From positions 630,001-694,000 of the forward strand of contig NZ_CP019334.1 in assembly GCF_002163675.1 (NCBI RefSeq): 64,000 nucleotides of DNA, read 5' to 3'. The notes under the pieces were generated by a model. The model saw nothing but the letters and a program-made list of their open reading frames with translations. It was not told the DNA's origin and ran no database searches. This document shows positions 1 to 64,000 of this stretch, one piece after another. The first letter of the stretch is position 1; the number at the start of each line of letters is the position of its first letter. This DNA is from Polaribacter sp. SA4-12 (lineage in GTDB: Bacteria > Bacteroidota > Bacteroidia > Flavobacteriales > Flavobacteriaceae). Made by a program: the position numbers and the translations under genes.

Positions 1-301
1 TTTTATAAGTGCCCTGTGTGTAATCGTTATAATTTGGACTTCCCTGCAATGTTGTACCTCCCTCAATGTGTAATGAAACATTATCTTTTAGGTAAATAGT
101 ACCAGATACATAAATACCACCTCCATCAATTTTTACTGTTCCACCTCCTGATAAAGTGCATTCATCAATAGCTTGTTGAATTGCTTTTGTATTCAGTGTT
201 TTTCCATCATTAATTGCATTGTAATCAGATATGTTAAAATCTCTGGCGTTGGTTGCAAATGATATGCTTAGTAATAGAATAATTGATTTAAGTATCTTCA
301 T
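1..301 (-). CDS. GH28-like (polygalacturonase family) glycosidase, N-terminal part
   Basis: This is a partial gene: it starts at the ATG complementary to 299-301 and runs off the left window edge after 100 codons. Residues 1-19 form a Sec signal peptide (MKILKSIILLLSISFATNA). The mature start DFNISDYNAINDGKTLNTKA is followed by AIQQAIDEC, a glycine run, GIYVSGTIYLKDNVSLHIEGG and TLQGS. This order is typical of the N-terminal right-handed beta-helix of glycoside hydrolase family 28 and related pectate-lyase-like proteins. The catalytic Asp residues lie beyond the window, so substrate and activity cannot be judged. It is probably exported and acts on a polysaccharide. Confidence 0.75.
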   Translation of the reverse strand, partial: MKILKSIILLLSISFATNARDFNISDYNAINDGKTLNTKAIQQAIDECTLSGGGTVKIDGGGIYVSGTIYLKDNVSLHIEGGTTLQGSPNYNDYTQGTYK

Positions 302-360
302 TATGTGTTTATAAATTGTATGGTAATCACAGAATAATCTTTCTGTACCATTTTTTTTAA

Positions 361-506
361 TGTGCTACAACGTGTAATGAAAGTTGCGATTTTTGTGAAC
401 GGCTATTTTCCGCAGGAAAATTGAAGTGAGCAAAAATGCAACAGCTTTTAGTTAAGCACTAATTTAGCAATTTTTACTACACGGCTTAAGTTAGCATTAG
501 TTATTG
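361..506. repeat. ~150 bp imperfect palindrome, cassette-border copy 1
   Basis: The segment opens with CTACAACGTGT and ends near TACTACACGGCTTAAG. A central inverted repeat reads ATTTTCC-gca-GGAAAAT. Its internal words GTTGCGATTTTTGTGAACG and AGCAAAAATGCAAC recur in the copy at 1402-1545. It separates the GH28-like gene from the PD40 lipoprotein gene, and its right end overlaps the last codons of the latter. Confidence 0.6.
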
Positions 507-1390
507 TTTATTTCAGATTCTATATTTACCCATTTCACTTTCCATTTTTTTTCTAAATGTCCTCCAGTTGTATAAAAAAGAAATCTATTATTGGGTGTTA
601 CATATGGATTTCCTTGTCCTTTATTATTGATTTTATCATTTAGTTTTTTTGTGTTTATCCATCCTCCTTTTCCATCATTATAGCTAATCATTAAGTCAAG
701 TTCGTTTCCAATTGAGGCAAAAATTAAATAGTCTTCTTTTGGGGAAACATATGGTGTGCATTTTCCAGCTTTGGAATTTGTCGAGATTGTAGTTTTTTCG
801 GCGTTTTCAAATTTACCGTTCACTTTTTTTGAATGATAAATATCCATTCCACTATAATCCAAATTACTTGTGTGAAAATATAGAGTTTCCGAATTTGTAA
901 TTGTTGGATGCGAAACTAATTTGTCTCTTAAGTTTGGGATATCAACAAAAATAGGTTCTTTCCATTCTCCGTTAACTTTATCTGATTTCCAAATATGCCA
1001 AGTTTGAAAAACACCTTGAATATTTGTCGGTCTTGTTGAACTAAAATAGATAGAATTTCCATCAGGTGAAAAACTCATTCCGTGTTCGTTATATTTACTA
1101 TTGAAAAACGCTTTCTTTGGTTCAGACCAATTTCCGTTTTTATTTTTTATTACGAAAACATCAAATTTTTCAAAGCTATTATCTGAAATAGTATAATAAT
1201 ATTCTTTTAAGTCAGGGCTAAACATTCCCTTATGAATGAGTTCATTTTCAGGAACTAAATTTTGCTTGAATTCAAAAGGTATATTATTCGGAATTTCGCC
1301 GGCTAAAAAATTCATTTTGGTATTATAGTTTTCATTTTTACAACTCAAAAAGACAATTGTAAATAGTAAGATGATTTTGAGTTTGTCCAT
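497..1390 (-). CDS. PD40 / WD40-like beta-propeller lipoprotein
   Basis: A 297-residue lipoprotein of unknown substrate. I chose the ATG at 1390 because it directly precedes a lipoprotein signal (MDKLKIILLFTIVFLSC, lipobox FLSC). The longer open frame back to 1486 runs into the upstream palindromic repeat and adds a non-signal-like stretch. The mature part carries PD40-type motifs typical of TolB-like propellers: GMFSPDLKEYYYTIS, GMSFSPDGNSIYFSSTRP, YVSPKEDYLIFAS and YVTPNNRFLFYTTGG. Such proteins usually bind ligands or partners in the periplasm or outer membrane rather than catalyse. It stands alone between two palindromic borders, like a single-gene cassette. Function unknown. Confidence 0.8.
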   Translation of the reverse strand: MDKLKIILLFTIVFLSCKNENYNTKMNFLAGEIPNNIPFEFKQNLVPENELIHKGMFSPDLKEYYYTISDNSFEKFDVFVIKNKNGNWSEPKKAFFNSKYNEHGMSFSPDGNSIYFSSTRPTNIQGVFQTWHIWKSDKVNGEWKEPIFVDIPNLRDKLVSHPTITNSETLYFHTSNLDYSGMDIYHSKKVNGKFENAEKTTISTNSKAGKCTPYVSPKEDYLIFASIGNELDLMISYNDGKGGWINTKKLNDKINNKGQGNPYVTPNNRFLFYTTGGHLEKKWKVKWVNIESEINNN

Positions 1391-1401
1391 TTCTCTAATT
1401 A

Positions 1402-1545
1402 ATGCCAACGTTGTTGTGTTATGGAAAGTTGCGATTTTGTGAACGAGGAATTTCCATAGGAAATTCAGAAGTTGGCAAAAAAGCAACTAACTTTGATTAA
1501 GCTAAAAGTAGCAATTAATTATACACGGTGTTGTAAAACGTTTTC
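1402..1545. repeat. ~145 bp imperfect palindrome, cassette-border copy 2
   Basis: It has outer arms CCAACGTTGTTGTG and TACACGGTGTTGTA and a central inverted repeat GAATTTCC-ata-GGAAATTC. It shares AAAGTTGCGATTTTGTGAACG with copy 1 and ATACACGGTGTTGTA with copy 3. It lies between the PD40 lipoprotein gene and the beta-barrel gene. Confidence 0.65.
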
Positions 1546-1556
1546 AATTCGTAGTT

Positions 1557-2105
1557 TTAATTTAAGTTATAAACTACTCCTGCGCTAAAAACTATTTGGT
1601 TTAATTCACTAATTATATATTTAAGTTCAGATATTAAGTCTAATTTATCTGTTATAGAAAATCCGCCACCAAAACCTAAATTTAAACCAATAAAAGTTTC
1701 ATTATTGTCAGCATTTGTCGAACTAGTGATGCTATTATGAGCTGTTATATCTGTTCCGTAAAACGAAAAGTTCAAACCACCTATACCATAAAATCTTAAG
1801 TCATTTGAGTTTGATATATTTATATTATAATGTAAATCTGTATTTAATGTTACCAAACCTGTATCAACTTTAGAACTGCTGAAATTTTGACCCATAAAAC
1901 TGTTAGTCGTTGTTGTAGTAATTCCAAAAAAGTAATTTAATTCTCCTGACAAAGAAAAGTTTTCATTTAATTCATAAATTGCTTTAGCACCAATACCTAA
2001 ACTTTCTATTTCCGAACCATATGATAGTTTTCCTCCAACTTTTAACTGAGCATTTGCAACTGTTGTAATGATTAATAAAATAAGTGTAACTTTAATTGAT
2101 TTCAT
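1557..2105 (-). CDS. Outer-membrane beta-barrel protein (porin-like)
   Basis: A 182-residue protein with a Sec signal peptide (MKSIKVTLILLIITTVANAQ, cleavage after NA). The rest alternates short amphipathic strands and turns: KVGGKLSYGSEIESLGIGAKAIYE, NFSLSGELNYFFG, FIGLNLGFGGGFSI, KLDLISELKYII. It ends in a typical last strand, IVFSAGVVYNLN. Length and pattern fit the small 8-stranded OMP_b-brl families common in Bacteroidota. It is alone between two palindromic borders on the same strand as its neighbours. No specific role can be read from the sequence. Confidence 0.8.
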   Translation of the reverse strand: MKSIKVTLILLIITTVANAQLKVGGKLSYGSEIESLGIGAKAIYELNENFSLSGELNYFFGITTTTTNSFMGQNFSSSKVDTGLVTLNTDLHYNINISNSNDLRFYGIGGLNFSFYGTDITAHNSITSSTNADNNETFIGLNLGFGGGFSITDKLDLISELKYIISELNQIVFSAGVVYNLN

Positions 2106-2196
2106 ATTTATTAATTTTATTTTGACGAATATTACACTCAGTTCTTTGTTGTCATTAGTTTTTCACTCTTAATCTCTTATAAACACTATTTTCGCC

Positions 2197-3432
2197 CTAA
2201 AGTGCTCCTAAGTCTACAAGGCATAGAGAGTTTCGCAGTGGGTTTGCTCCATTATTCCTTATATTAAAATCATGTCTTTGAGTTATATTGCCATTTAAGG
2301 GATTATATTCAACAATGCTACCATCGGTAATAGTACCACCAGAACAGGTTATATAAAACCTTCCATTTGATGATTCTATAAATGTTCCTATTGGTCTATA
2401 CCCTTCAAAATCTAGGAAGTTAGTAAATGTAAGGTTTCCTGTTGCCAACTCTACCTTATAAAACGTACCTGAATTTGCATCTAGTTGATTGTGTTGTGCA
2501 GTAGCTGAATATAAGAAACCATTTTTTTCTATAAAACCACCTTGTGGATCCCAACCTTCAATTGCTACAATCCATTCAAAACTCCAAAGGTTTTGATAGT
2601 TATTACCATTTTTGTCAATTTTAAAAAGGTTTCCTTTATTATTAGATCCACCTAATTTTGAAGCACCATAAAGGTAGCCATCTGAAGCTTCAAATAATGT
2701 ATTATTGATAGCCCCTTCAAATTGATTACTGTTGGGGAAACCTCCAGGCGATGCATAAACTAACTCAAGTGAGTTTGTAGCGGTGTTAAATCTAATTATT
2801 GCACCATAACCGTTTGTTGAGCCGCTAGCCGTTGTGAAGTATATATGAGCGTCAGATGCCTCCATTAATTTACTTTTATTTGGACCATATATATTGGCAT
2901 CTAAAGTGCCTAAAATTGAAATTGTACTCGTATTTATATCATAAGACCAAATTTTTCCATCATTACCCGTACCTGTTATTTCACTAGTGGAATACAATAA
3001 ACCATTAGTGTGAAGTAATGGGCTGATATTGTGCAAGTACCCTGTCGGAGATAAATCATCGAAGTATTGTATTACTTGCAGATCATTTGTTAGAGGATCA
3101 AATTCATAAAAAGAACCTGTGGCAAATACTGCTCCGGCATTAACAATTTGTCCATCAGAGTTTGTAAATCCGTAAAGTTTACCATTACCAGCTAATGTTA
3201 AACCTGCCGTGGGATTACCTCCAGTTGTGGTTGTGAAATCAAATAGTTTCTGAATGTTTTGACCATTTTGATCAACTCTATAAATAGTTCCAAGACCATT
3301 TGCTCCTCCCTCATATGTGGTACCATACATGTACAAACCTGTTCCTAAAGGTTCTTCATATTCATATATGTTAGTAATATTTTTTTCGCATGAGCTCAAT
3401 ATAATAACTAAAAGTAGTAAGATTTTTTTCAT
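2197..3432 (-). CDS. GloVer-repeat (Gloeo_Verruco type) extracellular lipoprotein
   Basis: A 411-residue lipoprotein (signal MKKILLLLVIILSSC). The mature region is built of repeats of the form L-Y-G-x-T followed by G-G-x-x-x-x-G-x-(I/L)-(Y/F)-(R/K): LYMYGTTYEGGANGLGTIYR, LYGFTNSDG, LYGASKLGGSNNKGNLFK and LYSATAQHNQ. This matches the choice-of-anchor tandem repeat seen in Gloeobacter and Verrucomicrobia proteins (TIGR03803). Repeats are spread over the whole length, suggesting a beta-propeller exposed at the cell surface. It sits alone on the minus strand; no partner gene suggests a pathway. Confidence 0.75.
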   Translation of the reverse strand: MKKILLLLVIILSSCEKNITNIYEYEEPLGTGLYMYGTTYEGGANGLGTIYRVDQNGQNIQKLFDFTTTTGGNPTAGLTLAGNGKLYGFTNSDGQIVNAGAVFATGSFYEFDPLTNDLQVIQYFDDLSPTGYLHNISPLLHTNGLLYSTSEITGTGNDGKIWSYDINTSTISILGTLDANIYGPNKSKLMEASDAHIYFTTASGSTNGYGAIIRFNTATNSLELVYASPGGFPNSNQFEGAINNTLFEASDGYLYGASKLGGSNNKGNLFKIDKNGNNYQNLWSFEWIVAIEGWDPQGGFIEKNGFLYSATAQHNQLDANSGTFYKVELATGNLTFTNFLDFEGYRPIGTFIESSNGRFYITCSGGTITDGSIVEYNPLNGNITQRHDFNIRNNGANPLRNSLCLVDLGAL

Positions 3433-3531
3433 AAGAAATTATTTAAAAAACAAATTTAAAGAATAAAATATTTTGTGTTAATAAAATTTCATTTTTTTAA
3501 TTACTGCTAACGTAAGTACGTTTATTCAACG

Positions 3532-3680
3532 TTTTAATGTTTTACAACGTGTTTGTGTATGCTTTGTTGCGTTGGTTTAGCGTAAAGTTAGCAAATAATT
3601 ACTGAATAGAAAATCCGCGAGGATTTTCGTAAATTGGCTAAAAGAAAGCAATAAAATATACACGGTGTTGTAGGTAGTTT
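3532..3680. repeat. ~150 bp imperfect palindrome, cassette-border copy 3
   Basis: This is the best preserved copy. The outer arms TACAACGTGTTTGTGTATGC and ATATACACGGTGTTGTA pair with few mismatches. Inside are TTTGTTGC opposite GCAATAAA and a central GAAAATCC-gcga-GGATTTTC. It separates the GloVer-repeat gene from the next two-gene unit. Confidence 0.7.
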
Positions 3681-4132
3681 TATCTAAATCCTACATTTTC
3701 TTTTTTATGATAAAAATTCGTTTTGATTCCTTTTTCATTTAATATAAAATTCAATTTTTCAGATTCTTTACCACTACAGTTAAATCGTAATTTTTCCCTT
3801 TTAAATTCAATTTTATAGTGAGCTGGTGTTCTACTCATATATTCATAATATGTGGCTTTTCCGATTTCAGAAAACGAAAGGTTCATTTTTTTATTCCCAA
3901 TAAGATTTATTGGATATTCAATTATAAATTCTTCTTTCTTAGAGTTAATTTTCACTCTTTTAATCCACTTTTTATTTTTCAGAATTAGAATAATTATAAA
4001 TACAATTAATGTTATTGTAAATAGTATATATGGGTTTTCAATTTCCAAAAAGTAAATAGGGAAAATAGAAATTAATAAAGTTAACATTAAAACTTTACTT
4101 ATTCCATTAATATATTCTGGTTCAAATTCCAT
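3680..4132 (-). CDS. Hypothetical two-helix membrane protein
   Basis: A 150-residue protein I do not recognise. Residues ~14-29 (LMLTLLISIFPIYFLE) and ~33-50 (PYILFTITLIVFIIILIL) are predicted membrane helices joined by a very short turn. The remaining ~95 residues form a charged cytoplasmic domain rich in beta-type sequence (FIIEYPINLIG, YKIEFKREKLRFNCSG), loosely like bacterial PH-type domains. The stop abuts the palindromic border copy 3. It lies 7 bases downstream of the next gene on the same strand, so the two are probably co-transcribed. Confidence 0.55.
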   Translation of the reverse strand: MEFEPEYINGISKVLMLTLLISIFPIYFLEIENPYILFTITLIVFIIILILKNKKWIKRVKINSKKEEFIIEYPINLIGNKKMNLSFSEIGKATYYEYMSRTPAHYKIEFKREKLRFNCSGKESEKLNFILNEKGIKTNFYHKKENVGFR

Positions 4133-4139
4133 TTAGTTT

Positions 4140-4559
4140 TTATTTCTCGTTTAACTTTTCAAAATATTTTTCACGATGAAATTTATTCACATCTCTTTCA
4201 ATTGTGTCTGCTTTTGAATTCAAAATATAATATTCAAAATCGGATTCACTTTTTTTAAACAAAGAGTCTCCAACATTCAGTTTTTCGTGAATAAAATAAG
4301 GGATTTGTTTTTCAAATTTATTATTTATTAAAATTGGTCTCATTCTTCCTTGCATTCTGTCTAACAAAAGACTCGTTATTTTTCCAGAGTATGATTCGTT
4401 TTTTATTCTATTATATTCCTTTTTAAGATAACTTTCAGAATTGTCTTGAATTGTAATAACTATAATAAGAAATATAAGAATTGGAATAAAGACAAACGCA
4501 AGATTTTTCCTTATTTCTTTATCTTGTTTTCTTAATTTATTTTTGTCTTCAGTATTCAT
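4140..4559 (-). CDS. Hypothetical single-pass membrane protein
   Basis: A 139-residue protein without a recognised family. A charged N-terminus (MNTEDKNKLRKQDKEIRK) precedes one hydrophobic helix (NLAFVFIPILIFLIIVITIQ, ~residues 19-38). A mainly polar extracytoplasmic region follows, ending in a Lys/Glu-rich tail. It is the first gene of a two-gene unit with the membrane protein at 3680-4132. Its start lies directly at a border-like sequence (CTACAACGAGTTATATG), so the pair behaves as one cassette-like unit. Confidence 0.55.
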   Translation of the reverse strand: MNTEDKNKLRKQDKEIRKNLAFVFIPILIFLIIVITIQDNSESYLKKEYNRIKNESYSGKITSLLLDRMQGRMRPILINNKFEKQIPYFIHEKLNVGDSLFKKSESDFEYYILNSKADTIERDVNKFHREKYFEKLNEK

Positions 4560-4569
4560 TTCGTTAATT

Positions 4570-4815
4570 ACCTACAACGAGTTATATGTAATCAAATATA
4601 TCGCATTTTGGTATTAATTTTCTGGATAAGATAACTTTTTTCATTTTTACTTTAGTTTTTCGGTTAATTGTATTTTTATAATGGTTATTTAAAAATGCAA
4701 TGGTATACGCTTTTTACACAACTAAGATACGAGAGACGTGGAATGTGATTGGAAATAGGAAGTTACGAAACCTCTTGTTTCTCTGTGCTTTTACAAGCTT
4801 GTAAGCACAATAAAA
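4570..4815. repeat. Long direct repeat, copy A (border arm plus IS110 3' scrap)
   Basis: About 140 bases beginning near ATGTAATCAAATATATCGC are almost identical to 6445-6590. Both are followed, after a diverged ~40 bases, by a fragment of IS110 transposase gene (4754-4815, encoding N-R-K-L-R-N-L-L-F-L-C-A-F-type sequence). In this copy the transposase fragment breaks off after AAGCACAATAAAAG and runs into hairpin-repeat DNA. Confidence 0.7.
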
Positions 4816-4859
4816 GAATAATTAAAACAATCTCATCTATTAATCACAAATCATTTGCC

Positions 4860-5030
4860 CGACATACTATAATTTCAGTAAGAATTCAAAAGGAATGTAA
4901 CGGCTACTATCATTAAAAACGTCATTGCGAAAGAGGAACGATTGAAGCAATCTCATAATTAAAACTATTCAACAAACAGATTACCACGTCCTAACGTCCT
5001 CGTAATGACATTTATATCATGTTTTTGTAA
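4860..5030. repeat. Composite interspersed repeat, partial copy 1
   Basis: It begins with CGACATACTATAATTTCAG and AATTCAAAAGGAATGTAACGG, then passes into a decayed copy of the ~83 bp hairpin family (GAAGCAATCTCAT ... AACAGATTACCACGTCC ... CGTCCTCGTAATGACA). The middle module present in the other copies is missing here. Confidence 0.65.
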
Positions 5031-5086
5031 AAAAAGGAAATAGGAGACAAGAGACAAGAGACATAATATTAACCAAAATCACCAAC

Positions 5087-5370
5087 CGACATACTATAAT
5101 TTCAGTAAGAATTCAAAAGGAATGTAACGGCTTAGTGTCCAAAGCTTGTTCTCAACTAGATTGAGGAACCAAATAAAGAGTCTGGACACGATAGTGGAGT
5201 TTCTTGTAGAATTCAATGAAATTATAGGAAGTCTAGATTTTTGGTGAAGCCTGTGCTGAACTTGATTCAGTATTCAGCAATGGAAAAGAACAAGAGATAA
5301 AACTTAACCGACAAAGAGATTACCACGTCCTATCGTCCTCGTAATGACATTTATATTATGTTATTGTAAA
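5087..5370. repeat. Composite interspersed repeat, copy 2
   Basis: Same start as the copy at 4860, followed by a ~110 bp middle module (GTGTCCAAAGCTTGTTCTC ... GTCTGGACACGATAGTGG ... ATTATAGGAAGTCTAGA). The module contains a GTGTCC/GGACAC inverted pair. A decayed hairpin-repeat arm (AACTTAACCGACAAAG ... CGTCCTCGTAATGACA) follows. It runs directly into an IS110 remnant. Confidence 0.7.
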
Positions 5371-5586
5371 AATAGGAAGTTACAAAACCTCTTGTTTCTC
5401 TGTGCTTTTACTGCTTATAAGCACAATAAAGGATGTTGTGCGGTTTATGAGCGAATTGTTAACAAGGGTAAGTGTAATAAATTGGCTTTAATAGCGGTTG
5501 CTAATAAACTGATAAAACAGCGTTTTGCTATCGCAAAATCTGGTTTACCATATAACGAAACGTACGTTTCTGTTTTATCAAAATAA
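5371..5586 (+). pseudogene. IS110-family transposase, C-terminal remnant 1
   Basis: About 70 codons remain of a transposase C-terminus: RKLQNLLFLCAFTAYKHNKG, then YERIVNKGK, LALIAVANKLIKQRFAI and SGLPYNETYVSVLSK before a natural stop. This is the final part of the IS110 Tnp domain and aligns with the end of the intact IS110 copies here (IRKLLYLCSWSAKRVNKN ... IAIANKLIKQIFSIA), but it belongs to a different IS110 lineage. The RuvC-like N-terminal domain is absent and there is no credible start, so it is not functional. The next ~115 bases match 6839-6955 and probably include the old right end of the element. Confidence 0.8.
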
Positions 5587-5724
5587 ATAGTAAACCCATA
5601 AAAAATAAACCCTCAAAATACTAATTGATAGTATGATGAGCCTATAATAATAGTGTGTACATTTAATGAAGAAAAGAGTTGGTTTTTAGGTTGGTTGGGT
5701 GTTGTGGTGTAGTGTTTTTCTTAC

Positions 5725-6354
5725 TTATTTTTGCAATGCCTGAGTCAGCAAGCTGTCAATATATGTTTGTTGAGTTCGTGCATATTCGTTCGCTTGTCGG
5801 CTTCTTAACTTGTATACGTAAGGTATTGTCTCTCCTTTATAAAAGTAGTTACCACGATCTTCATAATCCCCCATCCAAATATCGGGAGGTAAGATACGTA
5901 TATCGTTTCTATAAAGCAGTGATGAATCCAAGTGTATAATGTTACCGTTAATCAGCAGCTCTTTGCTAAATAAGCCTTTTTTTTTGAAGCGATCTATGGA
6001 ATTCTCATGGGCATCATACAGTACAATAATATAATCTTCATCAGTTGTTATATGAATATCGCTTGTACTATTCGCATAATTAATTAGTAAATAACCACCT
6101 GACAGCAATACCATTTCTGCTATAATAAGTATGTAATATGAAAAAAGTTTTTTTATAAGGCTTCGGTCTAAAACGTACAACCCAACAATAAGCGCTGTGA
6201 TAGGCACAACTATAATGGGATAAATAATTGCAGGACTCTCAAGAGTAAAACCAAGATAGATAGCATAAATAGCAATAACAATGCTAAAAGGTGTTACAAC
6301 AGTTAACGGTGTAACAGGATAGAACCATGATTTAAGAGTTTTTAAAGTAGCCAT
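5725..6354 (-). CDS. Hypothetical membrane protein
   Basis: A 209-residue protein of no family I recognise. Three predicted membrane helices occupy ~residues 17-35 (LTVVTPFSIVIAIYAIYLG), 42-62 (IIYPIIVVPITALIVGLYVL) and 70-91 (LFSYYILIIAEMVLLSGGYLL). A ~115-residue soluble domain with Asp/Tyr-rich sequence (ITTDEDYIIVLYDAHENSID, PPDIWMGDYEDRGNYFYKGE) follows. The gene is bracketed by duplicated IS110 3' remnants in the same relative position, so it may have arrived, or been duplicated and moved, with them. Its ATG at 6354 is the first possible start. Confidence 0.6.
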   Translation of the reverse strand: MATLKTLKSWFYPVTPLTVVTPFSIVIAIYAIYLGFTLESPAIIYPIIVVPITALIVGLYVLDRSLIKKLFSYYILIIAEMVLLSGGYLLINYANSTSDIHITTDEDYIIVLYDAHENSIDRFKKKGLFSKELLINGNIIHLDSSLLYRNDIRILPPDIWMGDYEDRGNYFYKGETIPYVYKLRSRQANEYARTQQTYIDSLLTQALQK

Positions 6355-6439
6355 GTCTTACTTTAATTATTGTTTATTAAAGGTACAAAAATAAAAATAG
6401 AAGTATGCTTTTACTTTTGTAAATGTTTGTCGTTATATT

Positions 6440-6690
6440 GTTGCCAACGGTTTATATGCAATCAAATATATCGCATTTTGGTATTAATTTTCTGGATAAG
6501 ATATTTTTTTTCATTTTTACTTTAGTTTTTCGGTTAATTGTATTTTTATAATGGTTATTTAAAAATGCAATGAAATACGCTTTTTACGAAACAGACGATA
6601 GGAGAGAAGTGGTATGTGTTTGAAAATAGGAAGTTACGAAACCTCTTGTTTCTCTGTGCTTTTAAAGCTTGTAAGCACAATAAAGGATAC
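6440..6690. repeat. Long direct repeat, copy B
   Basis: This is the second copy of the segment at 4570-4815: GGTTTATATGCAATCAAATA, TTTTGGTATTAATTTTCTGG and TTTTCGGTTAATTG follow in the same order and spacing. It lies just upstream of the membrane gene at 5725-6354 and ends in the second large IS110 remnant. Confidence 0.75.
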
Positions 6691-6819
6691 TGTGAGATTT
6701 ATGAGCGAATTGTTAACATGGGTAAGCGTAAGAAATTGGCTTTAATAGCGGTTGCGAATAAACTGATAAAACAGCGTTTTGCTATTGTAAAATCTGGTTT
6801 ACCATATAACGAAACATAG
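6625..6819 (+). pseudogene. IS110-family transposase, C-terminal remnant 2
   Basis: Same C-terminal fragment as at 5371-5586 (RKLRNLLFLCAFKACKHNKG, YERIVNMGK, LALIAVANKLIKQRFAI, SGLPYNET). Here the TAC codon after YNET has become TAG, so the reading frame stops ten codons early, while the bases beyond still match remnant 1 to about 6955. The nonsense change and the missing 5' two-thirds show decay. Confidence 0.8.
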
Positions 6820-6970
6820 GTTTCTGTTTTATCAAAATAAATAGTAATTTAATAAAAAATAAAAGCTCAAAAAACTAATTGATAGCATTATGAGCTTATA
6901 ATACAGTGCGTACAATTAATGAAGAAAAGAGTTGTTTGTTGGGTTGGTTGGTTGTTGGGCTTTCGTTAGT

Positions 6971-8131
6971 TTATCCTTTGATTTCTTTATCATCTTTGTA
7001 GATTACTTTTTTTGTCAATTTTCCTTTTTTATTATAATTCTCGAAAAGTCCATCTTTTAAGCCATTTTTAAAGTTTCCTTTCTTCTTAATTTTACCGTTT
7101 TCATAGTAACTATCACAACGTCCATTCAATTTGTCATTTTTATAGGTTTGAATCCATGACAATTCACCGTTTTCAAAATATATTTCAAATACACCATTAT
7201 TTTTTCCATTAATGTAATTTCCTTTCAACTTTAAGTTGCCATTTTCATGATAAGTTTCATAGACGCCGTCTTTTATATCGTTTATAAAATTTCCTCTTAT
7301 GCTTAATTTACCGTTTTCAAAATAGGTTTCAAAGTGTCCATTTAGCTTGCCATTTTTATAAGTAGTTTTAGCGAACAATTGTCCATCGATATAATACTTA
7401 AGCAATGAACCATTCCTAACACCGGCTTTATACGTCGATACTTCCTCCAATTGTCCATTCTCATAATACCCCTTAGCAGAGCCATCTATTTTCCCTTCCT
7501 TATAATTTGATTCCTCTTTTAATTGACCATTTTCAAAATATGCTGTATAGGGTCCATCAATTTTACCCGCTTTATACACAAACGTTTCGAGTAATTGTCC
7601 GTTTTCATAATATTCTTCATATAAACCTTCACGTTTACCTTCTTTGTATATGACAAGATCTTTTAATTGGCCATTCTTGAAAAATGATTTTATTGTGTCT
7701 TGGGGTGAACCATCCTTCCAGATAAATTTGAAATGTAAATTACCATTATCGTAATATTCTTCAGAAATACCATCTGGTGAAATGTCTTTCCATATATATC
7801 TTGCATGAAGTTGTCCATTTTCAAAGTAACTCTCGTAAAGTCCACTTTGTTGACCGTCTTTAAATGATGTTTTAACTTTTAATTGACCATTACTATAATA
7901 CTCTTGTGATGGACCTTCTTTTAATCCATCTTTTATATGAAATTTTACTTTTAGCTTGTTATTTGGATGATTATGATAAATAATACCGTCCAATTTTTCT
8001 CCATTCAAAAGATATATAAATTGTCCGTTAACATCTTCTACCTCAACTTTTGATAAATGGATTTCATTTTGAGAATTTAACAAATTAAAAGTTAGTAGAC
8101 TTATTAGAATAAATAAAATGGAATTTTTCAT
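6971..8131 (-). CDS. YwqK-type / MORN-like repeat protein
   Basis: A 386-residue exported protein (signal MKNSILFILISLLTFNLLNSQ) consisting of about fourteen ~23-residue repeats. The consensus is Y-Y-E-N-G-Q-L-x(4-5)-Y-K-x-G-K-x-x-G. Clear examples are YYSNGQLKVKTSFKDGQQSG, YYENGQLLETFVYKAGKIDG and YFENGELSWIQTYKNDKLNG. These are MORN_2 repeats as in YwqK-family proteins, which databases often label antitoxin components of a toxin-antitoxin system. No toxin-like partner is adjacent, and the signal peptide argues for a periplasmic or surface location, so I would not call it an antitoxin. Identical repeat words make recombination within the gene likely. Confidence 0.85.
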   Translation of the reverse strand: MKNSILFILISLLTFNLLNSQNEIHLSKVEVEDVNGQFIYLLNGEKLDGIIYHNHPNNKLKVKFHIKDGLKEGPSQEYYSNGQLKVKTSFKDGQQSGLYESYFENGQLHARYIWKDISPDGISEEYYDNGNLHFKFIWKDGSPQDTIKSFFKNGQLKDLVIYKEGKREGLYEEYYENGQLLETFVYKAGKIDGPYTAYFENGQLKEESNYKEGKIDGSAKGYYENGQLEEVSTYKAGVRNGSLLKYYIDGQLFAKTTYKNGKLNGHFETYFENGKLSIRGNFINDIKDGVYETYHENGNLKLKGNYINGKNNGVFEIYFENGELSWIQTYKNDKLNGRCDSYYENGKIKKKGNFKNGLKDGLFENYNKKGKLTKKVIYKDDKEIKG

Positions 8132-8330
8132 GGCTTTAAATAATAATTAATGTAACCAATTTTTGATTAGAAATAAATGATGTAAATCATATAATCCGGG
8201 ATGTTCACGTGTGCTTCTATATCAACTATAATAAACAACAATTCTTCGACAAGCTCAGAAGGACATACTTACAATTAATTGTTTTTATGAATAATATTTA
8301 AAAAACTTCATGTTAAACAAAATCTCAACT

Positions 8331-8660
8331 CGACATACTATAATTTCAGTAAGAATTCAAAAGGAATGTAACGGCAAGTGTCCAAAGCTTGTCCTCAACT
8401 AGATTGGGGAACCAAATAAAAAGTCTGGACACGATAGTGGAATTTCTTGTAGAATTCAATGAAATTATAGGAAGTCTAGATTTCATGCAAAGCATGTACT
8501 GAACTTGTTTCAGTATCAATCAATGGAAAAAAGAAAAGAATAAAAAAGCATTCAAAAAAGAACAATTGAAGCAATCTCATCAATTAGAACAATCCAATAA
8601 ACAGATTACCACGTCCTAACGTCTCATAATGATATTTATATTATGTTTTTGCAAAAAAGG
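8331..8660. repeat. Composite interspersed repeat, copy 3
   Basis: Modules occur in the same order as copy 2: CGACATACTATAATTTCAG, GTGTCCAAAGCTTGTCCTC ... GTCTGGACACGATAGTGG, ATTATAGGAAGTCTAGA, TCAATGGAAAAAAGAAAAGA, then a decayed hairpin unit (GAAGCAATCTCATC ... ACAGATTACCACGTCC). Confidence 0.7.
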
Positions 8661-9235
8661 AAACAGAAAACAGGAGACAGGAAGCATAATATTAACAAAA
8701 ATCACCAAGCTACTTGTCATTCCTGCGCAGGCAGGAATCCATAACACCTTATTTAGAAAACACTATAACTTATATTATAATAAACAACAATTCTTCGACA
8801 AGCTCAGAAAGACATTCTTACAATTAATTCTTTTTTGAACAAAAGATAAAACCTTCAATATCAACCTAAATCTCATCAATTAATAACGAATCACCAACTC
8901 GACATTCTATAATTTAGATTACCACGTCCTAACGTCCCCGTAATGACATTTCATTTATATTATGTTATTGTAAAAAAGCAACAAATTACAACCTTTAAAG
9001 TACAGAATATAAAATTAAACGAGAAGCAAATACGACTGTTTAAAGTACCTGAGATTCACGAGCTCTTATTTCTTAAATATAAGAACACGAGTAAAAACGC
9101 TGTTTATGCGACTATCCTGTGGTGATGGGAGTAGAACCATAAAGGAAGTATAATATGTGTAGAATGGTTTCTTTTACAAATGGCATTTCTTAATATTTAT
9201 AATTGTCTAATTATTTAACTGATTGATAATTATCA

Positions 9236-9266
9236 TTTTACTTCTTCATACGATCAGCTAACTTTG
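9236..9266 (+). promoter_or_regulatory. Possible flavobacterial promoter of the Lol-type operon
   Basis: TTTT at 9236-9239, 19 bases, then TAACTTTG at 9259-9266, which fits the Bacteroidota -33 TTTG / -7 TAnnTTTG pattern (one -33 mismatch). The -7 box ends only 5 bases before the ATG at 9272, which would give an almost leaderless transcript. Confidence 0.4.
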
Positions 9267-9271
9267 ATATT

Positions 9272-10042
9272 ATGAAGAAAAAACAATTCTTACAATTTAT
9301 TATTGGTGTTGTTGTTTGTACTTTACCATTTACCTCAATGTATTCTCAACAAGGTCTTTTAGCAAAAGACATTGTAAAGAAGGCAGATAGTAATATGCGT
9401 GGTAAAACATCGCAAGCAGATATTACTATTAAAATAATTAGGCCTACTTGGAGTAGAGAAATGAAAATGAAAGCATGGACCAAGGGAGACGATTATTCCA
9501 TAATTTTAGTGACATCACCAGCTAAAGAAAAAGGAACCGTGTTTTTAAAACGTGTAAAAGAGGTTTGGAATTGGATACCATCTATTGAACGGAATATAAA
9601 ATTACCACCATCTATGATGTCTCAGAGTTGGATGGGAACTGATTTTACCAATGATGATTTGGTTAAAGAAGCGTCTTCAGTTTCAGATTACAACCATAAA
9701 CTCTTAAAAAAAGAAACCATTTCTGATAAAGACTGTTATAAAATTGAAATGATACCAAAGCCTTCTGCAGCTATTGTATGGGAAAAGGTGATTGTTTGGA
9801 TAGATACTAAAGACTTTTTACAGCTAAAAACAGAATTCTATGATGAAGATGGTGAATTGGTTAATATCATGAATGCTAGTGAAGTTAAAGAAGTAGGAGG
9901 CAGAAAAATAACTTCAAAAATTGAAATGTTCCCTGTTGATAAAGAAGGAAATAGTACTGTGATTATATATAATGATATCATTTTTGATACCCCTATTAAA
10001 GATAATTTTTTTACCACAAGAAATATAAAACAATTAAAATAA
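9272..10042 (+). CDS. LolA-like outer-membrane lipoprotein-sorting protein
   Basis: A 256-residue exported protein (signal through MYSQQ) that probably shuttles a lipid or lipoprotein from the inner to the outer membrane. The signature is that of the LolA_like family (PF17131): DIVKKADSNMRGKTSQADIT, WTKGDDYSIILVTSPAKEKG, VWNWIPSIERNIKLPPSMM and SQSWMGTDFTNDDLVKE. Its stop overlaps the ATG of the first permease by one base (TAATG), so translation is likely coupled. With two FtsX-type permeases, an ATPase and a beta-barrel protein it forms a Lol/Mac-like export unit. It is distinct from the essential LolA. The cargo is unknown. Confidence 0.85.
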   Translation: MKKKQFLQFIIGVVVCTLPFTSMYSQQGLLAKDIVKKADSNMRGKTSQADITIKIIRPTWSREMKMKAWTKGDDYSIILVTSPAKEKGTVFLKRVKEVWNWIPSIERNIKLPPSMMSQSWMGTDFTNDDLVKEASSVSDYNHKLLKKETISDKDCYKIEMIPKPSAAIVWEKVIVWIDTKDFLQLKTEFYDEDGELVNIMNASEVKEVGGRKITSKIEMFPVDKEGNSTVIIYNDIIFDTPIKDNFFTTRNIKQLK

Positions 10043-11262
10043 TGCTACTAAAACTAGCTTGGTTAAATATATGGCGTAATAAGCGGAGAACAATTATTAC
10101 TGCTACCTCTGTATTTTTTGCAGTGTTGTTGGCAATAGTTTTCCGTTCGTTAACCGATGGTGTTTATGACAATATGATTCACAATGTGGTGAGTTATTCT
10201 TCTGGCTATTTGCAAATTCATCAAAAGGGCTATTGGGATGAGCAATCAATTGATAACACTTTTGCAGAAGATAGGCAATTGTATAAAGCATTACTTGATA
10301 ACCCTAAGGTGATGCACATTATGCCACGTTTGCAAACATTTGCATTGGCTTCTTATTCTAATAAAACAAAAGGCGTTCTAATTTTAGGTATAGATCCTGT
10401 TAAAGAAAAAGAAGTAAATAATCTGCATGATAAAATTGTATCTGGTAAATACATAGAAAGTGTTAACGATAATGCAGTTGTTTTAGGTGAAGGATTAGCC
10501 TCTCAGTTAAAACTAAAAGTAAATGACACCTTGGTATTGTTAGGTCAAGGCTATCATGCAAGTAGTGCTGCTGCAAAATTCAGAGTAAAAGGACTGATAA
10601 AACTAGGAGCTATTGAGCTGAATAACAATGTGGTGTATATGCCTTTACAACAATCGCAATATATGCATGGCGCTGAAAATAGGGTCACCTCCGTTTCGGT
10701 AATGTTAGATAAAGCTTCTAATTTAGAAAAACTAAAAAAGTCTTTACAAGCATCTATTGATACTGATACCTACGAAATAATGAGTTGGAAAGAAATGATG
10801 CCCGAAATGGATCAATTTATAGAAGCAGACAGCACAGGGCATTATATCATTATCGGAATTTTATATTTTATTATTTCCTTCGGATTGTTTGGCACCATAT
10901 TGATGATGATTTTTGAACGTAAACACGAACTGGGCATTTTGATTGCTATCGGAATGAAAAAAAGATTATTGGCTTTAATGTTGCTGTTAGAATCAATTAT
11001 GATATCCTTATTAGGCTGTTTTATGGGGGTTCTAGGAGGAATTCTAATTGTAAAATGGTTTACCATTCATCCTGTTCATTTTACTGGCGAGCTAAAAGAA
11101 GTTTATGAAGAGTATGGCATAGAATCGATTATCTACTTTTCTAATCATGAGAAAATTTTTATTACTCAAACGTTAATCATTTTAATATTAGCTACACTAA
11201 TAGCCTTTTATCCGTGGTATAAAGTGATGAAGTTAAAACCTGTAGAAGCTATAAATAGTTAA
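10042..11262 (+). CDS. ABC transporter permease, FtsX/LolC-E type (first)
   Basis: A 406-residue inner-membrane subunit with LolC/E or MacB-like topology. An N-terminal helix follows LAWLNIWRNKRRT, a ~220-residue periplasmic domain comes next, and three C-terminal helices follow (from IIIGILYFIISFGLFGTILM, LMLLLESIMISLLGCFMGVL, FITQTLIILILATLIAFYPW). The segment FERKHELGILIAIGMKKR and the end KLKPVEAINS are typical FtsX-domain features. It should pair with the permease directly downstream (2-base gap) and the ATPase at 12487. It couples ATP hydrolysis to release of a substrate to the LolA-like protein encoded before it. Confidence 0.88.
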   Translation: MLLKLAWLNIWRNKRRTIITATSVFFAVLLAIVFRSLTDGVYDNMIHNVVSYSSGYLQIHQKGYWDEQSIDNTFAEDRQLYKALLDNPKVMHIMPRLQTFALASYSNKTKGVLILGIDPVKEKEVNNLHDKIVSGKYIESVNDNAVVLGEGLASQLKLKVNDTLVLLGQGYHASSAAAKFRVKGLIKLGAIELNNNVVYMPLQQSQYMHGAENRVTSVSVMLDKASNLEKLKKSLQASIDTDTYEIMSWKEMMPEMDQFIEADSTGHYIIIGILYFIISFGLFGTILMMIFERKHELGILIAIGMKKRLLALMLLLESIMISLLGCFMGVLGGILIVKWFTIHPVHFTGELKEVYEEYGIESIIYFSNHEKIFITQTLIILILATLIAFYPWYKVMKLKPVEAINS

Positions 11263-11264
11263 TT

Positions 11265-12482
11265 ATGTTGTTACAAATTGCTTGGAGAAATATTTGGCGG
11301 AATAAAGCCCGAAGCTTAGTAGTTATAAGCTCAATAATTATTGGTGTTTGGGCAGGTATTTTTATTCTGTCCTTCGCTTGGGGATTGTATCAAAACAATA
11401 TTGATGAATCGGTTTATAGACAGTTATCTCACATTCAAATTCATCATCCAACTTTTAATGAAGAGAACGACTCAAAATTCACCATTACAAATACAGATGA
11501 AAAAATAAAGCAATTTCAATCAGATAATCGAATTGCTTCTATAAGTTCTCGCGTAATTTCAACAGGAATGATTACATCACCAACAACGGCAAGTGGCGTA
11601 AAAATCTACGGAATCAATCCAGCGTCAGAAATTACTCAAATTAGATTGAATGAATATGTAAGAGAAGGAGCATACTTTAAATCTGAAAAAGACAATGAAA
11701 TCTTGATAGGTAAAAAATTAGCTAAAAAACTAAAGGTTAAACTAAAAAGTAAAGTGGTATTAACCTTTACAAATGTTGAATCTGAAATTATTTCTGGAGC
11801 CTTTAGAATAGGAGGGATTTACAGATCTAAAAACATTTCATTAGATGAAGTTAATGTGTATGTGCAACAAAAACATTTACAAGAACTATTAGAACTAAAA
11901 CCAACGGAAAGTAATGAAATAGCAATATTAGTAAAAGATGAAGCGCAGTTAGATGCGCTAAAACAATTGAGTGTTAGAGTAGTGCCAAAAGGAATAATTG
12001 AAGATTGGAAAGAACTTTCGCCAGAGTTAAATATGATTATAGAATCCTTTAATTTATACACCTATATTATTAGTGGTATTATACTGTTAGCACTAATGTT
12101 CGGAATTATAAATACAATGTTAATGTCTGTTTTAGAACGTGTTAGAGAACTAGGTATGTTGATGGCCATTGGGTTAAACAAGCGTAAAATCTTTATTATG
12201 ATTATGCTAGAGGCGTTTTATTTAACCCAAATTGGGGCTCCACTTGGTTTGTTAACAGGTTGGTTAACGGTAGCAACATTAGGAAAAACAGGTATTAATT
12301 TAGCCATGTTTTCTGAAGGTTTAGCATCCTACGGATTCAGTTCTATGATCTATCCAGCTCTAGATCATGATAAATATGTAATCATTGTAACAATGTGTTT
12401 AATAACAGCTATAGTATCGGCTATTTATCCCGCTTATAAAGCACTACAATTAAATCCATCAGAAGCAATACGTAAAATTTAG
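11265..12482 (+). CDS. ABC transporter permease, FtsX/LolC-E type (second)
   Basis: A 405-residue paralogue of the preceding permease. It starts AWRNIWRNKARSLVVISSII, has a ~230-residue periplasmic domain (residues ~45-265), then three C-terminal helices with LMSVLERVRELGMLMAIGLN and the terminal LQLNPSEAIRKI. Two different permeases plus one ATPase is the LolCDE arrangement, whereas MacB has ATPase and permease fused. The ATG lies two bases after the previous stop and four bases before the next gene's start, consistent with one operon. Confidence 0.88.
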   Translation: MLLQIAWRNIWRNKARSLVVISSIIIGVWAGIFILSFAWGLYQNNIDESVYRQLSHIQIHHPTFNEENDSKFTITNTDEKIKQFQSDNRIASISSRVISTGMITSPTTASGVKIYGINPASEITQIRLNEYVREGAYFKSEKDNEILIGKKLAKKLKVKLKSKVVLTFTNVESEIISGAFRIGGIYRSKNISLDEVNVYVQQKHLQELLELKPTESNEIAILVKDEAQLDALKQLSVRVVPKGIIEDWKELSPELNMIIESFNLYTYIISGIILLALMFGIINTMLMSVLERVRELGMLMAIGLNKRKIFIMIMLEAFYLTQIGAPLGLLTGWLTVATLGKTGINLAMFSEGLASYGFSSMIYPALDHDKYVIIVTMCLITAIVSAIYPAYKALQLNPSEAIRKI

Positions 12483-12486
12483 AGTT

Positions 12487-13185
12487 ATGGGAAAAACTAT
12501 TATAGACGCACATAATGTAAGTAAAACATTTAACCCAAAAACAATTCCGGTTCATGCGGTTCAAGATGTACACGTTCATATTGAAGAAGGGGAGTTTGTA
12601 GCATTAGTTGGACCTTCTGGTTCGGGGAAATCAACACTTTTGAATTTGATGGGTGGCTTGGATGAACCTACAGAAGGCACTGTTTTTATTAATGGCGTAG
12701 AAATTACAAAGCTATCAGAAAACAAGTTAATAGATTTCAGATTGCATAATATCGGATTTGTTTTTCAGTCGTTCAACTTAATTCCAGTGCTTACAGCTAA
12801 AGAAAATGTAGGTTTTGTATTGCAGCTACAAAAAATGCCAAAAGCTGAACGTGAAAAACGTGTGTTAACGTTATTGAAAGAAGTTGGACTTGAGGATAAA
12901 ATAAATAGCAAACCTCGTGAGTTGTCTGGCGGACAACAACAACGTGTAGCCGTTGCAAGAGCCTTAGCCTCTAAACCAAAAATAATATTAGCAGATGAGC
13001 CAACAGCAAATTTAGACTCGAAATCTGCTGCTAATTTGCTGGATATTATGGCAAAATTGAATAAGGAAGAAAAAATTACCTTTTTGTTTTCTACGCACGA
13101 CCAAAGAGTCATTAAAAAGGCAAGACGCGTTATAACATTGGTAGATGGTAAAATTGCTTCAGATGTAGAGCAAACACCTTCTTAA
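12487..13185 (+). CDS. ABC transporter ATPase, LolD/MacB type
   Basis: A 232-residue ATPase of the LolD/FtsE/MacB class that powers the two permeases upstream. Walker A is GPSGSGKST (residues 42-50), Q-loop FVFQSFNLIP (~91-100), signature LSGGQQQR (146-153), Walker B IILADE (166-171) and switch His in FSTHDQR. All catalytic residues are present. The length and the LolD-like DFRLHNIGFVFQSFNL segment match the family. It is followed after one base by the beta-barrel gene. Confidence 0.93.
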   Translation: MGKTIIDAHNVSKTFNPKTIPVHAVQDVHVHIEEGEFVALVGPSGSGKSTLLNLMGGLDEPTEGTVFINGVEITKLSENKLIDFRLHNIGFVFQSFNLIPVLTAKENVGFVLQLQKMPKAEREKRVLTLLKEVGLEDKINSKPRELSGGQQQRVAVARALASKPKIILADEPTANLDSKSAANLLDIMAKLNKEEKITFLFSTHDQRVIKKARRVITLVDGKIASDVEQTPS

Positions 13186-13186
13186 C

Positions 13187-14335
13187 ATGAAAAAAGCATG
13201 GTTTACATATCTGTTATTATTTACTCTAACTTTTATCAATGCTCAAGAAAAGGAAGAAAAACTATTTCTGACAGGATATATAAAAAACTTAAATGAATTT
13301 AGCTTTATTAACAACTTTGATCAATTACAGTGGACTACCTTATTACACAACAGATTCAATTTTAAATATCTTCCATCAGAAGAACTTACTGTAAGGTTAG
13401 AAATTAGAAACAGGTTGATTTACGGTGACAATGTTAAAAACATATTCGGTTTTTCAGAGTTCATTTCTCAAGACAATGGCATTATAGATTTTTCCTGGAA
13501 TATAATCAACAACAAAGACATGCTTTTAAATACGACTATTGATAGGGTTTTAATTAATTATACAAAAGGAGATTGGGACATTACCTTAGGAAGACAACGT
13601 GTTAACTGGGGAATGAATCTAATTTGGAATCCGAATGATATCTTTAATACTTACAATTTTTTAGATTTTGATTATGAAGAACGTCCAGGTAGTGATGCTA
13701 TAAGGGTACAATATTATTTAGATGATTTTACTAAAATGGAGATAACAGCAAAAAAGGGTAGAGGTAAAGATGATTATATTGTGGCAGGGATGTATAAGTT
13801 TAACAAAGGGTCGTATGATATTCAATTAATTACTGGTGTTTATCAAAAAGATTGGGTGGTTGGAGCAGGTTGGGCAGGAAATTTAAAGAATGCTGGTTTT
13901 AAAGGAGAAGTGTCTTATTTTGTTCCCTATGAGAAATATTTTAACTCACAGAATATTTTAAGCACCTCTTTTTCTGTTGATTATGGGTTCAAAAATGGGC
14001 TGTACATGAATGGGTCTGTTTTATATAATAGTAATGCAAACGATGCTTCAGGTAGCATTGGTGGTTTGTCATATAACAATTTAAGTGCGAAGAATTTAAT
14101 GCCTTATAAATATTCAGGATTTCTTCAGTTAGCCAAAGAATTCAATCCTATTTTTAAAGGAACCTTGAGTACTATTTATTCACCTACAAATCATTCAGTT
14201 ATTGTAATACCCAGTTTAGATTATTCAATAGCTACAAATTGGGAGCTTAATTTTACAGGGCAATCTTTTTTTGAATTTGAAGATTATCAAACTTTAGGGA
14301 ATAGTCTTTTTGTTAGGTTAGCTTGGAACTTTTAA
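13187..14335 (+). CDS. Outer-membrane beta-barrel protein of the Lol-type operon
   Basis: A 382-residue protein with a signal peptide (MKKAWFTYLLLFTLTFINAQ) and many alternating strands. The motif GRQRVNWGMNLIWNPNDIFN resembles that of DUF1302-type and alginate-porin-like barrels, and the C-terminus (LFVRLAWNF) ends in Phe as BAM substrates do. Being last in the operon, one base after the ATPase, it is probably the outer-membrane partner or the cargo of this export system. Related proteobacterial loci combine a LolA-like protein with an RND-type transporter and a DUF1302 barrel. Here the transporter is an ABC system. No terminator is obvious after it. Confidence 0.7.
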   Translation: MKKAWFTYLLLFTLTFINAQEKEEKLFLTGYIKNLNEFSFINNFDQLQWTTLLHNRFNFKYLPSEELTVRLEIRNRLIYGDNVKNIFGFSEFISQDNGIIDFSWNIINNKDMLLNTTIDRVLINYTKGDWDITLGRQRVNWGMNLIWNPNDIFNTYNFLDFDYEERPGSDAIRVQYYLDDFTKMEITAKKGRGKDDYIVAGMYKFNKGSYDIQLITGVYQKDWVVGAGWAGNLKNAGFKGEVSYFVPYEKYFNSQNILSTSFSVDYGFKNGLYMNGSVLYNSNANDASGSIGGLSYNNLSAKNLMPYKYSGFLQLAKEFNPIFKGTLSTIYSPTNHSVIVIPSLDYSIATNWELNFTGQSFFEFEDYQTLGNSLFVRLAWNF

Positions 14336-14642
14336 ATTTATTCTCAAATGTTTCTTCTAAAATGTTAATATGCGACAACGTATGAAGGAAGTGTAATGTG
14401 TGTGGAATGACAGATAAGTTAGTATGTTCTCTTCTTTAATTATACTTCTCTTTCTAAAGTATTCAGAAAATTCTTGTCTTTCTTTAAATCTACCTAATAA
14501 AAATTTTCAAAATCCTTTTAACTTTTAAAAGTTGATAAATTAAAATTCATTAATGACTAGCATCATTGCAAGATTTATATACATTATTGAACTTAATGTG
14601 TTGAATAAAATCATTTAAAAATGAAATTAAAAAGGATGTATC
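14336..14642. other. Gene-free stretch between the operon and the T9SS cargo gene
   Basis: I see no gene, strong hairpin or conserved promoter here. AGGAAGTGTAATGTGTGTGGAATG near 14386 resembles AGGAAGTATAATATGTGTAGAATG near 9143, so both ends of the five-gene operon carry a related ~25-base sequence. Confidence 0.5.
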
Positions 14643-16133
14643 ATGAAGAAATTTACTACACTACTGTTAATTATTCTTGTTTCTGTTCCGGTTAGCGGGC
14701 AAACGCTTCATCAGAAAGATCAGGAATTAGAATTAGAAATGACCACTAACTTCTTTAACCCTTTGGTTAGAAAACATAAAAAAGATAAAAACTTTAAAAC
14801 CCGAGATATCAGGGTGCAAAAAAAAATAGAAAGTCTTAAATCCAGTTCTTTAGAAAAAAGGTACTTGGATAGTTTAACATACCAGGAATGGGATAACGAT
14901 TTCAACACATGGAGATTCACAACTAAACAGGAATTTATCTATGAAAATAACAGAATAAAAACAGAAACAGTTTATACATGGAATGGCTCAGAATTAAAAT
15001 TGACACCAATTCTAAAAATCGAATACACGTTTGATGACTATGGAAACCTAATTTCAAAAATTCAATCTACTACAGGCTTAACACTCGATTGGGCATTACA
15101 ACAGAAAACTGATTATACCTACTTTCTTAACAAGGATGGTGTTTATAAATTATTGATTGAGGAAAACTTTGCTAATTATACTCTTAATAATCAATGGATT
15201 AATACCTATAAATTTGAATTGATTTATGATGCATCTGAAATAATGGTAGTCCAGGAGATTGGTTCTGAATGGGATTCTGGAAAGGATGAATGGATAAGTA
15301 TGTATATAGATGATTATTACTATACAAGTGGCATATTATCTTCTGAAATTAATTCTTACTGGAATAATGACACTAGTGAATGGGTTCTTAATTCTAAATG
15401 GGACTATTTTTATGATATGTTCGCATTAGCTGAAGAAGTTTTTTACTGGAGGGATGCATTTGAAAATGAATGGGTTCAAGAATCTAGATTTTTATATGAA
15501 TATGGAATAGGTCTTAATGCGATGCCTATCTTAACTATTGAAACAGCCTTTATTTGGGATCCCGAAAAGGGCAATTGGCAAAACTATTATAAGGATGAAT
15601 ATCAATATGATAACAACTATAACCGAACTACAGCATCCTATTTTAATTGGATTGAAACGCCCGGAGAATGGGCTCAATATTATAAGGATGAGTTTATTTT
15701 TGATTTGAATTATAGTTTTAGTGACTTAATAGTACCCTTTAATTATGGGGAAGAAATTGATGATACTTCAGTTTATTTTAGTAACATGGTTATTGGTTAC
15801 AGAGGATATGAATCTGTTAACCAGATTTGGGAAGATAACATGAAAATGCTATTTTTCTATTCTGATTACACAAATTCATTAAGCATTGATGATGAAATAT
15901 TGACACAATCCATTGTGTTGTATCCAAATCCTGTAAGCGATATTTTATTTATTGATTCTGAGATTGCAATAACAAAAATTGAAATTTATTCTGTATTGGG
16001 GCAAAAAGTTAAAGAGATTAGTAGCGATTTTAAATCCATTTCATTCAAAGACTTGAAAGATGGAATTTATATTGTTAAAATACAAGCTGAAAATCTAAGT
16101 GTATCACAAAAAATAATAATACACAATATTTAA
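14643..16133 (+). CDS. Type IX secretion cargo protein with Trp/Tyr-rich repeats
   Basis: A 496-residue secreted protein of unknown role. Residues 1-19 are a signal peptide (MKKFTTLLLIILVSVPVSG). The C-terminal ~75 residues are a type A T9SS sorting domain: VLYPNPVSDILFIDSE, KIEIYSVLGQKVKEI, LKDGIYIVKIQAE, ending in KIIIHNI. The central part has irregular ~40-residue units containing W-x(4-8)-W and F/Y-x-Y-D patterns (EWDSGKDEWISMYIDDYYY, WDPEKGNWQNYYKDEYQYD, TPGEWAQYYKDEFIFD). Such units recur in Bacteroidota surface proteins without assigned function. It is preceded by a ~300-base leader region and is probably monocistronic. Confidence 0.8.
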   Translation: MKKFTTLLLIILVSVPVSGQTLHQKDQELELEMTTNFFNPLVRKHKKDKNFKTRDIRVQKKIESLKSSSLEKRYLDSLTYQEWDNDFNTWRFTTKQEFIYENNRIKTETVYTWNGSELKLTPILKIEYTFDDYGNLISKIQSTTGLTLDWALQQKTDYTYFLNKDGVYKLLIEENFANYTLNNQWINTYKFELIYDASEIMVVQEIGSEWDSGKDEWISMYIDDYYYTSGILSSEINSYWNNDTSEWVLNSKWDYFYDMFALAEEVFYWRDAFENEWVQESRFLYEYGIGLNAMPILTIETAFIWDPEKGNWQNYYKDEYQYDNNYNRTTASYFNWIETPGEWAQYYKDEFIFDLNYSFSDLIVPFNYGEEIDDTSVYFSNMVIGYRGYESVNQIWEDNMKMLFFYSDYTNSLSIDDEILTQSIVLYPNPVSDILFIDSEIAITKIEIYSVLGQKVKEISSDFKSISFKDLKDGIYIVKIQAENLSVSQKIIIHNI

Positions 16134-16289
16134 TTGCCAGAGCAATTTGATTTTATAAAACAAGAGAGCGCATTGGCATGCGGCTATTTTATATACTTTT
16201 TAAATAAGAAGACCCTGAGGATGTTTTTATTTAAAAATAAATTATAGGTTCTTTCATATTTGTATGTTCTCATGGTTTTAATATTTAAT

Positions 16290-16620
16290 CATCTGCCATT
16301 TTTGGCAAGAGGTAGTTTAATACTTCATCAGGTTTAGTAAAGGCGTAATATCGAATTATAGCTACAAATTTATAGTTCTAATGTTTCTTATAATAGCGTA
16401 TTTTAAAAATGTTATTGGATATTACCTAATAAGAGACTCTACAATAATATAGTTAAAACTTATTGACGAATGTTAAAACACCCTAAACCAATGGTTATTG
16501 TGTATTCAAAGCTTCCTTGGATATTTTATATTTCGACTTCGCTCAACATAAACTCCATAGAGAATTATAGCTATCAAATAAAATTAGAGCTTCATAAGCC
16601 GTAATTTAGCTCACGCGTTT
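16290..16620. repeat. Diverged ~300 bp direct duplication, copy A
   Basis: This segment matches 18885-19160 in order: AATTATAGCTACAAAT, ATAGTTCTAATGTTT, ATAGCGTATTT, AAAAATGTTATTG, TTGACGAAT, TTATTGTGTGTTC/TTATTGTGTATTC, CTTGGATATTTTA, AGAGAATTATAGCTATCAAA. The two copies bracket the orphan lipoprotein gene at 17214-18113. Confidence 0.65.
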
Positions 16621-16858
16621 CTATTTTCTTTGGTATTCGTGAATCTTCTAAAAAGTTGATTTCTTTTTTCATCAATGGAAAAAAGAAAAGAATATAAAAC
16701 ATTCAAAGAAGAACGATTGAAGAAATCTCATCAATTAAAACTACCCAACAAACAGATTACGACGTCCTAACGTCCTCGTAATGAAATTTATATTATGTTA
16801 TTGTAAAAAAAAGAAACCATTAAAGCAAGAAACATAATATTAACAAAAATCACCAACC

Positions 16859-17160
16859 CGACATACTATAATTTCAGTAAGAATTCAAAAGGAATGAAAC
16901 GGCAAGTGTCTAAAGCTTGTCCTCAACTAGATTGGGGAACCAAATAAAAAGTCTGGACACGATGGTGAAGTTTCTTATAAAATTCAATGAAATTATAGGA
17001 AGTCTATATTTTTGTTTCTTTTCATCAATGGAAAAGAACAAGAAACAAAACATTTAAAGAAGAACGATTGAAGTAATCTCATAAATTAAAACTACTCAAT
17101 AAACAGATTACCAAGTACTAACGTCCTCGTAATGATATTTATATTTTGTTTTTGCAAAAA
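16859..17160. repeat. Composite interspersed repeat, copy 4
   Basis: Same module order as copies 2 and 3: CGACATACTATAATTTCAG, AAGTGTCTAAAGCTTGTCC ... AGTCTGGACACGATGGTG, ATTATAGGAAGTCTATA, TCAATGGAAAAGAACAAGA, then a decayed hairpin unit ending CGTCCTCGTAATGATATT. Confidence 0.7.
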
Positions 17161-17213
17161 AGGAATAATCAAAGCAATCTCATCAATTAATAACGAATCA
17201 TCAACCCGACAAA

Positions 17214-18113
17214 CTAATTCATAATACCCTCTCCAATGAATTTTTCGAATTTAGAAGGACTCCCATTATCATCTCCGGTTAAAAGATAATAGAATAACCC
17301 ACAATCAGAAATATCTGCAACGCCACCACTATGCGCTTCTAGACGAGAATACAACCATTTTACATCGGGGTCTTTATGATTGCGCATCCAATACCAAACC
17401 GTAAAGTCTTTTTGTGAATGCCATAAATCGGTTGGAACGGTTTTATTATTTTGATCTTTAATTTTCTTATATTTAATACGATTGCCACATAATTCTTTAA
17501 CATCATTCCAAGTTCTATGATAATCGCGTCTTTTCTCACCTTCATTAAACCCACTATGAGATAAAAGATACACGTGGTTCAATGCTTCAATGTTACCCTG
17601 TTTTATAACTTCTTCTACCACTTTATATAAAAATTCTGAAAGGCCTGCGTGTATAAAATATAAAGGATCCGCAGCAGTAGATTTACCCATTTCTGAAGCT
17701 AAATTAAGTTTAGAAGCTTCAGGTTGTGTGGTGACATCAAAAAATGTACTTCCATCAAATCCCCATCTTTCAATAGCGCCATCGCAACTTATTTTAAGCT
17801 GATTTTCGGCATCAGGACCCGCAGGAGCATCAATAAAGTTATTGTAAGAACAATGTACCAATTTGTGTTGTAATTGTAATTTAGCAACAATTGCTAAGGA
17901 AGCAGCCGCAGCGCCCCAATCATCTGGGTCTCCTGTAGGCCATTTGTAGGCATTATCTGCCTCACTATTACCGTCATAACTCACCGCTATGCGATTGTTG
18001 TTATACTCCCAATGTTTAGAAATGGTTTGTTCTTTAACTTTACATTGTGTCAAAATAAATGCACTAATCATTATCGTAAGAAATACAACTCTTGAATACG
18101 TTTTTTTTAACAT
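17214..18113 (-). CDS. Orphan lipoprotein with DPDD motif, function unknown
   Basis: A 299-residue lipoprotein (MLKKTYSRVVFLTIMISAFILTQC). The mature start RIAVSYDGNSEADNAYKW, with TGDPDDWGAAAASLAIVAKL soon after, is reminiscent of the acidic N-terminal motif of nucleoside hydrolases and DUF1593-like proteins. The remainder (YFIHAGLSEFLYKVVEE, HVYLLSHSGFNEGEKRR, AHSGGVADISDCG) is conserved-looking, with His/Asp residues that could be catalytic. I do not recognise the family with confidence. It is isolated in repeat-rich DNA between two copies of a diverged 300 bp duplication, with more than 1 kb free of genes on each side, which suggests acquisition by transfer. Confidence 0.6.
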   Translation of the reverse strand: MLKKTYSRVVFLTIMISAFILTQCKVKEQTISKHWEYNNNRIAVSYDGNSEADNAYKWPTGDPDDWGAAAASLAIVAKLQLQHKLVHCSYNNFIDAPAGPDAENQLKISCDGAIERWGFDGSTFFDVTTQPEASKLNLASEMGKSTAADPLYFIHAGLSEFLYKVVEEVIKQGNIEALNHVYLLSHSGFNEGEKRRDYHRTWNDVKELCGNRIKYKKIKDQNNKTVPTDLWHSQKDFTVWYWMRNHKDPDVKWLYSRLEAHSGGVADISDCGLFYYLLTGDDNGSPSKFEKFIGEGIMN

Positions 18114-18884
18114 TTGTTGTTGTTTTAATCGTTTATTTTTTAAGAACCCTCTTCTAGCAATATTAAGAATAAAATAATGCTTCTCGTTAAAAAAACAACC
18201 CCAAACAAGTAATACATGTTTCTATATTTATCGACCTCATAGAATTTTGGCAAAACAATAGGAGAGAGGAACGTAATATTTTAGGGTTTTTGCAATACGT
18301 ATAATTAAGTTTTCCAATTATAAAACACTTCTAAAAACAATATTATTAGTTAGAATCTATCCTAAAATATAGAGAAACGAACCGTAATTGTTTCCAAATT
18401 ATATGTAAGTCTTTATTTTTTTGTTTCTTTTTTCATCAAGGAAAAAAAGAAAGTAATAAATGATTAATAGTAAGGATTATAATATCTATTTAACATATTA
18501 TTTTAAAGAATTAATCCAGTGGATAAATTTTTAAAATAGCTAAATCCTAAATTATCTATTTAACATAATATTAAAAGTACTAACCAAAAGAAACTTCTAT
18601 AATAGTTCCAAATAGAACAAGTGCATAGAATTTTATATTTACTCACTTTTTTAATTAATTCTTAAGATTTTAAAGGAGTTCGTGAATCTCGTAAAAACTC
18701 GATTTCATAAAATTTATGCTCTTGTGGAAAGTTAACGAAAATGTTATTGGAAAAAAATTACAGCACAATTTTAATTGATATTACAAATTTTGAAGAATTA
18801 TAAAAATTAGCTTTTGTGAGTTGGTAAGCGTTGGTAAATTGTGTTTAAAAAAATTACTGCGTAGCATAATTATTTTTAAAAAGC

Positions 18885-19160
18885 AATCAAGCCTTTTTTG
18901 CAAAAGGCAATTTAACATAATGGCGAATTATAGCTACAAATTATTATAGTTCTAATGTTTATTAGGATAGCGTATTTAAAAAATGTTATTGAATAATACC
19001 AAATATGAGATTCTACATAATTGTAATTAACACTTGTTGACGAATTTTAGAATACCCCAATAACAATGTTTATTGTGTGTTCTAGACTTTCTTGGATATT
19101 TTACATAATAGAGAATTATAGCTATCAAATAAATCTAGAACTTAATTAAGCTGTAATTTC
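18885..19160. repeat. Diverged ~300 bp direct duplication, copy B
   Basis: Partner of 16290-16620 in the same orientation. It is shorter through small deletions and shows roughly 80% shared words by eye. It ends before the 13-bp inverted repeat. Confidence 0.65.
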
Positions 19161-19161
19161 T

Positions 19162-19229
19162 TTTAACATAATATCTATCGATATAAACCTAAAGGTATTT
19201 ATTTGTATTATAATTTATATTATGTTAAA
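19162..19229. repeat. 13-bp perfect inverted repeat downstream of glnK
   Basis: TTTAACATAATAT at 19162-19174 is exactly inverted as ATATTATGTTAAA at 19217-19229. There is no U-run of the usual terminator kind and the loop is long, so it is more likely a protein site or an insertion footprint than a terminator. Confidence 0.5.
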
Positions 19230-19280
19230 TAGAATTTTTAAGAGCGTATATAAATACGATCTTACTCTTAATCAGTTTTA

Positions 19281-19622
19281 TTATTTAATAGCTTCGATTC
19301 CACGAGTTCTTGTACGAATACGAATAGCATCTTCTACATGGTAGACAAATATTTTTCCATCACCTACCAAACCTTCTGAAGCGTTATCAAGAATAACGTC
19401 TAAACAAGTTTCTAAGTTATCATCACTCACAACACAAATAATCATAATTCGTGTTTTCATGATCATAGATTGTTCTGTACCACGATAACGTTCTGTATAT
19501 GTTTTTTGCAAACCAGCACCTTTTACAGGAATTACTGTGTTACAAGGAATGCCTGCATCTCTTAACCCTAATTGAACATCTTTTAATTTTGAGGGTCTTA
19601 TAATTGCTTCTATTTTTTTCAT
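19281..19622 (-). CDS. glnK: P-II nitrogen regulatory protein
   Basis: A 113-residue PII signal protein that senses ATP/ADP and 2-oxoglutarate and blocks the Amt channel when nitrogen is plentiful. MKKIEAIIRPSKLKDVQ, GLQKTYTERYRG (T-loop base, residues 37-48) and the C-terminal GDGKIFVYHVEDAIRIRTR (with the G-x-G-x-I-F nucleotide-binding segment) are diagnostic. The T-loop is unusual: the Y51 of enteric PII (RGAEY) is Gln here (RGTEQ), so uridylylation at that site is impossible. The following segment SMIMKTRIMI is also atypical. It lies 25 bases downstream of amtB on the same strand, the usual partner. Confidence 0.93.
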   Translation of the reverse strand: MKKIEAIIRPSKLKDVQLGLRDAGIPCNTVIPVKGAGLQKTYTERYRGTEQSMIMKTRIMIICVVSDDNLETCLDVILDNASEGLVGDGKIFVYHVEDAIRIRTRTRGIEAIK

Positions 19623-19647
19623 GTCTTTAAATTTAGTTGGTTAAAAA

Positions 19648-20901
19648 TTACTCAAAAGTAGAATATGCTTCTACACCAAATGAAACTGCATCTATACCTG
19701 CTGATTCCTCTTGTTTCGAAATTCTGATTCCAAAAGTTTTCTGCATTATTTTCATAATTATAAAAGTAAGAATAAAAGAAAAACTTCCTATTACAAAAAC
19801 ACCCAATGCTTGTGTACCTAACATTGCAGCTCCACCTCCAAAAAATAAACCTCCATCTGTTGCAAATAAACCAACAGCTAAAGCACCAAATAATCCATTA
19901 ACACCATGTACAGCAATTGCTCCTACTGGATCGTCAATTTTTAATTTATCAATATATAAAACAGCAACATCAACCAAAACACCCGCAATTAAACCAATTA
20001 CAATGGCAGCATTTGGTCCAACCACATTACAACCTGCTGTAATAGCAACTAAACCTGCTAAAACACCATTTATAGTCATGGTAATATCTATTTGTCCGTA
20101 TCTAAAGTACGTATAAAACATGGTTGAAATTCCACCTGCAGCAGATGCTAAAAATGTATTTGTTGCAACGGTACCAATCAATTCCCAATTACCAACAGCA
20201 CCTAAGGTAGAACCTGGATTAAAACCAAACCAACCGAACCATAAAATAAAAGCACCAACGGCAGCTAAAGGTAAATTATGACCTGGTATTGCGTTTACTT
20301 CTCCATTTTTCTTGTATTTACCAATTCTTGGGCCTAAAACAATGGCTGCTGCTAAAGCAGAAAAACCACCCATTGCATGTACAGCTGCAGAACCTGCAAA
20401 ATCATTAAAACCTCTTAAAGCTAACCATCCATTCGGGTTCCAAACCCAATTGGCAACTAAAGGATACATTATAGCACAGAATATAAATACATAAATGGCA
20501 TAACTCCAAATTTTCATACGTTCTGCGACTGCTCCAGATACAATTGAAATGGCTGCAATAGCAAAACCTAATTGTATAAACCAGAACAATTTATTAGAAA
20601 CGGTTAATCCTAAACCTAAATCTGTGGTCATGATGCCTGTATCAAAAGCAAACCAACCATTAGAATTACCATACGCAATTCCGAAACCAACGATATAAAA
20701 AGCGATTCCTCCAAAAGTAATGTCTATAAAAACTTTTGCAATAATACTCATTGCATTTTTTGATCTCACAAAACCAGCTTCTAGCAGTGCAAAACCACCT
20801 TCCATAAAGAAGATAATTGCTGCACAAATAGCTACCCAAATAGTATCTATTGCGTTTATTAATTGGGGTTGTTCTACTGTAATACTGCCTAATGCACTCA
20901 T
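19648..20901 (-). CDS. amtB: Ammonium transporter
   Basis: A 417-residue Amt/Mep/Rh channel with about eleven membrane helices that conducts ammonium inward across the inner membrane. Signatures are AAIIFFMEGGFALLEAGFVR, FAGSAAVHAMGGFSALAAA (first pore His within VHAMGG), GFNPGST and DPVGAIAVHGVNGLFGALAV (second pore His in VHGVNG). The N-terminus is a short TM start rather than a cleaved signal. It is followed by glnK, whose product plugs the pore under nitrogen excess. The gene starts at the ATG complementary to 20899-20901; the 219 bases upstream are AT-rich, without a repeat. Confidence 0.95.
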   Translation of the reverse strand: MSALGSITVEQPQLINAIDTIWVAICAAIIFFMEGGFALLEAGFVRSKNAMSIIAKVFIDITFGGIAFYIVGFGIAYGNSNGWFAFDTGIMTTDLGLGLTVSNKLFWFIQLGFAIAAISIVSGAVAERMKIWSYAIYVFIFCAIMYPLVANWVWNPNGWLALRGFNDFAGSAAVHAMGGFSALAAAIVLGPRIGKYKKNGEVNAIPGHNLPLAAVGAFILWFGWFGFNPGSTLGAVGNWELIGTVATNTFLASAAGGISTMFYTYFRYGQIDITMTINGVLAGLVAITAGCNVVGPNAAIVIGLIAGVLVDVAVLYIDKLKIDDPVGAIAVHGVNGLFGALAVGLFATDGGLFFGGGAAMLGTQALGVFVIGSFSFILTFIIMKIMQKTFGIRISKQEESAGIDAVSFGVEAYSTFE

Positions 20902-21120
20902 AAATTGAATCTATTATTTTATAAGAAAATAAAGATACTATGAATGACTTCTTAAATACTTAGAGATAAATTAAAAAGTACTACACTAAATTATGATAAC
21001 AATAAAAATTTTAGAGAATCGTAATAAATACAATAAAATCTAGTTTTTAAGGTATTCACAATTACCAGTTTTATGTGTAAAAATGAACGTTTATTTATAT
21101 AAATATCAATACAAATAAAA

Positions 21121-21504
21121 TTATTCTAGCCAGTTTAAAAAATAGGTCATCATTTCTTCTTTTAACTCATAATGCATTTTAATATAAGTTCTCATATCTT
21201 CCATTAAAGGTTTATCTTCAGTATGATATTTTTTATCTAACTCATCATAAGAATTAGCACTGTTTAAAAGCGTTATTTTATTTTTACAACGGTGCTTTAA
21301 TTTAGAAATAACATCTTTCTCAATTAAAATCCTGTTTTGAAATTGTTCTAAAAGAATTGATGCGCTTTTGTTGTATTCTCTGGCAGCAATTTCTTCTAGT
21401 TTTTCTTCAAACGTATCCATTTCATCAAAATGAAAACGCAATTCTCTTCTCCAAGTTTCTAAATTAAACTTTAGATCGCTTAAACGTGATACTTTGGTTT
21501 GCAT
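21121..21504 (-). CDS. Hypothetical coiled-coil protein coupled to the EF-G paralogue
   Basis: A 127-residue soluble, charged and largely helical protein. SDLKFNLETWRRELRFHFDE, DTFEEKLEEIAAREYNKSAS, LLEQFQNRILIEKDVISKLK and DMRTYIKMHYELKEEMMTYF read as long helices that may form a four-helix bundle or coiled coil. No known family is evident. It lies 17 bases downstream of the EF-G-like gene on the same strand, with no terminator between. I infer co-transcription and possibly a joint function at the ribosome, which is untested. Confidence 0.65.
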   Translation of the reverse strand: MQTKVSRLSDLKFNLETWRRELRFHFDEMDTFEEKLEEIAAREYNKSASILLEQFQNRILIEKDVISKLKHRCKNKITLLNSANSYDELDKKYHTEDKPLMEDMRTYIKMHYELKEEMMTYFLNWLE

Positions 21505-21521
21505 ATTATAAATTATTTAAA

Positions 21522-23630
21522 TTAAACTTCTTGTGATACTAAGGCTGCTTGCACATTTACAGGAACTGTTTGATACGATGAAAACACTGCGCTAAAAGTT
21601 GCTTTACCTTGTGTTATAGAACGTAATACAGTAGAAAAACCAAACAATTCTGCAGCAGGTGTGATGCATTTTAAAACCTGATAATTACCTTGTGTTTCGA
21701 TTCCTAAAATTATAGATCTTCTAGATTGTAATTCTGTCATTACTGCACCCACCATTTGTTCTGGTACTTTTACAGAAATTTCTTTTGTAGGTTCTAATAA
21801 TCTAGGATTTGCGTTTAAAAAGGCTTCTTTAAATGCGTGTGCAGCTGCTATTTTAAAAGAAATATCATTAGAATCTACAGCATGCATTTTTCCATCATAC
21901 ACCATCACTCTAATATCTCTTGCAAAAGAGTTTGTTAAAGGCCCTGCTTCCATCACTTCTAAAATTCCTTTCATTACAGATGGTAAATAACGAGTGTCTA
22001 TTGCGCCACCAACAATACAGTTGTAGAATACGAGTTTTCCTCCCCAAGGTAATTCTACGACCTCTTTACCTCTTATATTAAAGCCTTCGGGTTCTGGCAT
22101 ATCTTCAAACCAAGGTTCAATTTTTAGATGTACTTGTGCAAATTGCCCAGAACCACCAGATTGTTTTTTATGTCTGTAATTTGCTGTAGCAGAACGCTGA
22201 ATGGTTTCTCTATAATGAATTTTAGGTCTTTTAAACCCTACTTTTATACCATAAATGTTATCCAAAGTCCAAGTAATGGTTGCTAAATGCAATTCTCCCT
22301 GACAACTTAATAAAGTTTCTTTTGTTTCGTTAGAATAGCTTACAATAATTGTTGGATCTTGACTTTGCAAACGTTTTAAAGACTCACTTAGTTTTTCTTC
22401 TTCCTTTACATTTTCCGCAAAAATAACTTTGGTAATTCTTGCATCTGGATACTGAATTGGTTTTATCGTGAAACCTTCTTCTTTCGTGGATAAAGTATCA
22501 TTCGTTTCTGTAAATTTTAGTTTGGTAGTTGCGCCAATATCACCTGTAGACAATTTATTAACAGCTTCTTTATTTTTACCATCCATTATGTACAATTGAT
22601 TGATCGTTTCTGTTTCTCCGTTTCTACTATTGATCAGTTTATCATTTACACGAACTTCTCCAGATTTTACTTTAAAGAACGTAATTTGCCCTAAATTTGG
22701 TTGATAGATCGATTTAAAAACAAACAAAACAGGATCTGCATCTTTGTTTCGTTTTATTTCATTGCCTTCTACACTTTGTTCTGGTTTTAAATCTGCTGCT
22801 GCAGGAGCCACATTATCTATAAAGCCCATTAAACGACCTGTACCCATATCATTTAAAGCAGAAACACAGAAAACAGGAAAAACATCGTGATTTAACATTC
22901 CTGCTTTGATTCCTTTTCGCATTTCATCTTCATTCAAAGTACCTTTATCAAAAAAAAGCTCCATTAATTCCTCGTCGTTTTCTGCTGCTTTTTCTACGAG
23001 TTCATTATGGAGCTTGTTGGCTAATTCAATTTGTTCATTTGGGATTGGCAATTTTTCAGGCTTTCCTCCCGCTTCACCAAATTTGTACATTTTCATCTTT
23101 AAAACATCAATGATACATTGGCTTCCATCAACAATTAAAGGATATTGAATTTTTATAGCGTTGTTACCAACGAGTTCTTTTATACTATTAAAACTGTTTT
23201 CGAAGTTGGCTTGTTCGTGATCTATTTGATTTACCACAAAAAGTGTTGGTTTGTGGTATTTATCAATATAATTCCAGATAATTTCTGTACCAATTTCTAC
23301 GCCATATTTGGCATTGATAACTGTTGTTATAGTATCTGAAACTCTTATAGATGAAATAATTTCTCCTATAAAATCGTCTAAACCTGGGGTATCAATAATA
23401 TTAATCTTATAATTTCGCCATTCTGTATGTAAAGGGGTTGCAAAAACAGAAGATAGCCTTTCATGCTCTATATCATGATAATCAGAAACCGTGTTTTTAC
23501 TCTCTATGTTTCCTCTTCTTTTAATAATTTCTGCCTCATACAGCATGGTTTCTGCTAAAGTGGTTTTACCACTATTATGGGCACCTACAAACACCACATT
23601 TTTTATGTGTTTATCATCATATATTTTCAT
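21522..23630 (-). CDS. EF-G paralogue (EF-G2-like translational GTPase)
   Basis: A 702-residue protein with EF-G domain order I-V. G1 is GAHNSGKTT (16-24), G3 is DTPGLDDF (80-87), G4 is NQID (133-136). The C-terminal part has HYRETIQ, KQSGGSGQFAQV (domain IV start), GGAIDTRYLPSVMKGI and RRSIILGIETQGNYQVLKCI (domain V). In canonical EF-G, G3 is DTPGHVDF, and that His triggers GTP hydrolysis; here it is Leu84. The conserved NKMD is NQID, and the switch I RGITI segment is RLSSV. It is therefore probably not the main elongation factor. It may act with slow or no GTP hydrolysis, or under stress, as reported for EF-G2 of Bacteroides. Confidence 0.85.
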   Translation of the reverse strand: MKIYDDKHIKNVVFVGAHNSGKTTLAETMLYEAEIIKRRGNIESKNTVSDYHDIEHERLSSVFATPLHTEWRNYKINIIDTPGLDDFIGEIISSIRVSDTITTVINAKYGVEIGTEIIWNYIDKYHKPTLFVVNQIDHEQANFENSFNSIKELVGNNAIKIQYPLIVDGSQCIIDVLKMKMYKFGEAGGKPEKLPIPNEQIELANKLHNELVEKAAENDEELMELFFDKGTLNEDEMRKGIKAGMLNHDVFPVFCVSALNDMGTGRLMGFIDNVAPAAADLKPEQSVEGNEIKRNKDADPVLFVFKSIYQPNLGQITFFKVKSGEVRVNDKLINSRNGETETINQLYIMDGKNKEAVNKLSTGDIGATTKLKFTETNDTLSTKEEGFTIKPIQYPDARITKVIFAENVKEEEKLSESLKRLQSQDPTIIVSYSNETKETLLSCQGELHLATITWTLDNIYGIKVGFKRPKIHYRETIQRSATANYRHKKQSGGSGQFAQVHLKIEPWFEDMPEPEGFNIRGKEVVELPWGGKLVFYNCIVGGAIDTRYLPSVMKGILEVMEAGPLTNSFARDIRVMVYDGKMHAVDSNDISFKIAAAHAFKEAFLNANPRLLEPTKEISVKVPEQMVGAVMTELQSRRSIILGIETQGNYQVLKCITPAAELFGFSTVLRSITQGKATFSAVFSSYQTVPVNVQAALVSQEV

Positions 23631-23713
23631 ACTTGTCGATTTATAAGATTACCCTATAAATTTAAAAATATAAAAACACCAAAAATATGATTTATGTTAG
23701 GTTTTAAAATAAA

Positions 23714-24526
23714 TTACATGTTCTGTGTATAGAAATTGTAATCTTTTAACACAATGTCTATAAACTCTTTATCGCTTTTATGAACCGATTTAATTTGAGT
23801 TACTTCTTGTATTTTAGAACGTAGCTTAATCAATGTTTTGTAATCGTTTAATTTCATTGCAGATTGAAACGTGTTTTTAATAATACGAGCATCATTATCA
23901 GACAATTTAATCACATTTGGATACGTAGGTACATATTTATTAGAAATGTTCTCTAGAATGGTTTCTGAGAACTTTACATCATCTTTTAAGTAAATAACTA
24001 CAGTATTGGCTATTAGATCTCCAAAACGTTGATTATCCTTTGTAAAAAGGATTAAAAAGAAACCAACCATTTTTCCGAATAAGCCTAAGGTGACTAACAA
24101 ACCTAACTCATCTCCTAAACCTAAAGAAGAAACATAGATAAACAATAGCATAAATAGGTTAAAATCTACGATTCTTAAAAACCAACGAATTACAAAATCT
24201 GTTGTAGAAGGTTTAAAACCTTCCGTATTTATTACTTTTAAATGCAATAGTTTTTTACCTACTGTTTGTCCGCCTAATAATAGTTCTGTGTACAAAGAAT
24301 AGAACGTTACAGGTAAAAAAACCATAACATCTATAGCTCGTAAAGACCAAGAATCTCCTCCTACAGCAGTATCAAACATTTTAAAGTCTAAAAATTTCAT
24401 TGCAAAATAGATATATGCAAACTTTAAAATGTTGTCTATACCAAACGCCAATAGTCTTTGCCCCACATTTGCAAGGGTGAAATTGATGTTTACATTTTGT
24501 GCTGTTTTTATTTGGAGTCTTTTCAT
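23714..24526 (-). CDS. RDD family membrane protein
   Basis: A 270-residue membrane protein. I chose the ATG at 24526 (MKRLQIKTAQNVNINFTLAN) because the RDD domain starts right there (VGQRLLAFGID with the diagnostic R and D). The longer frame to 24667 would overlap the divergent gene. Membrane helices around residues 36-55, 70-90, 130-150 and 160-180 are followed by RFGDLIANTVVIY, the third RDD landmark. A ~65-residue cytoplasmic tail ends the protein. It is transcribed away from the SpoIIM/DUF4129/MoxR operon, a usual neighbour. RDD proteins of this cluster may move small solutes or ions. Confidence 0.85.
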   Translation of the reverse strand: MKRLQIKTAQNVNINFTLANVGQRLLAFGIDNILKFAYIYFAMKFLDFKMFDTAVGGDSWSLRAIDVMVFLPVTFYSLYTELLLGGQTVGKKLLHLKVINTEGFKPSTTDFVIRWFLRIVDFNLFMLLFIYVSSLGLGDELGLLVTLGLFGKMVGFFLILFTKDNQRFGDLIANTVVIYLKDDVKFSETILENISNKYVPTYPNVIKLSDNDARIIKNTFQSAMKLNDYKTLIKLRSKIQEVTQIKSVHKSDKEFIDIVLKDYNFYTQNM

Positions 24527-24548
24527 GCAATGGTTAAATTCGCTCTGA

Positions 24549-25514
24549 ATGAGAGAAGTCGCTTTTATAAAGCAAAATAAAGAAAAATGGCTTGAATTTG
24601 AACAAGTAATTTCAAATAAAGAGAAAAAAAGTCCTGACGACATAGCCAACCTACATATAAAGATCATGAATGATTTGGTATATGCACAAACCTATTACCC
24701 AAAAAGTAAGGTTACGCTCTATTTAAATAAGCTCGCTAAGTCAAGCTTCGACAAGGTTTACCATTCTAAAAGACGAAGTAAAAATGTCTTTTTATATTTC
24801 TTTTTTGATAAAGTGCCACTACTCTGCTACCAATACAGAAAATATATTTATGTATCGTTTATTCTCTTTTTCGCGTTCTTTTTAATCGGATTGTTATCCA
24901 CTTTTAATGATGATTCTTTTGCGAGACAGATTTTAGGAGACAATTATATAAATCAAACTCTCGAAAACATAGAAAGCGGTGATGCAATGGCAATTTATAA
25001 AGGCGGTAGCAATTGGGGAACTTTTATCGGTATTTATGATAACAACCAACGTGTTGGATTAAACATGTTTCTTTCGGGATTGTTTATAGGAATCGGAACT
25101 GGTTTTTACGTGGTTCATAACGCAATTATGGTCGCGGTTTTTCAGGCTTTCTTTTATCAAAATAACAGTTTTTTTGATAGTATAAAAGGAATTTGGATTC
25201 ATGGAACGTATGAGATTTTTGGTATGATTATAGAAGCTGCAGCAGGTTATATTATTGGCGCAAGCATCTTATTTCCAGGTGCTTTTAAACGTTTCGAATC
25301 TTTTAAACGTGGTATGAAATCTGCGTTCTATATCTTTATAAGTACCATTCCTTTTACTTTAGCAGCAGCTTTTTTAGAAGGATATGTTACTCGATATTCT
25401 AACGCAATGCCAACAATTATTTGTTTTGCTATTATTGGGTTTAGCTTGGTTTCTATTAGTTATTATTACTTGGTTTTACCTTTTAAGGTGGCTAATAAAT
25501 ACAATTTACGTTAA
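24549..25514 (+). CDS. SpoIIM-like (stage II sporulation protein M family) membrane protein
   Basis: A 321-residue protein with a ~90-residue cytoplasmic N-terminus (MREVAFIKQNKEKWLEFEQV) and about five helices. The landmarks NMFLSGLFIGIGTGFYVVHN, IWIHGTYEIFGMIIEAAAGY and ILFPGAFKRFESFKRGMKSA are typical of the SpoIIM/DUF95 family. In non-sporulating Bacteroidota such genes belong to the MoxR-DUF58 cluster, which is thought to control envelope assembly or stress, but the biochemical role is unknown. It starts 22 bases from the divergent RDD gene start and overlaps the next gene by one base (TAATG). Confidence 0.85.
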   Translation: MREVAFIKQNKEKWLEFEQVISNKEKKSPDDIANLHIKIMNDLVYAQTYYPKSKVTLYLNKLAKSSFDKVYHSKRRSKNVFLYFFFDKVPLLCYQYRKYIYVSFILFFAFFLIGLLSTFNDDSFARQILGDNYINQTLENIESGDAMAIYKGGSNWGTFIGIYDNNQRVGLNMFLSGLFIGIGTGFYVVHNAIMVAVFQAFFYQNNSFFDSIKGIWIHGTYEIFGMIIEAAAGYIIGASILFPGAFKRFESFKRGMKSAFYIFISTIPFTLAAAFLEGYVTRYSNAMPTIICFAIIGFSLVSISYYYLVLPFKVANKYNLR

Positions 25515-26260
25515 TGAAAAAAACACTATTCCTCTTGTTGTTTTTCTATGCGAATATTGGCTTTGGGCAGTTTATGATAGATGAAACTACTGCTGTTGAA
25601 AAAGAGCCAGAACAAAAGAAAGTAATAGCGATAGATACTATCCATCATGAAAAATCTATTGAATATGCTGATAAAAGAGCTTTTGAGGACGATTTAAAAG
25701 AAAAATACAACGATAAAGAGTTTATTTATACAGAAGAAAAAATAGAAGAGGAAAAAGAAGAAAAAGATTCTGCTGTAGGTCTTGCATTTGCTAAAGGGTT
25801 CCTATTCTTTATAAGCAAAGTCTTTCCTTTCTTATTAGGTGGACTTATCATCTTTATTATTCTGAAAACGTTCTTAGGTACAGAAACGAACTTTTGGAAC
25901 TTTAAAAAGACGAAAAAGAAAGTTGCAGAACAATTAATTTATGAAGATGAAGACATTCATGAAACAGATATTGATGGATTGCTACAAGATGCAATTCATA
26001 ATAAAGAATATAGATTAGCAATTCGCTACCATTATTTATCAGCTTTAAAAATATTATCGAATAAGAAACTCATTGATTATCATAAAGATAAAACCAATTC
26101 GGAATACCTTTTTGAAATTGAGAACAGCACTACAAGAACCGATTTTTCGTATTTATCTTATGTGTATTCTTATGTTTGGTATGGAGATTTCCCAATCGAT
26201 GAAACCAACTATAAATTGGCAGAAAACAAGTATTCATCTTTTAAATCTTCTTTAAAATGA
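25514..26260 (+). CDS. DUF4129-domain membrane protein
   Basis: A 248-residue protein with signal-like N-terminus MKKTLFLLLFFYANIGFGQ, a Glu/Lys-rich linker (~70-95) and a membrane helix ~102-120 (FPFLLGGLIIFIILKTFL). The DUF4129-like cytoplasmic end contains YRLAIRYHYLSALKILSNKK, HKDKTNSEYLFEI and YVYSYVWYGDFPIDETNY. This is the standard third member of the RDD/SpoIIM/DUF4129/DUF4350/MoxR/DUF58 cluster. Its start overlaps the SpoIIM stop by one base, and its end overlaps the next ATG by four. Confidence 0.82.
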   Translation: MKKTLFLLLFFYANIGFGQFMIDETTAVEKEPEQKKVIAIDTIHHEKSIEYADKRAFEDDLKEKYNDKEFIYTEEKIEEEKEEKDSAVGLAFAKGFLFFISKVFPFLLGGLIIFIILKTFLGTETNFWNFKKTKKKVAEQLIYEDEDIHETDIDGLLQDAIHNKEYRLAIRYHYLSALKILSNKKLIDYHKDKTNSEYLFEIENSTTRTDFSYLSYVYSYVWYGDFPIDETNYKLAENKYSSFKSSLK

Positions 26261-27468
26261 TGACACTCCAATATTTAAAAAAATACGCTCCGCTCCTACT
26301 TTTATTCGCTTTAATCGGCTGTAATAAAACAGATTGGGGAGAGAATTTTAAAGAGAAAAAGAAAACTCCGTTTGGTACTTATATTATTTATAATGAAGCA
26401 AAAGAGCTTTTTAAAGACAATCATGTTACTTTATTAAAACAAAATATTTACGATCATTTACTATTCAATTCAGTTATTGATAGCACAGAGCTTCAAAACT
26501 ACATTTGTATAAAACATAGTGGTTATAAGCATACTAATAATGGTGTTTCAGAGCTTTTAGACTTTGTATCTCAAGGGAATAACGTTTTTTTAGCTTTTAA
26601 TCATTTTAAAGATACTTTACAGTCTTCTTTAAAATTCACCACCAATAATTTAGATAAAAAGGTAAATTCTATTAGAGGTCTAAAGAAATTAAAAGGAACT
26701 TTCGAATTGAATAATAAACAATTTTCTAAAAGGGAATTTTCATTTGATAGAAACATCCGTAGAAACTACTTTTTAGAATACAATGAGAATAGTACTAGCG
26801 TTTTAGGAACCATGGAAATTGATGGAGAGAAAGTCCCCAATTTCATTAAAATACATCATGGTAAAGGTGCTTTCTACCTACATACACAACCAATTGCGTT
26901 TACCAATTACTATTTATTAAATGGTACTGAAGAATATGCCGCAAATGTATTATCCTATTTACCAAATAACGATATCATTTGGGATCCACACATAAAATCG
27001 AGTAAATATTCAGATGCAAAAGAAGATGATAATAATGTTTTTAAGTTTTTTCTAGAACATCAAACATTAACGTGGTTTTTATTGGTCTCACTTATTGGTT
27101 TATTATTGTTTATGCTTTTTAACGCCCGAAGAAAACAACGTCCGATTCCTATTATTGAGCCTTTTAAAAACTCAACAGTAGCATTTACACAAACCATTGC
27201 AAACTTGTATTTAAAAGAACAAGATCATAAGAATTTGGTTGATAAAAAAATCACTTATTTCTTAGAAAAAGTACGTGCTAAATTTTTATTAGACACCTCT
27301 AATTTAAATGCTGATTTTATAGAAAAATTAGCCGCTAAATCTGGAAACGAATTACAAAGAACAAAATATTTAGTTAATACAATCATTACTTTAAATAAAA
27401 GGTCAGAATGCTCTGAGGAAGAATTAGTTGTATTACATAAAATGATAGAAAATTTCTTAAATAACTAA
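26257..27468 (+). CDS. DUF4350-domain lipoprotein / membrane protein
   Basis: A 403-residue protein. The N-terminus has a lipobox-like LLLFALIGCNKTDWG. Residues ~35-240 form a DUF4350-type alpha/beta domain (TPFGTYIIYNEAKELFKDN, LLDFVSQGNNVFLAFNHF, IKIHHGKGAFYLHTQPIAF), and one helix lies near 275 (LTWFLLVSLIGLLLFMLFNA). The cytoplasmic end (RPIPIIEPFKNSTVAFTQTI) is characteristic of the protein encoded before MoxR in Bacteroidota. It overlaps the DUF4129 gene by four bases (ATGA) and ends three bases before the MoxR start. Confidence 0.8.
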   Translation: MMTLQYLKKYAPLLLLFALIGCNKTDWGENFKEKKKTPFGTYIIYNEAKELFKDNHVTLLKQNIYDHLLFNSVIDSTELQNYICIKHSGYKHTNNGVSELLDFVSQGNNVFLAFNHFKDTLQSSLKFTTNNLDKKVNSIRGLKKLKGTFELNNKQFSKREFSFDRNIRRNYFLEYNENSTSVLGTMEIDGEKVPNFIKIHHGKGAFYLHTQPIAFTNYYLLNGTEEYAANVLSYLPNNDIIWDPHIKSSKYSDAKEDDNNVFKFFLEHQTLTWFLLVSLIGLLLFMLFNARRKQRPIPIIEPFKNSTVAFTQTIANLYLKEQDHKNLVDKKITYFLEKVRAKFLLDTSNLNADFIEKLAAKSGNELQRTKYLVNTIITLNKRSECSEEELVVLHKMIENFLNN

Positions 27469-27471
27469 GAT

Positions 27472-28476
27472 ATGGAAACACCAAATAACGAGGAAGTACA
27501 AGAGAATTTAGAATTCGAAAATAGAATTGATTTATCTGAATTACAAGAGAGTGTTTTCAAGATAAAAAAGGAATTAAAAAAAGTCATTGTTGGTCAAAAA
27601 GATATGATGGATTTGTTAATCGTTTCCCTCCTTGCAGATGGTCATGTTTTAATTGAAGGTGTACCTGGAGTAGCAAAAACAATTACTGCTAAATTACTAG
27701 CAAGAACAATTGATGTTGGTTTTAGCAGAATTCAGTTTACACCAGATTTAATGCCTTCAGATATTTTAGGAACTTCTGTTTTTAATGTAAAAACCTCTGA
27801 TTTTGAGTTTAAAAAAGGTCCTATTTTTTCAAGCATGATTTTAATTGATGAAATTAATAGAGCACCTGCAAAAACACAAGCTGCTTTGTTTGAGGTTATG
27901 GAAGAAAAACAAATTACAATTGACGGACAAACCTTTAAAATGGATGAGCCTTTTGTAGTTTTAGCAACCCAAAACCCTATTGAACAAGAAGGAACCTATA
28001 GATTACCAGAAGCACAATTAGATCGTTTTTTATTCAAAATAAACGTAGCATACCCAAACGCTGATGAGGAATTAGAAATCCTTTTAAAAGAACAAGCCTT
28101 AGAAAACACAACAAAAGCAAGTAAAATAGAAACGGTTATTACTGGTGAGAAAATTGTTGAATTTAGAAATTTAGTCAATCAGATTAAAATTGAAGGAAAT
28201 TTACTAAAATACATTGCAAACATTGTAGTAAACACACGTTCTAACTCGTTTTTATATTTAGGCGCTTCACCAAGAGCAAGTATTGCTATTTTAGGCGCTT
28301 CTAAAGCTTTTGCAGCTATTGAAGGACGCGATTTTGTAACTCCAGAAGATATTAAAAGAGCTACAATTCCTGTTTTAGAACACAGAGTTATCGTAACACC
28401 AGAAAGAGAAATGGAAGGTTTAACTAGTAAACAGATAATAGTACAGATTATTGAAGCTGTGGAAATTCCTAGATAA
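27472..28476 (+). CDS. MoxR-family AAA ATPase
   Basis: A 334-residue AAA+ ATPase. Walker A is GVPGVAKT (63-70), Walker B ILIDEIN (123-129), sensor 1 is VLATQNPIEQEGTYRLPEAQ, followed by LDRFLFKI, and sensor 2 is in ASPRASIAIL. MoxR ATPases act as chaperones or activators of proteins with VWA or DUF58 domains, here presumably the DUF58 protein at 29865. In this genome the two genes are separated by a 1247 bp IS110 insertion 13 bases after the MoxR stop, so the downstream gene may depend on transcription through or from the element. Confidence 0.93.
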   Translation: METPNNEEVQENLEFENRIDLSELQESVFKIKKELKKVIVGQKDMMDLLIVSLLADGHVLIEGVPGVAKTITAKLLARTIDVGFSRIQFTPDLMPSDILGTSVFNVKTSDFEFKKGPIFSSMILIDEINRAPAKTQAALFEVMEEKQITIDGQTFKMDEPFVVLATQNPIEQEGTYRLPEAQLDRFLFKINVAYPNADEELEILLKEQALENTTKASKIETVITGEKIVEFRNLVNQIKIEGNLLKYIANIVVNTRSNSFLYLGASPRASIAILGASKAFAAIEGRDFVTPEDIKRATIPVLEHRVIVTPEREMEGLTSKQIIVQIIEAVEIPR

Positions 28477-28549
28477 ACATTCACGTCATCCTATGTTTGT
28501 AAAAATAAGGATCTGTTTTTAAAAAGCTTAAATTAGATTTAATATTTAA

Positions 28550-28705
28550 CAAGAAAAGTAAGGGTAAAGGAAAAGATTATAGTCCGTCATTTGTCATTAA
28601 AGACCGTTCGCAATGCTAATCACTTTACCCCTTACTACATAAACTTGAACAGATCATTAGACCATCAAGTCTGTATTTAGGATTGATAAGTAAATGTAGT
28701 AATTT
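28550..28705 (+). ncRNA. Predicted IS110 bridge RNA (copy 1)
   Basis: Two stem-loops can be drawn. Loop 1: AAGGGTAAAG (28560-28569) pairs with CTTTACCCC (28623-28631), and GATTA with TAATC. The loop shows TTTGTCATT (28590-28598) and CGCAATG (28609-28615), which read the left half and the complement of the right half of target TTGTCATTGCG. Loop 2: TTACTACAT (28632-28640) pairs with ATGTAGTAA (28694-28702). It shows ACAGATCAT (28649-28657), identical to the element's right end, an AGAC/GTCT hairpin, and AGGAT (28679-28683), complementary to its left end ATCCT. This is the target-loop plus donor-loop layout known for IS110 bridge RNAs. Transcript ends are estimates. Confidence 0.8.
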
Positions 28706-28724
28706 TTCTATAAAAACATTTGAT

Positions 28725-29696
28725 ATGAGTAAAATTATAGGAATTGATATTAGTAAGCAAACCTTTGATGTTTCTTATTTAGAAAAAGATAAATGGATTC
28801 ACAAAATTTTTAAGAATCAAAATACAGGTTTTGAGCAATTTATTAAATTGATTAGTGCATCAGACTGGATTGTAATGGAGGCTAGTGGTCCTTATTATGT
28901 TCAGTTAGCAACTTTTTTACATGCATCTAGTTTTAATGTATGTGTATTAAATCCTTTGATAATTAGAAGATATAGTCAAACAAGATTATATAGAGCAAAA
29001 ACAGATAAAAAAGACGCAAAGACAATTGCCGAATATGGTGCTCAATATGAGTTAAAAAGATGGTGTCCAGAGAGTAAACCTAGTATAGAAATTAAACAAC
29101 TTTACACAGCTTTAGAATTACTAAAAAAACAAAAACATCAAACAAAAAGACAATTAGAATCCTTTGAAGCAACAGGTTTGTTGAGTTCGGATCTTAGAAA
29201 AGAATTAAAACAAGTACTAATATTATTAATAAGACGTATTGATAAGTTTGAAAAAAAGATAGAGCAAATAGGAAGATTAGCTTATAAAGACACGGTTGAA
29301 AGAATAAAAACGATACCAGGAATCGGGCTAAAAACGGCTATTATGATGAGTGTTATTACAGATAATTTCACAAAATTTGATAACTATAAACAACTGACAG
29401 CTTTTGTAGGATTTAGTCCAAGGCTATATCAATCAGGAACAAGTGTAAAAGGTAAAGGACATATTTGTAAAATGGGCAAACCTCAAATTAGAAAACTTTT
29501 GTATTTATGTAGTTGGTCTGCAAAAAGAGTAAATAAAAATTGTATCGAAATGTATGAACGACTTAAAGAAAAAGGAAAACCCGAGAGAGTAATTAAAATT
29601 GCAATAGCTAATAAATTAATAAAGCAAATTTTTTCTATTGCGACTAACAAACAAATTTACAATGAAAATCATCAAAACTTATATTTTCTGAAATAA
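28725..29696 (+). CDS. IS110-family transposase, copy 1
   Basis: A 323-residue DEDD/serine recombinase. The RuvC-like domain has D8 (IIGIDIS), E52 (VMEASG), D94 and D97 (AKTDKKDAKT). The C-terminal Tnp domain has TIPGIGLKTAIMM (helix-hairpin-helix-like), FVGFSPRLYQSGTSVKGKG with the probable nucleophile Ser near 240, and CKMGKPQIRKLLYLC. I start it at the ATG at 28725, because the in-frame TTG at 28683 lies inside the bridge-RNA donor loop. With the upstream RNA it should join the circular element junction to a guide-specified target without loss of bases. The protein sequence is identical in all three copies, so activity is recent. Confidence 0.95.
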   Translation: MSKIIGIDISKQTFDVSYLEKDKWIHKIFKNQNTGFEQFIKLISASDWIVMEASGPYYVQLATFLHASSFNVCVLNPLIIRRYSQTRLYRAKTDKKDAKTIAEYGAQYELKRWCPESKPSIEIKQLYTALELLKKQKHQTKRQLESFEATGLLSSDLRKELKQVLILLIRRIDKFEKKIEQIGRLAYKDTVERIKTIPGIGLKTAIMMSVITDNFTKFDNYKQLTAFVGFSPRLYQSGTSVKGKGHICKMGKPQIRKLLYLCSWSAKRVNKNCIEMYERLKEKGKPERVIKIAIANKLIKQIFSIATNKQIYNENHQNLYFLK

Positions 29697-29736
29697 AAGA
29701 AATTTTAACAATAAATAATAGTTTTTTAACACAGAT

Positions 29737-29812
29737 CATTGCGAGGAACGAAGCAATCTGTTCATTGTCTAGTTCTAGTAAAGTAGAGATTGCTTCGTAC
29801 CTCGCAATGACA
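29737..29812. repeat. Hairpin repeat unit, interrupted by IS110 copy 1
   Basis: CATTGCGAGGAACGAAGC ... GAGATTGCTTCG, TACCTCGCAATGACA. Together with CGTCAT left of the element (28484-28489) it rebuilds one ~82 bp hairpin unit. Both arms here are of the TTGCGAGG type. Confidence 0.8.
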
Positions 29813-29864
29813 AAAAGAAACGAGTACAATTACACGATTAAACAAATAAACAATTACACATTTT

Positions 29865-31199
29865 TTGAAACATTTATACAACACTTTATTCTTAAACAAC
29901 CGGTTTTTCTACTTTTTAGGAGGAATCGCACTCCTTTTTGTCGTTGGTTTCTTTATTCCCTTCTTTTTTGAGGTTTCTAAAGTGTTGCTTTTCATTTTAG
30001 CTGTTTTAGTTTTGGTTGATATTTTTATTTTATACAATACTAAAGATGCAATAACCATAAATCGTCATTTACCAGAAAGGTTGTCAAATGGAGATGTGAA
30101 TAAAATCTCCATGCAATTAAAGAATCTATACGGATTTCCTGCACATCTTTCTATTATTGAAGAGATTCCATATCAATTTCAAAAAAGAGACTTCATTTTT
30201 AAGTTGATTTTATCCAACAAGGAAGAAAAAACAATTCATTACGACTTAACTCCTACAGAAAGAGGTGTTTATTTATTTGGGAACATCAATGTATTTTCAA
30301 GCTCACCACTACAACTAGCAACTAAAAAGTACGTTTTAGGAAAACAAAAAGAACTTAAATGTTATCCTTCATTTTTAAAATTAAGAGAATTCGATTTTAG
30401 AGCATTTAACAATGACGCTATTTCTTACGGAACAAAAAAGGTGAGAAGAATTGGTCACTCTTTAGAGTTTGAACAAATTAAAGAATATGTTTCTGGAGAT
30501 GATATTCGTTCTCTAAATTGGAAAGCTACTGCAAAGAGAAATCAGTTAATGATCAATCAATATGTAGAAGAAAAATCGCAACCCGTTTATTCAATTATCG
30601 ATAAAGGACGCGCGATGCAAATGCACTTCAATAATTTAAGCTTATTAGATTATGCAATCAATGCAACGCTAGCAATTAGCAATGTGATCCTAAGAAAACA
30701 AGACAAAGCAGGAATGCTATCTTTTTCAACAAAGTTGGAAGACTGGGTAGTTGCAGAAAAAAGAAACTCTCAAATGAGTTTAATTTCTGAAGCATTGCAT
30801 AATATAAAAACAGATTTTTCAGAATCTGATTTCAGTACTTTATACGCAGTTGTTAAAAGAAAAATAACACATAGAAGTTTATTAATTTTATACACAAACT
30901 TCGAAACTATGGATGGTTTAAAAAGACAACTCCCTTATTTGAGAGCGTTGGCTAAAAACCATTTAGTGCTAATTGTATTTTTCGAAAATACAGAACTAGA
31001 CACATTGATAACTTCCAAAAAAGAAGATGTTTTAGGTGTTTATGACAGTATTATTGCTGAAAAATTTATGTACGAAAAGAAAAGTATTGTAAAAGAGTTA
31101 AAAAAATACGGAATTCAGTCTGTTTTAACCAAACCAGAAAACTTAACAGGAGATACAATTAACAAGTATTTAGAATTAAAATCGAGAGGTCTTTTTTAA
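29865..31199 (+). CDS. DUF58-domain protein of the MoxR cluster
   Basis: A 444-residue membrane-anchored protein. Two N-terminal helices (~15-32 and ~37-53) precede a beta-rich extracytoplasmic part and the DUF58 core: VRRIGHSLEFEQIKEYVSGD, DIRSLNWKATAKRNQLMINQ, then a VWA-like fold (VYSIIDKGRAMQMHFN, DYAINATLAISNVIL). The start is a TTG at 29865 giving MKHLYNTLFLNNRFFYFLGG; no ATG fits, and this N-terminus is normal for flavobacterial members. It presumably works with the MoxR ATPase upstream. An IS110 element and a hairpin repeat now lie between them, so its expression may be altered. Confidence 0.85.
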   Translation: MKHLYNTLFLNNRFFYFLGGIALLFVVGFFIPFFFEVSKVLLFILAVLVLVDIFILYNTKDAITINRHLPERLSNGDVNKISMQLKNLYGFPAHLSIIEEIPYQFQKRDFIFKLILSNKEEKTIHYDLTPTERGVYLFGNINVFSSSPLQLATKKYVLGKQKELKCYPSFLKLREFDFRAFNNDAISYGTKKVRRIGHSLEFEQIKEYVSGDDIRSLNWKATAKRNQLMINQYVEEKSQPVYSIIDKGRAMQMHFNNLSLLDYAINATLAISNVILRKQDKAGMLSFSTKLEDWVVAEKRNSQMSLISEALHNIKTDFSESDFSTLYAVVKRKITHRSLLILYTNFETMDGLKRQLPYLRALAKNHLVLIVFFENTELDTLITSKKEDVLGVYDSIIAEKFMYEKKSIVKELKKYGIQSVLTKPENLTGDTINKYLELKSRGLF

Positions 31200-31243
31200 A
31201 GAATACCTTACATTTACTTCTACAATAATAAACTTTAAAAAAA

Positions 31244-31648
31244 ATGAATTGGTATTTAAAAGTATTAAAACAGTACGCAGATTTTTCTGGAAGAGCTAGA
31301 CGTCAAGAATATTGGATGTTTACCCTATTCCATGTTATCATAATTTTCATCTTAGCTTTTGCATCAGCACTTTTTGCCTCTAGTGAAGATCCAGGTTATT
31401 CTGTTTTCATTATTTTAGGTATTTATATACTGGCAACATTTTTACCTTTTTTAGCATTATCAGTAAGACGTTTACATGACGTAGGTAAAAGCGGATGGTT
31501 CTACTTAATTAACTTCGTACCCTATATTGGTGGATTTATTTTATTAATATTTGCATGTATGGATGGTGAAAATAAACCCAATAAATGGGGCGAAAACCCT
31601 AAGGGAACAGGAAATGATATTGCTATCAACCAGATCGGTAGAGAATAA
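31244..31648 (+). CDS. DUF805 membrane protein
   Basis: A 134-residue protein with four hydrophobic segments. It has the DUF805 signature: YADFSGRARRQEYWMFTLFH near the N-terminus, LSVRRLHDVGKSGWFYLINF in the middle, and CMDGENKPNKWGENPKG at the end. Members are small inner-membrane proteins of unknown function. It lies 44 bases downstream of the DUF58 gene on the same strand and is followed by a clear terminator, so it is the likely last gene of the cluster. Confidence 0.9.
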   Translation: MNWYLKVLKQYADFSGRARRQEYWMFTLFHVIIIFILAFASALFASSEDPGYSVFIILGIYILATFLPFLALSVRRLHDVGKSGWFYLINFVPYIGGFILLIFACMDGENKPNKWGENPKGTGNDIAINQIGRE

Positions 31649-31671
31649 ACAATACAATATCAAAATAACAT

Positions 31672-31702
31672 AAAAGGTTGCAAATTTTGTAGCCTTTTTT
31701 TA
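31672..31702 (+). terminator. Rho-independent terminator after the DUF805 gene
   Basis: AAAAGGTTGCAA and TTGTAGCCTTTT form a stem with two mismatches, followed by a T-run (31695-31701). It closes the MoxR/DUF58/DUF805 cluster. Confidence 0.7.
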
Positions 31703-31749
31703 TGCGTTATAAAACCTAAAACCAAATCAATAAAAACTACTTTTGCCAA

Positions 31750-32946
31750 ATGCAAATTAGAAAAAAATCTGAAACAGAATTTATCATCGTAATGGCGTCG
31801 TTAATGTCTTTAGTGGCATTATCTATAGATGCGCTATTACCTGCATTAAAAGATATTGGTTTATCAGTCGGAATTACAGATCCTAAAGACAACCAACTGC
31901 TTATAACTATGATTTTTCTAGGTTTAGGTTTTGGACAATTAATTTCTGGTCCATTATCTGATAGTTTTGGAAGAAAACCAATAATTTATGTTGGTTTTAT
32001 TGTTTTTGCTCTTGCTAGTTTGGTTTGTGTTTTTTCAACAAGTATAGAAATGATGGTTATTGGACGAATCTTACAAGGAGTTGGTTTGTCTGCTCCCAGA
32101 ACCATAAGTATTGCAATGGTTAGAGACCGTTTTAGCGGAAATCACATGGCTAAAGTAATGTCCTTCGTTGTTGTAATTTTTCTTCTTGTCCCTGTTGTTG
32201 CTCCTGCTATTGGTAAAGTAATGCTTAATTTATATGGATGGAGATTCATTTTTTACAGTCAACTTATATTTGGGTTTTTCGTAATGATTTGGGTTTGGAA
32301 ACGCCAACCAGAAACATTAAAAAAAGCAGATAGAAAAAAAATTACATCTTCACTCTTTATAGACGGAATAAAAGAATTCGCTAAACATAAATACGCTGTT
32401 GTTTTTACCATATTTTCTGGTTTTATAACTGGTTCTTTTATGGTGTACTTAAGTGCTAGTCAGCAAATCTTTCAAGTACAATACAATTTGGTTGAAGAGT
32501 TTCCATATATTTTTGCAGGTTTAGCAATTGGTATTGGTTTGGCAACCTTTTTAAACGGAACATTTGTAATGAAATTAGGAATGTTTAAACTCGTTTCTAT
32601 CTTTACTGTAATGTTCACCATAATTCCGATTGTATATATAATTTTATATTATGGAGAACCAAATCCAAGCAGTACAATTCTAATAGGATTCTTCGTTTTA
32701 GAATTTTTCGCTTTAGGGTTTTTATTCGGGAATACAAGAGCATTAGCAATGGAACCAATTGGTCATATTGCAGGTATTGGAGCAGCAATTAACGGTTTTG
32801 TTTCTACAATTATGGCTGTACCAATCGCAACATATATTGGTAGTTTTTTAGACAAAACAGCTTTACCGCTATTTATTGGTTTTTTTGTTTGTGGAGTTAT
32901 AGCAATTTTATTAATTCAGTATTTAAAATTTTCTGATAAAAAATGA
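31750..32946 (+). CDS. MFS multidrug exporter, Bcr/CflA type
   Basis: A 398-residue, twelve-helix transporter that should export drugs by proton antiport. SLMSLVALSIDALLPALKDI (helix 1 with the conserved D of motif D), SGPLSDSFGRKPIIYVG (motif A, with GPLSDSFGRKP) and GRILQGVGLSAPRTISIAMV (motif B region) are typical of the Bcr/CflA drug-H+ antiporter subgroup. The ATG at 31750 follows TACTTTTG at 31738-31745, a -7 promoter-like box only 4 bases upstream. The stop overlaps the pseudouridine synthase start by four bases. Confidence 0.88.
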   Translation: MQIRKKSETEFIIVMASLMSLVALSIDALLPALKDIGLSVGITDPKDNQLLITMIFLGLGFGQLISGPLSDSFGRKPIIYVGFIVFALASLVCVFSTSIEMMVIGRILQGVGLSAPRTISIAMVRDRFSGNHMAKVMSFVVVIFLLVPVVAPAIGKVMLNLYGWRFIFYSQLIFGFFVMIWVWKRQPETLKKADRKKITSSLFIDGIKEFAKHKYAVVFTIFSGFITGSFMVYLSASQQIFQVQYNLVEEFPYIFAGLAIGIGLATFLNGTFVMKLGMFKLVSIFTVMFTIIPIVYIILYYGEPNPSSTILIGFFVLEFFALGFLFGNTRALAMEPIGHIAGIGAAINGFVSTIMAVPIATYIGSFLDKTALPLFIGFFVCGVIAILLIQYLKFSDKK

Positions 32947-33647
32947 GTTTAGAAGTTATTTTTGAAGACGAATACATTCTGTGTGTTCATAAACCAAATA
33001 ATATGTTAGTACATCATGCAAAACATTCTAGAAATGTTGCAGATGAAACTTCATTATTACAATTAATAATTGAAGAAACAGGCTTAAAAGTGTATCCTAT
33101 TCATCGGTTAGATAGAAAAACATCTGGAATCATATTACTCGCTAAAGAAACTGAACACGTTTCTAAATTTCAAGATTTGTTTACTGCTGATGAAATTCAG
33201 AAAACATATTATGGCGTTGTTCGTGGGTTTTCTCCCGAAACAAAAGTAATTGACTCTCCTGTAAAAGGAAGAGATGCAAATGTGCACAAAGAAGCTTTAA
33301 CACACTTAAAAACATTAGAACAAGTTTTACTAGAAATTCCTGTAAAGCCTTATGATTCTTCTCGTTATAGTCTGGTTGAATTATCGCCTAAAACAGGAAG
33401 AATGCACCAATTACGTGTCCATTCTAATAAAATTAGTCACCCTTTAATTGGTGATGCTAAATATGGTGATAAAAATCACGATATGATGTTTGATGAAAAA
33501 TTTGGTTGGAAAAATATGTTTTTACATGCTGGGAAGTTAGAATTTAAACATCCTTTTACTTCTGAAGAACTGACTTTAAAAGCTCCTTTTCCAACAGATT
33601 GGATTGCTTTGTTTGAAGAGTTTAAATGGGGAAATCCATTAGATTAA
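32943..33647 (+). CDS. RluA/TruC-type pseudouridine synthase
   Basis: A 234-residue RNA modification enzyme that isomerises uridine in tRNA or rRNA. It has no S4 domain. The N-terminal EDEYILCVHKPNNMLVHHAK leads to the catalytic motif YPIHRLDRKTSGIILLAKET, with the Asp of HRLDR (about residue 58) as nucleophile. GRMHQLRVHSNKISHPLIGD and KYGDKNH complete the family pattern. Length and lack of S4 suggest the TruC (tRNA U65) branch, but the exact target cannot be read. Translation is coupled to the exporter upstream through a four-base overlap (ATGA). Confidence 0.88.
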   Translation: MSLEVIFEDEYILCVHKPNNMLVHHAKHSRNVADETSLLQLIIEETGLKVYPIHRLDRKTSGIILLAKETEHVSKFQDLFTADEIQKTYYGVVRGFSPETKVIDSPVKGRDANVHKEALTHLKTLEQVLLEIPVKPYDSSRYSLVELSPKTGRMHQLRVHSNKISHPLIGDAKYGDKNHDMMFDEKFGWKNMFLHAGKLEFKHPFTSEELTLKAPFPTDWIALFEEFKWGNPLD

Positions 33648-33694
33648 ATCAACTTTTATAGAAATACGTTCTTCCAAGTGATTTAAAAAAAAGC

Positions 33695-33776
33695 GTCATT
33701 ACGAGTAACAACGAAGTAATCTCTTTCAAATAATGAGATTGCCACAGTTTACACAAAAGTAAACTTCGCAATGACA
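33695..33776. repeat. Isolated hairpin repeat unit
   Basis: GTCATTACGAGTAACAACG, AAGTAATCTC ... TAATGAGATTGCC ... AACTTCGCAATGACAG: a single, slightly decayed copy of the hairpin family, between two convergent genes. Confidence 0.7.
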
Positions 33777-33850
33777 GTAAAAAAATACAAGCCTTCGCAG
33801 AAATGACAACTTACTTGTAAACAAAAATTCGTTGGTACAACAAAAAATCA

Positions 33851-33950
33851 ACAAACAAGGTTAGCCCTGATTGAACGGTTTGTTTGAGCTCTTTTTTATT
33901 CCTTTTTAGGATAAAAAAAGCGAGTAGTGAAAGCAGGAAATAGCTTCAGA
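33851..33950. ncRNA. Candidate structured RNA motif, copy 1
   Basis: Shared blocks with 48291-48380 are CAAACAAG, TAGCCC-x-GATTGAA-x-CGG, an inner A/T-rich stem, GTGAAAGC-x-GG and AAATAGCTTCA-x-ATAA. CCTG (33966-100, i.e. 33866-33869) pairs with CAGG (33934-33937); in the other copy the same positions are CCAG and CTGG, a compensatory change. Inner stem CTCTTTTTTAT / ATAAAAAAAGCGAG. It lies in the 3' region of the minus-strand CPXCG/oxidoreductase unit, so it may act as a 3' UTR element or terminator. Strand is undecided. Confidence 0.55.
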
Positions 33951-33967
33951 TAATTAAAAACAAACAA

Positions 33968-34153
33968 CTATTGTTCAATTGATTGAACGTTGAAACTAAT
34001 CAATTCTCCTTCATCAAAAACAGGTGTAATTTCTATAGGATTACAGCAAACCTCACAATCTTCTATATAGGTTTGCTGATAAACACTTTTATCTAAAATC
34101 ATTGAGATTTCTGACCAACAATGTGGACATTGAAAAAAGTGCTCCAACTCCAT
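33968..34153 (-). CDS. CPXCG-type cysteine-rich protein
   Basis: A 61-residue zinc-ribbon-like protein of the Cys_rich_CPXG family (PF14255). FQCPHCWSEISM near the N-terminus and DCEVCCNPIEITPVFDEG in the middle supply two CxxC pairs for one metal. Family function is unknown. Its ATG overlaps the stop of the oxidoreductase gene (TAATG), so it is translationally coupled to it. In this copy the first motif is CPHCW rather than CPxCG/CPYCG. Confidence 0.85.
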   Translation of the reverse strand: MELEHFFQCPHCWSEISMILDKSVYQQTYIEDCEVCCNPIEITPVFDEGELISFNVQSIEQ

Positions 34154-35160
34154 TATTCTATTACTTTTAGAATTAATTTTCCGTTTTTTTCTCCAGAAAA
34201 TAATCTATTATACGTTTCTTGAAAGTTTTCTATTCCTTCATAAATATCTTCACGAGATTTTAATTTTCCTTCTTGCATCCAAACAGCCATTTGTCTGGCA
34301 GCTTTTCCGAAATCTTTCGTGTAATCCATTACTACCATTCCTTTCATTGTAGAACGCGTTACTAATAATGACAAATAATTACTTGGACCATTTATTTTTT
34401 TCTTGGTATTATATTGAGAAATTGCTCCACAAATAACCACTGTTGCATGCATTCTTAATTTACTTAACGCAGCGTCTAAAATAACGCCACCAACATTATC
34501 GAAATAAACATCAACACCTTTTGGGCATTTCTTTTTTAAAGCAGAATAAATATTTTCTGATTTGTAATCTATTGCTTCATCAAAACCCAATTCATTTACA
34601 ACATAATCGCATTTCTCTTTTCCTCCAGCAATTCCGATTACCCTACAACCTTTAATTTTAGCAATCTGACCAACAATGCTTCCAACTGCACCCGCAGCAC
34701 CAGAAACCAATACAATATCTCCTTCTTTAATATTTGCCACTTCAAGAATTCCAAAATATGCTGTCATTCCCGGCATTCCTAAAGTACCTAAAAAAGTAGG
34801 CATCGCTGCAACTTTTTCATCAACCTTAAAACAACCTTCACCATCTGAAACAATATATTGTTGCACACCACCCCAACCAGAAACACAATCTCCAACCTGA
34901 AAATTCGGATTATTGTTATTCTGAACAACTTTACCAATTGAACCTGCACGCATTACACTATCTAACGCAACTGGCGGAATATAAGATTTGGTATCATTCA
35001 TCCAACCACGCATTGCAGGGTCTAATGAAATATAATGTTGTTGAATTAAAATTTCTCCTTCTTGAAGTTCAGGAATTGGGTTTTCCTCTAATTGCCAAGT
35101 ATTTTTATCTGGTGTTCCTTGAGGACGATTTTTTAAGATGATTTGCTTATTCGTAGTCAT
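34153..35160 (-). CDS. NADP-dependent oxidoreductase, MDR / leukotriene B4 dehydrogenase type
   Basis: A 335-residue medium-chain reductase without zinc, acting on alkenals/alkenones or similar compounds with NADPH. Landmarks are ISLDPAMRGWMNDTKSYIPP, GTLGMPGMTAYFGILEVANI and the Rossmann motif VLVSGAAGAVGSIVGQIAKI (around residue 150), then VDVYFDNVGGVILDAALSKL. The N-terminal ILKNRPQGTPDKNTWQLEEN is typical of the curcumin-reductase/LTB4-DH branch. It precedes the small CPXCG gene in a two-gene operon. Confidence 0.9.
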   Translation of the reverse strand: MTTNKQIILKNRPQGTPDKNTWQLEENPIPELQEGEILIQQHYISLDPAMRGWMNDTKSYIPPVALDSVMRAGSIGKVVQNNNNPNFQVGDCVSGWGGVQQYIVSDGEGCFKVDEKVAAMPTFLGTLGMPGMTAYFGILEVANIKEGDIVLVSGAAGAVGSIVGQIAKIKGCRVIGIAGGKEKCDYVVNELGFDEAIDYKSENIYSALKKKCPKGVDVYFDNVGGVILDAALSKLRMHATVVICGAISQYNTKKKINGPSNYLSLLVTRSTMKGMVVMDYTKDFGKAARQMAVWMQEGKLKSREDIYEGIENFQETYNRLFSGEKNGKLILKVIE

Positions 35161-35191
35161 TGTAAAATTTTAAGTCTTAAAAATAGTAATT

Positions 35192-37180
35192 TTAATAATT
35201 AATTAGGGCTAAAATACTTTTTTCTATATTATTTTTTCCTAAATATTGTTTTTCTAGCTCTTTATCAAAAGGAATTGGGGTTTCTATACTCGCAATTCTC
35301 TTTACAGGAGCGTCTAAATATTCGAAGCAATTTTCATTGATTAAAGCAGAAACATCACTGGCAATTCCCCCAAAAAGCGAATCTTCTTGTACAATAAGTG
35401 CTTTTCCTGTTTTTTTAACAGATGTATAAATCGTTTCGACATCTAAAGGCTGTAATGTTCTTAAATCAATGACATCTACAGAAAAAGTAGTGTTTTTTTC
35501 TAAAACCTCTAAAACCCAATGAATTGCTGCTCCGTAACTTACGATTGTAAGTTGAGTTCCTTCTTTTATAATTGCTGCTTTACCAATTTCTGTTGTAAAA
35601 TAATTATCAGAAACTTCTTGATAAACAGAACGATACAATGCTTTGTGTTCGAAAAAAAGCACAGGATTCGGGTCGTTAATCGCTTCAATAAGCAAACCCT
35701 TCGCATCCTGAGGAAATGCTGGATACACCACCTTTAAACCTGGCACTTTAGTAAACCAAGCTTCATTTGTCTGACTATGAAAAGGACCTGCTCCAACTCC
35801 TGCCCCACAAGGCATTCTTACCACAATATCAGCGTTTTGCCCCCATCTATAATGCGATTTTGCTAACAAATTTACAATCGGATTAAAACCTGAAGAAGCA
35901 AAATCTGCAAATTGCATTTCCATCACTGATTTTATTCCATTTATAGACAAACCATAAGCTGCAGAAACAATTGCAGATTCACAAATTGGTGTATTTCTCA
36001 CGCGTTCTTTACCAAATTTCTCTAGAAAACCATCAGTAATCTTAAAAACACCACCATATTCAGCAACATCTTGCCCCATGATTACCAAATCATCGTATTT
36101 TTCCATAGATTGATACAATCCTTCAGAAATAGCATCTACCAAACGAATCCTTTTCTTTTCTTTTGATGGTTTTACTTCTTTATATTGATGTTCTTTAAAA
36201 ACATCTTTTAATTCCGTCTCTAAATCAGGAGTAACATTGTCTTCATTAAAAGCAATTTGAAGATGTTCATTTATTTCGTGAACGATATCTTTTTTTAGAG
36301 AAACCTCTAATTCTTCTGTAAGAATGCCTTCATTCTTTAAAAACTCTTGATAATTTTCTAAAGGATCTTTTGCCCCCCAAAAATCTAAAACGTCTTGAGG
36401 AACATATTTTGTACCACTTGCTTCTTCATGGCCACGCATTCTAAACGTCTTGAATTCCAACAAAATAGGTCTTGGATTTTCACGAACACTTTTAGCCAAT
36501 TCATCAACTTTAGCATATACTTCTAGCACATTATTACCATCAATAACATAACTTTCCATTCCGTAACCAATTCCTTTATCAGCAATATTTTCACATTTAA
36601 ACTGCTCAGAAACAGGTGTCGACAATCCATAACCATTGTTTTCAATACAAAACAAAACAGGTAAATCCCAAACAGCAGCTACATTTAAAGCTTCATGAAA
36701 ATCGCCTTCGCTCGTTCCTCCTTCTCCAGAAAAAACAGCACAAACCTTTTTATTATTCTTTAGTTTATTGGCTAATGCAATTCCATCTGCAACACCTAAT
36801 TGCGGACCTAAGTGAGAAATCATGCCAACAATATTATATTCTTGTGTACCAAAATGAAAACTTCTGTCTCTACCTTTCGTAAAACCATTCATTTTACCTT
36901 GCCACTGCGAAAACAATCTATACAAAGGAATCTCTTTTGTAGTAAAAACACCTAAGTTTCTATGCATTGGTAAAATGTACTCGTCTTTTTCTAAAGCCAT
37001 TGTAACACCAATAGAAATTGCTTCTTGCCCAATACCAGAAAACCATTTAGAAATTTTTCCTTGTCTTAAAAGAATTAGCATCTTTTCCTCAATTAATCGA
37101 GGCTTTAGCATGTTTTTGTATAAGTTTAATAACGTTTCGTTATCAATAGAATTTTTGATAAAATCAATTTTAGCATGCAT
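35192..37180 (-). CDS. 2-oxoacid dehydrogenase E1, fused alpha-beta subunits
   Basis: A 662-residue thiamine-diphosphate enzyme, probably the branched-chain 2-oxoacid (2-oxoisovalerate) dehydrogenase E1. Residues ~1-330 are the alpha part, with GRDRSFHFGTQEYNIVGMIS and the ThDP motif from GEGGTSEGDFHEAL to LFCIENN. Residues ~345-662 are the beta part (RIRLVDAISEGLYQSMEKYD, GQDVAEYGGVFKITDGF, ESAIVSAAYGLSINGIKSVM, then DVIDLRTLQPLDVETI). Alpha and beta are separate genes in many bacteria; the fusion is usual in Flavobacteriaceae. E2 and E3 genes are not nearby. An Lrp-type regulator gene lies directly upstream on the same strand. Confidence 0.92.
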   Translation of the reverse strand: MHAKIDFIKNSIDNETLLNLYKNMLKPRLIEEKMLILLRQGKISKWFSGIGQEAISIGVTMALEKDEYILPMHRNLGVFTTKEIPLYRLFSQWQGKMNGFTKGRDRSFHFGTQEYNIVGMISHLGPQLGVADGIALANKLKNNKKVCAVFSGEGGTSEGDFHEALNVAAVWDLPVLFCIENNGYGLSTPVSEQFKCENIADKGIGYGMESYVIDGNNVLEVYAKVDELAKSVRENPRPILLEFKTFRMRGHEEASGTKYVPQDVLDFWGAKDPLENYQEFLKNEGILTEELEVSLKKDIVHEINEHLQIAFNEDNVTPDLETELKDVFKEHQYKEVKPSKEKKRIRLVDAISEGLYQSMEKYDDLVIMGQDVAEYGGVFKITDGFLEKFGKERVRNTPICESAIVSAAYGLSINGIKSVMEMQFADFASSGFNPIVNLLAKSHYRWGQNADIVVRMPCGAGVGAGPFHSQTNEAWFTKVPGLKVVYPAFPQDAKGLLIEAINDPNPVLFFEHKALYRSVYQEVSDNYFTTEIGKAAIIKEGTQLTIVSYGAAIHWVLEVLEKNTTFSVDVIDLRTLQPLDVETIYTSVKKTGKALIVQEDSLFGGIASDVSALINENCFEYLDAPVKRIASIETPIPFDKELEKQYLGKNNIEKSILALINY

Positions 37181-37244
37181 AAATTATATATTTCATAATT
37201 ATAACACACAAACATAACGATAAATACATAAAGTGCACAAAAAA

Positions 37245-37275
37245 ATCCTTATCATTTTATTGATAAGGATTTTTT
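37245..37275 (-). terminator. Terminator between the Lrp gene and the E1 gene
   Basis: ATCCTTATCA at 37245-37254 and TGATAAGGAT at 37261-37270 form a perfect stem with a 6-base loop. A-run and T-run flank both sides, so it can work in both directions; it ends the minus-strand Lrp transcript. Confidence 0.85.
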
Positions 37276-37296
37276 AATATTATTAAGAAACGCTTT

Positions 37297-37776
37297 TTAC
37301 AATTCTTGAAAAATTGCGTGCATCATTCTCTTTTTATCATTGATACTTTCTTCTAAAGCAATCATTGTTTCTGTTCTGTTTACTCCAGGAATATCGTCTA
37401 TTCTATAGATAATGTCTTTAGCATCATTCGTTCCCTTAGCTCTTACTTTACAGAAAATATTGTATTTACCAGCAGTTACATAAGCAACAGTAACATTAGG
37501 AATACTTCTTAAATCTTCAATAACATTTTGAGTCATAGACGTTTTTTCTAAATAAACACCAACATGTGCTATAAAAGAATAGCCCATTTTCTCATAATTT
37601 AATGTAAGAGTAGATCCCTGAATAATACCTTCATCTTCCATCTTTTTAACACGTACGTGAATTGTACCTGCAGATACTAATAATTGTTTTGCTATATCAG
37701 TAAATGGTGTTCTTGCATTTTCTATTAAGACATCTAAAATTTGGTGGTCAATTTCGTCTAGGATAAATTTTTTCAT
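37297..37776 (-). CDS. Lrp/AsnC-family transcriptional regulator
   Basis: A 159-residue regulator. I start it at the ATG at 37776 (MKKFILDEIDHQILDVLIEN), because the first ten codons of the longer frame are not conserved-looking. Winged HTH ~1-60 (TPFTDIAKQLLVSAGTIHVR, VKKMEDEGIIQG) precedes a RAM ligand-binding domain (~70-150: VGVYLEKTSMTQNVIEDLRS, VTVAYVTAGKYNIFCKVRAK, IDDIPGVNRTETMIALEESI). Family members sense amino acids, often branched-chain ones. The neighbouring E1 gene fits such a role, though a terminator separates the two genes. Confidence 0.9.
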   Translation of the reverse strand: MKKFILDEIDHQILDVLIENARTPFTDIAKQLLVSAGTIHVRVKKMEDEGIIQGSTLTLNYEKMGYSFIAHVGVYLEKTSMTQNVIEDLRSIPNVTVAYVTAGKYNIFCKVRAKGTNDAKDIIYRIDDIPGVNRTETMIALEESINDKKRMMHAIFQEL

Positions 37777-37852
37777 GTTTTGTGTATTATTCAATTTACA
37801 GTGCAAATTTATGAATTTAATTTAATTAAAATAGCATAAAACTGATAAATAC

Positions 37853-38911
37853 TTAAATAATATTACTCTCGAAAACGATTTCGCAATGGCCAATTTTGCT
37901 TTTTACACTATTTTCATCCACTTTGTTTAATTTTGTAACAAACTTTCCGTCAATAATTTTATCTTCATATTGAAAGGCAATGTCATTTTTTGAGTCAGAA
38001 TATCTGTGAATAATGTCGTAGAAAATTTTATCGTTATTAGGAATTTCGAAATACGCTTCATAATCATCAAAAGAAGCTGCATTTGCAATATGATGAATTC
38101 CTTGTAAAATTGAAAAGAAAGTATATTTTCTAGACTCTTCTCTATCATAATCATCCGTATAATGACCAGATTCTATTAAAATGGTATTAAACCCTAGTTT
38201 TTGAAAGTTATCTCCTGTTGCAGTTGGATAAAACTCATCCGTATATCTACCAACAAAGTTCGGAATTACGTTTTGCAGCATTTTATTCATACTTACAATA
38301 ACATTCATCGTTTCTGTTCTCCCTCTAGTCAGCGCTCTTGTAACTTCTTCTGAAGGTGCTAAAAAAGAGATTGTAGCTGGGTTTTTAGTCCCTTCTACAC
38401 TAAAAATAGTTCTTTGATCATGTAAGTTGAAACAAAACTGAGGATCAAACTCCTCTAAAACACTACGTAAAAGAATACTTTCTTTCGCTAATCTATTTAC
38501 AGCATCTCTGTTTAAATCTACATCATTTGCATTTACCCTTGTATACGCTTGCGCTCCATCAGGATTCAACATTGGGATAAAAACTAACGTACATTCTTCT
38601 AATATTTTAGAAAATACAGCTTCTGATGAATTTAGAATACAATTAAAAAGGTCAAACAAGGCTCTTGTGCCTGTACTTTCATTTCCATGCATTTGAGACC
38701 ACAACAATATTTTCTTAGAACCGTTCCCAATTTTCAATTGCATAATTGGTCTGTTTTCTTCCGAAGTACCAATTTGAGAAACTACAAACTTAGATTCATA
38801 TTTAGAAAATAGGTTTTCGATGTCTTTATAAGTAATCCATTTTCCGTGCAAAGTATTTTCTTTTTGCACAGCATAAATAGTTTCTAAAAAATTGATGCGT
38901 AAATTATTCAT
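37853..38911 (-). CDS. M14-family zinc carboxypeptidase
   Basis: A 352-residue metallopeptidase without a signal peptide, hence probably cytoplasmic. Zinc ligands are in QMHGNESTGTRALFDL (H and E of HxxE, about residues 74-77) and a later His in CFNLHDQRTIFS. Substrate-binding and catalytic segments are NPDGAQAYTRVNANDVDLNR and ILIESGHYTDDYDREESR (catalytic Glu). The length and DVDLNRD motif fit the M14 subgroup of Bacteroidota zinc carboxypeptidases of unknown substrate. Upstream is a 526-base intergenic region with four regularly spaced palindromes, shared with a divergent XRE regulator. Confidence 0.88.
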   Translation of the reverse strand: MNNLRINFLETIYAVQKENTLHGKWITYKDIENLFSKYESKFVVSQIGTSEENRPIMQLKIGNGSKKILLWSQMHGNESTGTRALFDLFNCILNSSEAVFSKILEECTLVFIPMLNPDGAQAYTRVNANDVDLNRDAVNRLAKESILLRSVLEEFDPQFCFNLHDQRTIFSVEGTKNPATISFLAPSEEVTRALTRGRTETMNVIVSMNKMLQNVIPNFVGRYTDEFYPTATGDNFQKLGFNTILIESGHYTDDYDREESRKYTFFSILQGIHHIANAASFDDYEAYFEIPNNDKIFYDIIHRYSDSKNDIAFQYEDKIIDGKFVTKLNKVDENSVKSKIGHCEIVFESNII

Positions 38912-39127
38912 ATCTATAAGGTGAAATATTTATTCAAAAATAAAGAATTTATGAAAGCCAACAATCATATAAAGTGAGTCACTTTATAATAATAACACAT
39001 ACATTAAAAGTGAATTAAATTTTAACAAACTAAAACTACAATCAAAATAAAATCAAACCAAAAAAGAACAAGCTACTCGTGTAACAACAGCCCTTTTAAA
39101 TGGCGATTTATTTCTCGAATTTACAGG

Positions 39128-39213
39128 TTACAATTGTCACCAAACTACAAAGTTACAATTGTAATAAGTATACAGATTACAATTGTAACTTTGTAAACAG
39201 ATTACAATTGTTA
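39128..39213. promoter_or_regulatory. Four phased TTACAATTGTAA palindromes
   Basis: The palindromes start at 39128 (TTACAATTGTCA), 39153 (TTACAATTGTAA), 39177 (TTACAATTGTAA) and 39202 (TTACAATTGTTA): steps of 25, 24 and 25 bases. Two are perfect 12-mers and two differ at one base. The array is most simply an operator for a cooperatively binding dimeric regulator, perhaps the XRE protein encoded at 39438. Confidence 0.65.
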
Positions 39214-39386
39214 CGATTGTAAATTGTAAACACCAAAATAGCAGCAGTACTAAATAACACTAGGTTAGTAAAAATATTTAAATACTAATTAATATTAAAT
39301 ATTCTTAAAATCAGATTATTACAATGATTAAGTGAAGTTTTAGTTTAATACAAAAATACACAGATAAACTATTTACAAATATATCC

Positions 39387-39417
39387 TTTGCTACTGTTTT
39401 TAGATTGGTTACATTTG
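39387..39417 (+). promoter_or_regulatory. Flavobacterial promoter of the XRE regulator gene
   Basis: TTTG at 39387-39390, 19 bases, then TACATTTG at 39410-39417: a perfect match to the Bacteroidota TTTG-N19-TAnnTTTG promoter. It predicts a start about 14 bases before the ATG at 39438. Confidence 0.75.
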
Positions 39418-39437
39418 TATAAAGCAATAATATTACA

Positions 39438-39800
39438 ATGGTAAACATCGCAGAATTTACAACTCGACTTAAAAAAGTAATGGATTTTCATCAACTATCT
39501 GCCTCTATGTTCGCAGATAAAGTGGGTGTTCAACGCTCTAGTATTTCTCATATTCTATCTGGTAGAAACAAACCTAGTTTAGATTTTATACTAAAAGTAA
39601 CTACAGAATTTAAGGATGTGGATATGTATTGGTTGCTAAATGGAAATGGAAATTTTCCTAAAAATGGATTAAGTACTCCAACTTCTACCCCAACTTCTAC
39701 TCCATCTTTTTCTGATTCCAATCCTGAAACTGGAGGAAAAAAAATTGAACGTATTGTCGTTTTTTATAATGATGGAACTTTTGGAGAATACAAAAAGTAG
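39438..39800 (+). CDS. XRE-family helix-turn-helix regulator
   Basis: A 120-residue DNA-binding protein. The HTH spans ~8-62: RLKKVMDFHQLSASMFADKV and GVQRSSISHILSGRNKPSLD contain the recognition helix. A low-complexity linker follows, with three S-T-P-T-type repeats (~75-90), and a conserved C-terminal segment IERIVVFYNDGTFGEYKK. This architecture is common in Flavobacteriaceae and has no assigned regulon. The gene has its own promoter and faces the M14 peptidase gene across an operator-like array. Confidence 0.88.
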   Translation: MVNIAEFTTRLKKVMDFHQLSASMFADKVGVQRSSISHILSGRNKPSLDFILKVTTEFKDVDMYWLLNGNGNFPKNGLSTPTSTPTSTPSFSDSNPETGGKKIERIVVFYNDGTFGEYKK

Positions 39801-40153
39801 TCAAAAATTGATCTTAAAAAAGTTGGAAGGATTTTTTAAAAGTCAAAATAGTTGATCAAGTGAAATTGAATTCTAAATAAAGTTCTCGATTTCGCTCGAA
39901 CGGACATCGATATCAATTATCAATTATCAATTATCAAAAAAAATAAATTTCTCCTCTTTCAAAAAATAGAGACCTATATTATATATCAAAAAGTAATATT
40001 AAAAAGTAACAAGCAAATCTGATTAAGTAATTATGTCTGGTTGAGCGTAGTCGAAACCTAAATAAGTTCTCGACTGCGCTCGAACGGACATTTATATAAA
40101 TTAAATTGACAAAATTTTATCTGATTTTATTAAAATAGCATAATTTAGTCTTT
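39801..40153. other. Gene-free stretch with a TCGAGCG-type hairpin
   Basis: A ~57-base hairpin at 40034-40090 pairs TGTCTGGTTGAGCGTAGTCGA with TCGACTGCGCTCGAACGGACA. A half copy lies at 39880-39906 (GTTCTCGATTTCGCTCGAAC plus GGACA). It belongs to the scattered 'contagious' hairpins of Bacteroidota. ATCAATTATCAATTATCAATTATCA at 39912-39936 is a short tandem run. No gene is visible. Confidence 0.6.
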
Positions 40154-40933
40154 ATGAACAAAATTGATATTCGAACCGTAAATGTTACACAATATTTACA
40201 ACCTCTTCGAGAAGGTGGCTCTTTACCTGCAATTGTAAAAGCAGATGATGGTTTTTTATACGTCCTTAAATTTAGAGGTGCAGGTCAAGGTAAAAAAGCA
40301 TTGATTTCAGAATTTATTGGCGGAGAACTTGCCAGAGCAATTGGTTTAAATGTACCTGAGTTGGTTTTTATGAATCTAGACGATTCTTTTAGCAAAACAG
40401 AGCCCGATGAAGAAATTCAGGATTTATTAAAATTTAGCGTTGGTTTAAATCTCGGGCTTCATTTTTTATCAAGTGCAATTACGTACGATCCTTTAATTTC
40501 TAAAGTAGATTCTTCAACAGCTTCTAAAGTCGTTATATTAGACAGCTTAATTAGTAATATTGATAGAACAGCAAAAAACACCAATTTATTAAATTGGAAT
40601 AATGAACTGTGGGTTATTGATAATGGTGCAAGTTTATACTTTCATCATAATTGGGCAACTTGGGAAAACCACTTAACAAGAACGTTTCCTTTAATAAAAG
40701 ACCATGTGTTGTTACCAAAAGCAACGAGTCTTAAAAAAGCATCCGAAGAAATAAAACAACTTATAAATATTGATGTAATTACAGAAGTTGTTGCGAACAT
40801 TCCTGAAGATTGGTTGTTAAGCGAAGGAGAAGTATTAAGTCCTGATGAAATGAGAGCTGCATACATTTCTTTTTTAAGTGCAAAACTTTCTATGATTGAT
40901 GAATTAGTTAAAGAAGCGGAAGATGCAAGATAA
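40154..40933 (+). CDS. HipA-like kinase (HipA_2 family)
   Basis: A 259-residue protein of the short HipA-like kinase group. N-terminal SLPAIVKADDGFLYVLKFRG supplies the ATP-binding Lys (KFRG). SEFIGGELARAIGLNVPELV is the HipA-type helix. DSLISNIDRTAKNTNLLNWN carries the catalytic N-x-D-R-x(3)-N pattern, and LWVIDNGASLYF holds the metal-binding Asp (DNG). All look intact. True HipA toxins phosphorylate glutamyl-tRNA synthetase and pair with HipB; here the partner is a DUF3037 protein instead, overlapping by 11 bases. The target of this kinase class is unknown. Confidence 0.82.
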   Translation: MNKIDIRTVNVTQYLQPLREGGSLPAIVKADDGFLYVLKFRGAGQGKKALISEFIGGELARAIGLNVPELVFMNLDDSFSKTEPDEEIQDLLKFSVGLNLGLHFLSSAITYDPLISKVDSSTASKVVILDSLISNIDRTAKNTNLLNWNNELWVIDNGASLYFHHNWATWENHLTRTFPLIKDHVLLPKATSLKKASEEIKQLINIDVITEVVANIPEDWLLSEGEVLSPDEMRAAYISFLSAKLSMIDELVKEAEDAR

Positions 40934-41306
40934 AGTTACATTTGAATACGCCATTATTAGGCTTGTACCAAAAGTGGAACGCGAAGAGTTCTTTAATGTT
41001 GGTGTCATTCTATTTTCGAAACGTAAAAAGTTCTTAGGGATAAAATACCACATCAATGCAGATAAGTTAAAAGCACTAGCGCCAGAACTGGAACTAGAAT
41101 TCATAAATGATTATTTAAACGCTTGGAAATTAATTTGCGAAGGAAAAGCTTCTGGTGGTAAAATTGGTGAGTTTGAAGTTTCTGATCGTTTTAGATGGTT
41201 AGCAGCTTGTAGAAGTACCATAATACAGAGTTCTAAAACGCATCCTGGTTTGTGTGAAAATCCCGAAGCAGAATTAGAAGATATTTTTAATAAATACGTT
41301 TTATAA
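40923..41306 (+). CDS. DUF3037 protein, partner of the HipA-like kinase
   Basis: A 127-residue protein starting FEYAIIRLVPKVEREEFFNV, with GVILFSKRKKFLGIKYHINA, continuing to FRWLAACRSTIIQSSKTHPG and ELEDIFNKYVL. This is the DUF3037 pattern (PF11236). It overlaps the kinase gene by 11 bases, and the two families are regularly adjacent in genomes, so they probably form a functional pair. Whether it acts as antitoxin, substrate or adaptor is not known. There is no DNA-binding motif, so it is not a HipB equivalent. Confidence 0.82.
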   Translation: MQDKVTFEYAIIRLVPKVEREEFFNVGVILFSKRKKFLGIKYHINADKLKALAPELELEFINDYLNAWKLICEGKASGGKIGEFEVSDRFRWLAACRSTIIQSSKTHPGLCENPEAELEDIFNKYVL

Positions 41307-41321
41307 AAAACTACTTTAAAT

Positions 41322-41624
41322 ATGCATGGAGCTTTCGGAGCAATAACGTCATTAATTAAAAAACAGGAAGCTGCTAAATACAGAAAAGCCACTTTAAAAT
41401 ACGAACTTCAAAAAAGAAGAGAAAGCTTACTAAAAGGCAAACCTGCACAAGAGTTAAAATTCCCTGAGATTTCTAATGCTGAAATGAAAGTATTAAAGGA
41501 AAAAATCAGAAAAAAGTATAAAACTGATCAAATTAAAAATGCGATTATTAGCATCTTAATTTTTACTTTTGTAGTTGCTGTATTTTATTACATCATAAGT
41601 AATAAAGAATGGGTTTCTATATAA
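41322..41624 (+). CDS. Small membrane protein, first tandem paralogue
   Basis: A 100-residue protein: a charged helical N-terminal part (GAITSLIKKQEAAKYRKATL, YELQKRRESLLKGKPAQELK, EISNAEMKVLKEKIRKKYK) and one C-terminal helix (AIISILIFTFVVAVFYYIIS, ~73-92), ending NKEWVSI. It probably faces the cytoplasm with its basic coil and is tail-anchored. It is about 85% identical to the next gene and lies 15 bases after the DUF3037 gene. No family recognised. Confidence 0.65.
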   Translation: MHGAFGAITSLIKKQEAAKYRKATLKYELQKRRESLLKGKPAQELKFPEISNAEMKVLKEKIRKKYKTDQIKNAIISILIFTFVVAVFYYIISNKEWVSI

Positions 41625-41667
41625 GAATGTTCTATAAGATGCGTAATTTTAAAACTCACTTATAAGT

Positions 41668-41964
41668 ATGGATGGTTGGGGATCTTTAACAATGTTAATC
41701 AAAAGACAGGAAGCTGCTAAAAACAGAAAAACCGCTTTAAAATACGAGCTTCAAAAAAGAAGAGAAAGTTATTTTAAAGGCAAACCTGAGCAAGAGTTAG
41801 AATTCCCTGAGATTTCTAATACTGAAATGAAAATTTTAAAGGAAAAAATTAGAAAAAAGTATAAAGCAGATAAAATTAAAAATGCGATTATTAGCATCTT
41901 AATTTTTACCTTAGTAGCTGCTGTATTTTATTACATTATAAGTAATAAAGAATGGGTTTCTTAA
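41668..41964 (+). CDS. Small membrane protein, second tandem paralogue
   Basis: A 98-residue near-copy of the gene 44 bases upstream: SLTMLIKRQEAAKNRKTALK, YELQKRRESYFKGKPEQELE, EISNTEMKILKEKIRKKYK and the same tail anchor. Differences are spread over the whole length, with the first seven residues least alike, so the duplication is not very recent. The start codon sits in an ATGGATGG context that permits only this ATG. Function unknown. Confidence 0.65.
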   Translation: MDGWGSLTMLIKRQEAAKNRKTALKYELQKRRESYFKGKPEQELEFPEISNTEMKILKEKIRKKYKADKIKNAIISILIFTLVAAVFYYIISNKEWVS

Positions 41965-42069
41965 AATTGAGTTTCTAAACAAAAACGAATTAAAAAAAGT
42001 GGCTTTTTTCATTAAACCTTTCACTAAAATAAAAGTCTAAACTTATACATATTTAAACGATACATTATC

Positions 42070-42585
42070 ATGGCAAAAAAAAAGACTCCGTTCTCATTTC
42101 AAATTAGAGTTATTCACAGATATTTAGGCTTCTTTTTAGCTGGAATTATGTTTGTATATGCATTAAGTGGAATTTTAATGGTTTTTAGAGATACTGACTT
42201 TTTAAAAACCGAAGTTGTTACAAAACGAACGTTAGCACCTAATTTAACAGCTAGAGACCTAGCTCCTATATTTAAAAAAGGCGCAAAAGTTATAAAAAAA
42301 GATGGTGCTATTTTATACCTAAGAAATGGTGATTATAACCAAGAAACAGGTGTTGCAAACATTAAGAGAAAGCAACTTCCTTTTATTCTTGATAAAATGG
42401 AACATCTTCATAAATCGAGTACAAAAAGTCCGATTTACTTTTTGAATGTCTTTTTTGGCGTTGCCTTATTATTCTTTGTTTTTTCTGCTTTTTGGATGTA
42501 CACACCAAAAATGCCCGTTTTTAAGAAAGGAATGTATTTTGCCGTTGGAGGATTTGTTTTAACAATTATTCTATTGTTTGTATAA
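42070..42585 (+). CDS. PepSY-associated membrane protein
   Basis: A 171-residue protein with the PepSY_TM start FQIRVIHRYLGFFLAGIMFV, with YALSGILMVFRDTDFLK next, a ~75-residue extracytoplasmic section (LTARDLAPIFKKGAKVIKKD) and two helices near the end (IYFLNVFFGVALLFFVFSAF, MYFAVGGFVLTIILLFV), joined by HKSSTKSP. It resembles the short single-domain PepSY proteins often linked to iron uptake or reductases, but no such gene is adjacent. It is probably monocistronic, with its own 100-base upstream region. Confidence 0.75.
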   Translation: MAKKKTPFSFQIRVIHRYLGFFLAGIMFVYALSGILMVFRDTDFLKTEVVTKRTLAPNLTARDLAPIFKKGAKVIKKDGAILYLRNGDYNQETGVANIKRKQLPFILDKMEHLHKSSTKSPIYFLNVFFGVALLFFVFSAFWMYTPKMPVFKKGMYFAVGGFVLTIILLFV

Positions 42586-42602
42586 AAGACAAATTGAGCT
42601 AA

Positions 42603-42914
42603 TTAATGTTCAAGATCTTTTAAACCCCAAGCATCTAAGCTTCTTAAAATATTTTCTAGAGATTGTCCTCTTTTAGTTAGGGTGTACTCTACTTTTGGAG
42701 GAACAACAGGATACACTTTTCTAGAAATAAGTCCGTCTTTTTCTAACTCTCTAACAGTTTGTGTAAACATTTTGTTAGAAATTCCTGCAATGTGTTTTTG
42801 CAATACTCCAGAACGCAAACCGCCTTCTAATAAATGAAATAAGATTAAAGGTTTCCATTTTGTGCCTATTAAATTCATCGTGTAATTTAACGGGCATACA
42901 TTTTTTTCGATCAA
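42603..42914 (-). CDS. HxlR-family transcriptional regulator
   Basis: A 103-residue winged-helix regulator: CPLNYTMNLIGTKWKPLILF, where the N-terminal Cys is the redox/electrophile-sensing residue of many family members. HLLEGGLRSGVLQKHIAGIS, NKMFTQTVRELEKDGLISRK and PKVEYTLTKRGQSLENILRS complete the fold. It starts with TTG at 42914; no ATG fits upstream. It is divergent from a VOC-family gene and the 121-base gap holds direct repeats TTGGTAACTA/TTGGTAAGTT. I infer that it represses that gene and itself. Confidence 0.9.
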   Translation of the reverse strand: MIEKNVCPLNYTMNLIGTKWKPLILFHLLEGGLRSGVLQKHIAGISNKMFTQTVRELEKDGLISRKVYPVVPPKVEYTLTKRGQSLENILRSLDAWGLKDLEH

Positions 42915-42956
42915 AAGATTAAATTTAAAATATTGATAATCATTATTTTACTCGTT

Positions 42957-42985
42957 TTGGTAACTATACTACTTTTTGGTAAGTT
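42957..42985. promoter_or_regulatory. Direct repeats, probable HxlR operator
   Basis: TTGGTAACTA at 42957-42966 and TTGGTAAGTT at 42976-42985, 19 bases apart, lie between the divergent HxlR and VOC genes. They precede the predicted VOC promoter and fit a dimer of winged-helix regulators on one face of the helix. Confidence 0.5.
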
Positions 42986-43017
42986 ATTGTCTATATGGCA
43001 AATATAGCTTAATTTTG
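42986..43017 (+). promoter_or_regulatory. Predicted promoter of the VOC gene
   Basis: ATTG at 42986-42989, 20 bases, then TAATTTTG at 43010-43017, close to the TTTG-N19-TAnnTTTG pattern. The second operator repeat abuts the -33 box, consistent with repression. Confidence 0.45.
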
Positions 43018-43035
43018 AAGTCTAAATTAAATATC

Positions 43036-43548
43036 ATGACTGAAAATAAAAATTACCCAAAATCATTCTCACATATTGGTCTTACAGTTCCTAATATTAA
43101 AGAAGCTGTAAAATTCTATTCAGAAGTAATGGGTTGGTACATTATTATGGAACCTTCTACTGTTAAAAAAGAAACAGAAACTGCCATTGGTCAAATGTGT
43201 ATTGATGTTTTTGGAAACGATTGGACCGAATTTGAAATTGCGCATTTATCAACTTCAGATGGCGTTGGTATTGAGTTATTCTCTTTCCCGAACGGAATAA
43301 AAGAAGCGCCTGAATTTAATCCTTTTAATACAGGTCTTTTTCACTTTTGCATACAAGATCCAAATATTGAGGAATTGATTGAAAAAATAATTTCTTACGG
43401 AGGAAAACAAAGAATGCCAATTCGTGAATATTACCCAAAAGACAAACCTTTTAAAATGTGTTATGTAGAAGATCCATTCGGAATCGTATTTGAAATTTAC
43501 ACTCATAGTTATGAGCTAACCTATTCTTCTGGCGCTTACACAAAATAA
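43036..43548 (+). CDS. VOC-family (glyoxalase/dioxygenase fold) protein
   Basis: A 170-residue protein. I start it at ATG 43036 (MTENKNYPKSFSHIGLTVPN), because a longer frame would run through the promoter. FSHIGLTVPNIKEAVKFYSE is the first beta-alpha-beta unit, with a metal-ligand His. GVGIELFSFPNG, GLFHFCIQDPNIEELIEKI and CYVEDPFGIVFEIYTHSYE give the second unit, with the terminal Glu ligand. The ligand set H/H/E supports a metal-dependent enzyme (isomerase, lyase or thiol transferase). Regulation by the divergent HxlR suggests a role against a reactive electrophile. Substrate unknown. Confidence 0.85.
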   Translation: MTENKNYPKSFSHIGLTVPNIKEAVKFYSEVMGWYIIMEPSTVKKETETAIGQMCIDVFGNDWTEFEIAHLSTSDGVGIELFSFPNGIKEAPEFNPFNTGLFHFCIQDPNIEELIEKIISYGGKQRMPIREYYPKDKPFKMCYVEDPFGIVFEIYTHSYELTYSSGAYTK

Positions 43549-43567
43549 AAAACAATTAACTTAGCTG

Positions 43568-43598
43568 CTTTACGTTGAATTATTCAACGTAAAGTTTT
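43568..43598. terminator. Perfect 13-bp hairpin after the VOC gene
   Basis: CTTTACGTTGAAT at 43568-43580 and ATTCAACGTAAAG at 43582-43594 are exact inverse repeats, followed by TTTT. It probably terminates the VOC transcript; it lies only 17 bases before the next ATG. Confidence 0.7.
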
Positions 43599-43610
43599 AC
43601 ACCGCTAAGA

Positions 43611-44549
43611 ATGAAATACAACAACATACTTATAATACTACTTTTAACTATTCTGATTTCTTGTAAATCAGAAAAGAAGAACTCAGAACCTAAAGAAATT
43701 ACAAAAGAGGTTTTAACAGAAACAATTGTTACTGATCAATTCGAAATTATAAAATCGACTACAGATTCTAAAGCTGTTTTGGTTTTATTTGGTGGTTTTG
43801 GAGAAAAACCTGCGGATATAAAAAGGGAATTCCAAATTTTAGAAATTGCTAAAAAGAACGAAATCAGTTTGGTTTTAATGAATTATAGCGACAAACTTTG
43901 GTTGGAAGAGAATGACAAAAAAGAACTCGCAACACTTTTACAAAACACTTTAGAGAAACACAACCTAAATAAGAAAGACATTTATATTGGTGGTTTTTCT
44001 AGCGGAGGAATTGTAAGCTTATTAATCAGTGATTATATTACTGGTAAAAAAGAGTTTTATATTGATCCTAAAGGAGTTTTTATTGTAGATTCTCCTATCG
44101 ATTTGTTAGCACTGTATAGAGCTTCTGAAATTAACATAGAAAGAAACTTCTCTGATGTTGCTATTCAAGAAAGTAATTGGATTATTAATCTATTGGACAA
44201 ACAATTAGGAAACCCAAAAGACGGAATTTCAAATTACGAAAAGTATGCAGTATTTACATCAGCATCTAATTACACAGAAAACCTCAGCAATTTAAAAAAC
44301 ACAAAAATTAGATTGTACACGGAGCCTGATGTTAATTGGTGGAAAGTAAATAGAAAGACTAATTTTGAGCAAACAAACGCATACTACATTCAAAAACTAT
44401 CTGAATCTTTAAAAAAACGTGATTTTAAAAACGTTACTTATATTCCTACAGAAAATAAAGGCTACAGAGCAAACGGAAATAGACATCCACATAGTTGGTC
44501 TATTATTGATAAAGAGAATTTAATGAATTGGATTTTGAATAGTAATTAG
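43611..44549 (+). CDS. Alpha/beta-hydrolase-like lipoprotein
   Basis: A 312-residue lipoprotein (MKYNNILIILLLTILISC). Mature residues show an alpha/beta-hydrolase pattern: AVLVLFGGFGEKPADIKREF (oxyanion-hole region), DIYIGGFSSGGIVSLLISD with nucleophile elbow G-F-S-S-G, and GVFIVDSPIDLLALYRASE. A terminal NGNRHPHSWSIIDKENLMNW probably holds the catalytic His. It may be an esterase or peptidase in the periplasm or surface. It stands alone, with a terminator before it and the first hairpin repeat 2 bases after its stop. Confidence 0.75.
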   Translation: MKYNNILIILLLTILISCKSEKKNSEPKEITKEVLTETIVTDQFEIIKSTTDSKAVLVLFGGFGEKPADIKREFQILEIAKKNEISLVLMNYSDKLWLEENDKKELATLLQNTLEKHNLNKKDIYIGGFSSGGIVSLLISDYITGKKEFYIDPKGVFIVDSPIDLLALYRASEINIERNFSDVAIQESNWIINLLDKQLGNPKDGISNYEKYAVFTSASNYTENLSNLKNTKIRLYTEPDVNWWKVNRKTNFEQTNAYYIQKLSESLKKRDFKNVTYIPTENKGYRANGNRHPHSWSIIDKENLMNWILNSN

Positions 44550-44550
44550 T

Positions 44551-44621
44551 TGTCATTATGAATGTGGTACGAATTAAGTAATCTGCATCTTGATAATGAG
44601 ATTGCTTCGTTCCTCGCAATG
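44551..44621. repeat. Hairpin repeat unit C, interrupted by IS110 copy 2
   Basis: TGTCATTATGAATGTGG ... AAGTAATCTGC, GAGATTGCTTCG, TTCCTCGCAATG. Its right arm is cut by the element at ATG (44619-44621) and continues as ATGACA at 45869-45874. Confidence 0.8.
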
Positions 44622-44661
44622 ATCTGTGTTAAAAAACTATTATTTATTGTTAAAATTTCTT

Positions 44662-45633
44662 TTATTTCAGAAAATATAAGTTTTGATGATTTTCATTGTA
44701 AATTTGTTTGTTAGTCGCAATAGAAAAAATTTGCTTTATTAATTTATTAGCTATTGCAATTTTAATTACTCTCTCGGGTTTTCCTTTTTCTTTAAGTCGT
44801 TCATACATTTCGATACAATTTTTATTTACTCTTTTTGCAGACCAACTACATAAATACAAAAGTTTTCTAATTTGAGGTTTGCCCATTTTACAAATATGTC
44901 CTTTACCTTTTACACTTGTTCCTGATTGATATAGCCTTGGACTAAATCCTACAAAAGCTGTCAGTTGTTTATAGTTATCAAATTTTGTGAAATTATCTGT
45001 AATAACACTCATCATAATAGCCGTTTTTAGCCCGATTCCTGGTATCGTTTTTATTCTTTCAACCGTGTCTTTATAAGCTAATCTTCCTATTTGCTCTATC
45101 TTTTTTTCAAACTTATCAATACGTCTTATTAATAATATTAGTACTTGTTTTAATTCTTTTCTAAGATCCGAACTCAACAAACCTGTTGCTTCAAAGGATT
45201 CTAATTGTCTTTTTGTTTGATGTTTTTGTTTTTTTAGTAATTCTAAAGCTGTGTAAAGTTGTTTAATTTCTATACTAGGTTTACTCTCTGGACACCATCT
45301 TTTTAACTCATATTGAGCACCATATTCGGCAATTGTCTTTGCGTCTTTTTTATCTGTTTTTGCTCTATATAATCTTGTTTGACTATATCTTCTAATTATC
45401 AAAGGATTTAATACACATACATTAAAACTAGATGCATGTAAAAAAGTTGCTAACTGAACATAATAAGGACCACTAGCCTCCATTACAATCCAGTCTGATG
45501 CACTAATCAATTTAATAAATTGCTCAAAACCTGTATTTTGATTCTTAAAAATTTTGTGAATCCATTTATCTTTTTCTAAATAAGAAACATCAAAGGTTTG
45601 CTTACTAATATCAATTCCTATAATTTTACTCAT
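44662..45633 (-). CDS. IS110-family transposase, copy 2
   Basis: A 323-residue recombinase identical in amino-acid sequence to copies 1 and 3. The RuvC-like residues D8, E52, D94 and D97 and the SGTSVKGKG motif are intact. It starts at the ATG complementary to 45631-45633 (MSKIIGIDIS), for the same reason as copy 1: the upstream in-frame TTG lies in the bridge-RNA donor loop. Its orientation on the minus strand follows the orientation of the target arm in the hairpin unit. Confidence 0.95.
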   Translation of the reverse strand: MSKIIGIDISKQTFDVSYLEKDKWIHKIFKNQNTGFEQFIKLISASDWIVMEASGPYYVQLATFLHASSFNVCVLNPLIIRRYSQTRLYRAKTDKKDAKTIAEYGAQYELKRWCPESKPSIEIKQLYTALELLKKQKHQTKRQLESFEATGLLSSDLRKELKQVLILLIRRIDKFEKKIEQIGRLAYKDTVERIKTIPGIGLKTAIMMSVITDNFTKFDNYKQLTAFVGFSPRLYQSGTSVKGKGHICKMGKPQIRKLLYLCSWSAKRVNKNCIEMYERLKEKGKPERVIKIAIANKLIKQIFSIATNKQIYNENHQNLYFLK

Positions 45634-45652
45634 ATCAAATGTTTTTATAGAA

Positions 45653-45808
45653 AAATTACTACATTTACTTATCAATCCTAAATACAGACTTGATGGTCTA
45701 ATGATCTGTTCAAGTTTATGTAGTAAGGGGTAAAGTGATTAGCATTGCGAACGGTCTTTAATGACAAATGACGGACTATAATCTTTTCCTTTACCCTTAC
45801 TTTTCTTG
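45653..45808 (-). ncRNA. Predicted IS110 bridge RNA (copy 2)
   Basis: Same two guide loops as copy 1 on the minus strand. Target guides TTTGTCATT and CGCAATG, donor guides ACAGATCAT and AGGAT, and both closing stems are unchanged. Confidence 0.78.
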
Positions 45809-45881
45809 TTAAATATTAAATCTAATTTAAGCTTTTTAAAAACAGATCCTTATTTTTACAAACATAGGATGACAAAAGTAC

Positions 45882-45959
45882 TGTCATTACGAGGACGATA
45901 GGACGAAGTAATCTGTTTATTTTGAGTTACAATTATGTGATTTCCGTTCCTCGCAATGA
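45882..45959. repeat. Hairpin repeat unit D
   Basis: TGTCATTACGAGGACGATAG ... GAAGTAATCTGTTTATTTTG ... CCGTTCCTCGCAATGA. Its right arm has decayed (GTGATTTCCG in place of GAGATTGCTTCG). It lies directly downstream of the GIY-YIG gene stop. Confidence 0.8.
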
Positions 45960-45962
45960 TAA

Positions 45963-46259
45963 TTAGAACTGAAATAACCAACCTTCAGACAAATCATTCC
46001 AATTAGGATTTTCTAAATTTACTATATCATTTTTACGTTTTCTACTTCCAGCTTTTAATTGTTTCTCTCTTGCTATGGCTGAACTTATATCATCATATTC
46101 TTCAAAATACAATAATTTATCACAATTGTAATTTGCCGTAAAACCTTTATATTCTTTCGTTTTATGCTGATAAATTCTTTTTAATAAATTACTAGTGACT
46201 CCAATATATAGAACAGCATTATTTTTATTGGTTAAAAAGTAAATGTGGTATTTTTTCAT
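45963..46259 (-). CDS. GIY-YIG endonuclease, single-domain (UPF0213/YhbQ-like)
   Basis: A 98-residue nuclease with the complete small GIY-YIG fold: HIYFLTNKNNAVLYIGVTSN (the two diagnostic strands, as IYF and YIG), the catalytic Arg in LLKRIYQHK, the conserved Tyr/Phe region CDKLLYFEEYDDISSAIARE, and the C-terminal KQLKAGSRKRKNDIV, with Glu in AIAREKQLK as metal ligand. It ends NPNWNDLSEGW. Proteins of this size cut DNA or process branched DNA, but cellular roles are unclear. It sits exactly between hairpin units D and E of a tandem array, with no room for other genes, which suggests that the repeats and the nuclease are linked. Confidence 0.9.
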   Translation of the reverse strand: MKKYHIYFLTNKNNAVLYIGVTSNLLKRIYQHKTKEYKGFTANYNCDKLLYFEEYDDISSAIAREKQLKAGSRKRKNDIVNLENPNWNDLSEGWLFQF

Positions 46260-46589
46260 ACTTTTTTCTCTCTAAAGATAAATGATTTTGTCATTATGAG
46301 GAAATAGGACGAAGTAATCTGTTTATATTGAGTTACAAATTAAGAGATTGCTTCGTTCCTCGCAATGACAAACGTACTGTCATTACGAGGACGATAGGAC
46401 GAAGTAATCTGCTTGTTTTGAGTTACATATTATGAGATTGCTTCGTAACCTCGCAATGACAAATGTGCTGTCATTACGAGGACGATAGGACGAAGTAATC
46501 TGTTTGTTTTGAGTTACTAATTAAGAGATTGCTTCGTAACCTCGCAATGATCTGTGTTAAAAAACTATTATTTATTGTTAAAATTTCTT

Positions 46590-47561
46590 TTATTTCAGAA
46601 AATATAAGTTTTGATGATTTTCATTGTAAATTTGTTTGTTAGTCGCAATAGAAAAAATTTGCTTTATTAATTTATTAGCTATTGCAATTTTAATTACTCT
46701 CTCGGGTTTTCCTTTTTCTTTAAGTCGTTCATACATTTCGATACAATTTTTATTTACTCTTTTTGCAGACCAACTACATAAATACAAAAGTTTTCTAATT
46801 TGAGGTTTGCCCATTTTACAAATATGTCCTTTACCTTTTACACTTGTTCCTGATTGATATAGCCTTGGACTAAATCCTACAAAAGCAGTCAGTTGTTTAT
46901 AGTTATCAAATTTTGTGAAATTATCTGTAATAACACTCATCATAATAGCCGTTTTTAGCCCGATTCCTGGTATCGTTTTTATTCTTTCAACCGTGTCTTT
47001 ATAAGCTAATCTTCCTATTTGCTCTATCTTTTTTTCAAACTTATCAATACGTCTTATTAATAATATTAGTACTTGTTTTAATTCTTTTCTAAGATCCGAA
47101 CTCAACAAACCTGTTGCTTCAAAGGATTCTAATTGTCTTTTTGTTTGATGTTTTTGTTTTTTTAGTAATTCTAAAGCTGTGTAAAGTTGTTTAATTTCTA
47201 TACTAGGTTTACTCTCTGGACACCATCTTTTTAACTCATATTGAGCACCATATTCGGCAATTGTCTTTGCGTCTTTTTTATCTGTTTTTGCTCTATATAA
47301 TCTTGTTTGACTATATCTTCTAATTATCAAAGGATTTAATACACATACATTAAAACTAGATGCATGTAAAAAAGTTGCTAACTGAACATAATAAGGACCA
47401 CTAGCCTCCATTACAATCCAGTCTGATGCACTAATCAATTTAATAAATTGCTCAAAACCTGTATTTTGATTCTTAAAAATTTTGTGAATCCATTTATCTT
47501 TTTCTAAATAAGAAACATCAAAGGTTTGCTTACTAATATCAATTCCTATAATTTTACTCAT
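46590..47561 (-). CDS. IS110-family transposase, copy 3
   Basis: A 323-residue protein identical to copies 1 and 2. At nucleotide level one silent change stands out (GCAGTCAG against GCTGTCAG in the other two, minus-strand reading of the codon for Ala in QLTAFVGF). Start ATG is complementary to 47559-47561. Catalytic residues D8, E52, D94, D97 and the Ser of SGTS are present. Confidence 0.95.
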   Translation of the reverse strand: MSKIIGIDISKQTFDVSYLEKDKWIHKIFKNQNTGFEQFIKLISASDWIVMEASGPYYVQLATFLHASSFNVCVLNPLIIRRYSQTRLYRAKTDKKDAKTIAEYGAQYELKRWCPESKPSIEIKQLYTALELLKKQKHQTKRQLESFEATGLLSSDLRKELKQVLILLIRRIDKFEKKIEQIGRLAYKDTVERIKTIPGIGLKTAIMMSVITDNFTKFDNYKQLTAFVGFSPRLYQSGTSVKGKGHICKMGKPQIRKLLYLCSWSAKRVNKNCIEMYERLKEKGKPERVIKIAIANKLIKQIFSIATNKQIYNENHQNLYFLK

Positions 47562-47580
47562 ATCAAATGTTTTTATAGAA

Positions 47581-47736
47581 AAATTACTACATTTACTTAT
47601 CAATCCTAAATACAGACTTGATGGTCTAATGATCTGTTCAAGTTTATGTAGTAAGGGGTAAAGTGATTAGCATTGCGAACGGTCTTTAATGACAAATGAC
47701 GGACTATAATCTTTTCCTTTATCCTTACTTTTCTTG
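47581..47736 (-). ncRNA. Predicted IS110 bridge RNA (copy 3)
   Basis: Guide words are the same as in copies 1 and 2. One base in the 5' arm of the target-loop stem differs (AAGGATAAAG against AAGGGTAAAG), which removes a G-C pair or shifts the bulge. Confidence 0.75.
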
Positions 47737-48290
47737 TTAAATATTAAATCTAATTTAAGCTTTTTAAAAACAGATCCTTATTTTTACAAACATAGGATGA
47801 CAAAAGTACTGTCATTACGAGAACGATAGGACAAAGTAATCTGTTTGTTTTGAGGTACATATTAAGAGATTGCTTCGTTCCTCGCAATGACAAATGCACT
47901 GTCATTACGAGGACGATAGGACGAAGTAATCTGTTTGTTTAAAGTTACAAATTATGAGATTGGTTCGTAACCTCGCAATGACAAATGCACTGTCATTACG
48001 AGGACGTTAGGACAAAGTAATCTGTTTGTTTTGAGTTTACAATTAAGAGATTGCTTCGTTCCTCGCAATGACAAATGCACTGTCATTACGAGGACGGTAG
48101 GACGAAGTAATCTGTTTGTTTTGAGTTACATATTATGAGATTACTTCGTTCCTCGCAATGACAAATGTGCTGTCATTACGAGGACGATAGGACGAAGTAA
48201 TCTGTTTGTTTTGAGTTACACATTATGAGATTGCTTCGTAACCTCGCAATGACATAAAATATTAATTAGTTCCTAGGCAAGAAAATAAAG

Positions 48291-48380
48291 CTAGCAAACA
48301 AGTCTAGCCCAGATTGAAACGGCATCCTTTTTTTGTTTTTCACAAAAAAAGATATAGTGGAAAGCTGGAAATAGCTTCAA
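48291..48380. ncRNA. Candidate structured RNA motif, copy 2
   Basis: It contains CAAACAAG, TAGCCCAGATTGAAACGG, a perfect CTTTTTTTG/CAAAAAAAG inner hairpin, AGTGGAAAGCTGG and AAATAGCTTCAAATAA. CCAG (48309-48312) pairs with CTGG (48365-48368); copy 1 at 33851-33950 has CCTG/CAGG at the same place. It lies 16 bases beyond the stop of the minus-strand radical SAM gene, as copy 1 lies just beyond the CPXCG stop, so a 3' UTR role is possible. Confidence 0.6.
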
Positions 48381-48395
48381 ATAAAAAAAACTAAA

Positions 48396-50255
48396 CTACT
48401 CTTTCAAACATTTTTCAATCATATTACTTTCTAAAGTTATTCTTGGAACTTTAAAATTGAAATATTCGTGAATCGGAATTTCAAATCCTTTGTGATTTAA
48501 GTACTTATTTAAAGCCAAATTTAATCCTTCGCTGTATAAATGGTGCTCTGCTCCTGTTGGATCTTCGTGATACAAATCGTTTTCTGCAAATCCTTTAAAT
48601 TCTGGACCCGTAATTTTAATCTGAAATTCATCGGGATTTTTACCTACAGGACTATGACTTGTACACGCAAATTGATGCCAAAAAGCAGACTGAATACAAT
48701 TGTTCTGAAACAACTGACGTACAACTTCTAAAGAATCGATGGTTTCTTGCGCTGTTTCTGTTGGGAAACCAAACATTAAATACGCGTGCGTCATAATATT
48801 TTGGTCAGCAAAAGCTTTGGTAACTCTCGCAACCTGACCAATATCAACACCTTTTTTCATTTTACTCAATAATCTGTCAGACGCAACTTCTAAACCTCCT
48901 GTAACTGCAATACAACCAGATTTTGATAATAAGGCACACAATTCTGCATTAAAGGTTTTTTCGAAACGAATGTTTGTCCACCAAGTAATGTACACTTTAC
49001 GTTCCATCAACTTGTTTGCCAATGCTCTTAACATTTTAGGTGGCGCAGCTTCATCTACAAAATGAAAACCTGTAATACCGGTTTCTGATATTATTTGTTC
49101 AATTTTATCAACCAAATCATCTGCAGTGGTGTTTTGGTAATTGCTGATATAATCTAGATTTACATCACAAAAAGTACATTTTTTCCAATAACAACCGTGA
49201 GAAATGGTGAGTTTATTCCATTTTCCGTCAGACCACATTCTGTGCATCGGATTCATTACATCTAAAAAAGACAAATACTTTGCTGTTGGCAAACCAATAT
49301 AACTTGGCGCCGGTAAGTTTTTATGATGAAAAATGGTGTTGGGTATTTTATTTGCATACACAACCTCGTTGTTTCTACAGATATATGTTCTTTCTAGTTG
49401 CTCCTCGCCTATTTTACCGTCTAAAAATTCGGTAATTCTAAGCAACGGACCTTCGCCATCATCTAGCGTTATGAAATCTACAAAATCGAAAATTCGAACA
49501 TCAGACAAACGTCTTAATTCTGTATTGCAATAACCACCACCCATTCCTATTTTAATGGTAGGATAATTTTGTTTTATAAACTGTGCACATCGCAAAGCGG
49601 AAAATAAATTACCAGGAAAAGGAACTGTAAAACAGATTAAATCGTACTCGTTTTCTTGTAATTCTTGGTCTAACAAATACAACATTTCATCTTCTACCAA
49701 GGTAGTTTCGAACTGTAAACATTCGTCTAACTCATCGAAACTAGAGGCTGCTCTAGCAATTTGTTCTGCATAGCGTGTAAACGAGAAAAACTCATCTACA
49801 TTGGCGTTTATAAAATCGCCCAATTCTTCTACAAACAAGGTTGCAATGTGTTTTGCTTTGTCTAAGATTCCTAACAACCCAAATTCGGTACTTAAATCTT
49901 TGTCTAATTTTATACGTCTGTGTCCGTGTGGTAAATAATCTTTATGTACAATTTGATACGCTGCCGTAACTTCTTGTACACGCAAATAATTCATTACAGA
50001 ATCTACTTTATTAATGTAGTCTTCCTTTTGTTGATACACCAACGCATACTCTTTATTACCAAGCATTTCTGCTTGTTTAAAAATAGCATCTATAAATTCT
50101 TTGGTAAAAACCGCCGTAAACAACTCGATACTTAAATCTATTTGAGTTGTTGGTACATTTTTAGAATCTAAGAAACCTTTAATGTACGCAGTTGCAGGAT
50201 ACGCAGTATTTAACTGAGTAAAAGGTGGAGTTATTAAAAGCGTGTTTACAGACAT
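48396..50255 (-). CDS. B12-binding-domain radical SAM protein
   Basis: A 619-residue protein. Residues ~1-280 hold a cobalamin-binding-like Rossmann region (LLITPPFTQLNTAYPATAYI, YDLICFTVPFPGNLFSALRC, PTIKIGMGGGYCNTELRRL, FVDFITLDDGEGPLL). The radical SAM core follows: SHGCYWKKCTFCDVNLDYIS with Cys355, 360 and 363 binding the 4Fe-4S cluster (the CxxxxCxxC spacing seen in this subgroup), then ITGFHFVDEAAPPKMLRALA and AYLMFGFPTETAQETIDSLE. Substrate unknown; relatives act on RNA, hopanoids or peptides. It is transcribed toward the repeat array and appears monocistronic. Confidence 0.9.
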   Translation of the reverse strand: MSVNTLLITPPFTQLNTAYPATAYIKGFLDSKNVPTTQIDLSIELFTAVFTKEFIDAIFKQAEMLGNKEYALVYQQKEDYINKVDSVMNYLRVQEVTAAYQIVHKDYLPHGHRRIKLDKDLSTEFGLLGILDKAKHIATLFVEELGDFINANVDEFFSFTRYAEQIARAASSFDELDECLQFETTLVEDEMLYLLDQELQENEYDLICFTVPFPGNLFSALRCAQFIKQNYPTIKIGMGGGYCNTELRRLSDVRIFDFVDFITLDDGEGPLLRITEFLDGKIGEEQLERTYICRNNEVVYANKIPNTIFHHKNLPAPSYIGLPTAKYLSFLDVMNPMHRMWSDGKWNKLTISHGCYWKKCTFCDVNLDYISNYQNTTADDLVDKIEQIISETGITGFHFVDEAAPPKMLRALANKLMERKVYITWWTNIRFEKTFNAELCALLSKSGCIAVTGGLEVASDRLLSKMKKGVDIGQVARVTKAFADQNIMTHAYLMFGFPTETAQETIDSLEVVRQLFQNNCIQSAFWHQFACTSHSPVGKNPDEFQIKITGPEFKGFAENDLYHEDPTGAEHHLYSEGLNLALNKYLNHKGFEIPIHEYFNFKVPRITLESNMIEKCLKE

Positions 50256-50500
50256 AAATTTTACGTAAAGTGCAAAGATACTATCTCATTTAGGATTACA
50301 GTTAAAAACTTTGGTTGGTTTTTGTTGATGGGGTTTTGAAAGGTGATTTTTTGGTTGATAAGTTGGTTGATAAGGAATGGTTGTGTTTGTGATTTAGTGA
50401 TTTAAAAACTTTAACTTCGTTGACTTGCTATATAAATCTATTGAAACGATGTCATATCAATATCGAGTTAGACACAATTAATTATGAGAAAAATCCAACT

Positions 50501-53500
50501 ATGAAAGAAAAACTACTTGATCTCTTATTAATTACTTCAAAAAAAATAGAAGAATTACATTATAAACTATCTAAAAAAAATCAAATAGAATTAGATTATT
50601 CATCTCTTTCTCCAATTGCCAATGGAGATAAAGATGGTCATTACACAAAAGCTTTACAGTGGTCTCTTGAAAATCGTGAAGAAGAGGATATAAAAAACAT
50701 TGCACTTACAGGGTCTTATGGCTCAGGTAAAAGTACAATTCTGAAAACTTTTCGAAAAAACTACAAAGGATCTGAATTAGAATTTCTAAATATTTCTTTA
50801 GCAACATTTAAAGAAGAGAAAATAAAAAAAGATGATAACGGTAAAACTATTGAAAAAGACAAAGATGAACTTTTAAGACTAATAGAAACAAGTATATTAC
50901 AACAGATTTTTTATCACGAAGAAGATAAAAATATTCCAGATTCCAGATTTAAAAAAATTAAGAGTTATAGTGGAAAAAGACTTATATCAACCTCTGTTGG
51001 TATTTTGCTATTCATAATAGCTTTATTTAATTATTTTAACCCAAATCTTATACAAAGTATTTTTAAAGATAATCCTTTAAGCACTTTTACTTGTGATGCA
51101 TTACATTACAGTAGTATTTTAATAATTATAATTGGTGTTTTCTTTTTAGTTTATAAATCAATTAGGATTATTAGCTCATTAACAATTAATAAACTTAAAT
51201 TTCAAAATGCTGAAATAGGAATTGGAGAAAGTATTAACAAGTCTATATTGAACCATCACTTAGATGAAATCCTTTATTTCTTTTCAATAAGACCTTATAA
51301 TGTTGTAATTATAGAAGACCTTGACCGTTTTGAAGAAACTGAAATCTTTACAAAACTTAGAGAAATTAATCTCCTTTTAAATAACTCCGAAAAAACAAAG
51401 AAAAAAAATATTGTCTTCTTATATGCCGTTAGAGATGATATGTTTTCAGATAACGAAAGAATAAAGTTTTTTGACTTTATTATTCCCGTTATTCCTGTAA
51501 TTAATTCTTCAAACTCAAGTGAAATTATTCTACAGAAAAAGGAAAAGTACAATTATGATTTATCAGAGGTTTTTATTGATGATATATCCTTTTTTATTGA
51601 CGATATGCGTTTACTTCATAATATAACTAATGAATTTTATTTATATAAAGTGAAACAAGGTGAAACACCATTAAATCAAGATAAATTATTTGCTATAATT
51701 ACTTATAAAAACATCTATCCTAACGATTTTGTTTGTTTAAGTAAAAATGAAGGGCATTTATATAATATTCTAAACTCCAAATCAAAATATGTAAATCAAG
51801 AGGTCAATCGAATAGAAGAAAAAACATCTGTTTTGAAAGAAGAGATTAAAAATCTAGAATTGGTAAATATAAAAAGTATTAAAGAACTTCGCCAATTATA
51901 TATAATTCGAATAATCGAAACATTAGGTGATTTTAATTCTTTTATCATTAATAGCGAACCTGTAACTATTGATGATATATTAAAAGACGAAAAATTTGAA
52001 TATTTAAAAGATAATAAAATTCATTACAAAGCTCCTGTTTTTAATAATCGTCACTACAGACTTGATTATCCAATAAAAAAAGTACCAACTTCTTTCTCTG
52101 AAATTGAAAAATTAGTAAACCCTGAAAAATCATATGATATTAAGGAGCAAGAAATTATTGATATTAAATCAAATAAATCAAACTCTTTAAGGCAAGAAAT
52201 ACAAAAACTTGAAAAACAAAAAAATATAACTAGAAATTTAAACATTTCTGAATTATTACAATCAAATAAAGAAATTAATTTAAATATAAATGAAGATTTA
52301 GACAAGGATTTTATTACAATATTAATTAGAAATGGATATATATCGGAAGATTATATTGATTACATTTCTTTATTTCACGAAGGTAGTATAACAAGAAATG
52401 ACCATAAATTCGTTATCAATGTAAGAAATAGACAAAAATTAGAGTTTGAATATAAACTTTCAAAAATTGATAAAGTAATTTCAAAAATAAATCCAATTGA
52501 TTTTAACTCTGAATATATCTTAAATTATGATTTATTAGACTGTTTACTTAAAAATCATAAAACGAATAATATTCCTTTAGAATATATTTTCACCAAATTA
52601 AAAGATGAATCCTCTACTTCTATTCTATTCATAAATGGTTTTATTGAGAGAACAGAAAATTTAAATCTATTTATTAAAACGTTATGTAGCTATTGGAATG
52701 GTATTTGGGGATATTATGTGAATGATGTTTTGTATTCTGATGAACAAGTAAATAAAACATTAAAATACATCATAGAATATGCAGATATTGAAGCTATTAT
52801 TAAGATAGATAAACAATCTAATATAAAAAATCATCTAACAAAAGACCCAGAAATTTTAAATATCATTTCTAACAATGATAAACTAATAAGTATCATCTCT
52901 GATTTACAATTAAAATTTATTGATTTAGACTTTGAAAATTCCCCAGAAAACATTCTAGACTTTATTTACGAGAATAATCATTATGATTTTAACGAAAAAA
53001 TAGTTCGTAAAATTGTAAAAAAATATGGTGAATTTGAACAAGTAAGTTTTGATAATTCTAATTACTCTTCACTTAAAAATTCAAAATCTAAGAATCTCAT
53101 TGATTATTTAGAAGCTAACATAAATGACTACATACAAAACATTTACTTAAAGCTTGATACGAATATTAATGAGGAGCAAAAATCATATTTAGAACTATTA
53201 AATCACTCAGATTTAAGTTTAAAACTTAAAAAAGAAGTCATTAAAAAAGTAGGTACAAAAATATCTGATATTTCACTTATTGAAAATGATAATTTGTTGT
53301 CATATATTATTGAAAATAATAAAATAGAAGCTAAGTGGGGAAATTTATTCTTCTTTTTCAAAAAATCCGAAGATAAATTATTAGACTCATCTATTGGCTT
53401 TATTAATAATATTGAAAATGCTAACAAATTAGCAAAAGTAAAAATACCAACTGAAGTTAATGATGAAAACATTTTTGGTGTATTCTGTAAACTTTTAATC

Positions 53501-54187
53501 CTATCAAACGATATCGAAAATAAATCCTTTGATTTAATTACAAATTCAGTTCCTTGGAAGTATAGCGGATTAAATATTGATAATCTTGATAAAGAAAAAG
53601 TTAACTCATTAATCAAGAATAGAATAATTAGTCCAACAATTGAAAGTTTTAATATTTTAAAAGAAAAATATCAGACGGCAGCCATTGAGTTGTTAGAGAA
53701 ACATAAGTCTGAATTTATAAAACTAATTGAAGAGCTTGTTTTAGATGAAAATGATTTAGAGTTAATCTTGAAATCTACAGTTTTAAACAATATAGAAAAA
53801 CTCAAATTTTTAGAATCTTGTTCTAATAATACCATTGCATCAAACTTTGAGAATTTTAAGTTAATAAGTCAAATTTTATTAAATGATAATTCATTTCGAA
53901 TAAATGAGCTGCTTTTCAATGATTTAATAATAAACAAAAATGTACCGATTGTAAATAGAATTAAACTATTCAATAAGAATCTTTTTAGCACTGATGAAGC
54001 TTTCATAGAAAAATTCTTAAACAACTTAGATAGCAGTTATGAAAAAATTACAAATAGAGATAAAAGGGCAAAAATTCAAGACAATCCTGATAACAGAGAA
54101 CTATTGACAAATTTGAAACGAAAAGATTACATTTCAAGTTTTTCAGAAGGTTTATTTGGCTTAAGAGTTAACCATAAAAGGAAATAA
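50501..54187 (+). CDS. Large YobI-type P-loop ATPase with two membrane helices
   Basis: A 1228-residue protein from the ATG at 50501 (a TTG 27 codons earlier is possible). N-terminal YobI-like/KAP-type NTPase: ALQWSLENREEEDIKNIALT leads into Walker A GSYGSGKST (71-79). Two adjacent helices (162-180, 203-223) interrupt the domain, and Walker B is VVIIEDLDRF (268-277). The remaining ~900 residues are Lys/Asn/Ile-rich, largely helical repeats without a known domain. Base composition is even more AT-rich than neighbours. Such membrane-inserted giant ATPases occur sporadically and are suspected of defence or inter-bacterial conflict roles. A terminator follows. Confidence 0.75.
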   Translation: MKEKLLDLLLITSKKIEELHYKLSKKNQIELDYSSLSPIANGDKDGHYTKALQWSLENREEEDIKNIALTGSYGSGKSTILKTFRKNYKGSELEFLNISLATFKEEKIKKDDNGKTIEKDKDELLRLIETSILQQIFYHEEDKNIPDSRFKKIKSYSGKRLISTSVGILLFIIALFNYFNPNLIQSIFKDNPLSTFTCDALHYSSILIIIIGVFFLVYKSIRIISSLTINKLKFQNAEIGIGESINKSILNHHLDEILYFFSIRPYNVVIIEDLDRFEETEIFTKLREINLLLNNSEKTKKKNIVFLYAVRDDMFSDNERIKFFDFIIPVIPVINSSNSSEIILQKKEKYNYDLSEVFIDDISFFIDDMRLLHNITNEFYLYKVKQGETPLNQDKLFAIITYKNIYPNDFVCLSKNEGHLYNILNSKSKYVNQEVNRIEEKTSVLKEEIKNLELVNIKSIKELRQLYIIRIIETLGDFNSFIINSEPVTIDDILKDEKFEYLKDNKIHYKAPVFNNRHYRLDYPIKKVPTSFSEIEKLVNPEKSYDIKEQEIIDIKSNKSNSLRQEIQKLEKQKNITRNLNISELLQSNKEINLNINEDLDKDFITILIRNGYISEDYIDYISLFHEGSITRNDHKFVINVRNRQKLEFEYKLSKIDKVISKINPIDFNSEYILNYDLLDCLLKNHKTNNIPLEYIFTKLKDESSTSILFINGFIERTENLNLFIKTLCSYWNGIWGYYVNDVLYSDEQVNKTLKYIIEYADIEAIIKIDKQSNIKNHLTKDPEILNIISNNDKLISIISDLQLKFIDLDFENSPENILDFIYENNHYDFNEKIVRKIVKKYGEFEQVSFDNSNYSSLKNSKSKNLIDYLEANINDYIQNIYLKLDTNINEEQKSYLELLNHSDLSLKLKKEVIKKVGTKISDISLIENDNLLSYIIENNKIEAKWGNLFFFFKKSEDKLLDSSIGFINNIENANKLAKVKIPTEVNDENIFGVFCKLLILSNDIENKSFDLITNSVPWKYSGLNIDNLDKEKVNSLIKNRIISPTIESFNILKEKYQTAAIELLEKHKSEFIKLIEELVLDENDLELILKSTVLNNIEKLKFLESCSNNTIASNFENFKLISQILLNDNSFRINELLFNDLIINKNVPIVNRIKLFNKNLFSTDEAFIEKFLNNLDSSYEKITNRDKRAKIQDNPDNRELLTNLKRKDYISSFSEGLFGLRVNHKRK

Positions 54188-54196
54188 CATTTCCCC

Positions 54197-54290
54197 TAGC
54201 ATCCAGCATTTTAAATAATGCTGGGTGTTTTCTTTTAAAATAACTTTAGCATTACAAAAAAGCATTCTTCTGTAACTTCTAATAACTTTA
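54197..54290 (-). pseudogene. Degenerate copy of the mtfA 3' end
   Basis: AGCATCCAGCATTTTA, TGTTTTCTTTTAAA, CATTCTTCTGTAACTTCTAA follow the same order as AGCATCCAGCATTTTA, TGTTTTCTTTTAAA, TATTCTCCTGCAACTGCTAA at 55541-55637, which encode the last ~30 residues of the MtfA-like protein. The copy has small indels and no open frame. It shows that an mtfA gene, or a duplicate of its end, once lay here. Confidence 0.7.
54199..54236 (+). terminator. Terminator of the YobI-type ATPase gene
   Basis: CATCCAGCATT (54200-54210) and AATGCTGGGTG (54217-54227) pair with one G-T, followed by TTTTCTTTT. The hairpin arises within the degenerate mtfA copy: the corresponding functional sequence pairs less well. 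Confidence 0.7.
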
Positions 54291-54364
54291 ATATTTATTT
54301 CACATAAAGCAGTGTCGTAAATATTTACATTTGATGTCTCAGAAAAAGGAATACTCAGAAAACA

Positions 54365-54472
54365 ATGAAAAACTTAAGAGAACAAACAGATGCTAAAATT
54401 GCAGCAGGACGAAAAGGAAATCCTGATTTTATGAAAAGCAACTACGTTTTAATACAAAGTCACCTCAATTAA
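54365..54472 (+). pseudogene. Broken N-terminal gene fragment
   Basis: 35 codons starting MKNLREQTDAKIAAGRKGNP, then DFMKSNYVLIQ and a stop where the tandem repeat begins. It has a -7-like box TACATTTG 31 bases upstream. The amphipathic, coding-like first 24 residues vaguely resemble the N-terminus of AhpC/TSA-type peroxiredoxin-like proteins, which I cannot confirm. The repeat seems to have replaced the rest. Confidence 0.4.
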
Positions 54473-54650
54473 TTGAAAAGTCAGTCTGTTTAACTACAAA
54501 ACCACCTTGATGAACCAAAAAGCAACGATGTTTTAATACAAAGTCATCTTAATTAACTGAAAAGTCAGTGTACTTAAATACAAAACCACCCCAACCGACC
54601 AAAAAGCAACGACATTTTAGTAGAATGTAAGCTTAATTAACTCAAACAAC
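54438..54650. repeat. ~83-base tandem repeat, two and a half units
   Basis: The unit starts AAAAGCAAC(T/G)A, then TTTTAATACAAAGTCA, TTAATTAACTGAAAAGTCAG, TTTAACTACAAAACCACC and GAACC. Unit starts are near 54439, 54521 and 54603 (the last partial). Within a unit AAAGTCA and AAAGTCAG recur, so each unit is itself an older doublet of ~40 bases. Confidence 0.7.
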
Positions 54651-54783
54651 ACTTATTCCTTTTTATACTTGTCCATTTTTTGATTCTAAAAATCTAACTT
54701 TGTCGGCTACGATTATCAACAGTTTAAAACGTTGCGTAAACGTATTTAGTTATCCTTATTAGAAAAACAAAAAGAGATTCACC

Positions 54784-55515
54784 TTGCAAGTAGAAATAGA
54801 AAATCCAAGAGTAAAATGTTACAAATGTATGCGACCTTTAAGCACTTGTATTTGCAAACACATTAATACTTTGCAGACGAAGACTCGTTTTATTATTTTG
54901 ATGCACCCGAAAGAGTACAAAAAAGAAAAAAACGGAACGGGAACGATGACAAATCTTCAACTTGAAAATTCAGAAATAATCGTTGGTGTCGATTTTACCA
55001 ATAATAAACGTATCAATGAAATACTGAATCAAGAAAACAGTACTTCATTTTTATTGTATCCAGGAAAAGAGAGTTTCAATTTATCGACAGGAAAAAGTGC
55101 TGAAATAAATACTGTTATGGGTACAAGTCCATACCTTTTCATTCTCGATGGAACTTGGCCTTGCGCTCGTAAAATGTTGAAACTGAGTAAAAACTTGCAA
55201 ACACTAAAAAGAGTAAGTTTTGATAATAAAATAAAATCGAAATTTATTATAAAGCAACAACCAGAACCTCTTTGTTTGAGTACTATTGAATCGGTTTATA
55301 CAGTTTTAAATTTATTAAATGAAGGTGACTTAGAAAACTGTGATACAAAGGACTTTTTACTTCCTTTTGAAAAAATGATTGCGCATCAACTCGATTATAT
55401 TTTAAATCCGAATAGTAAATACTATTTAACTTCGGGGAACAAAGAAATTATGCCTAAAAACCTGTATAAGAAAAAGACAGAAAGAACTATTATTTTTGAA
55501 CAGGAAAAGATTTAG
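54784..55515 (+). CDS. DTW-domain protein (tRNA-uridine aminocarboxypropyltransferase type)
   Basis: A 243-residue enzyme expected to attach the aminocarboxypropyl group of SAM to a tRNA uridine (acp3U). The N-terminal zinc-like cluster CYKCMRPLSTCICKHI, then RFIILMHPKEYKKEKNGTGT, and the family signature ILDGTWPCARKMLKLSKNLQ (D-x-T-W) near residue 120, followed by EPLCLSTIESVYTVLNLL, are all present. It starts with TTG at 54784, since no ATG precedes the Cys cluster in frame after the stop at 54760. It lies between the degenerate and the intact mtfA 3' ends, convergent with mtfA. Confidence 0.87.
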   Translation: MQVEIENPRVKCYKCMRPLSTCICKHINTLQTKTRFIILMHPKEYKKEKNGTGTMTNLQLENSEIIVGVDFTNNKRINEILNQENSTSFLLYPGKESFNLSTGKSAEINTVMGTSPYLFILDGTWPCARKMLKLSKNLQTLKRVSFDNKIKSKFIIKQQPEPLCLSTIESVYTVLNLLNEGDLENCDTKDFLLPFEKMIAHQLDYILNPNSKYYLTSGNKEIMPKNLYKKKTERTIIFEQEKI

Positions 55516-55527
55516 TAAATAACTTTT

Positions 55528-56304
55528 TTACTTAATAAAACAAGCATCCAGCATTTTATACAATTCTGGATGTTTTCTTTTAAACAACTTTGGTCTTTCG
55601 AAAAAGTATTCTCCTGCAACTGCTAAGAATTCAATTTGTGAGGTTCCACCATAATTTCTAATATCTGAAGCATCATTATTAATGGCTTCCATTTCTTTAT
55701 GAACCAATTGCAAATAAGGAATTGTGTATTGTTTGTCTAACAAAGCAGCAGGAATTCCATCGATAACACCATCTGTTTTGTCTAAAAGGTGAATAAATTC
55801 GTGAATTGCCGTATTTCCTTTGTCCGTTTTATTACTAAAACCGTGATGTAACGCTTTTCTAGATAAAATCATTTGATTTTCGAATCTTCCTGTACCCACC
55901 AAACCACCAATAGTTCTCCCGTCAACTTTAGAATCAAACTGTAAATCATCATCAAAATCATCAGGATAAATTAAAACAGTTGTTAAATTAGCATAATTCC
56001 AATTTTTAAATCTAAAAACAGGAATTACAGCACTTGCAGCAATTAACAATCTGTCTAATTCTTCTAACTCAAAATGAACAGCTTCAATATTTTTTGTTGC
56101 TAAGAAATGAAACATCTTTGTAGAGAATAACTTTTGCTCATCCGTAGTTAACTTTTTATAAAAAAGGATGTTATCTAACAACAGTTGATGCCAATGCTCG
56201 GGAATAACCACTTTTTCTAACGGAATTTCGGATGCTTTTTTCTTTGGTTTTAAACCCACAAACAAAACAACAAGAAGTACGGCAATCGCAATAATATATA
56301 ACAT
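55528..56304 (-). CDS. mtfA: MtfA-like zinc peptidase (M90)
   Basis: A 258-residue protein with an N-terminal membrane helix (LYIIAIAVLLVVLFVGL) and a cytoplasmic peptidase domain. The zinc motif is HEFIH (168-172), followed by LLDKTDGVIDGIPA, typical of the MtfA/M90 family. Upstream markers are HWHQLLLDNILFYKKLTTDE, PDDFDDD and GRTIGGLVGTGRFENQMILS. E. coli MtfA has no N-terminal anchor and binds the Mlc repressor; the anchored form is common in Bacteroidota and its substrate is unknown. A decayed copy of its 3' end lies 1.3 kb away at 54197-54290. Confidence 0.88.
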   Translation of the reverse strand: MLYIIAIAVLLVVLFVGLKPKKKASEIPLEKVVIPEHWHQLLLDNILFYKKLTTDEQKLFSTKMFHFLATKNIEAVHFELEELDRLLIAASAVIPVFRFKNWNYANLTTVLIYPDDFDDDLQFDSKVDGRTIGGLVGTGRFENQMILSRKALHHGFSNKTDKGNTAIHEFIHLLDKTDGVIDGIPAALLDKQYTIPYLQLVHKEMEAINNDASDIRNYGGTSQIEFLAVAGEYFFERPKLFKRKHPELYKMLDACFIK

Positions 56305-56379
56305 TGATTCTTTTTAAAGTAGAAATTTAAAACCCGTATTAATTACAACTACTGTTGCAGTCGTTTATATGAAATACGT

Positions 56380-57057
56380 TTATTCATTCTCATAATCATG
56401 CACAAATTTAATACGAGGACTGCTAGCCATCAAATTAGGATTTGTTCCTTCAATTCCCTCAGGAATTGGCTGATTGCGTGTTTTATAATAAGCTTTCCAA
56501 CTTGGCATTGGGTTTCCTGTACTGTCGTTAAACGTCATTGGATGCGTTAAAAAAGGAATCGCATCTTTCGATAAATCTTGAGAAGAAAACATTTTATAAA
56601 CCAATTCTGAGCAATAATAAGAATTGTCGTCCCATAAAAAAATCTCATCATAAGGTGTATCTATTCTTTCGATTCCATACGCTATGGCTTTAGAAATATA
56701 AGGTTGGTAATAGCTATGTAATCTTGCAACCGTAGTTTGAGATTTGTTGAATTTATTTTTATTCCTGTTTAGAAACTTTTTTAAAGGAGTTTGGCAAATT
56801 CCTTCTTTCGGAATCGCTTCTACAACAAACCATTTGTCATCTTCTTGCATTGCCAACCCAACATGCGAATAGTTTTTAGACAATGAAGTTGCTGTTACAT
56901 CTTTAATTGCATTATCTATTTCACCTGTTCCTGTATTTTGAAACAGTAAATCTCCTTGTTTTAATTCAAAATTATTATTTTTTTGATTGCTTTTACAACC
57001 GACAAAAACAAAAGAGAATAAAAGGAGAATACAAGTGTGTTTTATAATTTTATTCAT
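56380..57057 (-). CDS. YiiX/YebB-like NlpC/P60-superfamily cysteine hydrolase, lipoprotein
   Basis: A 225-residue lipoprotein (lipobox VGCKSN). The permuted papain-like fold of YiiX proteins is visible: LKQGDLLFQNTGTGEIDNAI, SLSKNYSHVGLAMQEDDKWF with the catalytic His, VVEAIPKEGICQTPLKKFL, and TPYDEIFLWDDNSYYCSELV with the catalytic Cys and a YKMF helix. It probably hydrolyses amide or ester bonds of lipids or peptides in the envelope. It lies between mtfA and the M1 peptidase on the same strand, with 66-75 base gaps and no terminators seen. Confidence 0.87.
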   Translation of the reverse strand: MNKIIKHTCILLLFSFVFVGCKSNQKNNNFELKQGDLLFQNTGTGEIDNAIKDVTATSLSKNYSHVGLAMQEDDKWFVVEAIPKEGICQTPLKKFLNRNKNKFNKSQTTVARLHSYYQPYISKAIAYGIERIDTPYDEIFLWDDNSYYCSELVYKMFSSQDLSKDAIPFLTHPMTFNDSTGNPMPSWKAYYKTRNQPIPEGIEGTNPNLMASSPRIKFVHDYENE

Positions 57058-57123
57058 TGTGATTTTGTTGTTAATTTTTTAGAAAATGTCAAAATTACAG
57101 CTAACTAAAATAGAAACGAAAAC

Positions 57124-59580
57124 TTATAATAACTTCGCCATTGCTTCTTTAATAATAGCAGTGTTTCTAGCTCTATTAGGCGTATTCTTCGTTTTTTGAT
57201 CTTGTACCATTCTACGCATTAAGTTAATCACTACTTTATCAAAATTAAATGATTTGTATTGCGTTCCTTTTACAACCATATCATCTACTAAATTCTGAAT
57301 TGCTTCTGCGTTATTACTTTCAGAAATTTGAGTAAATGCTTTTTGGTAAATTGCTTTTGTACTATCATCACCTGTTAAAAACATACCAGACAAGACACTT
57401 TTAGCGATAAAAGGCAATTCTTTTTCGTCCTTTTCTTCAATATAAATACGTGTTAAAGGCGTTGCTAATATTTTTCTAATGGCATCTGGCAATTGGCTAG
57501 ATTTGGCAATTGCAGCTTGTTTATCCACATAATACATAGCAACTAAGGCTTTACCTATTACAGAATACGATTTGCTTTCTAATCCTTTTGCAAATATTGC
57601 TTTTAACTCAGGATCTGTTAATTTCCCTAACGTTTCAATTGCTGTTGCTTGTACCAATGTTTTTTCATCCGTATTCGCAATATCCATTATTTTTTGAATT
57701 GCATATTTTTTAGAAAATTTATTAATTAAATCTATCTTTTGTAAAGCCAGCATTCTAATTCTGTAAGAAGGATCGCTCATTGCATTTGCGACTGCATTAA
57801 AAGCTGTTTTGTCTTCTTGCTTTTTAGCGACTTCTAACAATGCTTCTCTTCTATGTGCATAATTCACTGCATTTTTTAATTGAAAGATATAATCGCTCAA
57901 CACTTTATTTTCTGTTATTTCACATAATAATACTCCATCTCCATTAACTTGAATTAAGGTTGGTTGTTTTGTATAAGGGAAAGTAAAAGAAGCATCATTC
58001 TCATTTACAAAAACGTTGTGTCTTGTTCTTTGTCCATCTTCATAAATATCAATCGCTAAAGGAAATTTAAACTCAGTAACATTTAATTGTTGCAAGTTTA
58101 CAGTTACTTTTTTCTGAATTGTATTGTAATCGTAAGTAACATCAATTTTTGGATGCCCTGCATTAAAGTACCATTGATTAAAGAACCAATTTAAGTCTTT
58201 ACCTGTGATTCTTTCGAAAACTAATCGCAATTGATGTACTTCTGCCGCTTTGTATTTATTCTCTGTTAAATAGGTTTTTAAGCCTAAGAAAAAAGCTTCA
58301 TCACCAACATAATTACGCAACATGTGTAAAATAGCGCCACCTTTATTGTAGCTCACTAAATCGAACATATCTTCTTTATCAGTATAATTAAAACGCACTA
58401 AATGTTTATCGTTATTCTGTCCGTTTTTATACGCATCTCTATCTTCAAACAAATGCATGTCTGCATCTAATTTTCCGTATTTATGTTCTCTCCATAAATA
58501 TTCGCTATAATTAGCAAAAGATTCGTTTAAAGTAAGATTAGACCAACTTTCTGATGTTACTAAATCTCCAAACCAATGATGAAATAATTCATGTGCAATG
58601 GTATTTTCTTGTACATTTTCATCAATTAATTGACCAGGAGTTTGATATGCTTTTTCTCCATGAATTACAGCTGTTGTGTTTTCCATAGCTCCAGAAACGT
58701 AATCTCTACCAACAATCTGATGGTATTTGTTCCAAGGATATTCCACGCCTAAAACAGTAGAAAAGAAGCCCATCATTTCTGGTGTTAAGCCAAAAATAGC
58801 CTTTGCATAAGGTGCATATTCTTTTTCTACATAATAGTTTACAGGAATATTTTTATACGAATCTTTAATAATCTCATACTCGCCAATTCCCATAAAAACC
58901 AAATACGGAGCGTGTTTCTGATCCATTTTCCAGTAATCAGTTCTGTTGGTTCCGTTATTAGTTTGACTTATCAATTTTCCGTTAGAAAGTGTTTGAAACT
59001 TATTAGGAACTGTAATGTAAATTTCTTGCGTTGTTTTCTGATTCGGACTGTCTATTGTTGGAAACCAGCAACTATTTGCTTCCGTTTCTCCTTGAGTCCA
59101 GATTTGAGTGGGTTTGTTTTTATCAAAACCATCTGCATTTATAAAATACAAACCTTTTGCATCTGTTATTGCTGCAGATCCTTTTTGTTTTACTTTTTCT
59201 GGACGCGCAGTATATTTAATATAAACTGTAAATGCTTCCTCTTTTGTATATTCTTTTGGTAAGTCTATAACAATCTGAGCATCATCATAATTAAAATCTA
59301 ATTTCTGGCTATTTATAGAAACTTGATGAATAACCATTGCTTTTGCATCTAACGTAAATTTGTTGGTTGCATAAAAATGAGGTTTTGCAGTAATCCAAGC
59401 TTCACCATTTAATTGCTTTTCTTTAAAATTAAAATCCATTTTTAGTTTTGTGTGCACTAAATCGTGAATTTTCTCTCTTTCTGGTTTATAACCTGTATGG
59501 GTTTGAGAAAAACTTACCAAACTCAGCATTACTAAAACAAAAAAGAGCATTTTTTTAATCATCATAAACATCGTATTCAT
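57124..59580 (-). CDS. M1-family aminopeptidase with HEAT-like C-terminal part
   Basis: An 818-residue exported zinc aminopeptidase. I start it at the ATG at 59580, three codons after an in-frame TTG. The signal peptide ends at SLVSFSQ. The substrate motif GAMEN is at 297-301, the zinc motif HELFH at 330-334 with HHWFGDLVTSESWSNLTLNE supplying the third ligand Glu, and a later Tyr in VSYNKGGAILHML. Residues ~560-818 are helical repeats (RREALLEVAKKQEDKTAFNA, DPSYRIRMLALQKIDLINKF), as in other Bacteroidota M1 proteins. It digests peptides in the periplasm or outside. Confidence 0.92.
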   Translation of the reverse strand: MNTMFMMIKKMLFFVLVMLSLVSFSQTHTGYKPEREKIHDLVHTKLKMDFNFKEKQLNGEAWITAKPHFYATNKFTLDAKAMVIHQVSINSQKLDFNYDDAQIVIDLPKEYTKEEAFTVYIKYTARPEKVKQKGSAAITDAKGLYFINADGFDKNKPTQIWTQGETEANSCWFPTIDSPNQKTTQEIYITVPNKFQTLSNGKLISQTNNGTNRTDYWKMDQKHAPYLVFMGIGEYEIIKDSYKNIPVNYYVEKEYAPYAKAIFGLTPEMMGFFSTVLGVEYPWNKYHQIVGRDYVSGAMENTTAVIHGEKAYQTPGQLIDENVQENTIAHELFHHWFGDLVTSESWSNLTLNESFANYSEYLWREHKYGKLDADMHLFEDRDAYKNGQNNDKHLVRFNYTDKEDMFDLVSYNKGGAILHMLRNYVGDEAFFLGLKTYLTENKYKAAEVHQLRLVFERITGKDLNWFFNQWYFNAGHPKIDVTYDYNTIQKKVTVNLQQLNVTEFKFPLAIDIYEDGQRTRHNVFVNENDASFTFPYTKQPTLIQVNGDGVLLCEITENKVLSDYIFQLKNAVNYAHRREALLEVAKKQEDKTAFNAVANAMSDPSYRIRMLALQKIDLINKFSKKYAIQKIMDIANTDEKTLVQATAIETLGKLTDPELKAIFAKGLESKSYSVIGKALVAMYYVDKQAAIAKSSQLPDAIRKILATPLTRIYIEEKDEKELPFIAKSVLSGMFLTGDDSTKAIYQKAFTQISESNNAEAIQNLVDDMVVKGTQYKSFNFDKVVINLMRRMVQDQKTKNTPNRARNTAIIKEAMAKLL

Positions 59581-59791
59581 AAGCTTCAAAAGTAAGAAAT
59601 ATTAACACTTTAGTTGTTAATGAGCAGTTAATATTCAGTAAACAGTTTTAAGTTAGCAGTAAATCAGTTAAAAAGTAGCATAAAGTTGATTTTTAAATTG
59701 AATTATGATGTTTCAATGCAGTCAAAATAATGATAATCGTTTTTTCATATTAACTAAATCCACTTCTCACCTTTTCTAATTATAATAACAT

Positions 59792-59828
59792 AAAAAAGCT
59801 GTAACCTCATAAGAGATTACAGCTTTAA
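59792..59828 (-). terminator. Terminator of the ECF/DUF4252 operon
   Basis: AAAGCTGTAACCTC and GAGATTACAGCTTT form a 13-bp stem with one mismatch and a 4-base loop. On the minus strand it is followed by TTTTTTATG. It closes the transcript of the second DUF4252 gene. Confidence 0.85.
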
Positions 59829-59846
59829 ACTAACTATTAAAAAGAT

Positions 59847-60389
59847 TTATTTTCCTTTAAAAATTGCGCTAAACTGTTCTAAATTAACATTGTCGCCATC
59901 AATTTTCACATTGTTCATCATTTCTATAATCTTTGCCGGATTCATATTATCGCCTAACAATCTTGCAACTCCTACTCCTGCTTCTTTACCATAACCAAAA
60001 GCAATTACTTCATCTATAGAATCTGTATCTCCTGTATAATACAAGTTAACATGCATTCCTTTTGCTTTCATAGACATTAAAGATTTATACTCTTTATTAT
60101 CTTTAAAAAGTTCTTTTAATGTTGCTTTTTCTACTTCATACGCTGCTTCATTTCCTTTAATTGGCAATGCAACTACATTTACTTTACGAATGCTTTTTAA
60201 AGTAGCTTTTACATCTGCTGAAACATCATCAGACTTTAATTGTAAAAAGCTTGTGGGAATATCAACTGAAATAAATCCAGTTTTTTCTTGACTTTCTACT
60301 AAATATCCTTGTAACGATTTTTCATTTTTACATGAAGTAATCATCAATACAAGCAATAAAAGAGAAAGTATTTTAGTTATATTTTTCAT
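59847..60389 (-). CDS. DUF4252 lipoprotein (second)
   Basis: A 180-residue lipoprotein (MKNITKILSLLLLVLMITSC). It contains FISVDIPTSFLQLKSDDVSA, VATLKSIRKVNVVALPI-type beta sequence, KEYKSLMSMKAKGMHVNLYY and NNVKIDGDNVNLEQFSAIFK. This is the DUF4252 pattern typical of small envelope proteins encoded with an ECF sigma factor in Bacteroidota. It shares the family with the gene 65 bases upstream, from which it is separated by a hairpin with a T-run that may reduce its expression. Function unknown. Confidence 0.82.
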   Translation of the reverse strand: MKNITKILSLLLLVLMITSCKNEKSLQGYLVESQEKTGFISVDIPTSFLQLKSDDVSADVKATLKSIRKVNVVALPIKGNEAAYEVEKATLKELFKDNKEYKSLMSMKAKGMHVNLYYTGDTDSIDEVIAFGYGKEAGVGVARLLGDNMNPAKIIEMMNNVKIDGDNVNLEQFSAIFKGK

Positions 60390-60415
60390 TATTTTTTAGT
60401 TTTAGTTGATAAAAT

Positions 60416-60445
60416 AAAAGTCGGATTTATAAAACCCGACTTTTA
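60416..60445 (-). terminator. Hairpin between the two DUF4252 genes
   Basis: AAAAGTCGGATTT and AAACCCGACTTTT form a 12-bp stem with one A-C mismatch and a short loop. T-runs on both sides make it a possible intra-operon attenuator on the minus strand. Confidence 0.7.
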
Positions 60446-60454
60446 CATCTTTGT

Positions 60455-60970
60455 TTACTTCTCGTTCCCGCTAGTGAACGTATCTGCTAATTCAGACATT
60501 TTATTAATGTCTATACTACCTGTTAAAGACACAACTACTGCTTCAGAATTACCTTTAGTTTTTTTGTCAAGTCCTTTTATAAACATTAGCACTTCACTCA
60601 CAAAATCTTTATTCTTTGTAGATTTTACATAGATTTTAATACGAGATCCATCTTCTTTAATTCGCATTAACTGCGTTAAGTTCTGTTTCTTAATTGCTGA
60701 TTGAACCATTGCATCCATTTTATCTGCAATGCCAGCATCATTAGTAGAAAACATTTTAAACTCTTTTAAATCTTGAATCATCTGAAAGACTTTCATTCCT
60801 TCATTATCATCTATTTTAATGTTTTTGAATTTAGATATTAATTCGAAAGCATCTTTGGTAACTACTACCATATCTACTCCGTCCATATCTTCTAAAGTGT
60901 CAAAAAATGACTGTGCGCTTGTTACCATTGGTGCAACGACTAACGCTATTAATATTGCTATTTTTTTCAT
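60455..60970 (-). CDS. DUF4252 protein (first)
   Basis: A 171-residue exported protein with a signal peptide (MKKIAILIALVVAPMVTSAQ), without a lipobox. DUF4252 features are DGVDMVVVTKDAFELISKFK, EGMKVFQMIQDLKEFKMFST, RIKEDGSRIKIYVKSTKNKD and VVVSLTGSIDINKMSELAD. It is the gene after the anti-sigma-like gene and before the lipoprotein paralogue. Pairs of DUF4252 genes behind an ECF sigma factor are a recurrent flavobacterial arrangement, but no molecular function has been shown to my knowledge. Confidence 0.82.
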   Translation of the reverse strand: MKKIAILIALVVAPMVTSAQSFFDTLEDMDGVDMVVVTKDAFELISKFKNIKIDDNEGMKVFQMIQDLKEFKMFSTNDAGIADKMDAMVQSAIKKQNLTQLMRIKEDGSRIKIYVKSTKNKDFVSEVLMFIKGLDKKTKGNSEAVVVSLTGSIDINKMSELADTFTSGNEK

Positions 60971-61008
60971 AATTTCTGTGTTTACTTGGTTTTACTATTT
61001 TACTTGGT

Positions 61009-61431
61009 TTATTTTAATATTTTGTTTACTGTGTTTTCATAAATATGTAAGGTTGCTACTGCCTGTTCTCCTTTTTGAAGATTTGACGATAAAAGCCTTA
61101 AACCTTTACTAATTTGTGCAAATTGTTTTTCTGCTTGATATCTTTCATATTCATGTTTTCCAATAAATACGCTAAATAATAAGACTACTGACGCTGCTAC
61201 AGATAACCATTTAAAGTTTCTCTTTTTAGATTTCTTAGGTTCTAACTCAATTGGTTTTGTATAGGTTTCGTCTTTTGAAGCAGCAAAATAGTTAAACATG
61301 TATTCATACTCTTGCAAATGTGGCGCAACATTACCTCCTGTAAAATAGTTTCTTAAGGTTGTTTCCTCTTGCAAAGACGTTTCCGCGTTTTCGTATTTTT
61401 CTACTAATATTTCTATGTTAGCTAACTCCAT
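61009..61431 (-). CDS. Anti-sigma-factor-like single-pass membrane protein
   Basis: A 140-residue protein. Cytoplasmic residues 1-75 (IEILVEKYENAETSLQEETT, LRNYFTGGNVAPHLQEYEYM, FNYFAASKDE) look like the N-terminal helical part of Bacteroidota anti-sigma factors. A helix at ~80-97 (WLSVAASVVLLFSVFIG) and a short periplasmic tail follow. Its start overlaps the sigma factor gene by 14 bases, which supports translational coupling and a 1:1 partnership. I infer that it holds the sigma factor at the membrane. No zinc-binding HxxxCxxC motif is present. Confidence 0.8.
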   Translation of the reverse strand: MELANIEILVEKYENAETSLQEETTLRNYFTGGNVAPHLQEYEYMFNYFAASKDETYTKPIELEPKKSKKRNFKWLSVAASVVLLFSVFIGKHEYERYQAEKQFAQISKGLRLLSSNLQKGEQAVATLHIYENTVNKILK

Positions 61432-61927
61432 AGTTGTGTTTTTTAATTAATGCTTCTCTTATTGTTTTTCTTGCTCTAGACAAGGCTACTCTAACTGCAG
61501 TTGGTTTCATATCTACCATTTTGCATATTTCATCAAAATCATATTGTTCAACATCTCTTAATTGAATAATAATTTTTTGTTGTTCAGGTAAGTCTTTTAT
61601 CAACTCGTGTACTTGGTTTACACTGTCTCGATGTTCAATTTTCTTATCTAAACTAGTATCTTTTTCCTTATAATTACTGTGTACTAATGTTAAATTACTT
61701 GCCTGCTTCGATTTTAAACGATCATAACAATAGTTTTTAGTCATTGTCATTGCAAATGCTTCAACGTTTTTGTAATCAGCAATCTTTTCTCTGCTTTTCC
61801 ATAGTTTAAAGAGTAGTTCTTGCGTAGCATCTTCAGCTTCTTCTCTAGAAACTAAAAGTCTTTTTGCTAAACGAAAGACCTTATCTTTAAATGGTAAAAC
61901 AACTTTTAAAAAGTCTGACTGGTTCAT
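61418..61927 (-). CDS. ECF RNA polymerase sigma factor
   Basis: A 169-residue group 4 sigma factor. Region 2 covers ~8-75: PFKDKVFRLAKRLLVSREEA, EDATQELLFKLWKSREKIAD and YKNVEAFAMTMTKNYCYDRL. Region 4 covers ~105-160: VHELIKDLPEQQKIIIQLRD, VEQYDFDEICKMVDMKPTAV and RVALSRARKTIREALIKK. It should direct transcription of its own operon with the membrane anti-sigma-like protein and two DUF4252 genes. The upstream 165 bases separate it from a divergent S41 peptidase gene. Confidence 0.92.
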   Translation of the reverse strand: MNQSDFLKVVLPFKDKVFRLAKRLLVSREEAEDATQELLFKLWKSREKIADYKNVEAFAMTMTKNYCYDRLKSKQASNLTLVHSNYKEKDTSLDKKIEHRDSVNQVHELIKDLPEQQKIIIQLRDVEQYDFDEICKMVDMKPTAVRVALSRARKTIREALIKKHNYGVS

Positions 61928-62091
61928 TTGGTTTGGTTGATTTGTCTTGTAAACATCTCATAAATACAATGCTTTATAACAGGTTTACATAATTAAGACG
62001 AGGCACAATATATTTTGTTACAAGATATTTTAAAAATAATACTAATTCTCTTTATATTGCGTTAGTTTTACTATAAACACACTTATTTCTT

Positions 62092-63552
62092 TTGATGAAA
62101 AACTTCTTTAAAATTACTTGCTTTCTTTTTTCTGTACTGATTTTATCTAACTGTTCTAAGGAATACGAAGTTCCTGCTGATATTGTTGAACAAGATTTTG
62201 TTTGGAAAGGTTTAAACGCTTATTACTTGCATCAAGATCAAATTGCAGACTTAGCTGATACTCGTTTTAATTCTGATCAACAATTAAATGCCTATTTAAA
62301 TTCTTTTCCAGATTACAATTCTTTATTTACTAGTTTATTAATTTCTGGTGATGTAAAATCAACTTTAGTTGAAGATTATAATACAATTATAGAACCAGAA
62401 TTAAGAACTGGTTTTACAAATGGTTTAGAATTCGGAATTATTGCAGAAGAAAATGACCCAGATAATGTTTTAGGGTATGTAACTCATATTTTACCAAACT
62501 CTGATGCATCCAACAAAACGATAGAAAGAGGTCAATTTTTTCATGCAGTAAATGGTGTTCAATTAACGAGAACAAATTATGAAGATTTACTATTAAATGG
62601 TGACGCTACTTTCACGTTAGCAATGGCAGATTTTGATGGAACAACAGTTACTCCAAATACGATAACTGTCAGTTTAGAAAAACTGAACTATAATTATCCT
62701 GCTACTTTTTTAGAAAAAACCATTGCTGTAAATACGGATAATGTTGGTTATTTAATGTACAATAACGATCTTTCTATAAACTACATTAATGATTTAAATA
62801 ACACCTTCTTAAATTTTAAAAATCAATCCGTTAACGAATTGGTTTTAGATTTAAGATATAATATTAGTGGCGGAAGTTTTGCGAAAAATATTTCACAAAT
62901 TGCAAGTATGATTACTGGGCAGTTTCCTGATGAAGTATTGATAAAAGAACAATGGAATACAAAAGCACAAGCTTGGTTTCAGGTGAATCAACCAGATTCT
63001 TTAATTACAAAATTTCCAACAAAGTTGGATGCAACAACAAACATTAATAGTTTAAATTTAACGGATGTTTATATCATTTTAAATGGAGAAAACTACACTG
63101 GTTCTTCTGCAATTGAATTATTAATAAATAGTCTAAAACCTTATATTAATGTTCACGTTATTGGTAACACAACTGCAGGAAACAATACAGGTTCAATTAC
63201 TTTGTATAATTCTGAAGATTATGACTTTGAGTTTAGAAAAATGACACATACAATTGCTTTACAACCCATTGTGTTAAGTTTTTTAAATAAAGACGACCAA
63301 ACTTATGAAAACGGATTTACATCAAACTTAAGAACTTGTACAAATGAAGATGTATTAGATTTAGGCCTTTTAGGTGAAACCTCAGACCCAATTTTAAATA
63401 GCGTTTTAAATTATATATCAACAGGTACAGCAGTTTCTAACACAAATTGTAATCCTAATAATTTTGAGTATTTATATAACAGTATCAATGCTCAAAGAGA
63501 AATTGATAATGGTGTATTTATAAACCAAGATTTACCAAACACGAATAATTAA
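62092..63552 (+). CDS. S41-family peptidase, lipoprotein
   Basis: A 486-residue lipoprotein (MKNFFKITCFLFSVLILSNC after an extra Met). N-terminal helical module with WKGLNAYYLHQDQIADLADT, a PDZ-like part around 120-170 (GYVTHILPNSDASNKTIERG, FFHAVNGVQLTRTNYEDLL), and the S41 core (VGYLMYNNDLSINYINDLNN, ELVLDLRYNISGGSFAKNIS). The catalytic Ser is in NGENYTGSSAIELLINSLKP, followed by VIGNTTAGNNTGS. It is a C-terminal-processing-type protease of the envelope. A paralogue begins two bases after its stop. Confidence 0.88.
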   Translation: MMKNFFKITCFLFSVLILSNCSKEYEVPADIVEQDFVWKGLNAYYLHQDQIADLADTRFNSDQQLNAYLNSFPDYNSLFTSLLISGDVKSTLVEDYNTIIEPELRTGFTNGLEFGIIAEENDPDNVLGYVTHILPNSDASNKTIERGQFFHAVNGVQLTRTNYEDLLLNGDATFTLAMADFDGTTVTPNTITVSLEKLNYNYPATFLEKTIAVNTDNVGYLMYNNDLSINYINDLNNTFLNFKNQSVNELVLDLRYNISGGSFAKNISQIASMITGQFPDEVLIKEQWNTKAQAWFQVNQPDSLITKFPTKLDATTNINSLNLTDVYIILNGENYTGSSAIELLINSLKPYINVHVIGNTTAGNNTGSITLYNSEDYDFEFRKMTHTIALQPIVLSFLNKDDQTYENGFTSNLRTCTNEDVLDLGLLGETSDPILNSVLNYISTGTAVSNTNCNPNNFEYLYNSINAQREIDNGVFINQDLPNTNN

Positions 63553-63553
63553 T

Positions 63554-64000
63554 ATGAGAAAAATTATAAAGCTAAGTCTATTGTCTATTGTACTTTTTGT
63601 AGCTTCTTGTTCTAAAAGTGATGATAGTAGTATAGAACCTAATGTTACAGATGATATCAACTATTTTATATGGAAAGGAATGAACTCCTACTACTTTTGG
63701 CAAAAGGAGGTTCCTGATTTAGCTAACAATCGTTTTTCTGACTTTGATGATGTATATGCTCATTTTAGAGGATATTCTTCACCAGAAGACTCTTTTAATA
63801 GTTTAATTTATCAAGATGGAATTTCTGATCGTTTTTCTTGGATTGTTGATGATTATGTAGCTTTAGAAAATTCTTTTGAAGGAATTAACCAAAGTACAGG
63901 AATGGAATTTGGTTTAAAACGAAATAGTGATAGCAATACAAATGTTTTTGGCTACATAAGATATGTAATACCTAATACAGATGCAGCTTCTAAAGGAGTA
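63554..64000 (+). CDS. S41-family peptidase lipoprotein, N-terminal part
   Basis: 149 codons before the window end. Signal MRKIIKLSLLSIVLFVASC (lipobox VASC), then FIWKGMNSYYFWQKEVPDLA, with NNRFSDFDDVYAHFRGY following, SPEDSFNSLIYQDG-type linker, DRFSWIVDDYVALENSFEGI, and GMEFGLKRNSDSNTNVFGYI, entering a PDZ-like part (RYVIPNTDAASKGV). It matches the preceding S41 protein segment by segment, so the two are tandem paralogues in one operon. The catalytic region lies beyond the window. Confidence 0.82.
   Translation, partial: MRKIIKLSLLSIVLFVASCSKSDDSSIEPNVTDDINYFIWKGMNSYYFWQKEVPDLANNRFSDFDDVYAHFRGYSSPEDSFNSLIYQDGISDRFSWIVDDYVALENSFEGINQSTGMEFGLKRNSDSNTNVFGYIRYVIPNTDAASKGV

Follow-up and report, generated by a model that had tools for sequence, protein, structure and literature searches.

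An IS621-like IS110 element with a predicted bridge RNA at REP-like palindromes of Polaribacter sp. SA4-12

The element and the sites it occupies

The window analysed here, a stretch of 64,000 nucleotides from contig NZ_CP019334.1 of Polaribacter sp. SA4-12 (positions 630,001 to 694,000), contains three copies of an IS110-type insertion sequence, of which the first, interrupting a REP-like palindrome, is the subject of this report. Its parts, and the two further copies, are as follows.

28485..28487, + strand: left part of the interrupted REP (GTC tag), present in 14/14 copies
28488..28489, + strand: core dinucleotide AT at the left junction (other copy 29738-29739), common to target, donor and all four predicted guides
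28490..29739, + strand: IS110-type insertion sequence, 1250 bp with the AT core counted once, at the right end; ends set by comparison of 14 own-genome copies
28492..28499, + strand: TATGTTTG, promoter-like box in the left end; in the circle, the right end would supply its upstream partner (TAG in this element)
28725..29696, + strand: IS110 recombinase gene, 323 aa (Pfam, NCBIfam, alignment to IS621)
29731..29739, + strand: right end of the element, the same word as the predicted left donor guide, ACAGATCAT (own-copy comparison)
29740..29811, + strand: right part of the interrupted REP dimer (TGCGAGGAACGAAGCAATCT ... CTCGCAATGAC), from the joined flanks and from uninterrupted counterparts at loci L108 and L114
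44619..45868, - strand: second copy of the element (same-genome copy search)
46547..47796, - strand: third copy of the element (same-genome copy search)

The recombinase scores above the cut-offs for PF01548 and PF02371 in Pfam and for NF033542 in NCBIfam, and it aligns with the solved proteins of IS621 (8wt6, E 1.7e-25) and ISCro4 (9t56, E 1.4e-26). Its residues D8, E52, D94, D97 and S237 (then G238) align with the DEDD motif and serine named as the catalytic residues of IS621 (PMC11208158), and the protein thus has the RuvC-like DEDD and Transposase_20 parts, with a catalytic serine, of an IS110-family recombinase. The element also shows the family trait of a longer non-coding region upstream of the gene, with 235 bp in the left end (28490-28724) and 43 bp past the stop codon (29697-29739). 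Searches for recombinase relatives returned 12 plasmid and 13 phage records, all below 60% identity; inoviruses and other small phage genomes carry distant relatives (30-34% identity) annotated as transposase.

A 156-base probe (28550-28705) located 14 copies in the 3.99-Mb genome, 11 identical to it, two at 99% and one at 98%, and all were taken with their flanks. Length is exactly 1250 bp in 10 of the 13 copies measured and 1248, 1249 and 1251 bp in the rest; the remaining copy, L021, was missed by the search pattern used for lengths and is included in the flank counts. When the same genome was searched for the left-end RNA independently of the transposase (150 of 1476 first-look candidates scored), the 14 strong matches were the 14 elements, with one further weak match (E 0.96). 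The second and third copies in the window adjoin tandem arrays (46289-46550 and 47797-48254) of units of about 90 bp, each unit with REP words, and they may therefore have inserted independently into adjacent units of a single array.

The DNA to the left of the element reads GTCAT in 14/14 own copies and is unrelated between copies beyond that point, while the right flank, counted from the core, is ATTGCGA in 12 of the 14, ATTACGA in one and ATTTCGA in one. The target reconstructed in the initial annotation was therefore right. GTCAT also stands on the left of all seven copies in Hel1_85, and insertion, as expected of the IS110 family, is specific for a short sequence and involves a short core common to target and donor. 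Joined across the element, the flanks form a REP-like dimer, ACGTCATTGCGAGGAACGAAGCAATCTG...AGATTGCTTCGTACCTCGCAATGAC. Uninterrupted GTCATTNCGA words number 144 in the genome, 63 of them GTCATTGCGA; insertions lie at the guide-matching variant in 12/14 cases against 63/144 uninterrupted words (binomial P 0.0016, to be read in the knowledge that some words lie in tandem arrays and are non-independent).

Is the interrupted site found whole elsewhere? Among 58 genomes searched, 20 loci (our own included) carry the neighbouring gene, and in the 19 same-genus genomes compared the ACAGATCAT end word is absent from the gap to the next gene (0/19). Alignment by eye places an uninterrupted REP dimer in the orthologous gap of L108 and L114, the others having different REP words or none. 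In L123, of the same genus, this gap holds another REP-type array, three tandem copies of a unit of about 110 bp that each start with GTCATTTCGAG.

Of 47 insertion sites (14 own, 7 from Hel1_85 and 26 others), 29 contain, within 55 bases, the reverse complement of the five bases counted from the core, compared with 8.6% in shuffles, and the core AT is therefore the start of a hairpin in most sites; the own genome contributes 13/14 and Hymenobacteraceae sites 0/4. Such sites resemble published REPs in which a CGTC motif, frequently TGTC, is left unpaired and the stem nearly always starts with AT (PMC3733652). For (C)GTC-tagged REPs that paper reported no dedicated transposase and few, fortuitous associations with other transposase genes.

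The predicted bridge RNA and its guide words

The initial annotation had read two stem-loops in the non-coding left end and had taken them for a bridge RNA. Folding, alignment and matching to ends and sites give the following predicted features.

28550..28705, + strand: predicted bridge RNA, folded part, target loop then donor loop (folding, alignment, consensus structure)
28584..28590, + strand: predicted left target guide CCGTCAT, as assigned here (match across relatives; the apical hairpin excludes most of a second candidate word)
28593..28604, + strand: target-loop apical hairpin GTC ATTAAA GAC (helix 3, columns 60-62/74-76; GTC 28593-28595, GAC 28602-28604)
28608..28614, + strand: predicted right target guide TCGCAAT, reverse complement of ATTGCGA (match and tracking across relatives)
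28649..28657, + strand: predicted left donor guide ACAGATCAT, identical to the right end 29731-29739
28659..28672, + strand: donor-loop apical hairpin AGAC...GTCT (helix 4, 95.8% of cells paired)
28678..28683, + strand: predicted right donor guide TAGGAT, which in reverse complement reads ATCCTA, the core followed by the left end (28488-28493)

The two stem-loops are supported by the fold of 28545-28724 (minimum free energy z -2.57, with 3 of 200 shuffles as good) and by covariation among 24 homologous elements, in whose alignment RNAalifold finds 17 consensus pairs, 16 of them with a compensatory double-sided change. Consensus cells are paired in 88.4% of cases, compared with 70.9% in shuffles and 33-51% when partners are slid by 1-3 columns, and the covariation score is 0.535 against 0.234 in shuffles, none of 500 of which scored as high; further pair types, when counted, give a weaker signal (4/500 as high). 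Four helices make up the consensus: two close the target loop, one is apical in the target loop (94.4% of cells paired, double-sided change at 3/3 pairs) and one is apical in the donor loop. The predicted RNA thus has, like that of IS621, two internal loops, and covariation shows the apical stem loop of each to be conserved. The outer stem closing the donor loop appears in single folds of the element and is absent from the 24-sequence consensus. No Rfam family reached its gathering score in 28400-29900, and the four sub-threshold hits were unrelated.

Guides were compared with ends and sites in 28 copies, made up of one of the 14 own copies, seven of 27, ten, four and two relative loci from separate searches, and four plasmid loci (five of 12 fetched, four used). 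Left out were the other 13 own copies and six of the seven Hel1_85 copies (same loop as the one used), L034 (its contig ends before the right end), L102 (GT at the core of its right end), L036-L048 (distant or partial) and the 29 loci of a sister clade, L050-L078, with other ends and targets. The members of this sister clade, Flavobacteriaceae IS110 elements at 36-41% identity, have a similar left-end RNA, seem to insert into another repeat (TATACAC...TGTTG), and have left ends that start near CTTAAGTTTG and right ends near CAGTTCTT.

Both words that the initial annotation had read in the donor loop stand, ACAGATCAT as the equal of the right end and AGGAT, within TAGGAT, as the complement of the left end. 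All 28 copies have a right donor guide that fits the core and left end along 5-7 nt, and 20 have a left donor guide identical to their right end. Where the ends differ between relatives, the RNA follows an A/T change in the right end and a C/A/G change in the left, in keeping with the IS621 arrangement of donor guides complementary to the joined ends. The eight left-guide exceptions comprise L086 and L091 (word disrupted), L097 and L098 (last base G) and L099, L100, L101 and L103, which have an extra C and, in L101 and L103, another last base as well. L086 and L091 come from one genome (G887) but share only 86% identity; they may not be active, or may rely on a different word.

The same four elements bear on the core. 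The guides had been proposed to overlap in CAT; AT is indeed common to all four, and CAT is ruled out because L099-L101 and L103 keep AT but carry T before it in their targets.

For the target loop, the left guide was defined as the 12 nt up to and including the AT that precedes the apical hairpin, and the right guide as the 10 nt whose last two are the AT of an ATG invariant in the 24-element alignment; these anchors were set after the flanks had been seen, and the choice of register was not blind. GTCAT occurs twice around this loop, in CCGTCAT and in the overlapping word TTTGTCATT (28590-28598), and the latter, which also holds GTCATT, is where the left guide had been placed at first. This element alone cannot separate the two, and it is the relatives that favour the first word: in 22 distinct loops it fits better than any register of the second in 18, ties in two (L031, L079) and is worse in two (L030, L094). 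In addition, TTTGTCATT is doubtful as a guide because most of it lies in the covarying apical hairpin, and the order of stem, left guide, stem loop and right guide described for IS621 (PMC11208158) also speaks for the first word. That the system works as proposed with TTTGTCATT as its left guide, the first GTCAT being coincidental, is hence very unlikely. On the other side of the loop, the initially proposed word CGCAATG (28609-28615) stands, with the predicted guide at 28608-28614 matched across relatives.

Over the 22 distinct guide-target pairs among the 28 copies, and with anchors that were not blind, the left guide matches its own site at 4.95 of 7 non-core positions and the right guide at 5.0 of 6, compared with 3.34 and 2.97 when guides and sites are cross-matched. 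None of 20,000 permutations reached the observed match for either half, although this permutation ignores relatedness, and we therefore analysed a recombinase tree of 23 elements, from which 11 edge-disjoint pairs were drawn. The recombinases in this tree were cut automatically, those of L035 (228 aa) and L096 (250 aa) being short and those of L030, L031 and L088 having extra N-terminal residues. In these pairs the guides of both members follow differences in the target, at 15/20 for positions +1 to +5 and 6/9 for -1 to -4; tracking fails at +6 (0/6) and at -5 to -7 (3/20), and a guide changed without a change in target in six cases over all positions. The contrast between tracked and untracked positions suggests guides of about 6 nt on the left and 7 nt on the right, core included, and the left guide of 8-9 nt initially proposed is not borne out. 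Loop words of homologues at other targets thus mostly change with the target near the core and seldom do so farther out.

Individual copies make the same point. The unbroken match from the core is at least 7 nt for the right guide in 20/28 copies and at least 6 nt for the left in 22/28, reaching 9/9 on the right in L032 and 9/9 on the left (TCAACCTAT) in L103, and right-hand words as different as ATTCTGA (L030), ATTCCGG (L033) and ATTGCGC (L086, with ACGACAT on its left) are found. Genome G852 carries two elements, L087 and L092, that despite 98.6% identity differ together in both guides and sites, the former with guides TTTCGTCAT/TCCGGGAT at CCCGTCAT-CCCGGA, the latter with TTTCGGTCAT/TTCGGGAT at CCGGTCAT-CCCGAA. 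The target guides are thus complementary to both site strands and vary with them, as in IS621, with a right-hand mismatch in the first seven bases of 8/28 copies (L022, L035, L081, L085, L094, L095, L096 and L097; those of L085, L096 and L097 could be G-T wobbles). Mismatching copies were kept in all counts. L094, whose left junction is GTAAT rather than GTCAT and both of whose guides mismatch the flanks, is perhaps a rearranged or decayed copy. The seven Hel1_85 copies share one loop and vary at one base of their sites (T-N-CGA), three of seven matching, and insertions of elements with the same RNA thus differ at a target base without a change in the guide.

On another view, the left end would encode a structured RNA that serves the transposase gene as a leader or regulator, and the recombinase would locate REPs purely through protein-DNA contacts; small RNAs of the IS110 element ISPpu9 do regulate its transposase (PMC8450116), and REP targeting by IS110 elements was known before bridge RNAs (PMC1525189). 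A regulatory leader, however, leaves unexplained why target and donor words change jointly with sites and ends, above all in L087 and L092, and we give this explanation only the slimmest chance. Chance matches in AT-rich DNA deserve next to no credence: the words are only 6-9 nt long and the target loop folded alone gives no signal against shuffles (z -0.19), but the permutations, non-blind anchors notwithstanding, the compensated helices and the changes tracked in edge-disjoint pairs all disfavour them.

Proposed mechanism and the AT-core lineage

We therefore return to the reading of an IS621-like IS110 element with a bridge RNA that directs insertion into a REP-like palindrome via an AT core, to which we assign a probability of roughly 0.93. 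That the IS110 recombinase has beside it a bridge RNA whose target and donor guides overlap at the AT core is strongly supported at the level of sequence, from which the ends, targets, guide matching across relatives, RNA structure, catalytic residues and, in relatives, the junction promoter spacing were read; the circle, transcription, RNA binding and strand exchange are proposed by analogy with IS621. In this scheme the element would leave as a circle, the joined right and left ends would form a promoter, and the bridge RNA would be expressed from the left end and bind the recombinase. Its first internal loop would pair with both REP strands, CCGTCAT with the bottom strand on the left and TCGCAAT with the top strand on the right, the two target guides overlapping at the core AT, and the second loop would pair likewise with the joined ends of the element through ACAGATCAT and TAGGAT. 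The recombinase would then exchange strands at AT, leaving the element inserted as GTC-AT / AT-TGCGA.

A promoter of the Bacteroidota type has the boxes TTTG and TAnnTTTG. When the ends are joined, TTG lies exactly 20 nt before the left-end box in 25/28 copies, and is absent from the junction of this element and of Hel1_85 (TAG instead) and from that of L100. The left-end box is an exact TAnnTTTG in 18/28 copies and a near form in the rest, and in some relatives (e.g. L033, L087) the junction boxes are also readable as a sigma-70 pair. A promoter formed at the circle junction is described for IS621 (PMC11208158, PMC11208160).

It is tempting to speculate further, at about even odds, that this AT-core lineage has specialised on (C)GTC-tagged REPs by dividing labour between its guides. 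The left guide and core would read the shared GTC-AT, and the longer right guide would read the variable stem and be rewritten between REP families; the Hymenobacteraceae plasmid copies would then have had both halves rewritten to sites of another type. Copies also lie on contigs labelled Ignavibacteriota and Desulfobulbaceae, these members being single metagenome-assembled contigs and the rest Bacteroidota. If such a division of labour holds, natural guide evolution would be directly readable here, and the lineage would amount to a set of ready-made AT-core recombinases with different targets.

Comparison with known IS110 systems

The initial annotation called this bridge RNA/recombinase pair new. 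As a member of the IS110/IS621 kind it is new, with its AT core and mainly (C)GTC-type REP targets; as a kind it is not, the bridge or guide RNA mechanism having been in print since 2024 (PMC11208160, PMC11187229), and the pair may already figure in ISfinder or in the set of thousands of orthologues analysed in PMC11208160. Our literature search found no paper joining an IS110 bridge RNA with Flavobacteri- hosts. What the element adds is an AT-core lineage whose target, donor and junction are legible from sequence, copies within a single genome that are almost identical yet have guides and sites that differ in step, and so amount to natural reprogramming, and a tie between IS110 elements and (C)GTC-tagged REPs.

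Association with REPs has been recorded for other IS110-family elements, namely ISPa11 (6/6), ISPpu9 (7/7), ISPpu10 (7/7) and ISRm19 (4/4) (PMC1525189), which differ from the present one in hosts and sequences. Since Sinorhizobium meliloti, the host of ISRm19, is listed with CGTC REPs (PMC3733652), insertions of IS110 elements into REPs of this type may have been recorded before. The element also resembles the seekRNA elements (ISEc21-type IS110 and ISEc11-type IS1111), whose guide RNA comes from the non-coding region upstream of the transposase gene (PMC11187229). Natural re-direction in a close relative has been described there for ISEc11/ISXne4; these, of the IS1111 type, have their two target words in reversed order, whereas the order here is that of IS110.

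The closest likeness is to IS621 of E. coli, with which the element shares its catalytic residues, a left-end RNA with target then donor loop (PMC11208160, PMC11208158), the build of each loop as stem, left guide, stem loop and right guide (PMC11208158), a core within all four pairings and insertion into REPs. The circle-junction promoter of IS621 may have a counterpart in the relatives with the conserved spacing, this element being one of the three exceptions to it. The element differs in having the core AT in place of CT, tracked guides that span about 6 nt on the left and 7 nt on the right, as against 8-9 and 4-7, a (C)GTC-AT type REP as target, and junction boxes that in most relatives fit a spacing of the Bacteroidota type. 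IS621 is less efficient when its core is changed to AT, GT or TT (PMC11208160), and recombinases that naturally use AT may therefore be useful.
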